Source of the DNA: Pseudomonadales bacterium | GTDB taxonomy: Bacteria > Pseudomonadota > Gammaproteobacteria > Pseudomonadales > Azotimanducaceae | Direction of reading: 5' to 3' | Length of the DNA: 64,000 nt | Assembly: GCA_016779325.1 (NCBI GenBank) | Contig: JADHNU010000001.1 | Location: 62,001-126,000 of the forward strand | Made by a program: the position numbers and the translations under genes | Notes under the pieces: generated by a model | What the model saw: only the letters and a program-made list of their open reading frames with translations | What the model was told of the DNA's origin: nothing | Databases searched by the model: none | Part shown: positions 1-64,000 of the stretch, one piece after another | How positions within the stretch are numbered: position 1 is the first letter of the stretch | How the letters are laid out: every line of letters starts with the position of its first letter

Positions 1-144
1 GAAGCGAATGTGCAAGGCGTGGAGCCCCATGCCCTGCCTCGAACCACCTCCGGAAAGTTGTCTAGGGCCAAGGCTAAGGCCCTGTTCCTTGATAAGGATC
101 CGAGCCTGGGCCTCGCCGCCGCACAACTGGCCCCGGAAGCATGA
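1..144 (+). CDS. C-terminal end of an acyl-AMP/acyl-CoA ligase (5' part outside the window)
   Basis: An open frame runs from the window edge through 47 codons to a TGA at 142-144. It contains LPRTTSGKLSR at visible residues 12-22, the A10 motif of the ANL adenylating enzyme superfamily; its lysine (residue 19) is the one used in adenylation. The LPRTTSGK form is typical of fatty acyl-AMP ligases and the related acyl-ACP/acyl-CoA synthetases. The stop codon overlaps the ATG of the next gene (ATGA at 141-144), so the two are translationally coupled. Substrate cannot be told from the tail. The neighbouring dehydrogenase and phosphopantetheinyl transferase suggest that the acyl group goes to an acyl carrier protein or CoA in a lipid or polyketide-like pathway. 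Family assignment is fairly secure, exact function is not. Confidence 0.75.
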   Translation, partial: EANVQGVEPHALPRTTSGKLSRAKAKALFLDKDPSLGLAAAQLAPEA

Positions 145-1073
145 CGACGGACGTCCTCAGCGACCTACCGGGACCCATCGCCATTACCGGCGCCACGGGA
201 TTCATTGGCCGCGCGCTTTGCCAACGCCTTGAGCCCGCCCGCCAGGTGGTTCGGGCCCTATCACGGCAGGCCGATAGCCGGCTCCCGGATACGGTCACGG
301 TGGTTCGCGGCGACCTCTCCTCAAGCGTCGCCCTTCGCACCTTAGTACGAGATGCGGCCTGGGTCGTGCATTGCGCGGGGGCCGTTCGCGGGGCCACGCG
401 CCGCACCTTCGATGCCGTTAACGTCGACGGCACGGCAGCGCTACTCGATGCCATGGCCGCCGCTGCGCCCAAGGCCCGGCTCCTCCATATTTCTACCCTC
501 GCAGCATCCCAGCCCCAACTGTCGGACTACGCGGCGAGCAAGCGCAGCGCGGAATTGCTCGTCACCACCCGGAGCCGCGCGGGCGACCTCATCCTCCGTC
601 CTACGGCGGTCTACGGCCCTGGCGACCGAGAACTTCGCCCCCTCCTCGACCAAGCCCTCAAGGGTTTTCTCCCCCGACCCGTTGGGAATCGTCGCATCAG
701 CTTGCTTCATATCGACGATCTCATTGATGCCATGCTGCTGGCCATGCAAACCCCGGACGGCGAGGTGGGCCCTTATCCGTTGGCCGACGCCCGGGCCCAA
801 GGCTATCGCTGGCGGGAACTGGCCGCGGCAGCGGCGCGCATCCGAGGCGACCGGGTTCGTGTATACCCCGTACCGAAAACCCTCCTGTACTTGCTCTCCC
901 TGGGCGCCACCCTAGGGGCCCGTGCGCTGGGGGACGACCCCATGCTCACCCCCGGTAAGGTTCGGGAACTCACCTTCGAAGATTGGTCCTGCGATAGCAG
1001 CGCCTTTCGCGCGCGTACAGGCTGGACTCCGCAGGTCAGCCTGGATGCGGGGTTACGAAGCCTCGTTCTGTGA
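141..1073 (+). CDS. NAD(P)-dependent epimerase/dehydratase-family reductase (extended SDR), candidate ceramide reductase
   Basis: A 310-residue extended short-chain dehydrogenase. The nucleotide-binding glycine motif TGATGFIG is at residues 16-23 and the catalytic YxxxK is Y130-K134 (YAASK). The LRPTAVYGPGD segment that follows is also typical of extended SDRs. The ATG at 141 overlaps the stop of the preceding acyl ligase, and the TGA at 1071-1073 overlaps the GTG of the next gene, so the three form one operon. In characterised bacterial sphingolipid operons (Caulobacter) an acyl ligase lies near an SDR of this kind, CerR, which reduces the keto group of oxidised ceramide. That role here is inferred from family and adjacency only; a sugar-nucleotide or other lipid dehydrogenase is equally possible from sequence. 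Confidence 0.85.
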   Translation: MTTDVLSDLPGPIAITGATGFIGRALCQRLEPARQVVRALSRQADSRLPDTVTVVRGDLSSSVALRTLVRDAAWVVHCAGAVRGATRRTFDAVNVDGTAALLDAMAAAAPKARLLHISTLAASQPQLSDYAASKRSAELLVTTRSRAGDLILRPTAVYGPGDRELRPLLDQALKGFLPRPVGNRRISLLHIDDLIDAMLLAMQTPDGEVGPYPLADARAQGYRWRELAAAAARIRGDRVRVYPVPKTLLYLLSLGATLGARALGDDPMLTPGKVRELTFEDWSCDSSAFRARTGWTPQVSLDAGLRSLVL

Positions 1074-1678
1074 GGCGTCGGCGCGGACAGAGCGTCCAAC
1101 GAGTTGGTGCCACGCGCGTTTTTGTATGCTGGGCGCCCATCACCTCGCGCGCGCCCATCCCCTCAAGACGGGTCGGCCTCCGTGCGGATCGGTCCCTCAG
1201 CCCCGCGCAGCGAACCGCTGCAGCGCTTTACGCGACCCTAGGCCCTGGCCATGGACGCCTGCGCCTTCGCCCCAGGCGACGCCCGCAATTTCGCAGCGCG
1301 AAAGGTCGTCGCTATGCGTTCAGCATGAGTCACAGCAGGGGACTGGTGATGCTTGCCTGGGCCCAGGGCTTCAACCTGCGGCTTGGGATAGATTTGGAGC
1401 GAAGTACGCGCCAAACCCGGCCTGGGCTGGCGCGCAAGCTCCCGTGGGAAAAGGCCGCCACGCCCTACGGAAGGCTGACCGCAAATTGGACCGCGCTTGA
1501 AGCGGCGTTGAAGGCTGACGGCCGGGGCCTCAGCGGCCTCGGTAAGGTGGTGGCGACGGCCAACCCTTGGCGCTTGGAACGGCTAGCGCCCGGCCATGGC
1601 ATCCTACTATTGGCCCCGCTGAAGAGGACGCCCCGAGGCTTTAGCGCAACCCTTGCGGTGACAAGAACCCGCGCCTAG
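1070..1678 (+). CDS. 4'-phosphopantetheinyl transferase (Sfp/AcpT-like)
   Basis: A 202-residue protein with phosphopantetheinyl transferase signatures: SMSHS at 85-89, GIDLE at 106-110 (Mg-binding Asp and Glu), and W140/E144/K148 in a WTxxEAxxKADGRGL block. Such enzymes move phosphopantetheine from CoA to a serine of carrier proteins, activating them for acyl loading. The GTG start at 1070 overlaps the upstream stop; GTG codons slightly downstream are alternatives because the first 40 residues are Arg-rich and unlike the family. Clustering with an acyl ligase points to a dedicated acyl carrier protein encoded upstream, outside the window. The last four bases overlap the 3' end of the convergent DUF5916 gene. 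Confidence 0.8.
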   Translation: MRRRRGQSVQRVGATRVFVCWAPITSRAPIPSRRVGLRADRSLSPAQRTAAALYATLGPGHGRLRLRPRRRPQFRSAKGRRYAFSMSHSRGLVMLAWAQGFNLRLGIDLERSTRQTRPGLARKLPWEKAATPYGRLTANWTALEAALKADGRGLSGLGKVVATANPWRLERLAPGHGILLLAPLKRTPRGFSATLAVTRTRA

Positions 1679-4071
1679 GAGCCCATGCGATAGCGCAGCA
1701 TGACCACGAGTTGGTCTTGGTCTGGCTCGGCGATATTGCGACGGAGAAGCTCATCGAAGCCCCGGCCCGCAGGGTTATCCAAGGAGCCCCCGCGGCTGTA
1801 GACCACGAACAGATCCGATAAGGGGGCGATTTCCCAACGGTAGCGAAGTTGCATGATCGCGTTAGAGATGGAGAAGTCTTGCTCCCCTGGGGCCGTCGGC
1901 TGCGGCGCGGCCCGAAGATGACCACTCGGGGCGATCTCGTAAAAGTCGGACTCCTCGGCCTTCAGGCCGATCCACTGCATGGAGGCGCGAAGCTGCTGCC
2001 GGGCCGAGAAGTAATACTCCACGGTCATGCGCGGGGAGATTTGCTCCGCATTAAAACTGGTCATGCGGCGGTCTTCATCGTGCAAAATCCAGTCGTTGCG
2101 CCGCCCGACTTCCAAGCGCATGCGCGCGTTGAAGCGATCGCCGGGACGCCACACCATGAAGACCCCACCCCGGTAGGACCAATCCTGGAGCGTCTCCTGC
2201 TCAAAACCACCGAAAACCCCCCCGACCAGGGGCAGGCTCTCGTTGGTACCCACGAAAAACTCTCCCGTGGTACGCCCCTGGGCCTTAAAAGCCCCGTTGC
2301 CAAAGCTGTTACGATCATCCCAGCGCGCCGGGCGATAGCCGAGCTCAACGCGGGCCCGGGAGAGGTTGAGCAACGTCCACTCACGCTCCGCAATCAGCCC
2401 GGAGCTGATCTGCTGGCCCTGCCAGTTCACGCCATAGAAGCCCCGGAGGGTCGTGGTGCGATCCCGAACGTGGCTTAAATCAGAGCGCGTTTCTTCATAA
2501 CGATAGCGCAGCTGCGCCTGATCGTTCCGACGCAAAAAGCCAAAATCGTTGATATCGATGTGCCGATCCAGAAGATCCAGGGCGACGTTATGCACCCGTC
2601 CTTTCTTCGGGGTGTAGACCAAATCCGTAGCCAAGCCAACCCCGAAGCGGTCGCCCGCCTGCGAACCAATCAGCTGGCCATCGAACTTCCAGACGCCGCC
2701 TCGAGAGAGCAGGTGACCATCGATGGTGCCCGCAAGGCCGTCCTCGCCCGGTTTCCCGACCCCCGTCAGCATGGCGCCTAGGCCCTTATAGCGCCCCTCC
2801 GCCGCAGACTCCCAAAGGCCCCGGAGCGCGCCGAAGCGTCGCCCCTTCACCTGGAAGTCGAGCAACTCTCCCAGGGCGTCATTGCCGCTGACTTCCGTGT
2901 CCTGCTCCAAGGCTGCCAGCGCACCGAAGCGGAAGGCGCCCTGCTGCCCCGTCACCTTGGCCGCCCCCGCCAAATCGCTGAGGCGATTGCGGTCCGTTTC
3001 TAAGAACCCCTCCACGCGATCATCCGTTGGCAGCGGCGGCGGTGCCCCAATGCGGCGGGTGTTGAGCAGCGTCATCTGGGAGCCGTTACGATAATTACCC
3101 GTGCTTCGGGGCGAGGTATTGAAGACCTCCTGGCCCTCGAGAAAAAAGGGACGACGCTCGCTGAAAAACACCTCAAAGGCCGAGAGGTTCACCACCAAAT
3201 CGTCCTGCTGCACCGTACCGAAATCGGGATTGAGGGTGCCCGACACCTGCAGATTGGAGCTCGGCCGCCAATAGATATCCGAGCCGATTTTGCTTTCCAG
3301 GTCCCCTTCCACCGCATCGTAGGTGGCCGCCGAAAAGGGATAGAGCGTGAGCTGGGTGGAGGGCTCAACGCCGGCAATTTTGACGGGCCGAAGCGCCGAC
3401 ATGAACTTAGGGGTCGTACTCGGTAGGGCAGGGATGCCCCAACGCTGATTCAGATAGGCCACCTGGCGGGAGGCATAGAAGGCAATGGTGCGTTCATCGC
3501 CACTTTGTGGCATGGCCATCATGGACCAAGGTAGGAATAGCTCAGCGGTCCAACCGTCCTCGGTGACCGCGCTAAAGCCATTCCAGGGGCCGTCCCACTG
3601 ATTACTGAATTGGCGTTCCGGCAACACCGTGCCGTCCGCTAGAGAATCGCCAAGGGCCACGGAAAACCAGTAACCAAAAAGCCCCGTACCGGTGGGATCG
3701 ATGGTGATGGAGAAGGAGTCTCGAGCGATGCGCTGATCCCGCGGAGACAGGCGCGCAACCAAGGTGTCCGGGTCCTGTTTCGCTTCGAAACCCACATACA
3801 AACCCCGGTCTGTATAGAACATGCGAATCGAGGATTGGAGGGGCGGCATGGCGAGGGTGTCGGGCTCAATAACGGAAAACTCATCAACCGCAGGGGCTGA
3901 GGCCCAAACGGCCTCGTCCAAACGCCCATCAAGGCGAAAGGCAGCCGGCAGCGATGCTACCCGAGGGGGACGCACAAGCGCCGTGTCGCCCGGCACCGCC
4001 TGCGAAATGGAAGCCAATAAAAACAGCAACATGCCGCCCAAGCGACGGCACGCGTTAAAGCGCCGATTCAA
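1675..4071 (-). CDS. DUF5916 / CBM9-like outer-membrane protein
   Basis: A 798-residue protein with a signal peptide (basic start, hydrophobic core about residues 13-25). An N-terminal CBM9-like beta-sandwich (about 35-215; begins near FRLDGRLDEAVW) is followed by a long beta-rich C-terminal domain. The block NPDFGTVQQDDLVVN...RRPFFLEGQEVF is diagnostic of DUF5916, a family predicted to form outer-membrane beta-barrels, and the C terminus has many alternating aromatic strands (for example QLVVMLRYRMGS). The start is TTG, chosen because AGGA lies seven bases upstream and the codons before ATG at 4032 supply the positive n-region. Function of the family is unknown; the CBM9-like fold hints at polysaccharide binding or surface attachment. 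Convergent with, and overlapping, the PPTase gene by four bases. Confidence 0.85.
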   Translation of the reverse strand: MNRRFNACRRLGGMLLFLLASISQAVPGDTALVRPPRVASLPAAFRLDGRLDEAVWASAPAVDEFSVIEPDTLAMPPLQSSIRMFYTDRGLYVGFEAKQDPDTLVARLSPRDQRIARDSFSITIDPTGTGLFGYWFSVALGDSLADGTVLPERQFSNQWDGPWNGFSAVTEDGWTAELFLPWSMMAMPQSGDERTIAFYASRQVAYLNQRWGIPALPSTTPKFMSALRPVKIAGVEPSTQLTLYPFSAATYDAVEGDLESKIGSDIYWRPSSNLQVSGTLNPDFGTVQQDDLVVNLSAFEVFFSERRPFFLEGQEVFNTSPRSTGNYRNGSQMTLLNTRRIGAPPPLPTDDRVEGFLETDRNRLSDLAGAAKVTGQQGAFRFGALAALEQDTEVSGNDALGELLDFQVKGRRFGALRGLWESAAEGRYKGLGAMLTGVGKPGEDGLAGTIDGHLLSRGGVWKFDGQLIGSQAGDRFGVGLATDLVYTPKKGRVHNVALDLLDRHIDINDFGFLRRNDQAQLRYRYEETRSDLSHVRDRTTTLRGFYGVNWQGQQISSGLIAEREWTLLNLSRARVELGYRPARWDDRNSFGNGAFKAQGRTTGEFFVGTNESLPLVGGVFGGFEQETLQDWSYRGGVFMVWRPGDRFNARMRLEVGRRNDWILHDEDRRMTSFNAEQISPRMTVEYYFSARQQLRASMQWIGLKAEESDFYEIAPSGHLRAAPQPTAPGEQDFSISNAIMQLRYRWEIAPLSDLFVVYSRGGSLDNPAGRGFDELLRRNIAEPDQDQLVVMLRYRMGS

Positions 4072-4185
4072 TGCGATGTCCTAGACCTTTTTTCGACCCG
4101 CTATGCTACCAAACTCAGGCTGGGCATCATCGGTAGAGCGGAATGGAAAATAGGAAAAAACCATGAAGTCCCTCGGCGATTGTCC

Positions 4186-4214
4186 TTGACCTCCCCGCGC
4201 AGGGCCCAGATAAT
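4186..4214 (+). promoter_or_regulatory. sigma-70 promoter of tRNA-Arg
   Basis: A TTGACC -35 (4186-4191) and a GATAAT -10 (4209-4214) are separated by exactly 17 bases, followed by a GC-rich discriminator (GCCGCGC) of the type found at stringently controlled stable-RNA promoters. The tRNA begins about 38 bases after the -10. Confidence 0.75.
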
Positions 4215-4252
4215 GCCGCGCTCTCGCAGGGCAGTTCCTGCGACTTCCCTTG

Positions 4253-4329
4253 GGGCGCGTAGCTCAGTTGGATAGAGCATTCGGCTACGAACCGAAAGGT
4301 CGGGGGTTCGAATCCTCCCGCGCCCGCCA
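4253..4329 (+). tRNA. tRNA-Arg(ACG)
   Basis: A 77-base cloverleaf with encoded CCA. The acceptor stem GGGCGCG pairs with CGCGCCC, the D-arm is GCTCAGTTGGATAGAGC, the anticodon stem is TTCGG/CCGAA with loop CTACGAA, and the T-arm carries TTCGAAT. The anticodon at 4287-4289 is ACG, whose A34 is normally edited to inosine by TadA to read CGU, CGC and CGA. Confidence 0.97.
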
Positions 4330-4331
4330 TC

Positions 4332-5090
4332 TCAGCGTAGTAAGTAGGTATACGCTTCCGGTAGTTCCTCGAGGAATATCTCCGTCAGCGCACCACTCAC
4401 CTGGAGCGCCGGAAAGGGTTTCTTTTCCAAGGTTTCTAAGGTGTCGCAGTGCTTCGGACTAAAGCGCACCTCGGCTAGGCTGCTTTCTTCGGCGAGGTAG
4501 GCCCGTAGCTCAAGGAGGGGGACAGCGCGCGAGGGCAGCACGGCCACCCCAGCACAGCCGCCCTCGGCAAGCCAGGTGACGCTTAGGGCCCGCCCCCTGT
4601 CCTCATAGGCAAAGCGCAATTCCGCAAGGTCTTCGGGCGCCGCTAAGGTCCCAGGCAAAGGGAAGTGCATGAGCGGCGTCGGACCCGCCTCGGAATGGAG
4701 CCCCCGGGCGTCGGCCTGAAGCGCGCGGATCGCCCGCCAGCCCGAGACCTTCAAATCGATCTGCTCGAAGCGCCAATTCAAATTGGCCGCGTCCGCGCCG
4801 TGCACCAGCGTCCCGGCCGTAAACGTGACTGCGGAGGAGAAAGGGTGATAGCGGGCGGCGCGCGCCGTGAGCCAGACGTCGGCTCGACGCACGCGCACAT
4901 CGGAAAAATCCACAAAGAAACCAAGCGTATCGCGACCGACAGACCATTGGCCGAGGGAGACGGTGTCGAAGCCACCTTCCTCCAGCGCATCGCCCACCTT
5001 ATCGGCGATGAGAGCATCGCCCGCCTGGCGGCCCAGCTCCGAATCACCGGCAATAAACAGTAAGGCGCCTAGGCCAAGTTCCTTGAGCAT
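4332..5090 (-). CDS. Unrecognised 252-residue protein between two tRNA genes
   Basis: I do not recognise a family. The frame is long, starts MLKELGLGALLFIAGDSELG, and ends two bases short of the convergent tRNA-Arg. The N terminus has a weakly hydrophobic stretch (about residues 5-14) too short for a confident signal peptide or anchor. The rest looks beta-rich and soluble, with alternating hydrophobic residues and two well separated cysteines (about 178 and 215). It follows the terminator of the tRNA-Ser transcript, so it probably has its own promoter. Length and absence of a better frame on either strand support a real gene; function is unknown. Confidence 0.65.
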   Translation of the reverse strand: MLKELGLGALLFIAGDSELGRQAGDALIADKVGDALEEGGFDTVSLGQWSVGRDTLGFFVDFSDVRVRRADVWLTARAARYHPFSSAVTFTAGTLVHGADAANLNWRFEQIDLKVSGWRAIRALQADARGLHSEAGPTPLMHFPLPGTLAAPEDLAELRFAYEDRGRALSVTWLAEGGCAGVAVLPSRAVPLLELRAYLAEESSLAEVRFSPKHCDTLETLEKKPFPALQVSGALTEIFLEELPEAYTYLLR

Positions 5091-5136
5091 GAACGCCTCG
5101 CTTCGATGCCGCCAGGAACCGAAGAATAACCGCTCT

Positions 5137-5167
5137 AAAAACCAAAAAGGGCGCTAAAGGCACCCTT
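5137..5167 (-). terminator. Intrinsic terminator after tRNA-Ser
   Basis: On the minus strand an 8-bp stem (AAGGGTGC with GCGCCCTT, one G-U pair, five-base loop) is followed by TTTTTGGTTTTT. It lies 6-36 bases past the tRNA-Ser 3' end and closes that transcript. Confidence 0.8.
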
Positions 5168-5172
5168 GAAGC

Positions 5173-5263
5173 TGGCGGAGAGAGAGGGATTCGAACCCTC
5201 GATGGGCTTTTAACCCATACTCCCTTAGCAGGGGAGCGCCTTCGACCACTCGGCCATCTCTCC
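5173..5263 (-). tRNA. tRNA-Ser(GCT)
   Basis: A 91-base class II tRNA with long variable arm and encoded CCA (complement of 5173-5175). The acceptor GGAGAGA pairs with TCTCTCC, the anticodon arm is CTCCC/GGGAG with loop CTGCTAA, giving anticodon GCT (reads AGC and AGU). The T-arm has TTCGAAT. Placement just downstream of csrA matches many gammaproteobacteria. Confidence 0.97.
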
Positions 5264-5304
5264 GGGGCGTCAAGTTTAACATGCTGGCCGCAGAAACCCA
5301 GGGG

Positions 5305-5496
5305 CTAGTCGTCGCTCTCTCCGCGATTTTGGGTCTCGTCCTGGAGCCGCGCCCGGACCTCTTCTCGATGTACAGAAACGTCTTTCGGTGCATCAATGCC
5401 GACTCGAACCTGGTTACCTTTCACGGCCAGAATGGACACCTTGATGCCATCGCCGATGAGCACCGACTCCCCCACCTTTCGCGTCAAAATCAGCAC
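5305..5496 (-). CDS. csrA: Carbon storage regulator CsrA
   Basis: A 63-residue Csr[17 protein letters not shown] at the start, VHREEV at 42-47. L4 and R6 on strand 1 and R44 on strand 5 are the residues that contact GGA motifs in target mRNAs. The protein dimerises and represses or stabilises mRNAs by blocking or covering their leaders. The start is GTG with GGGGAG seven bases before it; this GGA within the ribosome site is the kind of site through which CsrA represses itself, though I see no clear second hairpin. Upstream lysC-alaS-recX-recA and downstream tRNA-Ser complete the standard context. Confidence 0.97.
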
Positions 5497-5613
5497 CCAC
5501 TATCTCCCCAAAGGCCCGCGTGGCCTAGCTCGCCCACAAATTATTGTTTAATGAGGTAATTGCGAAGGCCAAGAATGGCGAAGACCCTTGCCGATTGCCA
5601 GCCTTCCTATTTT

Positions 5614-6837
5614 CTATGCGCGCTCCAGGCCAAAGGTGTCATGGATCGTGCGGACCGCCAGCTCAAGGTATTTTTCATCGAGCACCACGGAGATTTTAAT
5701 CTCGGAGGTGCTGATCATCTGGATATTGATGTTCTCCTTGGCCAGCGCCGCAAACATTTGCGTGGCCACCCCAGCGTGAGACCGCATCCCAACGCCTACC
5801 ACGGAGACCTTCACGATCTTCGAGTCGCCGACCACAGGGCCCGCGCCTAGGGTCTCGGCCGCCTCCTTAACCACCGCCAGCGCCCGATCGTAATCGCCGC
5901 GCTTCACCGTGAAAGTGAAGTCGTTTCGACCCCCATCATGAGCCAGGTTTTGGACGATCATGTCGACCTCTATCCCGCACGCGCTGACCGGGCCCAAAAT
6001 AGACGAGGCCACCCCCGGCACATCGGGCACGGCGCGTACGGAAATCTTCGCCTCATCTCGCGTAAAGGCGATGCCGGACACCATCGGTTGCTCCATGCCT
6101 TCCTGCTCCTCCAAGCTGATCAAGGTGCCCGGCCCGTCCTCAAAGCTGGAGAGCACGCGAACCGGCACGCCATATTTCCCCGCAAATTCCACGGATCGAG
6201 GGTGTAGCACTTTTGAGCCCAAGCTGGCCATTTCAAGCATCTCCTCGAAGGTCACCCGTTCGAGGCGTCGCGCCGTGGCCACCACCCGCGGGTCGGTGGT
6301 GTAGACCCCGTCCACGTCCGTATAAATTTGACACTCATCGGCCTCCAGCGCCGCAGCCAGGGCCACCGCCGTGGTATCCGATCCACCGCGGCCGAGGGTG
6401 GTAATTGCGCCGTCTTCGGCAACGCCCTGGAAACCCGCTATAACCGGCACCACCCCTGCCTCGAAAGCTCGAAAGAGTGATGCCGTTTCGATGTGTTCAA
6501 TGCGTGCCCGGGTGTGAGCGGCATCGGTGCGAATGGGCAGCTGATCGGCAAGGAAGGATTGGGCGGGCACCCCGCGACGAATCAGGGCCATGGCCGTTAG
6601 GGCCGCGCTGGCCTGCTCCCCGGAGGCCAGGAGCACGTCCATTTCCCGGGGGACTGCTTGCCCCCCAAGGTCAAAGCCGAGCCCCTGGAGCCGGTTCGTT
6701 TCGCCACTCATGGCAGACACAACCACCGCCACGTGGTGTCCCGCCCCGCGATGCTCGGCCACCCGGGCCGCCACCGCTTCGATGCGCTCAAGGGAACCAA
6801 CGCTCGTCCCGCCATACTTATGAACGTAAAGCGCCAT
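5614..6837 (-). CDS. lysC: Aspartate kinase
   Basis: A 407-residue monofunctional aspartokinase, catalysing ATP-dependent phosphorylation of aspartate, the first step to lysine, methionine, threonine and diaminopimelate. The N-terminal KYGGTS (7-12) is the kinase signature. Two C-terminal ACT domains (about 264-335 and 340-405) are where lysine and threonine feedback inhibitors bind in this family. TLGRGGSDTTAVALA in the middle is the conserved nucleotide/aspartate segment. It starts two bases after the alaS stop and probably shares its transcript. It supplies the dapD-dapE branch found elsewhere in the window. Confidence 0.96.
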   Translation of the reverse strand: MALYVHKYGGTSVGSLERIEAVAARVAEHRGAGHHVAVVVSAMSGETNRLQGLGFDLGGQAVPREMDVLLASGEQASAALTAMALIRRGVPAQSFLADQLPIRTDAAHTRARIEHIETASLFRAFEAGVVPVIAGFQGVAEDGAITTLGRGGSDTTAVALAAALEADECQIYTDVDGVYTTDPRVVATARRLERVTFEEMLEMASLGSKVLHPRSVEFAGKYGVPVRVLSSFEDGPGTLISLEEQEGMEQPMVSGIAFTRDEAKISVRAVPDVPGVASSILGPVSACGIEVDMIVQNLAHDGGRNDFTFTVKRGDYDRALAVVKEAAETLGAGPVVGDSKIVKVSVVGVGMRSHAGVATQMFAALAKENINIQMISTSEIKISVVLDEKYLELAVRTIHDTFGLERA

Positions 6838-6839
6838 GA

Positions 6840-9464
6840 TTAGGCCAACTTCTCCGCTACGTAGGTGGCGACGGAGGCCAGGGCATCGGGCAGCGCACCA
6901 ACTTGATCACCGCCTCCAGCCCGTGCCAGCTCTGGGCGACCGCCCCCCTTCGCGCCCACCTGAGCCCCCACGTGCTGAACCAAAGGACCGGCAGGCACCC
7001 GCTTCGCGAAATCCGCGCTCACCGCCGCCGCCAGGCTAACCGCCCCGTCCTCCACCACCCCAAGGACCACCACTGCGGGGGCTAACTTCGCTTTCAACTG
7101 ATCCAAGGCAGGGAGCAAACCCTTCACGCCGCCGGAGGGCAGCACGGCCGCCAGCACGCGCAGCTCGCCAACGCTCACCGCCCCCGCGGCCAGGTCCGCG
7201 CCCGCTTCCTGAGCCAGCTTTTGCTCGAGCTCACCGATCTTGCGCTCGAGGACCTTCTGCTGCTGCAGCAGGCTCTCCATGCGTTCCAGCACCTGCTCGC
7301 GAGCGACCTTCAGCCGTCCCGCGGCCTGGCGCAAAGTCAGATCGGCATCGCGAAGATAGGCGTGCGCTGCTGCCCCGGTAACGGCCTCAATGCGTCGCAC
7401 CCCACTGGCAACGCCCTGTTCACTGACAATCCGCAGCAACCCAATATCACCGGTCTGGCGAACGTGGGTGCCACCACAAAGCTCCACGGAGAACCCGCCC
7501 GCCATGGACAAAACGCGCACTTCATCGCCGTATTTTTCGCCGAAGAGGGCCATGGCGCCGGCGGAGCGCGCCGCCTCAAAGGTCATAAGATCGGTCTGAA
7601 CGGCGCTGTTCTCCCAGATCGCCTGATTCACCCGATCTTCGATGCGATCCAGGGTTTCCCGATCGATGCTGTCGTGGTGGGCGAAGTCAAAACGCAGCCG
7701 CTCCGCCGTGACCAGCGAGCCTCGCTGTTCAACGTGGGCGCCAAGCACCTCCCGGAGCGCGGCGTGCAAAAGGTGGGTGGCGGAATGATTCAGCGCAATG
7801 GCCTGGCGCCGCGCGCCATCCACCTGGGCCGAGAGCGCCGCGCCCAAGGCCAAGGACCCGGTGGTGAGGACTCCGAAGTGCACGTGCTGCCCCCCCGCCT
7901 TGCGGGTGTCGTCCACGTCGAAGTGGACCCCGGCCCCGGCGAGCACGCCCTGGTCCCCAATTTGACCGCCAGACTCGGCATAGAAGGGCGTTTGGTCGAG
8001 CACCACCGCTCCCTCTTGGCCCGCTTCGAGCCGCTCCACGACCTCAAGCGCATCACCGTCTCGGCGAAAGAGGGCCGTCACCGCGCCGCTGGCCTCAACC
8101 GATTCATAGCCCTGGAAGCTCACCTGCCCGCCTACGGCCAGCTCCGTATCGGCACTGGCGGAGAAACGGCTTGCCGAGCGCGCTCGCGCTCGCTGGGCGC
8201 CCATCGCGGCCTCAAACCCGGGCTCATCCAAAACGAGCTCCCGTTCCCGCGCGATATCCGCCGTCAAATCGACGGGAAAGCCATAGGTATCGTAGAGCTT
8301 AAAGACCACCTCGCCGGGGATCTCCGTGCCCGGGAGCTCTGCCAAAACGCCTTCTAACACCGCCATACCCTGCGCCAGGGTCCGCGCAAACTGCGCCTCT
8401 TCCTGCTCAAGGATATGGGCAACGCGGCTCGCCTGAGCACTGAGAGCGCCATGGGCATCACCCATTTCCTGGGCCAGGGGCGCCACGAGGTGGTGAAAAA
8501 AGGCTTGCTCACACCCGAGCTTATGGCCGTGGCGGAGCGCCCGGCGAATGATGCGCCGCAGTACGTAACCTCGGCCCTCATTGCTGGGTACAACGCCATC
8601 GGTAACCAGAAAGGCCGCCGAACGAATGTGATCGGCGATGACTCGCAGCGAGGGCAGCTGCGCTTCGTCTTCTGCGTTGGCCCCGGTAACCCGGGCCGCG
8701 GCGGCGATGAGCGCCTGAAAAAGGTCGATTTCATAATTGCTGTGCACGCCTTGCAGTACCGCAGCAATGCGCTCAAGGCCCATCCCCGTGTCCACGCTCG
8801 GGCGCGGCAGGGGGGTCATGGTGCCGTCGGCGCTGCGCTCAAACTGCATAAAGACGAGATTCCAGATCTCGACGTAACGATCGCCATCCTCTTCCGGGGT
8901 CCCCGGGGGGCCGCCCCAAACCTCTGGCCCGTGGTCGTAGAAAATCTCGGAACAGGGGCCGCAGGGGCCCGTATCCCCCATGGCCCAGAAATTATCCTTG
9001 TCGCCCATGCGGGTAATGCGGTCGGCGGGAACACCGATGTCGTCGCGCCAAAGTTGCTCGGCCTCGTCATCGCTGTCATGGACCGTCACCCAGAGCTTTT
9101 CCGGAGGCAAACCAAAACGCTGCGTGAGGAGGGTCCAGGCGAAGCGGATGGCATCACGCTTGAAGTAATCGCCAAAGGAGAAGTTCCCCAGCATTTCAAA
9201 GAAGGTGTGATGGCGAGCGGTGTAGCCCACGTTCTCGAGATCGTTGTGCTTACCCCCAGCGCGGACGCAGCGCTGACTGGATACGGCTCGGTGATAGGCC
9301 CGCTGCTCTCGACCCGTGAAGACATCCTTGAACTGGACCATCCCCGCGTTGGTAAAGAGCAAGGTGGGATCGTCTCCTGGCACCAGGGGACTGCTGGGCA
9401 CGATCTCATGACCGTGTTCCCGGAAGAACTCGAGGAAGGTGCGGCGAATATCCGCGCTTTTCAT
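6840..9464 (-). CDS. alaS: Alanyl-tRNA synthetase
   Basis: An 874-residue class II alanyl-tRNA synthetase of normal length. The aminoacylation domain starts with [20 protein letters not shown] (about 10-29) and has the motif-2 region [15 protein letters not shown]. The editing domain carries [11 protein letters not shown] and the CGGTH zinc motif (Cys and His that hydrolyse Ser- and Gly-tRNA-Ala). A C-terminal coiled coil ([17 protein letters not shown]) and the C-Ala domain complete it. Located between recX and lysC as in Pseudomonas-type genomes. Confidence 0.98.
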
Positions 9465-9527
9465 GGCGACTCCAGCGCTTGGGGGTCAGCAGGGCAGCGC
9501 GCTAAGCGCTGCGATGGGCAGCCGCGC

Positions 9528-9533
9528 AGTATA
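9528..9533 (-). promoter_or_regulatory. Probable -10 of the alaS promoter
   Basis: TATACT on the minus strand, 64 bases before the alaS ATG. The best -35 is a poor TTCCCG 18 bases upstream. Weak evidence, based on one good hexamer. Confidence 0.35.
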
Positions 9534-9579
9534 CGCCATGGGTGGGCGTCCCGGGAACGCAGGACGCTCTGGCCGAACG

Positions 9580-10059
9580 CTAGGCCTTCGGCCAGGGCAG
9601 ATCACCGAGCAGGCGGCGAATGAGGGCAGACGGAAACCCGCGGTAGGCAAAAAAGCGCGCCTGCTTCTGCCACCCCCGCGCGTCCTGCGGGGGGCCCGAA
9701 AAGCGCTGAGCCTGAAGCGCCTGCAGCCGCGCGAAGACCGACGCGTCCTCCTCCGTTTCGTCGGGCGGTGGGAGGCCCGCCTCCCGGAGTTTCACTGCCA
9801 GACGGCTAGGCCCCTGCCCTCGAGCCTCGGCTTGACGCACAAGGGAAGCCTGTCGGCGCGCATCGGACTGGTAACCTTCCTCCGCCAGCTCCTGAAGCAC
9901 CGCGCTCAGCTGCGTCGGCTCACACTTGGGGAAACGCCGCTGCAGCTTGAGCATCAGCTCTCGCTGACTGTGCTCCCGGCGGGCAAGAAGGCGAAAGGCG
10001 GCGTCCCTAAGGGCTTGGCGAACTGCCTCCCAGGGGGCTTCGGGCTCTAACTCGTCCAT
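9580..10059 (-). CDS. recX: RecA regulatory protein RecX
   Basis: A 159-residue RecX. It has the three-helix repeat layout (AAFRLLARREHSQRELMLKLQRRF; LQELAEEGYQSDARRQASLVRQAEARGQGPSRLAVKLREAGL; ARFFAYRGFPSALIRRLL). RecX binds RecA filaments and limits their growth and coprotease activity. It lies 45 bases after recA, across a GC-rich hairpin, the arrangement that in E. coli lets a small fraction of recA transcripts read into recX. Confidence 0.93.
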   Translation of the reverse strand: MDELEPEAPWEAVRQALRDAAFRLLARREHSQRELMLKLQRRFPKCEPTQLSAVLQELAEEGYQSDARRQASLVRQAEARGQGPSRLAVKLREAGLPPPDETEEDASVFARLQALQAQRFSGPPQDARGWQKQARFFAYRGFPSALIRRLLGDLPWPKA

Positions 10060-10071
10060 TGCGCGAACTCA

Positions 10072-10097
10072 GCGCCCCCAACTAAGCCTGGGGGCGC
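10072..10097 (-). terminator. Hairpin between recA and recX (probable leaky attenuator)
   Basis: A perfect 8-bp stem, GCGCCCCC with GGGGGCGC, loop of ten bases, 8 bases after the recA stop. There is no T-run after it, so it should only partly stop transcription or act in mRNA processing, which would lower recX relative to recA. Confidence 0.6.
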
Positions 10098-10104
10098 CGG
10101 GAGC

Positions 10105-11166
10105 TCAGCCGAAATCGGCAGCCGGCGGAACCGCGCTATCGACAGCTTCCGCCACCCGCCGCGGCTTCGGGAGCAATTGTTCCCGAATGGCGGCTTCGAT
10201 TTCCTCGGCAATTTCCGGATGCTCACCGAGATAATCGGCCGCATTCTTCTTACCCTGGCCAATCTTGTTGCCCTGATAGGCGTACCAGGCGCCTGATTTG
10301 TCGATCAAGCCCTGCTTGACGCCAAGATCGATAACTTCCCCCAGCTGGAACGTGCCCTTGCCGTACATGACTTGGAATTCAGCCTGCCGGAACGGGGGCG
10401 CCACCTTGTTCTTCACCACTTTAACGCGCGTTTCATTGCCGACGACCTCATCGCCTTCCTTCACCGCGCCAATGCGGCGAATGTCCAAGCGGACCGAAGC
10501 GTAGAACTTGAGCGCGTTGCCCCCCGTGGTGGTTTCTGGGGACCCAAACATCACGCCAATTTTCATCCGAATCTGGTTGATGAAGATCACCAGCGTGTTG
10601 GAGTTTTTGATATTCCCCGTCATTTTTCGCAGCGCTTGGCTCATGAGGCGAGCCTGGAGGCCTACGTGCGCATCCCCCATTTCCCCTTCGATTTCTGCCT
10701 TCGGCGTCAGGGCTGCGACCGAGTCCACGACCACCACGTCAACGGCCCCTGAGCGGACGATCATGTCGCAGATTTCTAGGGCTTGTTCCCCCGTATCGGG
10801 CTGGGAGACGAGGAGGTCGTCCGTGTTCACCCCGAGGTTTTCCGCATAAATGGGATCGAGCGCGTGTTCTGCGTCAATGAAGGCGCAGGTGCCGCCGAGC
10901 TTTTGCGCCTCCGCAATCACCTGAAGCGTGAGGGTGGTTTTGCCCGAAGATTCCGGACCGTAGATTTCGACGATGCGGCCCCGGGGTAAGCCGCCGATGC
11001 CGAGGGCGATATCTAAGCCAAGGGAGCCGGTAGAGATCGCGGGAATGTTGACCTGCTCCCGATCGCCGAGGCGCATCATGGAGCCCTTCCCGAACTGGCG
11101 CTCAATTTGCGCCAAGGCTGCGGAGAGCGCCTTATCCTTATTGCCGGTGGTATCCGTGATTGCCAT
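10105..11166 (-). CDS. recA: Recombinase RecA
   Basis: A 353-residue RecA starting at [12 protein letters not shown]. The ATG at 11166 is chosen over an in-frame GTG at 11178 because GAGG sits a proper distance before the ATG and family members begin here. Walker A is GPESSGKTT at 70-78; VVVDSVAAL is the Walker B strand and [24 protein letters not shown] spans loop L2. It catalyses strand exchange and triggers LexA self-cleavage. The C-terminal tail is short and only mildly acidic. A LexA site overlies its promoter. Confidence 0.98.
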
Positions 11167-11206
11167 CTGCTGCCTCACTTAATTTTGAGTTGGGAAACAC
11201 TCGCCC

Positions 11207-11234
11207 TAAATACTGTACGAAAAGACAGTATCAC
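11207..11234 (-). promoter_or_regulatory. recA promoter with LexA (SOS) box
   Basis: On the minus strand GTGATA (-35, 11229-11234) and TATTTA (-10, 11207-11212) are 16 bases apart. Between and overlapping them is TACTGT-N8-ACAGTA at 11211-11230, a fully symmetric LexA box (CTGT and ACAG half-sites at eight-base spacing). The layout is that of the E. coli recA control region, so recA and recX should be SOS-induced. Confidence 0.92.
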
Positions 11235-11341
11235 GATGCCAAGGGACTGCCAAGGGCCCTCGGCTGCAGTCCTTGTAGGCCTGAGTTGACGCTCTCTTAG
11301 GGCGATGCTTCACTGCCCCCGCCCTTCTTACTTAGGCCTCC

Positions 11342-13933
11342 ATGGTGACCGCGTCCTCTGTCCATACGCCCATGATGCAGCAATATCTGGCGCTCAAAGC
11401 TGAGCATCCGGACGTGCTGCTCTTTTACCGCATGGGCGATTTCTACGAGCTGTTCTACGAAGATGCCCAGCGGGCGGCGGCGTTACTCGACATCACCCTG
11501 ACCACCCGAGGCCAGTCCGCCGGGGCGCCGATTCCCATGGCCGGCGTACCCTACCATGCTGCGGAGGGCTATTTGGCTCGCCTCCTTCGCGCTGGCGAGG
11601 CCGTGGCCATCTGCGAGCAAGTTGGTGACCCGAGCCAGAGCAAGGGACCCGTGGAGCGGCAGGTTACGCGCATTGTGACCCCCGGTACGGTGACGGACGA
11701 AGCCCTCCTTGTCGCCGGACAGGATTGCCTCCTCCTGGCCCTAGCCGAAGGCCCCGCTCCCGCGAAGGGGCTAAGGTCCTACGGCCTCGCCTGGCTCGAT
11801 CTCTCCGCTGGCCGCTTTGTGGTCACGGAGCTACTTGGCTGGGAGGCCGTCACCGCGGAGTTGGGACGGCTCCAGCCGGCGGAAATCCTGGTTTCGGAAC
11901 AGGCTCAGGTGCCAACGAAGCTTCCCAAAAGCGTCCAACGGCCGCCCTGGCAGTTTGATAGTGAAGCGGGCCGACGCGCGGTCCTCCAGCAGCTGGGGAC
12001 GCGGGACTTGAGTGGCTTTGGCGCGGAAGAGCTGACCGTGGCCCTCGGAGCCGCCGGCGCCTTGCTCGATTATGCGAAAGCGACGCAAAAAAGCGCCTTG
12101 CCCCACATTACGGAACTCACCCGGGAGCGCAGCGACGACGCGATCCTCCTCGACGCCCATACCCGGCGAAATCTCGAGATTGAGCAGCAGATCACCGGAG
12201 AGCGCCAGTACACCTTGCTGCGCATGCTCGACACCACCGCCACGGCCATGGGTAGCCGACGGTTACTGCGCTGGCTGAATCGCCCGCTTAGGGATCGGGA
12301 GACGGTCCTGGCGCGGCAACGGGCCATCGCAGCCCTCGACGGTTGGGACGAGGCCCTGCGCGCGCAGCTGCGACAAATAGGCGATCTTGAGCGTATTTTA
12401 AGTCGGATCGCGCTCGGGTCATCGCCCCCGCGGGATCTCGCCAAGCTCCGAGACGCCCTGCTCGCCCTGCCCGCCTTGGCCGAAGCCCTGCCGCCCCGAA
12501 GCTCGGAGAGTGCCTCGCGCATCGACGTCCTGGCGGAGGGCCTCGCGCCCCAACCGGCCTTGGCGGAACACCTAGCCCAGGCGCTTCTGGACATGCCACC
12601 CGCCGTACTCCGTGATGGCGGGGTAATCCGGGACGGCTTTGATGCCTCCCTCGACGAGCTTCGCAGCCTCGCCCGCGACGCCGGCACCTATCTCGCCGAC
12701 CTGGAGCAGCGCGAACGAGACGCCACGGGTCTTGGGTCCTTGAAGGTCGGCTATAACCGGGTCCACGGTTACTACTTGGAGACCAATCGGCGCGACGCGG
12801 AAGCCGCCCCCGCAAGCTGGGTTCGTCGGCAAACCCTAAAGAACGCGGAACGCTTCATCACTCCCGAACTCAAGGCCTTTGAAGACAAGGCGCTTTCTGC
12901 CCAAAGTCGAGCCCTGGCCCGAGAAAAGGGGCTCTATGAAACGCTCCTGGCGACCCTTCAAGAGGCCCTAGGGCAATTGCGGCCCTTGGCCGAAGCCCTC
13001 GCGGAGCTCGACGTTTTGAATACCCTGGCGGAACGGGGGCGCGCCCTGAACCTCGTCGCCCCCACGCTCACCGAGACCCCTGAATTACACATCGAGGGCG
13101 GGCGACACCTTGTTGTGGAAGCCACCCGTGATGAGCCCTTTATCCCCAATGACCTCACCCTGGACGCCCAGCGACGCATGCTGGTGATCACCGGCCCGAA
13201 CATGGGGGGAAAATCCACCTTCATGCGCCAGACCGCGCTCATCGCGCTGCTGGCCTGGACCGGCGCGGGGGTGCCTGCGCGGTCCGCCCGGGTCGGGATG
13301 CTTGATCGGATCTTTACCCGCATTGGCGCCTCCGATGACCTCGCCGGCGGCCGCTCGACCTTCATGGTAGAAATGTCGGAAACGGCGAACATTCTGAACA
13401 ACGCCACCCACGCGTCGCTGGTCCTTTTAGATGAGATCGGCCGCGGCACCTCCACCTTCGACGGCCTGGCCCTGGCCTGGGCCAGCGCGGAATTTCTGGC
13501 GCGGGAACGACGCGCGCTCTGCCTCTTCGCCACGCACTACTTCGAGCTCACGGCACTCCCGGAGCAGCTCCCGGGCGTGGCCAATGTGCACCTGAAAGCC
13601 CAGGAGCACCGAGGACGGATCGTCTTTTTGCACCAAGTCGAAGCGGGGCCTGCGAGCCAGAGCTATGGGCTGTCCGTCGCCCGGCTTGCGGGGGTTCCCC
13701 AGGCCGTGCTGGGACGGGCTCAGAAGCATCTCGCCGCGCTTGAGCAAGGCGCCGCCCCCACGCCCCAGCTGGGCCTATTCCAAGCTGCGCCCCCCGCGCC
13801 CGAGCCCGTCCCAGCCCCTGCGGACCCCCTCCGGGAAGCCCTTGCCGCACTCAACCCCGACCGCCTCAGCCCCCGGGACGCCCTCCTGGCCCTTTACGAA
13901 CTCCAGGCCCTCGCTAAGGATCGGGACGGCTAA
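11342..13933 (+). CDS. mutS: DNA mismatch repair protein MutS
   Basis: An 863-residue MutS. The mismatch-binding GDFYELF is at 32-38 with F34 and E36, the Phe-X-Glu that contacts the mismatch. The ATPase has Walker [10 protein letters not shown] at 618-626, then [14 protein letters not shown] (signature) and [16 protein letters not shown] (Walker B). The helix-turn-helix dimer interface follows, and the C-terminal tail resembles the tetramerisation segment. Divergent from recA, convergent with nothing; fdxA follows 71 bases later. No LexA site is visible on its side. Confidence 0.98.
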
Positions 13934-13942
13934 TCCCCCGTA

Positions 13943-13972
13943 TAGACGCTAGTGGGCAAGAATTCCTACAAT
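13943..13972 (+). promoter_or_regulatory. Probable fdxA promoter
   Basis: TAGACG (13943-13948) and TACAAT (13967-13972) with an 18-base spacer, ending 32 bases before the fdxA ATG. The -10 is good, the -35 matches moderately. Confidence 0.5.
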
Positions 13973-14004
13973 ACGGCTCGAAAATTTAGGCCGGGGATGG
14001 CGCA

Positions 14005-14328
14005 ATGACCTTTGTCGTAGGCGATAACTGCATCAAGTGTAAGCACACCGATTGCGTCGAGGTCTGCCCCGTAGACTGTTTTTACGAGGGGCCAAATTTC
14101 CTGGTCATTCACCCTGACGAATGCATCGATTGCGCCCTCTGCGAGCCGGAGTGCCCCGTCGACGCGATCTTCTCGGAAGACGAGCTCCCCGACGATCAGC
14201 AGGTCTATCTGGAGCTTAACGCTGAGCTCGCCGAGATCTGGCCGAACATCACGGAAAAGAAAGACGCCCCCGCCGATGCGGAAGAATGGGACGGGGTACC
14301 CGACAAGCTGCAGTACCTCGAGCGCTAA
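14005..14328 (+). CDS. fdxA: Seven-iron ferredoxin FdxA ([3Fe-4S][4Fe-4S])
   Basis: A 107-residue ferredoxin nearly collinear with Azotobacter ferredoxin I. By that alignment C9, C17 and C50 would hold the 3Fe-4S cluster and C21, C40, C43 and C46 the 4Fe-4S cluster, leaving C12 and C25 free. The C-terminal 50 residues are acidic and wrap the core in known structures. It is a low-potential electron carrier; its partner here is unknown. The mutS-fdxA pairing is common in gammaproteobacteria, where rpoS often follows; here the 3' end instead meets convergent nlpD with a four-base overlap. Confidence 0.96.
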
Positions 14329-15059
14329 GGCCCCCCTTTCGGCAAAACGGACGCCGGGTCGAGCGGCTTGCCCTCGCGCCGGAGTTCAAAGTGCAGGCGG
14401 CGCGCCGCCTCCGTTCGGCCCAGGCGGACAAGCTGGGCGCCAGCAGCAAGCCGAGCCCCCTCTCGCACCAACCCCTCCGCATTGTGCGCGTAGGCCGACA
14501 ACCAGGTGTCGTCGTGCTTCACGATGATGAGGGACGCAAAGCCCCGCAAACCCGCGCCGGCATAAACCACCTCCCCAGGCGCAGCCACCGTGACCACGGC
14601 CCCGGGCGCCGCCTGTAGGTCGACGCCCTTGTTTAAGGCCGAGCCGCTGTTAGCGAAGGGCCGTTCGACCGATCCAGCCACGGGCCAGCGCCAGGGCAGA
14701 GGGCCCTTCAGCGGCGCTCCCCGGGGCCGGGACGGGGCCTGCTTCGCCACCCCTCGCGGGGGGGCGGCCCGGCTCGGCTTCGATGCACTGCGCGCCGTCG
14801 CCCCACTGCGCAGCTGCAGAACCTGGCCTTGATAGATCGCGTAGGGGGGCTGGATGCCATTGAGGGCCGCGAGGGTCTTCCAGCTCATGCCTGCGCGCCA
14901 GGCAATGGAATACAGCGTATCCCCGGCGCGAACGGTATAGCGACTCCCGGAAACCGCCGCGCGATCGCCGCGATCGGCCACGGGCGCAGGGGAGGCCGCG
15001 CAGGCGCCCAGGAAGAGGGCCCCCAAGAGCAGTGCCGTGGGCCTAAGAAACCGGGCCAT
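14325..15059 (-). CDS. nlpD: NlpD-like lipoprotein (LysM + degenerate M23), amidase activator
   Basis: A lipoprotein of about 244 residues with signal peptide and lipobox LGAC (cysteine near 20), a LysM domain (about 40-86, [18 protein letters not shown]), a basic Pro/Ala-rich linker and an M23/LytM domain. The zinc ligands are degenerate: NKGVD where active enzymes have HxGxD, and YAHN in place of HxH. This is the pattern of NlpD/EnvC proteins that activate AmiC-type amidases during cell separation rather than cutting peptidoglycan. ATG at 15059 is preferred; an adjacent GTG at 15062 is possible. It overlaps the DUF368 gene by 17 bases. rpoS, its usual neighbour, is absent. Confidence 0.92.
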
Positions 15060-15966
15060 CACCTCGCCCCCGGGCGAGCATCCATACCACCGCCACGCCC
15101 AGGCACATCAGCCCCGCGACGGTCCAAAGCTGAGGGTCTTCCCCGTAAAAGCGCTCATAGCTGGCAGGGCCCAGGGGCTCGGAGAGGATCACTCGAGCCG
15201 ACCCCTCCCGCCCAAGCTGATAGGCCTTCACCATTTGCCAGGGCCACAGCATTTGCAGGGCGCCGAACATAAAGCCTCCCAAGGCCGCCAGGGTCGGCCC
15301 CGCGGCGCTTTGCAGCAGACGCTTCAACAGGCGGACGAAAAGTAGAAGCCCCAGCCCACAGCCCGTGGCCAGGGCCAGGAGATCGACGATCGCAACGGTC
15401 GTGAGGGCATGGAGCACCCGGTCATAGAGGCCCAGCACGAGAAGCAGGAAGCTGCCCGAGACGCCGGGAAGGATCCAGGCGCATGCGGCCAAGGCCCCGC
15501 CGAAGAAAAGGGCCCCAGGCCCCTCCCCCAGGGATACGGCCCCGGCGGTGCTCAGCCAAGCCCCCAGGAGGGTCCCCAAGAGAGCCGAGGCGCCCTCCAG
15601 CGCACCCCAACGGCCCACGGACAGGGCCACGTGCACGGCAGACGCGAGAATCAAGCCAAAAAAGAAGGCCCATAGCAGCATCCCATGGGTCGCAAGGAGC
15701 ATTTTCAAAAGCGCGGCCAGGGACACGATGGCCAGGCCCATGCCCAGCAGGAGCGTTAGCAGAAAGGGGCCCTGCACATGGGCAAAGGCTTCGCGCAGAG
15801 CACCGCGCCGCAGCAGCTTCAGGAGCTGCCCATCAAATGCCGCCAGGCTCGCCAGGAGCGGGGTGTAGAGGCCTGATATGAAGGCAATGGTTCCGCCGGA
15901 TACCCCAGGGACCAGTTCCGCGACCCCCATGGCATAGCCCCGCAACATCACGCCCCAAAAGCCCAT
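15043..15966 (-). CDS. DUF368 family membrane protein, probable polyprenyl-phosphate translocase
   Basis: A 307-residue polytopic membrane protein with about eight hydrophobic segments. Its opening GYAMGVAELVPGVSGGTIAFISGLY is the DUF368 hallmark, and the internal repeat AWILPGVSGSFLLLVLGLYDRVL matches the second half. DUF368 members in Vibrio and Staphylococcus are reported to return undecaprenyl phosphate across the membrane, working best at alkaline pH; assignment here is by family. The ATG at 15966 overlaps the pcm stop (TGATG). Insertion between pcm and nlpD is not the usual arrangement. In the window it complements uppS, which makes the same carrier lipid. Confidence 0.88.
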   Translation of the reverse strand: MGFWGVMLRGYAMGVAELVPGVSGGTIAFISGLYTPLLASLAAFDGQLLKLLRRGALREAFAHVQGPFLLTLLLGMGLAIVSLAALLKMLLATHGMLLWAFFFGLILASAVHVALSVGRWGALEGASALLGTLLGAWLSTAGAVSLGEGPGALFFGGALAACAWILPGVSGSFLLLVLGLYDRVLHALTTVAIVDLLALATGCGLGLLLFVRLLKRLLQSAAGPTLAALGGFMFGALQMLWPWQMVKAYQLGREGSARVILSEPLGPASYERFYGEDPQLWTVAGLMCLGVAVVWMLARGRGDGPVS

Positions 15967-16628
15967 CAAAGCGTGCCCCCAAGCATCGGCACAAAGCGAA
16001 CAGGTTCAAGGGCTTCGGCGAGAAAACGATCTCCATCGCGCCAGTGGCGCTCCAAGACCTGCTCGTCCCGATCCCCCACCGGGGCCACCAGGACCCCGCC
16101 TGGGGCTAACTGCTGGAGCAGCGCCGGAGGAACTTGCCGCGGCGCCGCCGCCAGGAGAATCCCATCGAAGGGGCCGCGCTCGGCCCAGCCTTCGAAGCCA
16201 TCCCCTACCCGCGCGTTGATATTACGAAGCTTCAGCTGGCTCCAATGGCGCCGGGCCCGAGTTAGCAGGGGCCCAATGCGCTCGACGGTCCAAACGCGCT
16301 CCGCAAGCTGCGCGAGCACCGCGGTTTGATAGCCACAGCCACTCCCGATCTCAAGGATGCGCGATGGCCGCCCCTGCGCCATCAGCAGTTCGGTCATGCG
16401 CGCAACGATATAGGGCTGGCTGATGGTTTGGCCGTGGCCAATGGGCAAGGAGGAATCTTCATAGGCCCGGTGGGCGAGCGCCTCATCGATGAAGATATGG
16501 CGCGGGGTTTGGCGCATCACCTCAAGGACGCCGGCATCTTTGATGCCCGCAGCTTCGAGGCGCGTGATAAGCCGGTCGCGGGTCCGCCGACTCGTAAAGC
16601 CTATGCCCTCAAGGTTCGTTTCGTTCAC
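15966..16628 (-). CDS. pcm: Protein-L-isoaspartate O-methyltransferase
   Basis: A 220-residue PCMT that methylates isoaspartyl residues in aged proteins using S-adenosylmethionine. SLPIGHGQTISQPYIVARM and ILEIGSGCGYQTAVLAQL (SAM motif I) are diagnostic. The start is GTG at 16628 ([10 protein letters not shown]...) with GGAGG six bases upstream; the longer frame upstream has no family similarity and lies in truD. The GTG overlaps the truD stop. surE, which normally lies between truD and pcm, is missing. Confidence 0.95.
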   Translation of the reverse strand: MNETNLEGIGFTSRRTRDRLITRLEAAGIKDAGVLEVMRQTPRHIFIDEALAHRAYEDSSLPIGHGQTISQPYIVARMTELLMAQGRPSRILEIGSGCGYQTAVLAQLAERVWTVERIGPLLTRARRHWSQLKLRNINARVGDGFEGWAERGPFDGILLAAAPRQVPPALLQQLAPGGVLVAPVGDRDEQVLERHWRDGDRFLAEALEPVRFVPMLGGTL

Positions 16629-17623
16629 GCTGCCTCCGCGGGCATCCAAGTGGCTGGGCCTAAGGCGGCCAGCGCCGTTGTCGCATAGCACCCCGGCGGC
16701 AACCGAAGGGCCAAACTCAAGGCGGTTTCGCCTTGCACCTCGCAGTGCACCCCGGCGCAACGCAGCGCGAGGGGCCGGCGGTCCTGGCGCACCCCCGTAT
16801 GCTCTAGGGCGTCGAGGAAGGCGCGATGCGGCGCCAGCACCGCTGCCTCAAGGGCGGCCTGTGCACCGGCGCTGACGCTGCGACCCCGACCCCACAGGGG
16901 GGCCGTCGGCACGCCCGCTTCGTCGAGGTGATCGCCATCGCAGGGGGCAAGGCCAAGCTGCTGCACCCGCGCCGCCAGCAAAAGATTAAACACATAGGCC
17001 CGAGCCGCCGACAGCAAAAAGCCCCGACTTCGCCCCCGCGGCAGGGGCGCACCGGCCCGCCAGGCCTCCAGGGCCTTCAAATTTCCGCCCCCGGCCCCAA
17101 AGCGCTGGGGGCCAAAATAATTGGGGACCGGGGCCGCCAAGCGCTCTTCCACGGCCGCGGCCAGGGCCCCAAGGTCGCCCCGCACCCGAGGCGGAAGCTC
17201 AAGCCGCAGGGTAAACGCGTTCCCGGTGTGGTCCCCCCGTCGCCACTTCTTCAGCGTGGGGTGGGCGCCGAGGGCCCGCCAGCCGTCGCCCTCCGGCAGC
17301 GCCGGCAGCGGCTCGGCTACGGCCCGAGGCACGGTGAACCATTGCCGGGTGAGCGCCTGGCGATCCTTCTGCCCCGCAAAGCCCACGTCCTGGGGCGCGC
17401 ACCCTCGCCAGGCCGCGAGCGCCGCGGCGACGGCGCCCGTTGAGCGTCCGCGCTTTTCCACCCAAAGCGCCAGATGGTGGGCATCGGTAAGCGCGCCCGG
17501 CGCAGGCCCGCCGAGCTCCTCAACCACGAAATCTTCCGGCGCTCCGCCATAGGCCAGGGCCGGCAGCACGCTCGGCTCGGGCTGGGGCCAGGCCTCGGGT
17601 AGCGTCAGTGGCGGCTCAACCAT
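16625..17623 (-). CDS. truD: tRNA pseudouridine(13) synthase TruD
   Basis: A 332-residue TruD that makes pseudouridine 13 in tRNA-Glu. The catalytic aspartate is D87 in [16 protein letters not shown], with NYFGPQRFG further on. ATG at 17623 is chosen because it is where similarity begins ([11 protein letters not shown]) and it overlaps the end of ispF by eight bases; a longer frame would run deep into ispF. Confidence 0.95.
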
Positions 17624-18104
17624 GCGGGGCAAGAAGTGCCACAGCGTAGGCGGCAAGGCCTTCTTCCCGGCCCACCGCGCCCAGCCCTTCCGTGGTCGTC
17701 GCCTTGACATTCACGGCCTGCGGCGAAAGCGCAAGCAGCTCGGCAATGCGCACGCGCATCGCAGGCACGTAGGGCGCAACCCGGGGCCGCTGCGCAACAA
17801 GGGTCAGATCGACGTTCAGCGGCGCAAAGCCCGTGGCCTTCACCGCCGCGAGGGTCGCGGTCACCAAATTCGCGCTGTCCGCCCCCGCAAAGGCCGGGTC
17901 CGTATCGGGAAAGTGGTGCCCGATATCCCCCAGGGCGGCAGCCCCGAGGAGCGCGTCGCATAGCGCGTGCAGCAGTACGTCGCCATCGGAGTGGGCAACC
18001 AAGGCGCGCTCCGCAGGCACGGCTACGCCGCCAAGCTGCACCGTCCCCCCGGGAGGCAGCGCCTCGCCGAAGCGGTGCACGTCATAGCCGTGACCTATGC
18101 GCAT
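17616..18104 (-). CDS. ispF: 2-C-methyl-D-erythritol 2,4-cyclodiphosphate synthase
   Basis: A 162-residue IspF of normal size; converts CDP-ME 2-phosphate to the cyclodiphosphate in the MEP isoprenoid pathway. Zinc ligands D8 and H10 lie in GYDVH, the third in [24 protein letters not shown] is the family signature. It overlaps ispD by ten bases. With ispD and dxr in this window it feeds uppS and quinone synthesis. Confidence 0.97.
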
Positions 18105-18807
18105 GGGGCGTACCGTCCTTGCTGTTGTAACCAGAATGCCGCCAGGGCGAGGTCCTCCGGATGGGTCACTTTTAAATTGCTGACTTCGCCAGGCACCAGC
18201 GCCGGGGACAGGCCCAGGGCCTCAAGGGCCGACGCCTCGTCCGTCACCGTCTCGGGTGCCTCCGCCAGGGCCAAGGCCAAGGCTTCCGATAACACGGCTA
18301 GGCTCGCGCCCTGAGGCGTTTGGGCACGCCAAAGGTTACGCCGGTCGAGAGTGCGGACCACGCGCCCTTCCGCCCCCCACTTCACCGTTTCGTCCAAGGG
18401 CTGAGCCAGCAAAACCCCTTCCTTTTGCGTCGCCAAGGCCGCCCAGACCGCGCTTAGGGCAGCGGGCGTTACGCAGGGGCGGGCGGCGTCATGGACCAAT
18501 ACGCCGTCCTCCGGCGCCGCCCGTTCCCCTAGCCAGCGAAGGCCTGCCTGTACCGACTCCGCCCGGCTCGCGCCCCCCTCCCGCAAAATCGTGAGGCCAG
18601 GCAACGCACCGTGAAATTCCTCGGCGAGATCGTCGATGTGGGGATCGTTCGGCGAGACCACGAGCACCGTGGCCGCGGCCGCCAGGGGCGCGAGGGCCGC
18701 CAGGGTCCAGCTGAGCAGCGGGCGCCCCGCCACCGTTTGATACTGCTTGGGGAGGTCCCCCCCCACCCGACGGCCCACACCGGCGGCTGGCACAATTAAC
18801 CAGCATT

Positions 18808-18811
<4 letters not shown>
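18095..18811 (-). CDS. ispD: 2-C-methyl-D-erythritol 4-phosphate cytidylyltransferase
   Basis: A 238-residue IspD joining CTP and MEP to CDP-ME. The nucleotide-binding start is [17 protein letters not shown] (8-24), and [11 protein letters not shown] is the second signature. GTG start at 18811 overlaps the ftsB stop (GTGA). The ftsB-ispD-ispF-truD order is standard for gammaproteobacteria. Confidence 0.97.
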
Positions 18812-21302
<2,491 letters not shown>

Positions 21303-21391
21303 CGCGCTACACCTCCTGTTCCATAAACCGCCTAGCCCGCTAGTTTAGCGCGGCGGCCTCTCCGGCAGGGAAACATTTCCCCCTTGGCCTC

Positions 21392-23088
<1,697 letters not shown>

Positions 23089-23116
23089 TTCACCCTAACA
23101 GCGCTGGGCTTTGGGT

Positions 23117-24442
23117 TCAACGCGTTTGAGGGCTCGGGTAGCGGTGGGGCCGCCACCGGAAGGTCCATCCCTGCGCCTCTAAGCCCTGCCCTTGCGCCGA
23201 AAAGGACGCCAGGGCGATGCCCGGCCAGCCAAGAAACTGCTCTCCCTGCCATAGCTGAGGCAGGTAGGGCCGCTCCCAGGGGGGAATGCGCGCCTCCTGT
23301 AGGAGCGCCTTGACCGTTTTCGTCCGCCGCCCCGGTGCCAAGCGTAGTCGCGTGGCGCCAGGCAGGGGACCCTGGCACAGCGTGTAGGACCCTGGCGGCA
23401 AATCCGCTGCCTCCGGCGCCGCCCTGCCCACTTCTAAGAGCCCTCCAGGCAACGGTAAAGAACCGACCCCCAGGGGTTGCCTTGCCCGCAAAGGAGGCGG
23501 CTCGGAGGGGACAAGCCACAGGGCCTGGGCCCAACGGCGAAGCGTCACCTCGCCCAGGGCCATGGCCGGCTGCGCGTCGTCTCGAGCCCCCAACTGGGCA
23601 CAAAAACTCAACAGGCGCGCCCGGCGAGGCACGGCAAGGCCCGCAGCGCGTAGCCACTGATACACCGCATCACCTTGCGCTTCGAGCCCGTCGGGCAAGG
23701 CGCTCAGGGGAAGGGGTGCGCCTGCCGTACCGAGGGGCGAGGACGGTGCAGCCTGAGCGCGCCGAAGGGCCGCGGCGCTGTGGGCGAGACGCGCGGGGAA
23801 GCCCGGCCAGCGGCTTTCGAGCAGGGGCCACACCACTTGCCTCAGGTAATTGCGATCGAAGCGCGTATCGTCATTGCTGGGATCGTCTACGGGAGTCAGG
23901 CCCAGCTGGGCCGCCACCGCCTCTAGGCGAGCCCTCGGCTGGCGAAGCCAAGGGCGAAGCAGCTGCCCCGCACCGAGGGGGCGCTCCGGCGCCATGGCGG
24001 CCAAACCCTCGGGACCCGCCCCCCGGAGCAAGCGGAGCAATACCGTTTCCGCCTGATCTTGCTCATGATGGGCGAGCAACAAACATCCCCCCGGCCCAAG
24101 CACGGTCTCGAACACCTCATAGCGCGCCGCCCGGGCCGCCGCCTCTAAGCCCTGGCCAGCCCGCTTGACCCGAACCCGGACCCCCTGGAAGGGCGCGCCC
24201 AGGGCCGCCGCAGTGGCGGAAACAAGCGCTTCGGCGCGGTCTGCCTGAGCATGCAGCCCATGATGGACATGAACGACCCCGGGGGGCGATCGCCCAGCCT
24301 CTGCGCAGCACTGCGCCGTGAGATGGAGCAAGGTCAGGGAATCGAGCCCCCCAGAGCACCCGACCCAAATCGGCCCCGAGCGGTGGGCCAGGGCCACCCC
24401 CAGGGCACTGAGGAGCGACTCGAGGGCGGTCTCAGAGGCCAC
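23117..24442 (-). CDS. tilS: tRNA(Ile)-lysidine synthase TilS
   Basis: A 441-residue TilS; modifies C34 of the CAU-anticodon tRNA-Ile to lysidine so that it reads AUA. The PP-loop SGGLDS is at 30-35 and the family block HHEQDQAETVLLRLLRGAG follows, then TilS middle and C-terminal domains. GTG start at 24442 overlaps the dnaE stop by eleven bases. accA, usually between dnaE and tilS, is missing. Confidence 0.96.
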   Translation of the reverse strand: MASETALESLLSALGVALAHRSGPIWVGCSGGLDSLTLLHLTAQCCAEAGRSPPGVVHVHHGLHAQADRAEALVSATAAALGAPFQGVRVRVKRAGQGLEAAARAARYEVFETVLGPGGCLLLAHHEQDQAETVLLRLLRGAGPEGLAAMAPERPLGAGQLLRPWLRQPRARLEAVAAQLGLTPVDDPSNDDTRFDRNYLRQVVWPLLESRWPGFPARLAHSAAALRRAQAAPSSPLGTAGAPLPLSALPDGLEAQGDAVYQWLRAAGLAVPRRARLLSFCAQLGARDDAQPAMALGEVTLRRWAQALWLVPSEPPPLRARQPLGVGSLPLPGGLLEVGRAAPEAADLPPGSYTLCQGPLPGATRLRLAPGRRTKTVKALLQEARIPPWERPYLPQLWQGEQFLGWPGIALASFSAQGQGLEAQGWTFRWRPHRYPSPQTR

Positions 24443-27400
24443 GTCGCTCGGGATAGCGCACCGCCACCCGATCCACCGGCAAGCGTTCCCGAAGCCGCTC
24501 GAGGAGATCGTCCGTGGGCTGCACGCGCCAGTCGTCAGACAAGCGAAGGCGCACCTCCGCGTCGCACCGCCGATAATGCACAGCCACGGGACAGCCTTCG
24601 CCCCGGTAGGGCGCCAAAACGTCCGCTAGAAGGGGTGCGAGGGGCGTCTCCGAAGCACTTCGAGAAAAGCATAGCTCCAGAGCAATGGCGAAACGCTGCC
24701 GCGCCTCCGTCATGGAGAAAATGGCCTGGCAACGACGCATGCGCAGCGCCCCAGAAAAATCGTCGAAGGACAATTCGCCCTCAAAAAGCAGCACCGCGTC
24801 CTTCACCAACTTTTCCCGGTGCGCATCTAAAACCTCGCCGGAAACGAGCACTTCGAGGCGGGCGCTGCGATCGTCAATGGTGGCGAAGAGGATGGCATCA
24901 CCGCGCTTGGTGCGCACCACGCGCAGATCGACCACCAAGCCGGCCACCAGCTGCGCGCCCCGATCGGCCTTGAGCGCCGCCAGGCGGGACGGAACCATGG
25001 CGCGAAGCTCTTCCTCGTAACCGTCAATGGGATGGCCCGTCAGATAAAGGCCGAGGGTTTCCTTCTCGCCCCGAAGCCGCTCCTGCTCGCTGAGGGGGCG
25101 CCCGAGGAGCAGACCGGGCTTCGCCGCCGGCGCCTCGAGCCCCCCGAAGAGATCGGCCATGCCGGCCGCATCATTCCGTAGCGCCTGCTCCGCAGCCTGC
25201 AGCGCTTCCTCTAGGTTCGCAAGCAAGGCGCCACGATGCGCAACCCCGTCGTCAGTGCAAGGTGCAAGGGAATCTAGGGCGCCCGCGCGGATGAGCGCCT
25301 CAAGCACCCGCTTCCCAAGGCGACGGGCATCGACCCGACGACACAAATCAAACAAATCTTCGAAGGGGCCCGCTTCCGCTCGGCTCCGCACAATGGCCTC
25401 AATGGGGCCTTCCCCCACGCCTTTGATCGCGCCTAAGCCGTAGACAATGCTGCCCTCGGCCGTGGCTTGAAACCGATAGGCGCCGTGATTGACGTCCGGT
25501 GGCAGGAGGGTAAGCCCCATCTGCCGGGCCTCCTCGATGAACACCACGATTTTGTCGGTGTTCTGCATATCGGAGGACATCACGGCCGCCATAAAGGGCG
25601 CGGGATAATGGGCCTTCAGCCAGGCCGTCTGGTAAGACACCAGGGCATAGGCCGCGGAGTGGGACTTGTTAAAGCCGTAGCCCGCAAATTTCTCCATCAA
25701 ATCGAAGATGGGGGACGCAATCCCTCCGTCGATTCCCTGGGCCGCGGCCCCAGTGAGGAAAATTTCGCGCTGCTTGGCCATCTCCTCGGGCTTCTTTTTC
25801 CCCATGGCGCGGCGCAACAGATCGGCGCCCCCCAAGGTATAGCCCGCCAACACCTGAGCGATTTGCATCACCTGCTCTTGATAGAGGATGACGCCGTAGG
25901 TATTGCGGAGAATGGGCTCAAGCGCCGGGTGCGGATAGGTAACCGTAGCCCGCCCATGTTTGCGATCGATGAAGTCATCAACCATGCCGGACTGTAAGGG
26001 GCCAGGCCGGAACAAGGCCACCAGGGCAACAATGTCCTCGAAGCTATCGGGTAGAAGGCGCTTAATCAGCTCCTTCATACCCCGCGATTCCAACTGGAAA
26101 ACCGCCGTGGTTTCGGCCCGCTTCAATAGGCCAAAAACGACGCTGTCGTCCAGGGGAATCGCATCGATGTCCAGGGGCAGTTCGGCCGCCTCCGCCCGCT
26201 GGGCATTAATGGCCTCAAGAGCCCAAGCAATAATGGTGAGCGTGCGAAGCCCCAGAAAGTCGAACTTCACAAGGCCTGCTCGTTCGACGTCGTCCTTATC
26301 AAACTGCGTCATGAGCGCGCCCTGCTCGTCGGTGACGAGCGGGACGAAGTCCGTTAGCTGACCGGGGGCAATCACAACCCCCCCTGCATGCTTGCCGATA
26401 TTCCGAACCAGCCCCTCCAGGGAGAAGGCCATCTCCATGATCTCGGCGACCTCTTCGTTCTCCTCGACAAAGGCCTTCAGCGTGGGTTCTTGCTCGAGGG
26501 CCTTCCCCAGGGTCATGCCCACTTCGAAGGGGATCATCTTCGAAAGCTTATCGGCGAGGCCATAGGGCTTGCCCTGCACCCGCGCCACGTCGCGCACCAC
26601 GGCCTTCGCAGCCATAGTGCCGTAGGTCACGATTTGGGAAACGGCACCCGCACCGTAAAGGTCTGCCACGTGACCGATAACCCGGTCTCGCCCCTCCATG
26701 CAGAAATCAACGTCGAAGTCGGGCATGGAGACCCGCTCGGGATTCAGAAACCGCTCAAAAAGCAGATCGTAGGCCAGGGGATCGAGGTTCGTAATGCCCA
26801 GCGCATAGGCCACTAAGGACCCCGCTCCAGAGCCCCGGCCCGGTCCCACGGGCACCCCATTGGCCTTTGCCCAGGCAATAAACTCCGCGACGATAAGGAA
26901 GTAGCCCGGGAAGTCCATCTGACAAATGATGTCGAGCTCTTCCTGGAGCCGCGCTTCGTAGGCGGTTCGCCCGGACGGCCCGTCCGATGCCAGGCCCTCC
27001 ATGCGGGCGAGCCGGGCTTCGAGACCTTCCCAGCTTGCCCGACGAAAGTAGCCCTCAAGGGTGTCCCCCTTGGGAATGGGGTACTCGGGCAGGTAGTAGG
27101 TATCCAGAGCCAGCGTGAGATTGCATCGCTGCGCAAGCACGACCGTATTGGCAAGGGCTTCGGGCAAATCCTCAAAGCGCGCCTGCATCTCCTCGGCGGT
27201 GCAAAAATACTGCGCCTCACTGTAGGGTCGAGGCCGTCGGGGATCGCCAAGCACCCGCCCTTCGTGAATGCATACGCGCGTTTCGTGGGCTTCGTAATCC
27301 TCCGGAGCGAGGAAGCGCACATCGTTCGTCGCGACCAGGGGCACCCCCATGCGCGCCGAAGCCATCACCGCTGCGGCCAGCCAGGGCTCCTCCCCCGCTC

Positions 27401-27911
27401 GACCGGTTCGCGTGATTTCAAAAAACACCCGATCCCCAAAGGCGCCTTGCCACGGGGCCAGGGCTAGGTCAAAGGCCTCGCTGCCTTCCTCATAGCTTCG
27501 GCCTAGGGGTGAGTGACGCCCCAGTAGCAACAGCAGCCCTCGGCTTTGTGCTTGGAGGGCCTCAGCGGACACCGCCACGGCGGAGGCGCGCTCCGGTGCA
27601 AGGTAGGCGTCGGAAATCAGACGCGTCAGGTTGCCGTAGCCCTCCCGGTTTTCCACAAAAACCGTCACCAGCGACAGCTCGCCTTGGGCATCCCGAAGCG
27701 CTAGATCACAACCGATCAAGGGCTTAAGGCCCGCGGAGCGGGCCGCGTTGTAAAACTTCAGCAAAGCGAAGAGGTTGTTGTGGTCCGTTAGCCCTACGGC
27801 GGGCATGCCCAGCGCTTCGCAGCGGGCCACCAGAGGCTTCACCCGCACCAGACCATCAATGAGGCTGTACTCAGAGTGGACTCGAAGATGGATGAAAGGA
27901 GGCGAGGTCAC
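24432..27911 (-). CDS. dnaE: DNA polymerase III alpha subunit
   Basis: A 1159-residue replicative polymerase subunit. PHP domain at the N terminus ([27 protein letters not shown]), polymerase palm with the catalytic aspartates in PDFDVDF (near residue 398), [23 protein letters not shown], then helix-hairpin-helix and OB domains (about 940-1060). The GTG start at 27911 overlaps the rnhB stop (GTGA). Normal length for the gammaproteobacterial type. Confidence 0.98.
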
Positions 27912-28570
27912 GACGAACGGGGCTCCTTTTCCTGGGGGGAAGCCAGCAAAAACCGGCGCACGGGGGCGAAACTCCGGCGATGCGCCGGGGTCGGGCCCAG
28001 GGCCGCGAGGGCCGCTAAATGCTCCGGTACAGGATAGCCGGAATGGCGCTCAAAACCATAACCGGGATAGCGTTCCCCGAGGCGTCGAAGGGTCTCGTCC
28101 CGGGCCTCCTTTGCCAAGATCGACGCCGCTGCGATAGACGCCAAGCGGCCATCACCCTTGGGCACGGTGATCAGCGGACAGGGCGCCTCGCGCGGCGCCT
28201 GGGTCCCATCGACCAGGGCCAGGCCTGGCGCCAGGGTGAGACTTCGCAGGGCCCGAGCCATGGCCAGCAGGCTGGCCTGGAGAATATTCAGCTCATCAAT
28301 TTCCCAGGCCTCAGCGCTGCCAAGGGCCCAGGCCAGGGCGCAGCTGCGGACTTCCTCCGCAAGCACCGCACGACGCGCTGGAGAGAGGGTTTTTGAATCC
28401 CTGACGGCCGGCGGCGCCTGGCGAGGATCGAAGATGACCGCCGCCGCAACAACCGGGCCAGCCAAAGGTCCCCGGCCGACCTCATCAACGCCGGCAACGG
28501 GGATTGATGGCGGCGGACCGAACTCCGGAAGCCAGTGCGGTAAGGGGGGACGCGGGCGCCGCGGGGGCAC
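27908..28570 (-). CDS. rnhB: Ribonuclease HII
   Basis: An RNase HII of about 220 residues, removing ribonucleotides from DNA and RNA primers. [21 protein letters not shown] carries the first acidic pair, LVDGTQAP and [14 protein letters not shown] the later ones. The start is unclear: GTG at 28570, directly after the fabZ stop, gives the usual length, while ATG at 28612 lies inside fabZ and adds 14 residues. The fabZ-rnhB junction is where lpxA and lpxB are found in relatives. Confidence 0.94.
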
Positions 28571-28571
28571 C

Positions 28572-29021
28572 CTAGGTGAGCGCTCGCTGTGCGCACATGA
28601 GCTCAGTTTCACAGACCACTTGGTCGTCGACCAAGGCTCGACAGGCGAACTTCATGAGGCGTCGCTTATCAACAAGGAATCGCGCTTCGAGAATCAGCTG
28701 ATCCCCCGGGGTCACGGGGCGCTTAAAACGGCACTTATCCGTGCCCGCCAAATACACCACGGCATCCGCCTCGGGATGCTGGCTATGGGTAAGAAAGGCC
28801 AAGATGCCTGCGGCTTGCGCGAGGGCCTCGACCATCAGCACCCCAGGCATGACCGGATGGCCAGGAAAATGGCCTTGGAAGAACGGCTCGTTGATGGTGA
28901 CGTTTTTCAGCGCCCGAATCGATTCCCCAAGGCTGACATCGAGCACCCGATCGACGAGCAGAAAGGGGTAGCGATGGGGAAGGCGTTCAAGAATGGTTTC
29001 GATGGAAAGGGGTAAATCCAT
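28572..29021 (-). CDS. fabZ: 3-hydroxyacyl-ACP dehydratase FabZ
   Basis: A 149-residue hot-dog dehydratase of type II fatty acid synthesis. Catalytic H51 lies in [13 protein letters not shown] and E65 in [23 protein letters not shown] near the start is characteristic. It sits directly between skp and rnhB; in most gammaproteobacteria it is flanked by lpxD and lpxA, with which it competes for hydroxyacyl-ACP. That flanking pair is absent here. Confidence 0.97.
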
Positions 29022-29084
29022 TGCGAGAGTCCTCTTATTCCCGGTGGCGCCGAAGTCGCCGGCGCCACCCTTCGCGCCCTCGCC

Positions 29085-29591
29085 TTAGCTTTGCTTGTCG
29101 AGTACTTCCGTGACCTTGCGGGTAATGTCGTGCTTCGGGTTGACGTAGATAACCGTGTTCCGCGGCAGCACCAGATCGTAGGCCTCGAGCTTCACGAGGT
29201 CATCAAGCGCCGCTTGCACGCCGGGCCCCATCTTTTGGAATAGCTCGTTACGGCGACGATTCACGGCCTTCTGGTAGCTTTCCGTACGGTATTGAAGGTC
29301 CGAGGTAAGGCGCTCGTAATCTTCGGAGAGGCGCGTGCGCTCTTCCTCGCCCATCACTTCGCCATCGCGTTGAACCTTTTCCTCGATTTCCGCGCGCTGA
29401 GCCGTCAGCTCTCGAATACGCTCAAGGTCCGCCTCGAGGGATTCCTGGACCTTTTCAAGGAAGGCCTGGGCTTCCTGCGTCTGGCCGATGGCCGCCTGCA
29501 CATCGACTACGGCAATCTTCAGCTCGGCCCCAGCTAGGGGGGCGAGACCCAAGGCTCCAAGGCCCAAGACAAACGCCAGCACTCGCTTCAC
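29085..29591 (-). CDS. skp: Periplasmic chaperone Skp (OmpH)
   Basis: A 168-residue OmpH-family protein with signal peptide (1-22, ends LAGA), a beta strand (LKIAVVDVQAAI), and a long charged coiled coil (about 45-135) that forms the tentacles of the Skp trimer. It holds unfolded outer-membrane proteins for BamA, encoded just upstream. GTG start. A 97-base gap to bamA shows no clear terminator. Confidence 0.93.
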   Translation of the reverse strand: MKRVLAFVLGLGALGLAPLAGAELKIAVVDVQAAIGQTQEAQAFLEKVQESLEADLERIRELTAQRAEIEEKVQRDGEVMGEEERTRLSEDYERLTSDLQYRTESYQKAVNRRRNELFQKMGPGVQAALDDLVKLEAYDLVLPRNTVIYVNPKHDITRKVTEVLDKQS

Positions 29592-29688
29592 AGTCTTCTC
29601 TCCCGCTTAGATAGCTATAAGGACCCATACGTGCCGCTTCCGGCGAGGCGGCAGTGTACCGCGACCCTTCGAGCAACACACCCACCGA

Positions 29689-32073
29689 TCAAAAAGTTCG
29701 TCCCAACTCAAACTGGAAAAACTGCGTCTGGTCGTCCGCGTCTTCGTTAAACACCTGGGCAACGCCGAAGGAGAGGGGCCCGAAGCCGCTTAGCCAGGTC
29801 ACCCCTAGGCCCAGGGAATAGCGCATATTGTCCAAGGAGGGCCCGTAGCACCGAGTGCTGGTCCGAGGGCACTGAGTATTGAATACGTTACCGAAGTCAA
29901 AAAAGGCGACAGGCCGAAACTGTCGGTCGTCTTCAACAAAGGGGACCGGTAGGATGACCTCAAGGCCACCGGTGATGAGCACGTTCCCGCCAAAGGGCTG
30001 GGGACGACGCCCCTGAAAGGGCGAATCGGGGGGCTCGGTGGCCCGGGGGCCAAGGGAGTTGAGCTCGAAACCCCGCACGGAACCAAAACCGCCTGCAAAG
30101 AAATGCTCATAAAACGGTAGGGTGGAGTTCCCTCCGAAGGCATCCCCATAGCCAAGCTTCGTGTGCGCCCGCAACGTAAATAGCGGCCCCAGGGGAATGA
30201 AGCGCTGGCCTTCGTAGCGCACCTTGAAGAAGAGGAGGTCGCTGCCAGGTAGGGCCACCTCTGCGGAGAAGTTCTGCGATGACCCGCGCGTCGGGAAAAG
30301 ACCCCGGTTTAGCTGAGAATTAATCCAAGTCAGATTCGCCGTAAAGTTGAGAAACTGACTGCCTTGGTCCGCAATGAAGCTCGAGATTTCCTGCGCGGGG
30401 AAGAGGCCGGCGGTGATGTCCGTATAATCGACGTTGACGCCGAAATTCAGGCGCTCCACTTCGCTAATGGGATAGCCAAAGTTCACCCCGGCGCCGTAGG
30501 CGTTAGTGAGAAACCGGGCAATGTTTTGCTGCCCAAAGTTCGTTTCCCGATAGAACAGATTAAAGCCCCGGCTGATGCCGTCTACGGTGAAATAGGGGTC
30601 AAAGAAATTGAAATTCACCGACTGCTGGAACTGGGACCAGTTAATGCCCACGCTGGTGGAGTTCCCGGTGCCAAAGACGTTATTTTCCTGATACTGGGCC
30701 CCGAGAATGAGCCCCGCCTGCTGAGCGTAGCCGAGGGTGCCCGAGATGCTTCCGGAGGGCTGCTCCTCGACGCTGAACTCTACGTCGATTTGGTTCTCCG
30801 TTCCGGGCACGGCTGGGGTTTCGACGTTCACGTTTTTAAAGTAGCCAAGGCGCTCGAGACGCACCTTAGACAGATCAATCTGCGAGGTCGATGCCCAGCC
30901 CCCTTCTTGCTGGCGCATTTCTCGGCGCAGCACGTTGTCCCGAGTGAGGGTGTTGCCGCGGAAGTTCACGCTGCGCACGTAGGCGCGCTGCCCCGCATCG
31001 ACAAAAAAGCGCAGCCGTACCGTACCCGCCTCTTCATCGACCTCAGGTACGCCATTGGCTTCCGCGAAGGTATAGCCCGCGTTACCCAGGGCGCTCGTAA
31101 GCCGTTCCTCCGAGGCGGTCACCAGCGCTTGAGAGAAGGTTTGCCCTTCAAACACCAGCAGCAGCGACTCGAGGGCGTCCGCGGGGACGTCATTGAGCTC
31201 GCCGGCGAGCTCGACATCGTCGATGGAGTACTTATCCCCCTCATCGACGTTGATCGTGATGTAGACCTCACTCTTGTCGGGGTTGACCGTCACCTGGGTG
31301 GAGTCGATACGGAAATTCACATACCCCGTATCTTTATAGTAGGCCTCGAGGCGCTCGAGATCGCCGGAAAGCTTTTCCCGGGAGTAGCGGTCATCGTTCT
31401 TATAGAACGAGAGCAAGTTCGGGAGCTTCATCTCAAAGGACTCGAACAGCTCTCGGTCCGTGTAAACCGTATTGCCCACAATGTTCAGGTGGCGCACCTT
31501 GGCAACGGACCCTTCCTCAATGGTGATTTTGACGGCGACGCGGTTCCGGGGTAGATCCTCAACTTCCGCCTCAATGGTGGCGCCATAGCGCCCCTGGGAT
31601 ACGTACTGGCGGGTGAGCTCGAGCTCAACCCGCTCGAGCGTCGCCCGTTGGAAGATTTCCCCTTCCGCCAAGCCGGAACCCGCCAAGCCTTCTAGGAGCG
31701 CATCGCTTTCAATGGACTCGTTGCCCTCCAGGGTGATGGAGTCGATGGCCGGCCGCTCAAGGAGCGTCAGCACCAACACATTGCCGTCGCGCCCCACGCC
31801 AATGTCGCTGAAGTAGCCCGAAGAGAAAAGGGAACGGAGCGTTTCCCGAGCAAGATACTCGTCATAGCGATCCCCCACATTCACCGGCAGAAGCCCAAAA
31901 ACCGTACCCGGCGAAACCCGCTGGAGCCCCTGAACCCGGATGTCCCCAATGGTGAATTGCGCAGCCGACGGCGCAGCCTCTTCGGCCAAGGAGAAGCCGC
32001 CGCCAAAGGCCAGGGAAAGGCACAGCGCAAGGCGCCACAAGGCAGATCGGGGAGATTTCACTAGGCGTCTCAA
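29689..32073 (-). CDS. bamA: Outer membrane protein assembly factor BamA
   Basis: A 794-residue BamA with signal peptide, five POTRA domains (about 35-435) and a C-terminal 16-strand barrel ending in the aromatic FELGRTF. The conserved VRGF of the barrel is present (FGSVRGFELNSLGP). It inserts beta-barrel proteins into the outer membrane. The TTG at 32073 overlaps the rseP stop; GTG at 32061 is an equally possible start. Order rseP-bamA-skp is standard. Confidence 0.97.
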   Translation of the reverse strand: MRRLVKSPRSALWRLALCLSLAFGGGFSLAEEAAPSAAQFTIGDIRVQGLQRVSPGTVFGLLPVNVGDRYDEYLARETLRSLFSSGYFSDIGVGRDGNVLVLTLLERPAIDSITLEGNESIESDALLEGLAGSGLAEGEIFQRATLERVELELTRQYVSQGRYGATIEAEVEDLPRNRVAVKITIEEGSVAKVRHLNIVGNTVYTDRELFESFEMKLPNLLSFYKNDDRYSREKLSGDLERLEAYYKDTGYVNFRIDSTQVTVNPDKSEVYITINVDEGDKYSIDDVELAGELNDVPADALESLLLVFEGQTFSQALVTASEERLTSALGNAGYTFAEANGVPEVDEEAGTVRLRFFVDAGQRAYVRSVNFRGNTLTRDNVLRREMRQQEGGWASTSQIDLSKVRLERLGYFKNVNVETPAVPGTENQIDVEFSVEEQPSGSISGTLGYAQQAGLILGAQYQENNVFGTGNSTSVGINWSQFQQSVNFNFFDPYFTVDGISRGFNLFYRETNFGQQNIARFLTNAYGAGVNFGYPISEVERLNFGVNVDYTDITAGLFPAQEISSFIADQGSQFLNFTANLTWINSQLNRGLFPTRGSSQNFSAEVALPGSDLLFFKVRYEGQRFIPLGPLFTLRAHTKLGYGDAFGGNSTLPFYEHFFAGGFGSVRGFELNSLGPRATEPPDSPFQGRRPQPFGGNVLITGGLEVILPVPFVEDDRQFRPVAFFDFGNVFNTQCPRTSTRCYGPSLDNMRYSLGLGVTWLSGFGPLSFGVAQVFNEDADDQTQFFQFELGRTF

Positions 32074-33356
32074 AGTCGGGAAAAATCGTTATACAGCGCC
32101 AGGGCCATGAGGCTCACCACTAGCGTTAAACCCACCTGAACCCCGAGGGCTTGCAGGCGCTCTGGCAACGGTTTTCCCCGCAGCCACTCCAGCAAATGCA
32201 GTACCACATGCCCCCCATCAAGGACCGGTATGGGGAGCAGGTTTAAAACCGCCAGGCTCACGCTCAGGAGCGCAAGAAAGCCCAGGAAGGCCTCGACCCC
32301 TGACCTAGCGGAATCGCCGGCGACCTTAGCAATGGTAATGGGTCCACTCAAGTTACTCGTGGATACCAACCCTTGAAGCATCTTCCGGACAAGCCCGAGG
32401 GTCATCAGGGTTTTATCCCAGGTGGCCGCAAAGGCCTCGCCGAGCGCCGCCCCCACGCCCCAACGTTGGACCGCATAGGCTGGACCGACACCGATAAAGC
32501 CTCGGCCCTCCTCGAGACGGGGTCGGATGATCACGCTGCGAGGTTGGCCGCCACGCTCGACGGTCAGGCTGAGCCGTTCTCCCCCGGCCGCCTGCACCGC
32601 AGTCACAAAACTTCGCCAATCGGAGACAGGCTCATCCGCCACGGCCACGACGCGATCCTTTGGCTGCAGTCCTGCCGCCGCCGCGGGGCTATCCTCCAGA
32701 ACCCGGCCAACGACCACGGGATAGGCGGGCTCAAGGTCCAAGGCGCCAAGAAGCCGGGGCTCATCGGCTTCCGCAAGCCAGCGCCTAATGGGCCGAGCCA
32801 GGGTAAAGGGCCCCTCGGGCCCCTCGAAGGTAAAAACGATCTCCCCCGAATCTCCGAGGCGCCGGACCAACGCTTCATTCACCGCCGCCCAGCTGACCGT
32901 GGGCTGGCCGTCCACGGCAAGAACCTCCACCCCCTCCGCTGGCCCTGAGGCCCCCTCCACGGCCTTGAGGTAGGGCACCAAGCCCGTGACCCCAGAGAGG
33001 AACAGCACCCAATAGACGAGGACCGCTAACAGCAGATTAGCGACGGGCCCACCGAGGGCAATGGCGATGCGCGCTGCGGGATGCTTGGAGGAAAAGCTCT
33101 CCTGGCGGGGCGCCGGCGTAACCCCTGGCGCATCCTCCTCGAGCATTTTTACGTAGCCACCCAGGGGAAGCAGGCTCAAGGCAAACTCCGTACCCTCGGC
33201 GTTCTTCTTGTGCCAGACCACGGGGCCCATGCCTAAGGAAAAGCGCAGCACGCGCACCCCGAAGTAGCGGGCCAGAAAATAGTGGCCGGCCTCATGGACC
33301 GTGACCAAAATCCCGAGGGTCAGCAACAGGGCAAGGAGGGTTTGCAGGAGATCCAT
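32070..33356 (-). CDS. rseP: Site-2 protease RseP
   Basis: A 428-residue intramembrane zinc protease. HEAGH at 21-25 is in the first span, the LDGG third-ligand motif in LLPIPVLDGGHVVLH near residue 385, and PDZ domains lie between (the clearer one about 205-280). In E. coli it cleaves anti-sigma factor RseA and remnant signal peptides; the first role depends on an rseA-rpoE system not seen in this window. Confidence 0.96.
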   Translation of the reverse strand: MDLLQTLLALLLTLGILVTVHEAGHYFLARYFGVRVLRFSLGMGPVVWHKKNAEGTEFALSLLPLGGYVKMLEEDAPGVTPAPRQESFSSKHPAARIAIALGGPVANLLLAVLVYWVLFLSGVTGLVPYLKAVEGASGPAEGVEVLAVDGQPTVSWAAVNEALVRRLGDSGEIVFTFEGPEGPFTLARPIRRWLAEADEPRLLGALDLEPAYPVVVGRVLEDSPAAAAGLQPKDRVVAVADEPVSDWRSFVTAVQAAGGERLSLTVERGGQPRSVIIRPRLEEGRGFIGVGPAYAVQRWGVGAALGEAFAATWDKTLMTLGLVRKMLQGLVSTSNLSGPITIAKVAGDSARSGVEAFLGFLALLSVSLAVLNLLPIPVLDGGHVVLHLLEWLRGKPLPERLQALGVQVGLTLVVSLMALALYNDFSRL

Positions 33357-33386
33357 GACAGTTCGCTCTTTCGGCCTAAGCCCTTG

Positions 33387-34571
33387 CTAGCACGCAAATT
33401 TTGGCAAGAGGCCTTCGGCGTATCGACGCGCCGCCTGATCGGCCTGGAGCACCGCCTCGAGGGAGGTTGCTTCGCCGATGTCTGCCTTTGCCATGACGGC
33501 GTCGATGATAGCAGGGATAGCCAGATATCCGATGCGCCGCTCGAGGAAAGCCGCCACAGCGATCTCGTTTGCCGCATTGAGCCAGGCGGGCGCCGTGGCG
33601 CTTCGCTCCGCTGCGGCCAAGGCCAGGGCGAGGCAGGGGAAGCGCTCAAAACTCGGCGCCTCAAAGGTTAGGGACCGGGCAGCGACGAGATCCAAGGGGC
33701 CCACGCCCGAAGCAATACGCTCGGGCCACGCCAACCCCGCAGCGATGGGCGTCCGCATATCCGGTTGCCCCAGCTGGGCCAGGACCGAGCCATCCTCATA
33801 GGCCACGAGAGAATGAATGACTGACTCGGGATGGATCACGACTTCGATGCCCGCGGGAGGGGTCGCAAAGAGCAAGCACGCCTCGATGAACTCCAAGCCC
33901 TTATTCATCATGGTGGCGGAATCCACGGAGATCTTTTGCCCCATGGACCAGTTTGGATGGGCGCAGGCCTCCTCCGGGGTGACCGCGCCCAGGGTTTTCG
34001 GATCTCGCGTGCGAAACGGACCGCCAGATCCCGTGAGCAGTAAGCGGCGAACGCCCACCGGGGCCGCTCCGGCCCGGTAACCGGGCGGCATGCATTGAAA
34101 AAGCGCATTGTGTTCGCTGTCGATGGGGAGAAGCGCCCCGCCGCCCCGACGCACCCCCTCCATGAACAGTGGACCGGCCACGACCAACGCTTCCTTGTTG
34201 GCCAGCAGCACCCGCTTTCCCGCCTCCGCGGCCGCCAGGGTGGGCGCGAGGCCTGCAGCGCCCACGATGGCCGCCATTACCTGATCAACTTCCGGCGCTT
34301 TGGCCACGGCCTCCAAGGCCTGCGGACCGCAAAGCACTTCCGTAGCCAACCCCTCCTGGCGGATCGCCTCCCGAAGACGGCTTGCAGCCTCCGGCTCAAC
34401 CATGACCGCATAGCGGGGCCGAACGCGGCGGCATTGGGCCAGGAGCGTTTCTGCGTTACGCCGCGCCGTGAGGGCAAACACGCCATAGCGCTCCGGGTGC
34501 TGAGCGAGCACGGAAAGCGTGCTCTCCCCAATGGACCCGGTAGCGCCCAAGATCGTCACTAAGCTTTTCAT
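33387..34571 (-). CDS. dxr: 1-deoxy-D-xylulose 5-phosphate reductoisomerase
   Basis: A 394-residue Dxr, committing step of the MEP pathway, NADPH dependent. [10 protein letters not shown] at 9-18 binds [18 protein letters not shown] and GSGGPFRT form the metal and substrate site. Thirty bases before rseP; part of the frr-uppS-cdsA-dxr-rseP-bamA-skp operon. Confidence 0.97.
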
Positions 34572-34582
34572 GCGCGTTCCCC

Positions 34583-35386
34583 CTAACCCGCGAAGGCCGG
34601 CAAGGCCTGAAGGCCGAAGGCCGCCAGCGGTAGGGCCGGCAAAAGGGCGTCGAGCCGATCAAGTAGCCCCCCATGGCCGGGCAGCAGCCCCCCGGAATCC
34701 TTTACCCCTGCAGTCCGCTTTAACACGCTTTCAAACAAATCGCCGAAGACCGAACACGCCACCACCAACGCCGAAAAAGCCAGCAGCAGGGGCGTTACGG
34801 GAATGGCGAGGGCAACGGCAAAGGCGACCGACACGGCAAGGGCCAGGCCAGCGCCGCCCAGCGCGCCCTCCCAGCTTTTCCCCGGACTCACCGCCGGCGC
34901 GAGCTTGCGACGCCCAAACTGGCGGCCAGCGAAGTAGGCGCCGATGTCCGCTGCCCACACCACACCAAGGGCCCAGAGGAGCACCAGCGGACCGGCGGCG
35001 TATAAGCCCAACACCGCAAGGTAGGCTAAAGGTAAGACGGCCCAGCCCAGGAAACCCCGGAGCAGCGGCCGTTCGATAATGCGAACCCCTCGAGGGAAGG
35101 TTGCCACCATTCCAAAGAGCGCAAGCCACAGCCCAAGCGCCAGGGCCCAAAGCACAGGGGGCAAGCGGGGCTCCCACAGCCCAACCCCTGCAAGGAGCGC
35201 CCCCAACACGGCAAGGTAGCCGAGACGCCGAAGGCCCCGAAGGGGCGTGAGGGTGGCCCATTCCCAGCCCGCCAGGGCAACCAGCACGCCGATTAGGCTC
35301 GCAAAGGCCCATCCCGGCAGCAAGAAGAGCGCCAGCAGGAACCCCGCCGCCAGAGGAACCGCCGTTAGGATTCGTTGTTTGAGCAT
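34583..35386 (-). CDS. cdsA: Phosphatidate cytidylyltransferase
   Basis: A 267-residue polytopic enzyme making CDP-diacylglycerol from CTP and phosphatidate. The C-terminal signature [21 protein letters not shown] is diagnostic, with several membrane spans before it. ATG at 35386 follows GAGAGGGGGAGC and opens [13 protein letters not shown] as in relatives; the longer frame adds 37 unrelated residues. It works downstream of plsB. Confidence 0.95.
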
Positions 35387-35466
35387 GCTCCCCCTCTCGC
35401 TCCACCGCCCCTGCAGTGTACCCCTAAGGCGAGGCCCGGAGGGGGTCCGCGCGCTGGCGAAGGGCC

Positions 35467-36198
35467 CTAGCGGCGACCGAAGCGGCGCTGGCGGCAAAGA
35501 AACTCGTCCAGGGCGTCTTCCAGGGCTCGGCCGTCGAAATCGGGCCAGTAGCGATCCGTAAAGAACAACTCGGTGTAGGCAAACTGCCAGAGCAGGAAAT
35601 TAGAAATCCGGTGATCGCCACCGGTACGAATGCACAAATCGGGGGGCGGCACGCCGGCCAGGCTGAGGGCGCCGTCAAGCGCTGCTTCGTCGATATCCTT
35701 CGCCGCCAGTCGGCCCGCCTCCACTTCCTCTGCTAGCGCCCTAGCCGCGTTGACGATATCCCAGCGGCCGCCGTAGTTCGCGGCAATCATGAGCGTCATG
35801 CGCTGGTTATCAGCCGTAAGGGCTTCCGCATCGGCCATAAGGGCCTGCAGGTCTGAGGAAAAGCGGCTGCGATCGCCAATGATCTGAACCCGGACGCGCT
35901 CGCGGTGGAGTTCACCCACGTCCTCCGTGAGGACCCGCTTCATCAGCGCCATGAGCAGGGACACTTCGCGACGCGGTCGAAACCAATTTTCCGTGGAGAA
36001 GGCAAAGAGCGTGAGCACCTCGACCCCGAGCTCCGCCGCCCGCTGAGCCACCGGACGCACGGCCCGCGCACCTGCGCGGTGGCCGGCGGACCCCGGAAGA
36101 TGGCGCTTCTGCGCCCAGCGGTGGTTCCCATCCATGATGATCGCAACATGGCGGGGAGCAGAGCCTTCCTCTAACCGAGGAGATAGCGCTTCAGACAT
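35467..36198 (-). CDS. uppS: Undecaprenyl diphosphate synthase
   Basis: A 243-residue cis-prenyltransferase making C55 undecaprenyl diphosphate for peptidoglycan and surface polymers. HVAIIMDGNHRWA holds the Mg-binding D23, FSTENW is conserved, and the IPP-binding RTGGDHRISNFLLWQ and YWPDFD follow. Variations (H after MDGN; D in GGDHR) are conservative. ATG at 36198 chosen because similarity starts just after it and GAGG lies upstream. Confidence 0.96.
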   Translation of the reverse strand: MSEALSPRLEEGSAPRHVAIIMDGNHRWAQKRHLPGSAGHRAGARAVRPVAQRAAELGVEVLTLFAFSTENWFRPRREVSLLMALMKRVLTEDVGELHRERVRVQIIGDRSRFSSDLQALMADAEALTADNQRMTLMIAANYGGRWDIVNAARALAEEVEAGRLAAKDIDEAALDGALSLAGVPPPDLCIRTGGDHRISNFLLWQFAYTELFFTDRYWPDFDGRALEDALDEFLCRQRRFGRR

Positions 36199-36261
36199 GG
36201 CGAAGGCCTCGGGGCAGCAGCGCGCGGGCGGTAAGCAAGGGTCCACCCCCTGCAAACTGCC

Positions 36262-36819
36262 TTAAATCTCTAGGAGGTCAGCTTCCTTGCTTTCCAAACG
36301 CTTGTCGACTTCCGCGATAAACCGATCCGTAATTTTCTGGATCGTTTCTTCCGCGCGCCGGGCGTCATCCTCGCTGATCATTTTTTCCTTCAACAGCTCT
36401 TTAATCTGGCTGTTGCTGTCCCGGCGCACGTTGCGCACGGAAACGCGGGCGTGCTCGGCCTCCGCCCGCGCCTGCTTGCCGAGGTCACGACGGGTCTCCT
36501 CGGTCAGCGGCGGCATGGGCAGGCGAATCACGTCCGCCGTGGCATTCGGCGTCAGTCCTAAATCACTTTTTAGGATTGCCCGCTCGACGGCCGGCACGAG
36601 TTTCTTCTCCCAAGGAGAGATCAACAGGGCCCGCGACTCCTCCACCGTGATGCTTGCCACTTGATTAAGCGGCGTGGGGGTGCCGTAGTAATCAATCTTA
36701 ATGTCGTCCAGCAGCGCCGGGCTGGCTCGGCCCGTGCGGATGCGCGCGAAGGCCGTTTCCAGGGCCGCAACGCTCTTTTCCATCCGCGCTTGCGTGTCGT
36801 CCTTAATCTCGTCGATCAC
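36262..36819 (-). CDS. frr: Ribosome recycling factor
   Basis: A 185-residue RRF; with EF-G it splits post-termination ribosomes. [31 protein letters not shown] and the C-terminal [22 protein letters not shown] are diagnostic. GTG at 36819 has AAGGAG upstream and gives family length; it overlaps the pyrH stop (GTGA). Confidence 0.97.
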
Positions 36820-37553
36820 CGTGGTTCTCCTTGGATGAGAGTGCCATCCTCCTCCCCGAGCATGAGCTTCAGCAGGACCCCCACCTTGCCCATATTGAAG
36901 ACCCGAAGAGGCATGGCGTGATCCCGACATAGGCAGATGGCCGTGAGGTCCATCACCCCGAGGTCGCGCTCAAGCACGTCGTCATAGGTTAGGTAAGGCA
37001 AAAGCTCGGCACTGGGGTCGAACACTGGATCCGCGGTGTAAACGCCGTCCACCTTGGTGGCTTTGAGCACCACGTCCGCATCGACCTCGATACCCCGGAG
37101 GCACGCCGCCGAATCGGTCGTAAAGAAGGGGTTCCCCGTGCCCGCCGCGAACAGGACAACATCGCCCTGATCCAGATAGCGGATGGCTCGGCGACGGTCG
37201 TAGTGCTCGACAATGCCACTCATAGGGATAGACGACATCACGGATGCGGAGATGTTGGCTCGCTCAAGCGCATCGCGCATGGCTAAAGCGTTCATTACCG
37301 TTGCCAACATGCCCATGTGGTCCCCGGTGACGCGATCCAACCCCGCGGCGTGCAAGGCAGCCCCCCGAAAGAGGTTCCCGCCCCCAACGACCAGACCCAC
37401 CTGGACCCCAACGCCGATCAGCTGGCCGATTTCAACAGCCATGCGATCAAGAACCTTCGGGTCGATGCCGAAGTTTTGATCGCCCATGAGCGCCTCGCCG
37501 CTAAGCTTCAGCAAAATACGGCGATACTTGAGCGTTCTCGACGGCTTCGACAC
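36816..37553 (-). CDS. pyrH: UMP kinase
   Basis: A 245-residue bacterial UMP kinase of the amino acid kinase fold, converting UMP to [14 protein letters not shown] and [10 protein letters not shown] bind phosphate, and [18 protein letters not shown] binds nucleotide. It leads to UTP, the substrate of pyrG in this window. Lies between tsf and frr as usual. Confidence 0.98.
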
Positions 37554-37579
37554 GACCCGACCCCTTCTGCTTGGCGAGC

Positions 37580-38443
37580 TTAGCCCTCGCCCCGAACCTG
37601 CGCGGCCACCTCGGCTGCGAAATCCGTCTCTTCTTTCTCGATGCCTTCTCCGACCTCGAAGCGGACCATCGCTTCGAGGGTGGCGCCCGCATCCTTCAAG
37701 AGATCTTTCACCTTCAGGTTACCGTCTTTAACAAAAGGCTGCTCGGTCATGCTGACCTCGGCCTTGTACTTGTTCAGCCGGCCTTCCACCATCTTCGCCA
37801 CGATCTCCGCAGGCTTGCCGCTTTCCGCTGCCTGGGCCTCGTAAATTTCCCGCTCCTTGGCGAGATCTTCCGGGTCGAGGGCTTCCGGCGTCGCCACCTT
37901 CGGATTCAGCGCCACAACGTGCATGGCCAGATCCTTGCCGAGAGCGTCTTCGCCGGCCGAGAGGCCCACGAGCGCCCCCTTGCGGTTATCGGCGTGCACA
38001 TAGGCAGCAACCCGAGCCCCGGTCACCCTAGCGATACGGCGCACCGTGATGTTCTCCCCAATTTCCTGGACCAGAGCTTCCCGCTCGCTTTCAAGACCGG
38101 CCTCAAGCAGGGCAGCGACGTCGTCCGTACCGGCCTCAAAAGCCTGGTCCGCAACCCGCTGAACCCATGCGATGAACCGCTCGTTCCGCGCGGCGAAGTC
38201 CGTCTCAATGTTCACCTCGACCATCACGGCGGAGGAGCCGTCCTCAGCTACGCGAAGCCCAAGGAGCCCTTCCGCGGTGGTACGGCCGGCTTTTTTCGCC
38301 GCCTTCAGCGCACCGTCCTTCCGTAGCTGCTCGATGGCCAGTTCGAGGTCACCCTCGGAAGCCACCAGCGCTTTTTTACAATCCATCATGCCAAGCCCCG
38401 TCCGTTCCCGGAGCTCCTTAACCATGGCTGCGGTAATTGCCAC
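37580..38443 (-). CDS. tsf: Elongation factor Ts
   Basis: A 287-residue EF-Ts, the GDP exchange factor of EF-Tu. [15 protein letters not shown] is the N-terminal signature, FAARNERF the core one. GTG start at 38443 (GTGGCAATTACC) with AGGCAG upstream. Cotranscribed with rpsB across a strong hairpin. Confidence 0.98.
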
Positions 38444-38486
38444 CTGCCTGTCCTCGCTAATTTAATGTGTCTAACTTGACCGAACA

Positions 38487-38505
38487 GGGCGCGCCGAGCG
38501 CGCCC
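38487..38505 (-). terminator. rpsB-tsf intergenic hairpin
   Basis: A perfect 8-bp GC stem, GGGCGCGC with GCGCGCCC, three-base loop, without a following T-run. It sits 23 bases past the rpsB stop. E. coli also has an attenuating structure between these genes, so partial termination or mRNA protection is the likely role. Confidence 0.55.
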
Positions 38506-38527
38506 CGCGAAGGGTTCCCGCTAGGCC

Positions 38528-39280
38528 TTAGGGGGCCTCGGCGGCGACGCCATCGTCCTCAATCTCAACAAACTCGTCTGCAGCGACGTCGCCGGCCGCA
38601 GCGTGCTTGCCCTGGGAGATGGCATCAGCGAAGGCCGCCACGTAAAGGCGAATGGCGCGGATCGCGTCATCGTTGCCCGGGATCACGTGGTCAATGCCGT
38701 CGGGGTTGCTGTTGGTATCAACAATGCCGATCACCGGAATACCCAGCTTGTTGGCTTCGCTGATGGCAATGCGCTCGTGCTCGACGTCGATCACAAAGAG
38801 CGCATCAGGAAGGCCGCCCATGTCCTTAATCCCGCCGATGGCGCGTTCGAGCTTCTCCATCTCCCGGGTGCGCATGAGGGCTTCGCGCTTGGTGAGCTTG
38901 TCGAAGGTGCCGTCCGACGCTTCCGTTTCAAGGTCGCGGAGACGCTTGATGGACTGGCGAATGGTCTTGTAGTTCGTGAGCATACCGCCGAGCCAGCGTT
39001 GATCGACGTAGGGCATCCCCACGCGGCTCGCCTGCTCCTTGATAATTTTCGCTGCGGCGCGCTTGGTGCCAACGAAAAGGAGCTTATTCTTCTTGGCGCC
39101 CATGCGACGGACGTCGTCGAGAGCGGCCCGAAAGCGCGGCAGGGTCTCTTCGAGATTAATGATGTGAATCTTATTGCGGGCTCCGAAAATGAAATTCGCC
39201 ATTTTCGGGTTCCAGTAACGGGTTTGGTGCCCAAAATGCACCCCCGCCTGCAGCAAATCGCGCATGCTGATATCGGTCAC
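38528..39280 (-). CDS. rpsB: 30S ribosomal protein S2
   Basis: A 250-residue S2: [23 protein letters not shown] at the start, [13 protein letters not shown], and [24 protein letters not shown] near the end. The acidic C-terminal tail is common in the family. GTG at 39280 has GGAGA upstream and fits; the longer frame adds 39 unrelated residues encoded by the leader. Confidence 0.97.
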
Positions 39281-39303
39281 AAGTTGTCTCCGGGTTAGGC
39301 CTC

Positions 39304-39358
39304 CACGCTTCCCACTTACCGACCCCTTAGGGCACCCCGGCAGGTGTGTCGAAGCGTG
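39304..39358 (-). promoter_or_regulatory. Structured rpsB leader (probable S2 autoregulatory element)
   Basis: CACGCTTC and GAAGCGTG, 39 bases apart, form an 8-bp closing stem 24 bases before the rpsB GTG, enclosing a GC-rich inner hairpin. The 3' arm lies close to the ribosome site. E. coli S2 represses its own operon through the rpsB leader; a similar role is inferred here. Confidence 0.6.
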
Positions 39359-39425
39359 TGCGTATTTTGACCCCTCCAGCAGCGAAGGGTGGGTCATTCA
39401 AGGTATGCTAAGGACTCAAGCGCTG

Positions 39426-39454
39426 CTGACGTCCTTTCGCGGCGCGTTTTATAG
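39426..39454 (+). promoter_or_regulatory. Probable map promoter
   Basis: CTGACG (39426-39431) and TTATAG (39449-39454) with a 17-base spacer, ending 49 bases before the map ATG, within the 223-base divergent gap from rpsB. Matches are moderate. Confidence 0.45.
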
Positions 39455-39503
39455 CACAAATCCCCATCGCGGCAAAAGCCGCCATCGCTCGAAGGCAAGA
39501 ATC

Positions 39504-40295
39504 ATGGCCGACTCTCTGAAGACGCCGGAGGACATTGCTGGCATGCGGGCCGCCGGGGCGGCAGCGGCCTCCGTCCTGGAGATGATTACCCCCTTTGTGG
39601 TACCTGGCACCACCACAAAGGCCCTGAATGATCGATGTCACCGTTTCATCGTTGAGGACCTAGGCTGTATCCCCGCCCCCCTCAACTACCGGGGCGCCCC
39701 CGGACAAACGCCCTTCCCAGCCTCCGTTTGTACGTCCGTGAACCATGTGGTTTGCCATGGCATCCCCACGGAAGGCAAGGCGCTTAAGCGAGGCGACCTG
39801 CTGAACATCGACGTCACGGTCATTAAAGATGGGTGGCACGGCGACACGTCGAAGATGTTTGTCGTCGGCGGCTCGGGCACCGTGCTTGGCGAACGGCTAA
39901 GCCGGGTAGCTCAGGAATGCCTTTATCTCGGCATCGAAGCGGTGCGCCCGGGCGCAACCCTTGGCGACATTGGCCATGTCATCCAGCGCCATGCGGAAGC
40001 GCAGCGCTTCTCCGTGGTGCGCGAATACTGCGGCCATGGTATTGGTCGCGGCTTCCACGAGCCCCCGCAGATCCTCCATTACGGCCGCCCGGGAACGGGA
40101 GAGGTGCTTAAGGAAGGGATGACCTTCACCATCGAGCCCATGATCAATGCCGGGCGCCGGGACGTGAAGCTTCTGCCCGACGGCTGGACCGTGGTCACCA
40201 AAGACCACAAACCGTCCGCCCAGTGGGAGCATACCCTCCTAGTCACCGCCACGGGCGCGGAAATCCTAACCCGCCGGAGTGACGAAACGCTGTGA
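39504..40295 (+). CDS. map: Methionine aminopeptidase, type I
   Basis: A 263-residue MetAP removing initiator methionine. Metal ligands are in NIDVTVIKDGWHGDTSKMF, HGIGRGFHEPP and FTIEPMI; CHGIP contains the conserved histidine. ATG at 39504 matches the family start (MADSLKTPEDI); the frame further upstream is the rpsB leader read on the other strand. Its stop overlaps the glnD GTG. Divergent rpsB and map are usual. Confidence 0.97.
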   Translation: MADSLKTPEDIAGMRAAGAAAASVLEMITPFVVPGTTTKALNDRCHRFIVEDLGCIPAPLNYRGAPGQTPFPASVCTSVNHVVCHGIPTEGKALKRGDLLNIDVTVIKDGWHGDTSKMFVVGGSGTVLGERLSRVAQECLYLGIEAVRPGATLGDIGHVIQRHAEAQRFSVVREYCGHGIGRGFHEPPQILHYGRPGTGEVLKEGMTFTIEPMINAGRRDVKLLPDGWTVVTKDHKPSAQWEHTLLVTATGAEILTRRSDETL

Positions 40296-42961
40296 TCAAC
40301 AGCCCGGACGCCCCCAGCCCTCGCCGACGGCTTCAGGACAGTCAGGCTCAGCTCGATCAGCAATTTAGCCAGGGCGCGGAAGTCTCTGCCCTGCTGCGCG
40401 CCCGGGCGAGTTTGTTTGACTCCGCCCTGACGGAGCTCTTCAACGCCCATCCCTGGCCTCGCGAGGGGAGTTTTGGGGATCCCCCCCTCGCCTTGCTGGC
40501 CGTCGGCGGCTATGGCCGGGGGGAGCTCCACCCCTTTAGCGATATCGACATTCTCATCCTCCTTGCCGAGCCCCCCGGCAACGAACTCAAGACGGTTCTG
40601 GAGGCCTTCCTCCACAGCCTCTGGGATCTGGGCACCACCATCGGCCACAGCGTGCGGACCCTGGACGAGTGCGTGGAGGAGGCCCGGCAAGATGTCTCCG
40701 TGATGACCAATCTGCTAGAGACCCGCACTCTGGTGGGGGCGCAACGGCTGCGGCTGCAGCTCGGGGAGCGCCTTAGCCAGGCCCGACTCTGGCCCGGCGC
40801 CCGCTACTTCGACGCTAAGCTTGAAGAGCAAAACGCCCGCCACAGGCGCTACGACAACACGGAGTACAACCTCGAGCCCAACGTCAAAAACGGCCCCGGC
40901 GGACTCCGGGATATCCAAATGCTTGGCTGGGTGGCGCGGCACCACTACGGCACCAACGATTTCGAACACCTCATCAGCTTGGGCTTTCTAACGGCCGATG
41001 AGCTGCTCGCCCTCCTTCAGGGCCGAGATTTCCTTTGGAAGGTACGCTGGGGCCTGCATCTGCTGGCCAAGCGGGCCGAGGAACAGCTTCGCTTCGACTA
41101 CCAGCGGCAGCTCGCGGTGGTCTTTGGTTATGAGGACAGCGGCGGCCAGCTGGCGGTGGAGCGATTCATGCACGACTACTACGTGCACGTGCTGACCCTG
41201 CGGGAGCTCAACGATCTCATCCTCCAGCATTTTGAAGAGGCCATCGTCACCCCGGAGAGCGAGGCGCCGCGAGAGGTGCTGAACGACGAGTTCGAGGTGC
41301 AAGGCCACACCCTCGCCGCGCGCCGGGGGGATGTTTTCCGCACTCGGCCGAAAGCCCTCCTCGAGCTCTTTGTCATCCTAGCGAACCGGGAAGACATCGA
41401 CCGGGTGCGCGCCTCAACGATCCGCATGATTCGTCAAAGCCTAGACCTCATCGACGACGCCTTCCGCGCCGATCCGGAAAACAGCGCCTGCTTCCTGGCC
41501 CTGCTCCGCAGCCCCCATCGACTGGTGTCCCAGCTTACCCGCATGCGCCGCTATGGCGTGCTCGGCCGCTACCTCCCCGAATTCGGGCGGATCATCGGGC
41601 AGATGCAGCACGATCTCTTCCACATCTACACGGTGGACGCGCACACCATGCTCTTGCTGCGGAACCTCCGGCGCTTTCTTTACGACAGCGCGGAAGCGCG
41701 CTACCCCGTGGCCCATCGCTGTATGCGGCAAATTGAGAAGCCCGAGCTGCTTTATATCGCTGGGCTGTACCACGATATTGCAAAGGGTAGAGGGGGCGAC
41801 CATTCAACCCTTGGGGCCGCGGACGTGGAGCGCTTCGCAGACCGCCATGGCCTTGCGACGGAAGACCGAGAACTGGTGGCCTGGCTGGTCCGCCAGCATC
41901 TGCTGATGTCCGACGTGGCACAGCGCAAGGACATTAGTGATCCAAAGGTTCTGGCCGCCTTTGCCGCCGAGGTGGGCACGGAGGAACGGCTGCGCTACCT
42001 CTACGCCCTGACGGTGGCGGATATCAATGCGACGAACCCCTCCCTCTGGAACAGCTGGCGAGCCACCCTCATGCGACAGCTTTTCGAGGAAACGCGTCTG
42101 CTTCTGAGTTCCAGCCAGCAGGCCGCCCCCGATCGCGAGGATTGGATTGCAAGCACCCGGCAGGCCGCCCTCACCGCGCTCGCCGCACGCGGCCTCGACG
42201 CCAAGACCCTCGCTCCCTTCTTCACGGAAACGGACGAGGACTATTTCCTTCGCCTCGAGGTGGAGGACATCGTTTGGCAGCTTGAGGCAGCCCTTAAGCA
42301 CGATCTTCAACGAGAGGGGCCGCTGGTTAGGGTCCGCACCTACCTTCGGGATGCGGGAGGCTTCGAAGGCGCCACGCAGGTCTTTATTTTCGCCAACGAC
42401 CAACCCAACCTGTTCGCGGCCACGGCCGCCATCCTCGATCAGCAAGACCTCTCGGTTCAAGAAGCTCGGGTCCACACCACAGGCAGCGCCCAGTGCTTCA
42501 ACAGCTTCATGGTCCTTACGGAAGCCGGTACGCCGCTCACCGATGAAGCGGCTCAGGCGCATCTGGCGGCAACCCTTCGTACGGTCCTTGCGGAGCCCAA
42601 CACCTTTCCCGATGTGGTGAGACGGCGCATCCCCCGGGCCCTGCGCGCCTTCCAGACGCCCACCGAGGTGCTGGTGGAGAACGATCCCCGCACCCCGGTG
42701 ACGGACCTCCGGGTCATTGCCAACGACCGGCCGGGGCTCCTGGCCCGCCTCGGCTTGATCTTCCTCGAGGAAGGCATTTCCCTCCAGGGGGCCAAGATCG
42801 CCACCCTGGGAGAGCGCATCGATGACGTCTTCTACATCACGGGAGAAGACCGGGAACCCATCACCAATCCCGAAACCCTCGAGCGCCTGCAACGGACCAT
42901 CTGCCAACGCTTAGATGAGGCCTTCGATCCCGCCCCGAGCCTTGTCTCAAAGCCCCACTAG
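40292..42961 (+). CDS. glnD: Bifunctional PII uridylyltransferase/uridylyl-removing enzyme
   Basis: An 889-residue nitrogen sensor that uridylylates PII when glutamine is low and deuridylylates it when high. The nucleotidyltransferase motif GGYGRGELHPFSDIDIL is at 72-88; the HD hydrolase motif is in LYHDIAKGRGGDHS near 490; two ACT domains (about 700-775 and 810-885) bind glutamine. GTG start overlaps the map stop (GTGA). The map-glnD-dapD order is typical of gammaproteobacteria. Confidence 0.98.
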   Translation: MINSPDAPSPRRRLQDSQAQLDQQFSQGAEVSALLRARASLFDSALTELFNAHPWPREGSFGDPPLALLAVGGYGRGELHPFSDIDILILLAEPPGNELKTVLEAFLHSLWDLGTTIGHSVRTLDECVEEARQDVSVMTNLLETRTLVGAQRLRLQLGERLSQARLWPGARYFDAKLEEQNARHRRYDNTEYNLEPNVKNGPGGLRDIQMLGWVARHHYGTNDFEHLISLGFLTADELLALLQGRDFLWKVRWGLHLLAKRAEEQLRFDYQRQLAVVFGYEDSGGQLAVERFMHDYYVHVLTLRELNDLILQHFEEAIVTPESEAPREVLNDEFEVQGHTLAARRGDVFRTRPKALLELFVILANREDIDRVRASTIRMIRQSLDLIDDAFRADPENSACFLALLRSPHRLVSQLTRMRRYGVLGRYLPEFGRIIGQMQHDLFHIYTVDAHTMLLLRNLRRFLYDSAEARYPVAHRCMRQIEKPELLYIAGLYHDIAKGRGGDHSTLGAADVERFADRHGLATEDRELVAWLVRQHLLMSDVAQRKDISDPKVLAAFAAEVGTEERLRYLYALTVADINATNPSLWNSWRATLMRQLFEETRLLLSSSQQAAPDREDWIASTRQAALTALAARGLDAKTLAPFFTETDEDYFLRLEVEDIVWQLEAALKHDLQREGPLVRVRTYLRDAGGFEGATQVFIFANDQPNLFAATAAILDQQDLSVQEARVHTTGSAQCFNSFMVLTEAGTPLTDEAAQAHLAATLRTVLAEPNTFPDVVRRRIPRALRAFQTPTEVLVENDPRTPVTDLRVIANDRPGLLARLGLIFLEEGISLQGAKIATLGERIDDVFYITGEDREPITNPETLERLQRTICQRLDEAFDPAPSLVSKPH

Positions 42962-42969
42962 GAGCGCCT

Positions 42970-43989
42970 ATGTTTGCCTTTGCCCTGGGCCTTGCCCAGC
43001 TCGATTCGGCGGGCCAGCCCCTCGCCGTTTTTTACCCCGAGCCCTGCTTCCAGCCGGCGCCGGCCCTCGCCGCGGCGTTGACTGACGCAGCCGTTGCCCC
43101 AGCGCGCGTAACGCGCCTAAGCCCGCGGGATCTCGGGCGGCTCCGGAGCGCCTTCGCCGACGCCGGCGCCCCGCGGCAGGCCGACCTGGCCAAGCGCCTC
43201 GGCACCGCCCAGGGCGCTGTGGTGCTCACCTGCCTCACGGCAGATGAACCCATCGAAGAGGTCGCCGACGCGTATCTCAAGCTCCATCTTCTAAGCCATC
43301 GGCTATGCAAGCCCAATACGCTCAACCTCGAGGGGATCTTCGCCGCGCTACCCAATGTGGCCTGGACCAGCGAGGGCCCCATCGCCCTGGCAGAGCTCGA
43401 TGGGCGGCAGCTGGAGGCGCGGCTCCTGGGGCGGACCTTAAAGGTCTTCTCCATTGACAAGTTCCCCGCCATGACCGATTTCGTGGTGCCCTCGGGGGTC
43501 CGCATTGGCGATGCCAGTCGCATTCGCTTGGGCGCTTATCTCGGAGACGGCACGACGGTGATGCATGAGGGCTTCGTCAACTTCAACGCCGGCACCCTGG
43601 CCAGCGGCATGATTGAAGGCCGCATCTCCCAGGGCGTCGTCGTGGGTGCCGGGTCCGACCTCGGCGGCTCCGCGAGCACCGCAGGCACCCTTTCCGGCGG
43701 CGGCACCACGCGCATTTCCATCGGCGAAGCCTGTCTGATCAGCGCCAATGCGGGCACGGGCATCCCCCTGGGCGATCGGTGCACCATTGAGGCGGGGCTC
43801 TATATCACCCCGGGCACCCGAGTGACGCTGCTGGATGAGCACGGCGTGACGCTCCGAGTCTGCAAAGCCCGCGAACTCGCCGGCGGCAGTGACATGCTCT
43901 TCCTGCGCAACAGCCAAACCGGGGCGGTTGAGTGCCGAAGCAATCGCAAGGCGATCGCCCTAAACCCCATGCTGCACCAAAGTAACTGA
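42970..43989 (+). CDS. dapD: Tetrahydrodipicolinate N-succinyltransferase (long form)
   Basis: A 339-residue DapD of the longer Pseudomonas-like type. An N-terminal alpha/beta region is followed by a left-handed beta-helix with hexapeptide-like repeats (about 190-300: VRIGDASRIRLGAYLGDGTTVMHEGFVNFNAG). It succinylates tetrahydrodipicolinate on the way to diaminopimelate and lysine. GGAG precedes the ATG, nine bases after glnD; dapE follows. Confidence 0.95.
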   Translation: MFAFALGLAQLDSAGQPLAVFYPEPCFQPAPALAAALTDAAVAPARVTRLSPRDLGRLRSAFADAGAPRQADLAKRLGTAQGAVVLTCLTADEPIEEVADAYLKLHLLSHRLCKPNTLNLEGIFAALPNVAWTSEGPIALAELDGRQLEARLLGRTLKVFSIDKFPAMTDFVVPSGVRIGDASRIRLGAYLGDGTTVMHEGFVNFNAGTLASGMIEGRISQGVVVGAGSDLGGSASTAGTLSGGGTTRISIGEACLISANAGTGIPLGDRCTIEAGLYITPGTRVTLLDEHGVTLRVCKARELAGGSDMLFLRNSQTGAVECRSNRKAIALNPMLHQSN

Positions 43990-43992
43990 ACC

Positions 43993-45120
43993 ATGGACCC
44001 CATTCTTCTCCTAACCCAAGCCCTGCTCCGCCGCCCCTCCGTCACTCCGGAGGACGCGGGCTGCCTCGATCTCATTGCTGAGCGCCTCGGCGCAGCAGGG
44101 TTTCAATGCGAGCGCCTGGACAGGGATGGCGTGAGCAATCTTTGGGCAACCTGGGGCGAAGGGCCGGAAACGCTGGCCTTCGCCGGACACACCGATGTGG
44201 TGCCCACGGGCCCGGAAGACGCCTGGACCCATCCGCCCTTTGCGGGCCACTTCGACGGGGAGTGGCTCTGGGGGCGCGGGGCAGCGGATATGAAGGGAAG
44301 CCTGGCGGCGATGGTGTGCGCAGCAGAACGGCTGACGCGCGCTCCCCGTCGCGGCCGGCTCGCCTTTCTACTGACGAGCGACGAGGAAGGGCCCGCCCAC
44401 CATGGCACCCGCTACGTCGCTGAGGTGCTCAAGCACCGCGGCGAACTCCCTACCTGGGCGATCATTGGGGAGCCGTCGAGCAGCCAGCGCCTCGGCGACG
44501 TGATCCGCGTAGGCCGGCGTGGCTCCCTTGGAGGACGCTTACGGGTACACGGAATCCAGGGCCATGTGGCCTATCCAGAAAAGGCCCGCAACCCGATCCA
44601 TGACTGCCTTGCCCCCCTGGCCGCCGTCGCCGCGCGGCGCTGGGATAAGGGCTTCGGCCCCTTCCCCCCCACCAGCTTTCAGATATCGAATATTCAGGCC
44701 GGCACCGGCGCGACCAACGTGATCCCCGGGCAGCTCGAAGCGGAGGTGAATTTCCGCTTCAATCCCGGCCAAACTCCAGAGGCCCTCGCGCGACAGGTGG
44801 ATGCAGAGCTGGAGCAGGCGGGGGTAGATTTCACCGCCCACTGGCAGCTTTCCGGACCACCCTTCTTTACCGACGGTGGGCCGCTGATCGAGGCCACGGA
44901 AACCGCCCTCAAAACGGTGGCCGGGGTGCGCTGTGAGCGCTCCACGGGAGGCGGCACCTCCGACGGGCGCTTCCTCGCCCCCCTGGGCAGCCAGGTGGTT
45001 GAGCTGGGTCCCGTCAATGCCACCATCCATCAACTTAACGAACGGGTCCTGGCCAAGGATCTCATCGTGCTGAGCGCGGTTTATGAAGCCATCGCGGCTC
45101 AGCTTTTACCGCCTCGCTAG
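43993..45120 (+). CDS. dapE: Succinyl-diaminopimelate desuccinylase
   Basis: A 375-residue M20 zinc peptidase relative. FAGHTDVVPTG (first His), GRGAADMKGS (bridging Asp) and LTSDEEGPAHHGT (catalytic Glu pair) are the metal site, and the dimerisation domain lies in the middle. It frees LL-diaminopimelate for peptidoglycan and lysine. Three bases after dapD, clearly one operon. Confidence 0.97.
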   Translation: MDPILLLTQALLRRPSVTPEDAGCLDLIAERLGAAGFQCERLDRDGVSNLWATWGEGPETLAFAGHTDVVPTGPEDAWTHPPFAGHFDGEWLWGRGAADMKGSLAAMVCAAERLTRAPRRGRLAFLLTSDEEGPAHHGTRYVAEVLKHRGELPTWAIIGEPSSSQRLGDVIRVGRRGSLGGRLRVHGIQGHVAYPEKARNPIHDCLAPLAAVAARRWDKGFGPFPPTSFQISNIQAGTGATNVIPGQLEAEVNFRFNPGQTPEALARQVDAELEQAGVDFTAHWQLSGPPFFTDGGPLIEATETALKTVAGVRCERSTGGGTSDGRFLAPLGSQVVELGPVNATIHQLNERVLAKDLIVLSAVYEAIAAQLLPPR

Positions 45121-45179
45121 GGTCATGAAACTGTGACCTTCCCCGCGCACAGTGCGCCCAGGATGCACCGAGGAACTTC

Positions 45180-45554
45180 ATGACCGCGCTTTCCGACATC
45201 GAAGTCTATTTCCAGGGCATCGCCGATGACGCCTTGAGCCCCTGGCTCGGCTCGGCGCTCGGGCAGCCCGTGGCGCCCCGCCCTCGGGCCTCAGGCTGGA
45301 TTGCGACCCTAGAAACCTTGACCCTTCGGGTCATACCCAAAGCGCAGGGCGCTTGGTCTGCGCTCAACCTTTCTCCCGCCGCCGCAAGCCCCTGGGCAAA
45401 TGATGAAGCCCTCGCCAAGGCGCTCGCTCAGGCCTTCCCTTCGGCGCGCCTTCGCTTCGCGGACGCGCCGTGGCGAGAAGGGGAAGACCTGGACGCCGAA
45501 CGCTTCCAGGACTGGCGCGCAGGCAGCTGGCATGCCGTGCTATGGAAAGGTTAG
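45180..45554 (+). CDS. Unrecognised 124-residue protein upstream of gspN
   Basis: I recognise no family. It starts MTALSDIEVYFQGIADDAL, has no signal peptide or membrane span, is acidic overall and rich in tryptophan (seven), and ends GSWHAVLWKG. It overlaps gspN by 13 bases, suggesting translational coupling with the type II secretion genes, and follows dapE by 59 bases (GAGG lies before its ATG). It is not similar to GspM or GspL as far as I can judge, lacking their membrane anchor. A role with the secretion genes is only positional inference. Confidence 0.6.
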   Translation: MTALSDIEVYFQGIADDALSPWLGSALGQPVAPRPRASGWIATLETLTLRVIPKAQGAWSALNLSPAAASPWANDEALAKALAQAFPSARLRFADAPWREGEDLDAERFQDWRAGSWHAVLWKG

Positions 45555-46270
45555 GGGCTGCGCTTCAGGGCGGGCGCTGGATTGCCGCCGCCTTTGTCCT
45601 CACCCTGGTGCTGCGGGCCCCAGCGGCCTGGCTCCCCTTGCCACAGGGCGGCGCCCTGGCCGTTTCCGGGGCCACGGGGCACCTCCTCGCGGGCACTGTC
45701 CAGCTTGCTTACCGCGGCCAGCCCCTTGGCGCCCTGAGCTGGCACCTGACGCGCCCGGAAACCCTCGCCCTGCCCCTTCGCTTAAGCCTTGAAGGCCCGA
45801 CGCTGACCCTCCAGGGAATGGCTCAGCTCCGCCCGGGCAGTTGGACGCTCTCGATTCCCCAGCTGGCCCTCAGCAGCACCGCCCTAAAGCAATGGCTTAG
45901 CCCCTACGAGATCGCACCGGAAGGCGAGATCCAAGGGCGCGACGTACGGGTCGAGGGTGCTGGGCAAACCCTCACGATGGTAGGCGGCACCCTGCGCTGG
46001 ACCGGTGGCCCAGTCCGCTACCGGCTGGGGGGCGCTACCTTTGAGCCCACCTTTCCGCCCCTGAGCGCCGAGCTGGGTCGAAACGCCCAAGGCGCAGCCG
46101 CCGCCACCGTGGCGAGCCCTGCGGGACCGGTGCTCGACTTCGCCCTGCGAGGGAACGGCTGGGTGGATTTGTCCATCAAGAAGCGGCTCCTGACCCTCGC
46201 CCGGTCCCCCGCCCCGGAGGGCCTCGGTGAGGACGCGCAGGTGCTGGCCCTATCGGAAAAGGTGTTTTGA
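45542..46270 (+). CDS. gspN: Type II secretion system protein N
   Basis: A 242-residue bitopic protein: N-terminal span (WIAAAFVLTLVLRAPAAWLPL) then a beta-rich periplasmic domain with the GspN features ATGHLLAGTVQL, LSWHLTRPETL and SIPQLALSSTALKQWL. ATG at 45542 gives normal GspN length; the longer frame reads through the upstream gene. GspN is an accessory component of unclear role. It precedes gspC and gspD. Confidence 0.88.
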   Translation: MERLGAALQGGRWIAAAFVLTLVLRAPAAWLPLPQGGALAVSGATGHLLAGTVQLAYRGQPLGALSWHLTRPETLALPLRLSLEGPTLTLQGMAQLRPGSWTLSIPQLALSSTALKQWLSPYEIAPEGEIQGRDVRVEGAGQTLTMVGGTLRWTGGPVRYRLGGATFEPTFPPLSAELGRNAQGAAAATVASPAGPVLDFALRGNGWVDLSIKKRLLTLARSPAPEGLGEDAQVLALSEKVF

Positions 46271-46330
46271 AATGCGGCCTTGCGAGCCTGCTACACTTCC
46301 GCTTCACCTCGCATGGCTGCAGAGGCAACC

Positions 46331-47278
46331 ATGATCCAACTTGACAGCACAGGGGCCGCCCGCGCCACCACCCTGGCCCTGCTTCTGGGCTTGGGGGCCT
46401 TTCTTGCTGACCGGGTCATTTTCTTCACCACCCCGGCGGTTGCGCCCCCCATTCCGCTTGCGGCAGCCGCTCCGGAGAAAGACTACGATCGCGACCGCCT
46501 GCTTCGAACGCCCTTATTCGGCGCCCCCGGCGCCGCCACAATCGCATCGCAAGTGGTCAACGCCCCGGAAACGCGCCTTGCCTTGACCCTTTTTGGCGTC
46601 TTCAGTGGGCAAGGGGAATCGAGCGCGCTCATCGCCGCGGCGGGAAGCAGCCCACGACGCTACCTCCAAGGCGCGACCCTACCCGGCGGGGTTGTGCTGG
46701 CCGAGGTGAAGGGCGACCACGTACTGCTGCAGCGGCAAGGGCAGCTCGAAACGCTCCGCTTTCCCAAAGGCGCGGCCTCCGCAGGCTTCCAAAGCACCGC
46801 CTCGGGCGCGCGAGGTCGCGACGTCTCTGCGTCAAGCACGCCCCGTAGCGCGGTCTTCAACACGACCGCCCGGTCGAACAGCGCCAGCCGCCCCCGGGAC
46901 CAGTTCGCCGAAGCCGAACAGCGGGCGCGAAGCGGAGCCAGCGCTAACGTCCGCACGCCGGCCTTCTCGCCGCGGGTCGCCCTGCGGGCGTTCCAAGCGG
47001 AACTCAGCGAAAAAGGCAGCGCGGCCCTTGCGGGCTATGGGCTGGCCCCGGCTAGCGGAGGCGGCGGCCTAGAAATTAACAATCAGGTACCCGCGGCAGC
47101 CCTCGCTCAGGTGGGGTTACGCCCCGGGGACCGCATCCTGACCGTCAATGGCCAGGGCGTGGACGGGCTCGCGCAAAACCCCGACCAAATTGATGCGGTA
47201 CTTGCCGCCGGCAGCGCCCGCCTGGAAATTCAACGCGGGGAACGGACGTTCTTCGTCACCGCCCCCCTACCCGAGTGA
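46331..47278 (+). CDS. gspC: Type II secretion system protein C
   Basis: A 315-residue inner-membrane protein. Single span near residues 10-30, homology region (about 70-145, LALTLFGVFSGQGESSALIAA, EVKGDHVLLQRQGQLETLRF), a low-complexity Ser/Ala/Arg linker, and a C-terminal PDZ domain (about 240-312, LRPGDRILTVNGQGVDGLAQ). GspC links the inner-membrane platform to the secretin. ATG at 46331 with AGAGG upstream; the longer frame is unsupported. Confidence 0.9.
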   Translation: MIQLDSTGAARATTLALLLGLGAFLADRVIFFTTPAVAPPIPLAAAAPEKDYDRDRLLRTPLFGAPGAATIASQVVNAPETRLALTLFGVFSGQGESSALIAAAGSSPRRYLQGATLPGGVVLAEVKGDHVLLQRQGQLETLRFPKGAASAGFQSTASGARGRDVSASSTPRSAVFNTTARSNSASRPRDQFAEAEQRARSGASANVRTPAFSPRVALRAFQAELSEKGSAALAGYGLAPASGGGGLEINNQVPAAALAQVGLRPGDRILTVNGQGVDGLAQNPDQIDAVLAAGSARLEIQRGERTFFVTAPLPE

Positions 47279-47285
47279 GCTGCTC

Positions 47286-49238
47286 ATGCTAAAGCCTTTA
47301 GTCCGCCAAGCTCTGGCCCTGCCTCTCGCCTGCTGCCGCCTTCTGGCCGTGGTGGTCCTGCTGGGCGCCGGCCTGCTGACCCATGCCGAGACCGGCAGTT
47401 GGCAAATCAATCTTAAGGATGCGGAGCTCGACGCATTTATCTCCGAGGTCGCGCGCATCACGGGGAAAAACTTCGTTATCGACCCTCGAGTGCAAGGCCG
47501 CATCACTATCGTGTCCTCCACCCCGCTGGATGAAGAGGGTGTTTACGAGCTCTTCCAATCCGTCCTTCGAGTGCACGGCTTTGCCGCCATTCCGGCGGGC
47601 GGCGTTATAAAAATCGTCCAGCAAACCCTCGCCAAGCAATCGAGCGCCCCCCTAGACTTCACCGAGGGCGCGAACGGCGAAGCCATCGTGACCCGGGTCA
47701 TCAAGGCGGAAAACGTGCCCTCGAACGAGCTGGTCAAAATTCTCCGCCCCCTCATCCCCCAGTACGGCCACGTCGCCTCCGTGGACAAGCCCAACGTCAT
47801 CATCTTGTCCGACCACGCCGAGAACATCGCGCGCATGGAGAAAATCATCCAAGAGATCGACGTTGCGAATGACGAGCAAGTGGTAGTGGTCCCGCTTAAG
47901 GAAGCCTACGTCGACACCATCGTTGCCCTGCTGGCGGAACTGGCCCCCGATGCCTTGGGGGAAAGCGGCTCAAACCCCCAAGCGGTGCAGGTTGTGGCGA
48001 ATGCGAGAAATAACTCCCTGGTCCTGCGGGGACAAACGGAGCCCCTAGCTCGCCTTCAACGGCTCATTGCCCAATTAGATCAACCCGCTACGCGCCAGGG
48101 TTCGACCCGTGTTTTCCGTCTTAGCCATGCGGACGCCGACCAGGTGGCAACCCTGCTCAAGGGCGTGGTCTCCACCAAGGAAGGAGGGGGGCAGGGCGAC
48201 GCAGGCACCACCATTGCCGCGGACCCATCGCTGAATGCCGTCGTTGTCCGCAGTGATCCTTCCACGCTGGCGGAGGTTTCCGAGCTCCTCCAAAGCTTGG
48301 ATGTGCGCCGCACCCAGGTGCTCATCGAGGCCGCTATTGTCGAGGTAGCCCTACAAGATCGCCGCGATCTGGGCGTAGATATGGCGGTGATTGATCGCAA
48401 AGGAGAATCGGCACCCCTTGCCGTGAGTCCGCTGGCTGGCGCGCTGCAGGCGCTCCTGGGCACGAGCCTTGGTACGGGAGCCATAGAGACGACTCAAGAT
48501 CTGAACCTCCTGGGCGCGGGGGCCAGCCTGACGAATCCCACCGTGGCCGTGGCCAAGCTCTCGAATGGCATTTCCTTCGGCGCGGTTTTGCAGGCCCTAA
48601 GCAGCAACAGCGATTCCGACCTGCTCTCTACCCCGAGCATCCTGACCCTGGATAACGAGGAAGCCTCCATCGTTGTCGGCCAGAATGTGCCCTTTCGGAC
48701 CGGCTCCTTCACCACCAATCAAAACGGGGCAAACAACCCCTTCACCACGATCCAGCGCGAGGACGTAGGTATCACGCTGCGCGTCATACCCCATATTCAC
48801 GAGGGCGATTCGGTCCGCCTGGAAGTGGAGCAAGTGGTTTCCTCCGTCGCGAACGCAGGCACCATTGGCGCCAGCGGTTTTTCCGACATCGTAACCAACA
48901 AACGCACCATCAATACGGTCATTCTTGCCGAAGATGCCCAAACGATTGTGCTCGGCGGACTGATTCAAGATGACACCCAGGAAAGCATTCAGCGCGTGCC
49001 CCTGCTGTCCTCCCTGCCCCTAGCCGGCAAGCTCTTTCGCAGCACCAGCACGGAACGGGTGAAGCGGAATTTGCTGGTCTTTCTCCGGCCGACCATTCTT
49101 CGCGATACGGGAGATGTGGAAGCCATTACCACCCGCAAGGCCGAGGGGATTTGGCGGGTTAACCCCGAGCCCAAGGCCACGGCGGAAGCGCCGCCTATCG
49201 ACGGCTACTATGAAGGGCGAAACCCCTCCAGCCCCTAA
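47286..49238 (+). CDS. gspD: Type II secretion system secretin GspD
   Basis: A 650-residue outer-membrane secretin. Signal peptide (1-36), N0 domain (WQINLKDAELDAFISEVARITGKNFVIDPRVQG), three N1-N3 ring domains, then the C-terminal secretin core with SNSDSDLLSTPSILTLDNEEASIVVGQNVPF and NLLVFLRPTILRD. It forms the exit channel for folded exoproteins. ATG at 47286, eight bases after gspC. The other gsp genes (E to M) are not in the window. Confidence 0.96.
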   Translation: MLKPLVRQALALPLACCRLLAVVVLLGAGLLTHAETGSWQINLKDAELDAFISEVARITGKNFVIDPRVQGRITIVSSTPLDEEGVYELFQSVLRVHGFAAIPAGGVIKIVQQTLAKQSSAPLDFTEGANGEAIVTRVIKAENVPSNELVKILRPLIPQYGHVASVDKPNVIILSDHAENIARMEKIIQEIDVANDEQVVVVPLKEAYVDTIVALLAELAPDALGESGSNPQAVQVVANARNNSLVLRGQTEPLARLQRLIAQLDQPATRQGSTRVFRLSHADADQVATLLKGVVSTKEGGGQGDAGTTIAADPSLNAVVVRSDPSTLAEVSELLQSLDVRRTQVLIEAAIVEVALQDRRDLGVDMAVIDRKGESAPLAVSPLAGALQALLGTSLGTGAIETTQDLNLLGAGASLTNPTVAVAKLSNGISFGAVLQALSSNSDSDLLSTPSILTLDNEEASIVVGQNVPFRTGSFTTNQNGANNPFTTIQREDVGITLRVIPHIHEGDSVRLEVEQVVSSVANAGTIGASGFSDIVTNKRTINTVILAEDAQTIVLGGLIQDDTQESIQRVPLLSSLPLAGKLFRSTSTERVKRNLLVFLRPTILRDTGDVEAITTRKAEGIWRVNPEPKATAEAPPIDGYYEGRNPSSP

Positions 49239-49296
49239 CGCCTTTTCGTGACCGCCCTTGCTAAACTTACGGCCGCACCCTGGGGAGAGGACGGCA

Positions 49297-51663
49297 TTGA
49301 TTCAGCGCAAGGGAAACAGCTGGCTGTATGGCAGCCTGCGGGGGCTGCTCGGTCGTGCGTTCCGCGCTCGAGCGCTCGACGTCGAGGGGCTCCCAGAGGG
49401 GCTCGGCCCCAAGCCCATCTACGTGCTGGAGGAGCGCTCCCACCTTGCCCGCCTCGTGCTGGAAAGCGTCTGTGCGCATCACGGTCTCCCGGAAGCGGAG
49501 GGCGAGCACGGCGCCCCCGGGGCGGGCCCGGGGCTTGTGTATCTGCGCCGCCGGGAAGGGAGTTGGCTCTTTGGGCGACGCAGCGCTCGTCGTTACTCCG
49601 ACGCCTTTCCCGAGCTGGCTACCGCCCTCGGCGGTCCCTCGCCTCCGCAACTGATTCCCGTCTCGGTCTTTTGGGGACGCGCACCGCAGCGGGAAGGGGC
49701 CTTCCTAGCCTGGCTTTTCAGCGAACGTTGGGCCGCCACAGGCCGCCTTCGGCGCTGGCTGGCCTTCGCCCTTAACCGGCAACACATCTTTCTACGTTTT
49801 GCGCCGCCTATTCCTACGGACGCCTTCCCCCCCGATTGCCCCGCACCCATCGCTGAGCGTCGGCTGCTGCGGCTCTTGCGCCAGCGATTCCGCAGCCACC
49901 GGGAAGCGCTCCTGGGTCCAGACCTTTCGCACCGGCGCACGCTCATGAACGCGGTGCTGAGCGACCCCCGGGTACTCGAGGCCATCGAGGCCTCGGATCA
50001 GCCCCGGGCAAAGGCCTGGGGTGAGGCCCGGGCCATGGCACGGGAGATCGTTTCAGATATTTCCTATCCCACGGTCCGGTTCTTTGATTGGCTCCTCAGC
50101 TGGCTCTGGAACCGCCTGTATGATGGCGTCGAGGTTCGCAATCTCGACCACGTTCGGGCCCTTGCCGGGGACCACACCCTGATTTATGCGCCCTGCCACC
50201 GCAGCCATGTCGACTACCTGCTTCTAAGCTACGTCTTGTTCTACGGGGGACTCATGCTCCCTCACATTGCCGCGGGCAATAATCTCAATCTTCCCGTCGC
50301 CGGTCCGCTGCTTCGCCGCGGCGGCGCTTTCTTCATGCGACGAAAGTTTGCGGGAGATCAGCTCTACACCGCCGTATTTGAAAGCTACGTCGACCGGCTC
50401 TGCTCTCAGGGCTTTGCCATGGAGTATTTTATTGAGGGCGGTCGAAGCCGTAGCGGACGCATGCTCGGAGCGCGTTGGGGGATGCTACGCATGACCTTGG
50501 CCGCCCAAGCCCGGGGGCTAAAGCGTCCCCTAGCCTTCATTCCCGTCCACCTAGGCTATGAGCGCATCATCGAGGGGGGCAGCTATCTCAAGGAACTTCG
50601 CGGCGGCAAAAAGGAGCGGGAAACGCTTTTCGGCCTGCTGCGTTCCGCCCGCCAGTTCCTTCGCCAACGCTTTGGCCGGGTAACGGTAACCTTTGGGGAG
50701 GCGCTAACCCTTCCCGAAACGGCTGCCCCCCAGCCCCTTACTCCGGACGCTGAAACACAGCGCCTAAGCCGCCTCGGCAACCAGCTCCTGGGGCGCGTCA
50801 ACGCCATCGCGCCCTCGAATGGCATACAGCGCCTGGCACTCGTATTTCTTGCCGCGCCGGAGGCCCAACTCAGGGCAGCCAGCGCCCAAGAGTGCCTAAG
50901 CGGGCTCGAGGCTCTCCTGAAAGCCCTCCCCCTCGGCCCCCTCCAACGCCATCCCACTCTAGCTACGGAGGCCTTGCTTGCGCGCGGGGAAGAGGAAGGA
51001 CTCCTCGAGCGGCTAGCGGACCCCCTGGGCCCCGTACTCAGCGCTCAACGGGCCGCGCCCTATCTGCTTTGGTATCGCAACAGCCTGGCCCATAGCGTGG
51101 TGCTACCCGCTGTGGTGCTTGCCCTGCTGCGCCGCATGGGACAGGAACGCTTTCTCGCGGCGGCCTTTGAGCTCCTCCGACCGCTGGTTGTGCACTGCTG
51201 GAAGCTGCCTACGGCGGGGGACGCCCTTCCCGACTTCGAGAGCGTAGCCCACGCCCTGGAGACGGCGGGCTTGAGCACTCGCCACGGACAACGAGGATGG
51301 CGCGTGGAGGAGCATCCCCTCGCCGCGCTCCTTGCCCGCCTGGGCGACGAAATTTTGAATCGACTGTTCCTCGCCGGTCAGCTTCTGGCGCTGAATCCCG
51401 GGCTTACGGCGGACGTCTTTGAAGCCCGCTGGGAAAGCCTGGTCCTGCGCTGGGCCCCGCCCCTTCCGGGCGACGAAAAGAGCCTCCTGTCTGAACGCCA
51501 TGGCCTAGCCGACGTCGCCCTTGAACAGGGCTTCGCAGGGCGTCGTGACGGCCAACTTCATCCGACCCCGAAGCTCACCCAGGTCCTTCGCCTTGGGCGC
51601 CGCGCGATTGATCCGACCCTTCGCGCCCAGCTGACGGCCCCAACTCACTATTCAGCGCCCTAA
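49297..51663 (+). CDS. plsB: Glycerol-3-phosphate acyltransferase PlsB
   Basis: A 788-residue PlsB, first step of phospholipid synthesis. The acyltransferase motif HRSHVD is at 301-306 (catalytic His and Asp), followed by GGAFFMRRKFAG, EGGRSRSGRM and FIPVHLGYERIIEG. The start is TTG at 49297, because GGGGAGAGG lies just before it; a TTG at 49258 would add 13 residues with no ribosome site. Its last 89 bases are antisense to the end of rsmJ. Uses acyl-ACP or acyl-CoA. Confidence 0.96.
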   Translation: MIQRKGNSWLYGSLRGLLGRAFRARALDVEGLPEGLGPKPIYVLEERSHLARLVLESVCAHHGLPEAEGEHGAPGAGPGLVYLRRREGSWLFGRRSARRYSDAFPELATALGGPSPPQLIPVSVFWGRAPQREGAFLAWLFSERWAATGRLRRWLAFALNRQHIFLRFAPPIPTDAFPPDCPAPIAERRLLRLLRQRFRSHREALLGPDLSHRRTLMNAVLSDPRVLEAIEASDQPRAKAWGEARAMAREIVSDISYPTVRFFDWLLSWLWNRLYDGVEVRNLDHVRALAGDHTLIYAPCHRSHVDYLLLSYVLFYGGLMLPHIAAGNNLNLPVAGPLLRRGGAFFMRRKFAGDQLYTAVFESYVDRLCSQGFAMEYFIEGGRSRSGRMLGARWGMLRMTLAAQARGLKRPLAFIPVHLGYERIIEGGSYLKELRGGKKERETLFGLLRSARQFLRQRFGRVTVTFGEALTLPETAAPQPLTPDAETQRLSRLGNQLLGRVNAIAPSNGIQRLALVFLAAPEAQLRAASAQECLSGLEALLKALPLGPLQRHPTLATEALLARGEEEGLLERLADPLGPVLSAQRAAPYLLWYRNSLAHSVVLPAVVLALLRRMGQERFLAAAFELLRPLVVHCWKLPTAGDALPDFESVAHALETAGLSTRHGQRGWRVEEHPLAALLARLGDEILNRLFLAGQLLALNPGLTADVFEARWESLVLRWAPPLPGDEKSLLSERHGLADVALEQGFAGRRDGQLHPTPKLTQVLRLGRRAIDPTLRAQLTAPTHYSAP

Positions 51664-52360
51664 GCCAACCGTAGAAATTCACTGCGCGGCCCTCGTGGAC
51701 GAACGCGGGCGCGGGGCCCGGCGGCCGGTAGTGGTGAGGCCCTTTCATGACAATACGACGAAAAGGCTGAGCGCGCGCTGCGCTCAGGAGCGCTTCCGGT
51801 TGCGTCGTGGCCGGCGCTTCACCAAAAAGGACCGCTAAGATCCGCAGCTCCCGGGCGCCGAGCGCCGCCTTTCGGCGGGCGGGATACATGGGATCGAGGT
51901 AGGCAGCCTCATAGCCAGAAAAAGCCAGATCGCAAGCGTCCCCGTGGTACAGCCGGAGCCTTCCCCCCCAGGGGGCTTGGCCGGCTCGCTCCGCCCGCTG
52001 CAGCGCGTCCACAAGCAGCGCAAAAACCACGGGATGGCGCTCCACGATGAGCACTTCCGCCCCCGCAGCGGCAATGCGCGTGCCATCCCCCCCGAGGCCA
52101 CCGGTCATGTCTACCACGGACTGAATCCCGCTTTGGCGCCGAACGCCAAGGGCGCGCAGCACCGGCTCTTCCGCGGCCCGCGCCAGGCGATGGGCTACCC
52201 GCCCCCGAAGAAAATCGATGGACAGATCACCCAAACCAAGGCCTGGGGGCGATCCCAAAGTTAAGGGAGACCGGCTTTTCCAAGACCACCCCGGCGGCAG
52301 GGGCGACTGAAGACCGGCCTCAAGCTGGATGGCAAGAGGCCGCTGGCCCAGGGGCGTCAC
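51575..52360 (-). CDS. rsmJ: 16S rRNA (guanine1516-N2)-methyltransferase RsmJ
   Basis: A 261-residue SAM methyltransferase. SVVDMTGGLGGDGTRIAAAG is the SAM motif, YLDPMYPARRKAALGARELRIL the substrate/catalytic block matching E. coli RsmJ (YLDPMFP...K.AL...). The C-terminal 30 residues, overlapping plsB antisense, are unconserved and Gly/Ser rich. GTG start overlaps the tsaB stop. Confidence 0.92.
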   Translation of the reverse strand: MTPLGQRPLAIQLEAGLQSPLPPGWSWKSRSPLTLGSPPGLGLGDLSIDFLRGRVAHRLARAAEEPVLRALGVRRQSGIQSVVDMTGGLGGDGTRIAAAGAEVLIVERHPVVFALLVDALQRAERAGQAPWGGRLRLYHGDACDLAFSGYEAAYLDPMYPARRKAALGARELRILAVLFGEAPATTQPEALLSAARAQPFRRIVMKGPHHYRPPGPAPAFVHEGRAVNFYGWLRALNSELGPSAGREGSDQSRGAQGEGPG

Positions 52361-53064
52361 GAAGCGCTAGCCCCCTTCGCCGCTGGCTGCCAGCGAGTCT
52401 GGCCCTCTAGGTAGCGCGGAACGGCAAGCGCAGCCGAACCGGGCGGGCGCGTTAGGGCGAGGGGCAAAAGCGCCCGCGCATCGACCAGCAGCTCGGGCAG
52501 CTGAAGCGCAGCCGTTGCCACCCAGGGAGCGAGGCGAGGAAGCGCCACCGCATCGCCTAGGGCCACCCAGGATTGCGTGCTTGCCCGCGCATCGAGAAGG
52601 GTATCGATGGCCACAATTTCATCCTCTCCCGTGCGGCGCACCACGCCGTTCGCCACGGCAAAGCGGGCGCGGTAGACCTCATCCATACGCGCATCTACCA
52701 GCACGTCCAGGGACGCCGGTGCGTCTGCGGGTAGCACGCGCACCGCCGATAGGGCCAGCGCCTCAAGACTGGAAAGGCAAAGCACCGGGGCACCCGCCGC
52801 GTAGGCGAGGGCCTGGGCTGCGGCCGTACCGATGCGGAGCCCCGTAAAAGCACCAGGGCCCACGGTCACCAAGACGAGATCTAGCCCCCGCGGCGCCAGC
52901 ATTGCCTCTCTGAAAAGCTCGTCGAGCAGCGCAAGAAGCCGCTGGTTATGAATGCGCGCCCCCACCTCATGGCGGAAGAACACCTGCCCCCCGGTCTGTA
53001 GGGCCAGGGAACAGGCGGGGCCAGAGGTATCCAGTGCGAGCACATGCTCGAAATACGTTTCCAT
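52357..53064 (-). CDS. tsaB: tRNA threonylcarbamoyladenosine synthesis protein TsaB
   Basis: A 235-residue ASKHA-fold protein with VLALDTSGPACSLAL and VTVGPGAFTGLRIGTAAAQALAYA, the TsaB signatures. With TsaD and TsaE it makes t6A37 in ANN-reading tRNAs; it has no catalytic site of its own. Divergent from moeA by 62 bases. Confidence 0.95.
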   Translation of the reverse strand: METYFEHVLALDTSGPACSLALQTGGQVFFRHEVGARIHNQRLLALLDELFREAMLAPRGLDLVLVTVGPGAFTGLRIGTAAAQALAYAAGAPVLCLSSLEALALSAVRVLPADAPASLDVLVDARMDEVYRARFAVANGVVRRTGEDEIVAIDTLLDARASTQSWVALGDAVALPRLAPWVATAALQLPELLVDARALLPLALTRPPGSAALAVPRYLEGQTRWQPAAKGASAS

Positions 53065-53126
53065 GGGGTGCCCTTTTATCCAGGGCGGTAGAATACGGGC
53101 TCCGCCCGAAAAGGACGACCCACGCC

Positions 53127-54332
53127 ATGATCGAACTCGACGACGCTTGGGCGCAGCTTTCCGCCGAACTTTGGCGGCCCCAAGACGCCGAAAGCGTCCC
53201 CTTAGATGCCGCGCTGGGACGGGTTCTGAGCGCGCCGCCCAAAGCGCCCCATGCCGTGCCTCCGTTCCCCGCCGCGGCCATGGATGGCTACGCCTGTGCG
53301 GCCAGCGATCTCCCCCAGCTCCTCACCACGGGACTCCCCGTAATCGGCACAGCCTTCGCGGGCACCCCTTGGCAAGGCGATCTACCCCCAAGGACCTGCC
53401 TGCGCATTTTTACCGGGGCGGCGGTGCCCCCACCCTGCAATACGGTGCTGCCGCAAGAGGAGGTCCAGCGCGAGGGAGACCGAATCAGAGCGTCCGCCCG
53501 TCTCGAAGGCCACCGCTATGTCCGGCCAGCTGGCGGTGATTTCCCAGCGGAAACGCCCATCGGCCAAGCGAACCAACGCCTCACCGCTCGCCATCTTGGG
53601 CTGTTTGCCGCCGCCGGCCTGAGCGCCGTCGCGTGCTGGCGCCGGCCTCGGGTAGCCCTCCTCAGCACCGGAGACGAACTCGCTGCGCCCGGGGCACCCC
53701 TTGCCTGGGGGCAGATCCATGATGCCAGTCGCTTCCTCCTTCCCGGGGCCCTGGAGGCCCTTCCCGTCGAGCTGCTGGGAACCTGGCACTGTGGCGACAG
53801 CATGGAAAGTCTAGAGCACACTCTTGCGACCATGCTGGAGGCGGAGCCCGACGTCTTGATCTCTACGGGGGGCGTTTCCGTGGGCGATGCCGATTACCTA
53901 AGGCCCTGGCTAGCGGCCCGGGGGACGCTTCGCTTCCATCGCCTCGCCCTTAAACCTGGCCGCCCCTTTACCTTCGGACTCCTGAACGAGCGCCTGGCGT
54001 TTTTTGGTCTTCCGGGGAACCCAGTCTCATCCTATGTGACCTTTCTACTGCTTGTCGCCCCGGCGCTCCGCCAGCTAGCGGGCGAATGCGCGACGCCACC
54101 ACTTCGGCTGCGAGGTCGGCTTGCGGAACCGCTAAAAAAAGCACCCGGACGTCGGGATTTTCAACGCGCATACTTTACGACAACGGAAAACGGCTTTCTT
54201 GTTAGCAGCTTTCCAGAGCAAGACTCCCATCTTCTAAGCGTACTTGCCGAAGCGAACTGCTTGCTCGATCTTCCCCTTGCCTGCGGGGATCTCCCTGCCG
54301 GCACCGAGGTCACCTTTCTGCCCCTAAGCTAA
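53127..54332 (+). CDS. moeA: Molybdopterin molybdenumtransferase MoeA
   Basis: A 401-residue MoeA, inserting molybdate into adenylated molybdopterin. PPFPAAAMDGYA, RIFTGAAVPPPCNTVLPQEEV, LLSTGDELAAPG, ISTGGVSVGDADYL and FGLPGNPVSSYVTF are in the proper order of domains. No other molybdenum cofactor gene is nearby. ATG at 53127; the longer frame would run over tsaB and its upstream region. Confidence 0.95.
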   Translation: MIELDDAWAQLSAELWRPQDAESVPLDAALGRVLSAPPKAPHAVPPFPAAAMDGYACAASDLPQLLTTGLPVIGTAFAGTPWQGDLPPRTCLRIFTGAAVPPPCNTVLPQEEVQREGDRIRASARLEGHRYVRPAGGDFPAETPIGQANQRLTARHLGLFAAAGLSAVACWRRPRVALLSTGDELAAPGAPLAWGQIHDASRFLLPGALEALPVELLGTWHCGDSMESLEHTLATMLEAEPDVLISTGGVSVGDADYLRPWLAARGTLRFHRLALKPGRPFTFGLLNERLAFFGLPGNPVSSYVTFLLLVAPALRQLAGECATPPLRLRGRLAEPLKKAPGRRDFQRAYFTTTENGFLVSSFPEQDSHLLSVLAEANCLLDLPLACGDLPAGTEVTFLPLS

Positions 54333-54349
54333 AGCGCTTTATTGCGGGC

Positions 54350-54374
54350 AAAAAAAGCCCCGCTAGCGCGGGGC
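54350..54374 (-). terminator. Intrinsic terminator of the AlgP-like gene
   Basis: A 7-bp GC stem, GCCCCGC with GCGGGGC (54357-54374), followed on the minus strand by seven T. On the plus strand it ends in CTTT and may also stop moeA transcription weakly. Confidence 0.85.
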
Positions 54375-54401
54375 CTTTACCAGACTAGGCTTCGCTGCGG
54401 C

Positions 54402-55085
54402 TTACTTCTGGTTGGCCGGCGCTGGCGCCTTCTTCGCAGCGGGGGCCTTCTTCACGGCCGGCGCCTTCTTCACCGCCGGCGCCTTTGCCTTGGGTGCGGC
54501 CTTCGCAGCCGGTGCTTTAGCTGGAACGGCCTTAGGCGCCGATGCCTTTCGTGCCGTGCCTTTTTTGGCCCCCTTTTCTAGAGCGCGAAGCCGACGAGCC
54601 GCCGTGGCAGATCGCTTCGCAGCGCGCCGCTTCTCTGCCCGGGCCAGCTCCGCCGCCTTCTTGGCACGAAATTGAGCCACGGCTTTCTCCAGACGCTCAG
54701 CTAGTTTTGCAGCGCCGGCCTTGTTCGCTGCCTCGAGGCCAGCCTGAATGGTGGCCTTTTGCGCAACGAGCTTCGCTGCCGCCTTCTCAGCCCGCAGGGC
54801 AGCTTGTGCCTGGGCAATCTTGCTTCGCGCTGCACGCAGCTTATCGTTGGCCTTGCCCAGCGCTGTCCGCGCGGCGAGCACGGCCCTCTTATCCGTCGCC
54901 TTCTTGGAGCCCCGTGCTTTGACCTGCGCAGCCAGAAGCCGCTTCTTCCCCTCAGCGACACGGCCGCGTTCAGCGTCCATGACTTTTTGCGCTGCAGCCA
55001 GCGCCTTCTCCGCCTTGGACTGAGCGGGTTTTGCAGCGCTAGCGGGCGCCTTTTTTACCGTTGTGCTTCGCGGCGCTTTAGCCAT
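54402..55085 (-). CDS. Histone H1-like, AlgP-type DNA-binding protein
   Basis: A 227-residue Lys/Ala-rich protein. The middle (about 25-165) is predicted alpha-helical coiled coil; the C-terminal 60 residues are tandem KKAPA/KAPA-type repeats like those of AlgP and eukaryotic H1 tails. Such proteins bind DNA non-specifically; Pseudomonas AlgP influences alginate expression. The C-terminal repeats make this family prone to length variation. A good ribosome site (AAAGGAG) precedes the ATG, and TATCAT at 55137-55142 is a plausible -10. Flanked by its own terminator and that of adk, so monocistronic. Confidence 0.85.
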   Translation of the reverse strand: MAKAPRSTTVKKAPASAAKPAQSKAEKALAAAQKVMDAERGRVAEGKKRLLAAQVKARGSKKATDKRAVLAARTALGKANDKLRAARSKIAQAQAALRAEKAAAKLVAQKATIQAGLEAANKAGAAKLAERLEKAVAQFRAKKAAELARAEKRRAAKRSATAARRLRALEKGAKKGTARKASAPKAVPAKAPAAKAAPKAKAPAVKKAPAVKKAPAAKKAPAPANQK

Positions 55086-55136
55086 GGAGAGCTCCTTTCA
55101 ACTTTTTAGAAAAGCAAATTTGTTTGCGCGGAGACG

Positions 55137-55142
55137 ATGATA
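55137..55142 (-). promoter_or_regulatory. Plausible -10 of the AlgP-like gene
   Basis: TATCAT on the minus strand, 51 bases before the start codon, in an AT-rich gap after the adk terminator. No strong -35 is evident, so the call is weak. Confidence 0.35.
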
Positions 55143-55206
55143 CGAGCTCAGAGAAGGAATTTCATCTTTCCTCGCACCGCACCTTCAGACGATTTTTCTC
55201 TGGCGC

Positions 55207-55244
55207 AAAAAAAACGCCTCGACCCGGCTTAGATCGAGGCGTTT
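55207..55244 (-). terminator. Intrinsic terminator of adk
   Basis: On the minus strand an 11-bp stem, AAACGCCTCGA with TCGAGGCGTTT (11-base loop), is followed by a run of eight T in total. It starts 17 bases past the adk stop. Confidence 0.88.
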
Positions 55245-55260
55245 ATTCGAAAACCTGAAA

Positions 55261-58270
<3,010 letters not shown>

Positions 58271-58278
58271 CAGCCCCC

Positions 58279-59622
58279 CTAGGCCAACGCCGGCGACGGG
58301 CTATCGCCGATTGGCTCACGCAGAAACAACGCCATGGATTCAACATGGCTGGTATGCGGAAACATGTCCATTATGCCACTGGCTGCAAGAACGTAACCCT
58401 GCGCCTGCAACGCTGCTGCGTCTCGCGCCAGAGTCTTAGGATTGCAAGAGACATAGAGTACGCGACGGGCACCCGTGGCTGCGAGGTCCGCGCACAGCGC
58501 CTCGGCGCCGGAGCGCGGAGGGTCGAGGAGGATGGCATCGGCCTTCGGCAGCCGGCTCGCCGCGAAGGCATCGCTGTACAAATCAGCTACGGCAAAGGGC
58601 ACGGACCCCAAGCCATTGCGCGCGGCATTGGCCTGAGCGCGGGCCACCAGGGCGTCGCTGCCCTCAAACCCCTGCACCTCAGCGCCTAAGCGAGCCAGGG
58701 GCAAGGTAAAGTTCCCAAGGCCACAGAAGAGATCGAGGATCCGTTCGCCGGGCTTGGGCGCAAGGAGCGCCATCGCCTGATCGACCATGCTGCGGTTGAG
58801 GTGGGCGTTAACCTGCGTGAAATCGAGCGGCTCGAAGGTGAAGGTGAGCTGATAAGCAGGTAGGTGGTAGGCCAGCGTCACCCCCGCTTCGGGCGCAAAG
58901 GGCGCCACCGTGTCATGCCCCCCCGGTTGCAAATAGATGGCGAGGTTGTGCGCTTTGGAGAATTGGCGCAGAGCGACCTCATCGGACGGCGCCAGGGGCG
59001 CTAAATGGCGAATCACGACCGCAGCACCCTCATCCCCCGCGGCCAGCTCGAGCTGCGGAATTTGGTCCGGAATCGTGAGCCCCTTAAGCACGGTCTTTAA
59101 GGGCCCCAGTAGCGCGCCAAAGGGTGGCGCCAGTACGGGGCAGCTAGCGCCTTTGGACACCCAGCCGCCCCGTTCACGAAAGCCCACCAAGACGTCCCCC
59201 TCCCGGGCGCGATAGCGCACACCAAGCCGCGCCTTGCGCCGATAGCCCCAGAGAGGCCCGGCAAGGGGCGTGAGCCACCGCCCGGGCGCTCGCACACCCG
59301 CTGCCTCAAACAGGGCCGCCAGGGTCTCCGCCTTTTGCCGGCGCTGCTCCGTCGGAGGCAAGTGCTGCTGACTGCAGCCGCCACAGCGCCCGGCCTGGGG
59401 GCAGAGCGCGCGCTGGCGAAGGGGGTGGGCATCGCGAACCGCGAGCGCCAGACACCGGAGGCTTCGTCCCCGACGTTTTAGTACGGCGACGCGCACGGCC
59501 TCCCCGGGTAGGGCATTATCGATCTCAAGACGAAACCCGTCGCTATGGGCCACCCCCTGGCCGGCGTCATCAAGCGCCTCCACGGCAATCCACTGGTCAC
59601 TGGCAAAGCGCTTTCTCGCCAT
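58279..59622 (-). CDS. rlmD: 23S rRNA (uracil1939-C5)-methyltransferase RlmD
   Basis: A 447-residue RlmD. TRAM domain at the N terminus, Fe-S cluster cysteines (CPQAGRCGGCSQQH, plus a fourth in ASCPVL), SAM site DLFCGLGNFTLPLA, DPPRSGA, and catalytic Cys in YVSCNPKTLARD. ATG at 59622 overlaps the recO stop by one base. Confidence 0.96.
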   Translation of the reverse strand: MARKRFASDQWIAVEALDDAGQGVAHSDGFRLEIDNALPGEAVRVAVLKRRGRSLRCLALAVRDAHPLRQRALCPQAGRCGGCSQQHLPPTEQRRQKAETLAALFEAAGVRAPGRWLTPLAGPLWGYRRKARLGVRYRAREGDVLVGFRERGGWVSKGASCPVLAPPFGALLGPLKTVLKGLTIPDQIPQLELAAGDEGAAVVIRHLAPLAPSDEVALRQFSKAHNLAIYLQPGGHDTVAPFAPEAGVTLAYHLPAYQLTFTFEPLDFTQVNAHLNRSMVDQAMALLAPKPGERILDLFCGLGNFTLPLARLGAEVQGFEGSDALVARAQANAARNGLGSVPFAVADLYSDAFAASRLPKADAILLDPPRSGAEALCADLAATGARRVLYVSCNPKTLARDAAALQAQGYVLAASGIMDMFPHTSHVESMALFLREPIGDSPSPALA

Positions 59623-60317
59623 CAGGGCGACCTCTCCTGGGCATCATGCAAAAACCGGGCAGCGGCCAGGGGCCGACCCCCAAGCTGCGGAGCGAGGGCT
59701 TTGCCCAGCAGCGCTTGCGCGACGCGCCGTACCGCCGGGTCGTCGAACTGTTCTTCCGCCAGCGCGAGCAGGTGAGCGCCCATCCAGCCGACCTCGCCGC
59801 GGCTGGAAAGCGCGTAGAGCCCGCGACCTGGATCTAAGCCATAGCGGCCCGTCGGCCGAAGGGGTTCACCCGCGACATCCTCGGTTAGGGAAAAAGCCAC
59901 GCCAAGAGTCTCCAAGCACGCCCATTCAAAGCGGCGCAGAATAAGCGGCTCCGCGCGGGGCGCAAGGCGCAACCCCTCAAGGGCCGCGCCATAGGCGGAA
60001 AACAGCTCCGGTGCCGGCACCTCGCGCGGGAGTAGACGCAGCAGCAGCTCATTAAGATAGAGGCCGGAAAACAGGCTTTGCCCGGCTAAGGCGTAATGCA
60101 CCAAGGGCTGAACCGCGTAGGCGGTTCGCAGATCGCCCTGGCCCGCCAGCTGCCACTCCCCTAAGACGAAGGCCTGGGGCACGGCTTTGCGCCCCGAACC
60201 CCGACGATAAACGGCCCCGAGCCGCCCCTCTGCTTCCGTCATCAGTTCCACAATGACACGGCTGTCCCGAAAGGGCCGCTGATGCAGCACGTAGGCCTGG
60301 ACCCAGGGCGCCGCCAT
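59622..60317 (-). CDS. recO: DNA repair protein RecO
   Basis: A 231-residue RecO: N-terminal OB fold (AYVLHQRPFRDSRVIVELMTEAEGRLGAVYRRG) and helical C-terminal domain (GLYLNELLLRLLPREVPAPELFSAY). It loads RecA on SSB-coated DNA with RecR. ATG overlaps the era stop by one base (TAATG). No zinc cysteines are seen, as in E. coli. Confidence 0.94.
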   Translation of the reverse strand: MAAPWVQAYVLHQRPFRDSRVIVELMTEAEGRLGAVYRRGSGRKAVPQAFVLGEWQLAGQGDLRTAYAVQPLVHYALAGQSLFSGLYLNELLLRLLPREVPAPELFSAYGAALEGLRLAPRAEPLILRRFEWACLETLGVAFSLTEDVAGEPLRPTGRYGLDPGRGLYALSSRGEVGWMGAHLLALAEEQFDDPAVRRVAQALLGKALAPQLGGRPLAAARFLHDAQERSP

Positions 60318-61216
60318 TAGCTCTGCTCGCTGTCGTAACCCAGTTGGCGCAGGGCCCGTAGGTCATCAGTCCAGCCCGAGCGGACCTTCACCCACAGCTC
60401 GAGACGGACGGGCCGGCCAAAGCGGTGTTCAATCTCTCGCCGAGCTTCGATACCCACCTCTTTGATGCGCGAACCTTGATGGCCAAGGATGATGGCGCGC
60501 TGGCCCGGACGCTCCACCCAAATCGCGCCGTGGATTTCGCGCTTCTCCGAACCTTCCGACCAGCGCTCAATTTCCACGGAAAGCTGGTGAGGCAATTCAT
60601 CCCCAAGGCGGCGGGTGAGCTTTTCCCGAATGAGCTCCGCAACCAGGAACCGTTCCGAGCGGTCGGTGATGGCGTCGGCGTCGTAATGGTGCGGCCCCGG
60701 AGGCAAGTGCCCTTTCAAAACGCTTAAGAGCCGAGGCACGTTCTCCCCCCGCTGCGCCATGATGGGCACCATATCCGCCCAGCTGTGGCGCTGCGCTGCG
60801 GCCGCCAGGTAGGGCAGGAGCGCGTCTCGCTTCGGCAAATAATCAATCTTATTGATGGCCAGTACGGGCACGCCCTTGGCCTGCTTCACTTGCTCCAACA
60901 CGTAGTCATCAGCCGGGCCCCAGCGGCCCGCCTCGACCACCATGACGACGATATCCACATCAAACAGCGCGCCGCGGGCGGCCCGATTCATGCTCCGGTT
61001 GAGCGCCCGCCGGCCGCCCTCATGAAGCCCAGGAGTATCCACAAAGAGGAGTTGATCCGAACCCTCCGTGCGGATCCCCAGGATCGCATGGCGGGTGGTC
61101 TGGGGCCGATCGGCCGTAATGACCAAGCGTTCTTCAAGTAACGCATTGAGTAAGGTCGACTTGCCCACGTTGGGACGCCCGACAAGGGCAAGGTAACCGC
61201 AACGCGGCTCGCTCAT
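60317..61216 (-). CDS. era: GTPase Era
   Basis: A 299-residue Era: G1 GRPNVGKST, G3 DTPG, G4 NKID, and a C-terminal KH domain (RAIILGHQGSRIKEVGIEARREIEHRFG) that binds the 3' end of 16S rRNA during 30S assembly. It overlaps rnc by four bases (ATGA), the conserved rnc-era pairing. Confidence 0.97.
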   Translation of the reverse strand: MSEPRCGYLALVGRPNVGKSTLLNALLEERLVITADRPQTTRHAILGIRTEGSDQLLFVDTPGLHEGGRRALNRSMNRAARGALFDVDIVVMVVEAGRWGPADDYVLEQVKQAKGVPVLAINKIDYLPKRDALLPYLAAAAQRHSWADMVPIMAQRGENVPRLLSVLKGHLPPGPHHYDADAITDRSERFLVAELIREKLTRRLGDELPHQLSVEIERWSEGSEKREIHGAIWVERPGQRAIILGHQGSRIKEVGIEARREIEHRFGRPVRLELWVKVRSGWTDDLRALRQLGYDSEQS

Positions 61217-61908
61217 GATGACCTCAGCGCGTCGAGGGCCTTTGACGCAGCGGCTTGCTCCGCCGCTCGCCGGGAGGAACCCTCCCCAAGATAGCGGCCC
61301 GCCGGGGCCTCCAGTTCACACGCCACTTCAAAGCTCTGGGCGTGATCCTCTCCCTGCACCTGCGCAACCTGATACCGGGGCAAGGGGTGACCCCTGCCCT
61401 GGAGCCACTCCTGAAGCGTGGTTTTCGGATCCTTCTCGACCTGATCGGGCGCGCTGGCCTCAAGCTGTGGCGCATAGAGCCGTAGCACCAAGGCCTCCGC
61501 TTCCATCGCCCCGCCGTCGAGGAGCACGGCCCCAAGCAACGCCTCCACCACATCCGCGAGAATGGAATCTCGGCGATGCCCCCCACTCTTTTGTTCCCCA
61601 GGACCCAGACGCAGCGCTGGCGCCAGCGCCAAGGCGCGGGCGTGTGCGGCCAGAGCGCTCCGCTTCACCAGCTTAGCGCGCATGAGGGTTAGGGCGCTCT
61701 CGGCAGCTTGGGGATGGCGGGTAAAGAGCTCCCGGCCGATCACGAAACCTAAGAGAGCGTCGCCGAGGAACTCGAGACGTTCGTAGTTGTCCTGTCCACT
61801 GACGCTGCGGTGCGTCAGTGCCCGGTGCAGAAGGTCCGGATCCTTGAACTGGTAACCTAACCGCGTTTGCAAGGCCGCCGTGGCCACGCGTTGGGCCTCG
61901 GGGGTCAC
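61213..61908 (-). CDS. rnc: Ribonuclease III
   Basis: An RNase III of about 231 residues, processing rRNA precursors and double-stranded RNA. NYERLEFLGDALLGFVI is the nuclease signature, DVVEALLGAVLLDGG holds the second acidic residues, and a dsRNA-binding domain (about 150-220) ends the protein. GTG at 61908 is preferred because GGGGAG lies nine bases before it; TTG at 61950, overlapping lepB, would add 14 residues. Confidence 0.95.
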   Translation of the reverse strand: MTPEAQRVATAALQTRLGYQFKDPDLLHRALTHRSVSGQDNYERLEFLGDALLGFVIGRELFTRHPQAAESALTLMRAKLVKRSALAAHARALALAPALRLGPGEQKSGGHRRDSILADVVEALLGAVLLDGGAMEAEALVLRLYAPQLEASAPDQVEKDPKTTLQEWLQGRGHPLPRYQVAQVQGEDHAQSFEVACELEAPAGRYLGEGSSRRAAEQAAASKALDALRSS

Positions 61909-61942
61909 GACACCAAGCTCCCCTGCGGCACCGGCATCGCGC

Positions 61943-62764
61943 TCACTCAATGGCCCCGTTGCGGTGGAAGCGGGGCAGAGCCAAGCCCGGCGCCTTATGC
62001 ATCCATATGGCGACGGCCTGGCCGATCACGTTGGCCTCGGGGACGTAGCCCCAGCTCCGAGAATCGGCGCTGCGATCCCGGTTGTCGCCAAACACCAAAA
62101 ACGCGTCGGCGGGAACGCGCCACTCCTGCGGACGCCGGAGCCGGCCAGGCTCATACTGAATTTCGTGCTTCACGACGCCCAGCGTCTCCACAAACCGCCG
62201 AAGCCCCTCCTCCCCCGCCCCCAGGGCCTCAAGCGCTACCCGCTCTCCGTTAATGAACAGCTCTCGATTGTCATAGCGCACGCGGTCGCCGGGGAGGCCA
62301 ATCACCCGCTTGATGTAGTAGGAGTCAAGGTGGGGGGGATAAAAAACCATCACATCGCCCCGGGCCGGCTCCCCCACAGCCAGGACCTTCGTCCCAAGCA
62401 CGGGCAACCGCAGGCCGTAGCGGTACTTATTCACCAGGATGTAATCCCCCACCTGGAGCGTGGGGAGCATGGAACCGGAGGGAATGACAAAGGGTTCGAA
62501 AAGAAAGCTTCGCACCACCAGAACCAGCGCAAGCAAGGGGAAGAAGCTACCGCCCCACTCCATGGCCGCCGGCTCCGCCAGGAGCGCTGCCCGCGCCGCC
62601 TCATAGTTCGGGCCCCGGGCCGCCAGGGGGGTCCGCTCGTCGAGGGCCGCCGCCGCAGCCAAGCGTTTCGGGCGGCGAGCCATGCGGTCATGGCCCCAGA
62701 GCACCCCACTGACAAACGTTGCCACCACAAGGAAGAGCGGCAGATAGTTGAGCGCTTCGCTCAT
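61943..62764 (-). CDS. lepB: Signal peptidase I
   Basis: A 273-residue LepB. Two N-terminal spans (YLPLFLVVATFVSGVLWG; FFPLLALVLVVRSFLF), catalytic Ser in PSGSMLPTLQVGDYILV, catalytic Lys in YYIKRVIGLPGDRV, and box E FGDNRDRSADSR. It removes signal peptides of exported proteins such as skp and gspD products here. Three bases after lepA. Confidence 0.97.
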   Translation of the reverse strand: MSEALNYLPLFLVVATFVSGVLWGHDRMARRPKRLAAAAALDERTPLAARGPNYEAARAALLAEPAAMEWGGSFFPLLALVLVVRSFLFEPFVIPSGSMLPTLQVGDYILVNKYRYGLRLPVLGTKVLAVGEPARGDVMVFYPPHLDSYYIKRVIGLPGDRVRYDNRELFINGERVALEALGAGEEGLRRFVETLGVVKHEIQYEPGRLRRPQEWRVPADAFLVFGDNRDRSADSRSWGYVPEANVIGQAVAIWMHKAPGLALPRFHRNGAIE

Positions 62765-62767
62765 GCC

Positions 62768-64000
62768 TTACTTACCGACCTGCAAAACGGCCAGGAAGGC
62801 TTCCTGCGGGATCTCTACCCGCCCCACTTGCTTCATGCGCTTTTTTCCCGCCTTTTGCTTTTCTAGAAGCTTGCGCTTCCGAGAGACGTCGCCGCCGTAG
62901 CACTTCGCGGTGACATCCTTGCGCAGCGCCTTAACGTTAGACCGCGCGACGATCTTTGCCCCCACCGCCGCCTGAATCGCCACGTCGTACATTTGTCGAG
63001 GGATCAGCTCGCGCATCTTCTCCACCAGTTCACGCCCCTTATAGGCGGAGTTCTGCTTGTGCACGATGAGCGCGAGGGCATCCACGGGCTCGCCGTTAAT
63101 CAACACATCGAGGCGCTGCACGGACGCCGCCTCAAAACGATTGAACCCGTACTCGAGAGACGCAAAGCCCCGCGTCGCCGATTTCAAGCGATCAAATAGG
63201 TCCAGCACCACCTCGCCCATGGGCAAGTCGTAAACCAGGGAAACCTGGCCAGCGAGAAACTGCATATCGACCTGAAGCCCCCGGCGCTCCTGGCAGAGGG
63301 TCATTACAGCTCCCACGTGCTCCTGGGGCACCAAAATGTTGGCGCGAACGATCGGCTCACGAATTTCTTCAATGCGGGAGGGATCGGGCAGGGACGAGGG
63401 GTTATCGATGTAGATCAGGTCCTGATTCTTGAGCAGCACCTCGTAAACCACGGAGGGCGCAGTGGTGATCAGATCGAGGTCGTATTCGCGCTCGAGCCGC
63501 TCCTGAACGATCTCCATGTGCAGCATGCCCAAGAAACCGCAGCGAAAGCCGAAGCCTAAGGCATCGGAGGTTTCCGGCTCATAGAAGAGGCTGGCATCGT
63601 TTAAGGTAAGTTTTTCCAGCGCATCGCGAAAATCCTCGAAGTCGTCAGCATTGACCGGGAAGAGCCCCGCAAAGACCTGGGGTTTCACCTTCTCAAAGCC
63701 GGGCAGCGCAGGTGCATCGGAGCGCTCGAGGACCAGCGTGTCGCCCACGGGGGCGCCGCGGACGTCCTTGATGCCAGCGATTACGTAGCCCACTTCCCCG
63801 GCGCGCAGGTGCATGCCGGCTGTTTGCTTCGGGGTAAAGCGGCCAACCTGATCCACCTGATGGACCTTGCCGATGGACCGCGCCATAACCCGATCACCCT
63901 TTTTAATCTCCCCCTGCTTCACCCGCACCAGGGAAACCACGCCCTGATAGTTATCAAACCAGGAGTCGATGATGAGGGCCTGAAGCGGTGCGTCCACTTT
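62768..64000 (-). CDS. lepA: Elongation factor 4 (LepA), 5' end outside the window
   Basis: The C-terminal 410 codons of LepA are visible, continuing beyond the right edge; the GTPase domain is missing. Visible are domain II ([19 protein letters not shown]), EF-G-like domains III and V, and the LepA-specific C-terminal domain ([29 protein letters not shown]). LepA is a ribosomal GTPase acting in translation initiation or back-translocation. The lepA-lepB-rnc-era-recO order is standard. Confidence 0.97.

Follow-up and report, generated by a model that had tools for sequence, protein, structure and literature searches.

Probable loss of the lipid A pathway in a gammaproteobacterial genus with a sphingolipid gene cluster and its own LptF/LptG pair

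Most Gram-negative bacteria cannot do without lipid A, yet a few can, and why this is so is still regarded as an open question (PMC10964400). Sphingomonas makes no lipid A (PMC10964400; PMC11324152, available portion). In Caulobacter crescentus, the available portion of PMC11324152 places SPT, an ACP, an acyl-ACP synthetase, a reductase and a ceramide kinase in one region, CC_1168-CC_1152, and assigns to the same region a CDP-DAG-synthase-like protein, a CofC-like nucleotidyltransferase, a second LptF/LptG and a potential flippase; the cluster reported here resembles that region in both sets of genes. Second copies of Caulobacter LptC, LptF and LptG are proposed in that text to 'probably participate' in sphingolipid transport. 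Loss of lpx genes has also been described in Nitrosomonas europaea, reported with only lpxK, and Nitrosospira multiformis, reported with only lpxA (PMC3087551, accessible part). That part of the report links the loss to genome reduction and makes no mention of sphingolipids. We analysed a 64,000-nucleotide stretch of DNA, here called the window (C55:62001-126000), from an assembly of 2.36 Mb in 75 contigs that is 93.45% complete, and compared it with four further genomes of its genus and with a broader set of relatives.

The fabZ locus and the lipid A pathway of the genus

Open reading frames and family searches gave the minus-strand order bamA, skp, fabZ, rnhB and a dnaE-like gene in the window. 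The upstream neighbour bamA (29689-32073; TIGR03303, 818 bits) is followed by the periplasmic chaperone gene skp (29085-29591; PF03938, 70.9 bits, E = 1.6e-19), fabZ (28572-29021; TIGR01750, 202.8 bits, cut-off 155) and rnhB (NF000595, 229 bits); the dnaE-like gene was named from its own sequence and has homologues at the compared loci. The longest rnhB frame (27908-28612, minus) shares 41 bases with fabZ; if GTG 28570 is taken as the start instead (27908-28570), a single base, 28571, lies between the two genes. The positions given in the original prediction, with skp, fabZ and rnhB consecutive and separated by 63 bases and one base, were therefore confirmed by the frames and by PF03938, TIGR01750 and NF000595. 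In the lipid A-bearing relatives G014, G030 and G058 the corresponding stretch reads skp-lpxD-fabZ-lpxA-lpxB-rnhB. The 63-base junction (29022-29084, minus) occupies the position of lpxD in such relatives and carries no lpxD remnant, and lpxA and lpxB sit between fabZ and rnhB in relatives such as G014 and G058. When LpxD, LpxA and LpxB of relatives were used as tblastn queries, neither the window nor the adjoining stretches fetched from the same genome gave any trace of these genes (all E > 0.2). The identical lpx-free order was found in the four other genus genomes, the contig of one (G002) starting inside skp, and the predicted absence of lpxD, lpxA and lpxB from this locus thus extends to all five. 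Retention of fabZ is presumably explained by its need in fatty acid synthesis.

LpxC (PF03331) was detected in none of the five genus genomes, that of the window included; the same search recovered the family from Escherichia coli and from 50 of the 58 genomes examined. Likewise, LpxB (PF02684) and the N-terminal domain of the Kdo transferase WaaA (PF04413), sought in 22 genomes chosen from the 58, were found in none of the five. LpxA was absent from the fabZ locus in all five, and nothing in the window's own genome exceeded the LpxA cut-off of 231, a single match of 51 positions scoring 32.6 bits. LpxD was missing from the fabZ locus in all five and from the stretches fetched from the window's genome. 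These are five separate assemblies, 79 to 95% complete. LptD was found in every one, and lptD of the window's genome is followed by frames that, from their sequences, we take to be surA, pdxA and ksgA. The original prediction had proposed a genome search for the lpx genes, waaA and lptD, and held that a complete lpx set elsewhere would mean simple relocation. No such set turned up in the searches: lpxC, lpxB and waaA were undetected in the five genomes and lpxA was below cut-off in the window's own, with lptD present throughout. As judged from gene content, loss of the lpx genes in this genus fits better than relocation.

The window also contains kdsA (20466-21302, minus), which adjoins eno (19124-20479) and scores 406 bits against TIGR01362, over the cut-off. 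The gene is intact although the genus has no detected WaaA-family Kdo transferase. From kdsA it had been argued that Kdo is still made. The gene is a true Kdo-8-phosphate synthase by family score, and Kdo may therefore be made.

The sphingolipid cluster and its LptF/LptG pair

A sphingolipid-like operon had been noted at 1-1678 of the window. It is real, and is the end of an SPT cluster that begins about 16 kb upstream on the same contig and finishes inside the window. Its first genes, for a dedicated ACP of 102 residues (PF00550) and, 10 bases downstream of this, for SPT, lie at L056 10085-11621. The SPT scores 721 bits to A1, and its best structural matches are 2x8u and 2jg2 (E about 1e-117 to 1e-112), SPT structures that we take to be of Sphingomonas origin. 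Because SPT is nearest to these Sphingomonas-type structures, the sphingolipid link is supported; together with the absence of LpxC, LpxB and WaaA from all five genomes, this favours the suggestion made with the original prediction that lipid A may be reduced or absent, as in Sphingomonas.

The cluster further encodes an MsbA-like ABC protein, LptG, LptF, a GT8-like protein (weak match), a sulfotransferase, a Tam41-like protein, a DAGK-type lipid kinase, a metallophosphatase, a CofC-like nucleotidyltransferase and an acyl-AMP ligase. The ligase is AasR-like (NF006624, 641 bits, cut-off 600), with AcpR as its putative substrate. An extended SDR (141-1073, plus; PF01370) occupies the place expected of CerR and has partners 38.9 to 53.5% identical in other SPT clusters; this CerR-like assignment was made without a CerR model, and the reductase activity is putative. 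The last cluster gene (1070-1678, plus) encodes a probable 4'-phosphopantetheinyl transferase, matched weakly (NF042922, 5e-4; PF01648, 0.0011, under the cut-off), that could load AcpR. The Tam41-like protein matched no Pfam family; its structural model (mean pLDDT 83.8) gave as top match the Tam41 CDP-DAG synthase 6ig2 (E = 9.6e-8, TM about 0.5, rmsd 9.6). This match agrees with the CDP-DAG synthase domain that Caulobacter CC_1161 is said to carry in the available portion of PMC11324152. The labels CpgB-like and CpgC-like, used below, denote resemblance to Caulobacter proteins. Three ELM1-family proteins (PF06258) occur in this one sphingolipid cluster (L034 2639-3703, L034 5573-6709 and L056 11643-12710), with homologues in other clusters; they are possibly head-group glycosyltransferases.

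LptF and LptG lie inside the sphingolipid cluster, with SPT nearby, in the window's genome and in several others. Among the 22 genomes, each of 8 that are LpxC-negative had exactly two matches to the LptF/LptG family, and G014 and G030, where lipid A genes occur together with SPT, had four each. Trees were built from copies labelled 'LPS' or 'SPH' by position beforehand; rows under 300 residues, the duplicates L056, L067 and L108, and L078, L115, L124 and L129 were left out. The last four are SPT loci with alphaproteobacterial titles that showed only a weak LptF match leaning to LPS-type queries. In the LptF tree, a branch with 100/100 support split 37 SPT-cluster copies from 9 LPS-type copies, E. 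coli included. G014 and G030 placed one copy on each side, and the sole LptF of the window's genome fell on the cluster side, beside the copy of G058. The LptG tree gave the same split (SH-aLRT 99, quick method). No LPS-type LptF or LptG was found in the window's genome, its single pair belonging to the sphingolipid-cluster clade. The two trees thus identify the pair kept in the genus as the sphingolipid-cluster pair. The generality of a cluster-borne pair is weakened by the four loci with alphaproteobacterial titles and by the fetched SPT loci of Nitrosomonas and Nitrosospira, in which no LptF or LptG of at least 280 residues was found.

In other clusters a GNAT-like protein is encoded beside the CofC-like gene, and we presume this family to be the ceramide synthase (cerS/bCerS) from cluster position, the name having been given without a curated model. 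Of 59 genomes searched, 34 encode the presumed ceramide synthase. Among the 26 lipid A-less genomes 21 have it, as do 12 of the 13 others with SPT and also G029, and none of the 19 SPT-negative genomes does. Put differently, 33 of 39 SPT-bearing genomes have it, and 33 of the 34 outside the genus. The six misses are the five genus genomes and their sister G058. N-acylation is therefore unexplained in the genus, where either another N-acyltransferase would perform it or the lipid would not be a ceramide. As genus and sister both lack the protein, the change probably predates lipid A loss.

Lipid A and SPT among relatives

Genome contigs were scanned with an SPT alignment, and the best 80 named loci of a larger list were retained. 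From these loci, 50 genomes were searched for LpxC and 19 lacked it, two of the 19 being G016 and G044; in an even draw across the class it was missing from 14 of 376 other genomes. SPT was sought in 80 genomes, where true SPT scored at least 554 bits and everything else at most 317 bits; this empty interval separates SPT from its paralogues. Nine of 30 LpxC-bearing family members and 3 of the 28 LpxC-bearing class members examined (of 362) carried SPT, which thus does not force loss. Absence of LpxC alone was discarded as a marker of loss: of the 14 class-draw negatives, ten keep lpxD and lpxA, two are genomes of 0.3-0.4 Mb, and only in G360 and G467 were lpxD and lpxA not seen at fabZ. The claim of loss consequently relies on both tests in combination.

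We read the fabZ locus in the window's genome and in 51 others. LpxC was missing from 26 genomes whose fetched fabZ surroundings also showed no lpxD, lpxA or lpxB. This set comprises the five genus genomes, G016 and G044, a further 17 taken from the SPT scan and, out of the class draw, G360 and G467; in 23 of them bamA or skp could be seen to precede fabZ and rnhB. The contig of G467 starts 638 bases before fabZ, so that the lpxD side is outside it, and lpxA and lpxB are missing. In G091 and G097, titled Rhodospirillales, the neighbours of fabZ are other genes or were undetected, and absence is less sure because the LpxD, LpxA and LpxB queries came from the window's family. SPT was present in all 26, a figure that overstates the link since 17 were chosen for carrying it. 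Within the class draw, SPT occurred in 2 of 2 genomes with loss versus 3 of 28 with LpxC (Fisher p = 0.023, small sample). Survey genomes with neither LpxC nor SPT kept lpxD and lpxA at fabZ in 10 of 10 cases, and their LpxC gap is therefore probably assembly loss. Eleven SPT-bearing genomes also keep lpxD and lpxA there. Nitrosospira multiformis Nl12 and Nitrosomonas oligotropha Nm75 have no LpxC, an lpx-free fabZ-rnhB locus and SPT.

Some genomes were kept apart from this count. G205 has LpxC and SPT and no lpxD, lpxA or lpxB at fabZ, and in this genome the lpx genes may have relocated. G007 was set aside: LpxB and lpxD/lpxA/lpxB at fabZ are missing, but its LpxC is cut by a contig end; LptD was not found, and LptF/LptG-like genes on one contig resemble neither type well. 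We treated G029 as a partial case and left it out as well. Searches for LpxC, LpxB, WaaA, LptD and SPT found none of them in this genome, the cluster contig ending at the place expected for SPT; an LpxA-like gene lies between fabZ and rnhB (C119, L153, 4982-5650, plus in fabZ orientation). It is a possible half-way stage of lipid A loss, and the nearest case here to a free-living lipid A-less relative without SPT.

Several further observations were made in the survey. In the lipid A-bearing relative G017 (L187, C32) the order at 3515-6709 is lpxD-fabZ-lpxB-rnhB, with lpxA not between. Two full-length LpxC genes occur in several family members (G005, G009, G013, G015 and others). A MAG titled Klebsiella pneumoniae (L108, CAMAXE010000013.1) has the same SPT cluster as G044, which is SPT-bearing, LpxC-negative and a member of the window's taxonomic order; the title looks wrong. 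The FabZ matches of G075 (C1:69273-69698) and G090 (C51:267664-268089), titled Haliea and Halioglobus, each contain one TAG. A Black Sea study, in its available portion, describes few functions as depleted in SPT-bearing MAGs (PMC11334938), which speaks against a link between SPT and loss.

Changes of lipid A state were counted on a tree of BamA, a single gene serving as proxy for the species tree. With 45 rows, and G007 and G205 counted as lost, the state changes 8 times; with the 41 rows bearing both traits, without those two, it changes 6 times, and strongly supported branches force at least 4 changes in both counts. G002 (no BamA in the stretch), G066 and G201 (too short), and G005, G036, G091 and G467 (not entered) are not in the tree. 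Independent pairs numbered 4 (median p = 0.5), too few to decide the link between SPT and loss. The sister of the genus, G058, has LpxC, lpxD-fabZ-lpxA-lpxB and an SPT cluster with LptF/LptG. Both systems were therefore likely present first, with lipid A lost later.

A predicted sphingolipid outer leaflet, its rivals and known systems

Collectively, these data make it quite probable that the genus lost the lipid A pathway and that its outer-leaflet lipid is a phosphorylated, glycosylated sphingolipid exported through the cluster LptF/LptG and LptD. The gene losses, the cluster, the LptF/LptG type and LptD are read directly from the genomes; the biochemical steps, the exported lipid and the compensation of lipid A by sphingolipid are what we infer from them. 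The AasR-like acyl-AMP ligase would charge AcpR, SPT would join acyl-AcpR and serine, and CerR would reduce the product. The CpgB-like lipid kinase and the CpgC-like, Tam41-like nucleotidyltransferase are predicted to make an anionic head group, which the ELM1-type and GT8-like proteins and the sulfotransferase may decorate. The MsbA-like ABC protein would then flip the sphingolipid, and the cluster LptF/LptG would extract it into a retained Lpt bridge ending at LptD. With a second exporter dedicated to sphingolipid in place before the loss, lpxD, lpxA, lpxB, lpxC, waaA and the LPS-type LptF/LptG could go and LptD would stay.

Other explanations were weighed against this one. That lpxD, lpxA and lpxB have merely moved and lipid A is still made is highly improbable. 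G205 indicates that lpx genes may leave the fabZ locus in a genome with LpxC, and the window's own assembly is incomplete, but LpxB, LpxC and WaaA are absent from five separate genus assemblies, and the LpxC search does detect its family elsewhere. Of the alternatives in the original prediction, removed cleanly or moved, removal agrees with these absences and with the lack of any remnant; relocation was rejected for the genus, LpxA being below cut-off in the window's genome as well. Genome reduction, proposed for Nitrosomonas in the accessible part of PMC3087551, might instead have removed lipid A with the sphingolipid cluster incidental. The genus genomes are small (2.2-2.8 Mb, versus 3.1-5.2 Mb for most of the family members among the 58 genomes and 5.1 Mb for the sister G058), and the two class-draw genomes of 0.3-0.4 Mb have neither LpxC nor SPT by the LpxC and SPT searches alone. 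However, the SPT-negative relatives G017, G024 and G027, of 2.1-2.8 Mb, keep LpxC, LpxB and WaaA, some lipid A-less genomes are as large as 4.3-5.1 Mb (G044, G082, G090), and SPT accompanies every genome failing both lipid A tests. Reduction by itself is thus decidedly unlikely, and we judge it weaker than the sphingolipid explanation.

A further possibility concerns the cargo: the Lpt machinery could have been retained to serve some other glycan or lipid of the envelope, such as one containing Kdo, with the sphingolipid surfacing by a different route. An intact kdsA without a WaaA-family enzyme would suit such a cargo, as would the three ELM1-type proteins, the GT8-like protein and the sulfotransferase of the cluster, and Nitrosomonas-type SPT loci show no LptF/LptG in the fetched flanks. 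Against it, LptF and LptG are encoded within the sphingolipid cluster in the window's genome and several others and form a clade of their own, and we regard this cargo as unlikely.

Export of sphingolipid by the cluster LptF/LptG leads to a wider proposal, towards which we lean with less assurance. In Gammaproteobacteria, beta lineages included, lipid A would have disappeared repeatedly, and every free-living lineage that lost it would already have had a sphingolipid pathway, often together with LptF2/LptG2. An lpx-free fabZ-rnhB locus would mark each loss, and sphingolipid moved by the retained LptD would form the outer leaflet; in the genus, the ceramide synthase would have been replaced by a different N-acyltransferase, or the sphingolipid would not be N-acylated. 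Natural losses, with a sister that has both systems, supply a testable rule in which the sphingolipid pathway comes first and lipid A goes later, and the Lpt bridge is predicted to carry sphingolipids. The wider pattern merits an unbiased survey and lipid chemistry. In open-licence PubMed Central we found no paper that connects SPT clusters with recurrent loss of lipid A among Gammaproteobacteria, most subscription papers being outside that scope.

Unlike the genus, in which no lipid A pathway was found, Caulobacter crescentus has lipid A, which is conditionally dispensable (PMC10964400), and it has cerS (PMC11324152, available portion), whereas nothing related to the presumed ceramide synthase family was detected in the genus. 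As in N. europaea and N. multiformis (PMC3087551, accessible part), lpx genes have apparently been lost; N. multiformis Nl12 and N. oligotropha Nm75 differ from the genus in having the presumed ceramide synthase. In gene content the genus also resembles Sphingomonas and other LPS-free sphingolipid bacteria (PMC10964400; PMC11324152, available portion), which are without lipid A and make sphingolipids with the same type of SPT. Sphingomonas is alphaproteobacterial, whereas the genus is gammaproteobacterial and nested among lipid A-bearing relatives. Thus, lipid A loss with sphingolipids is already known from Sphingomonas and lpx loss from Nitrosomonas; this lineage, the recurrence of loss and the missing usual ceramide synthase of the genus are new.
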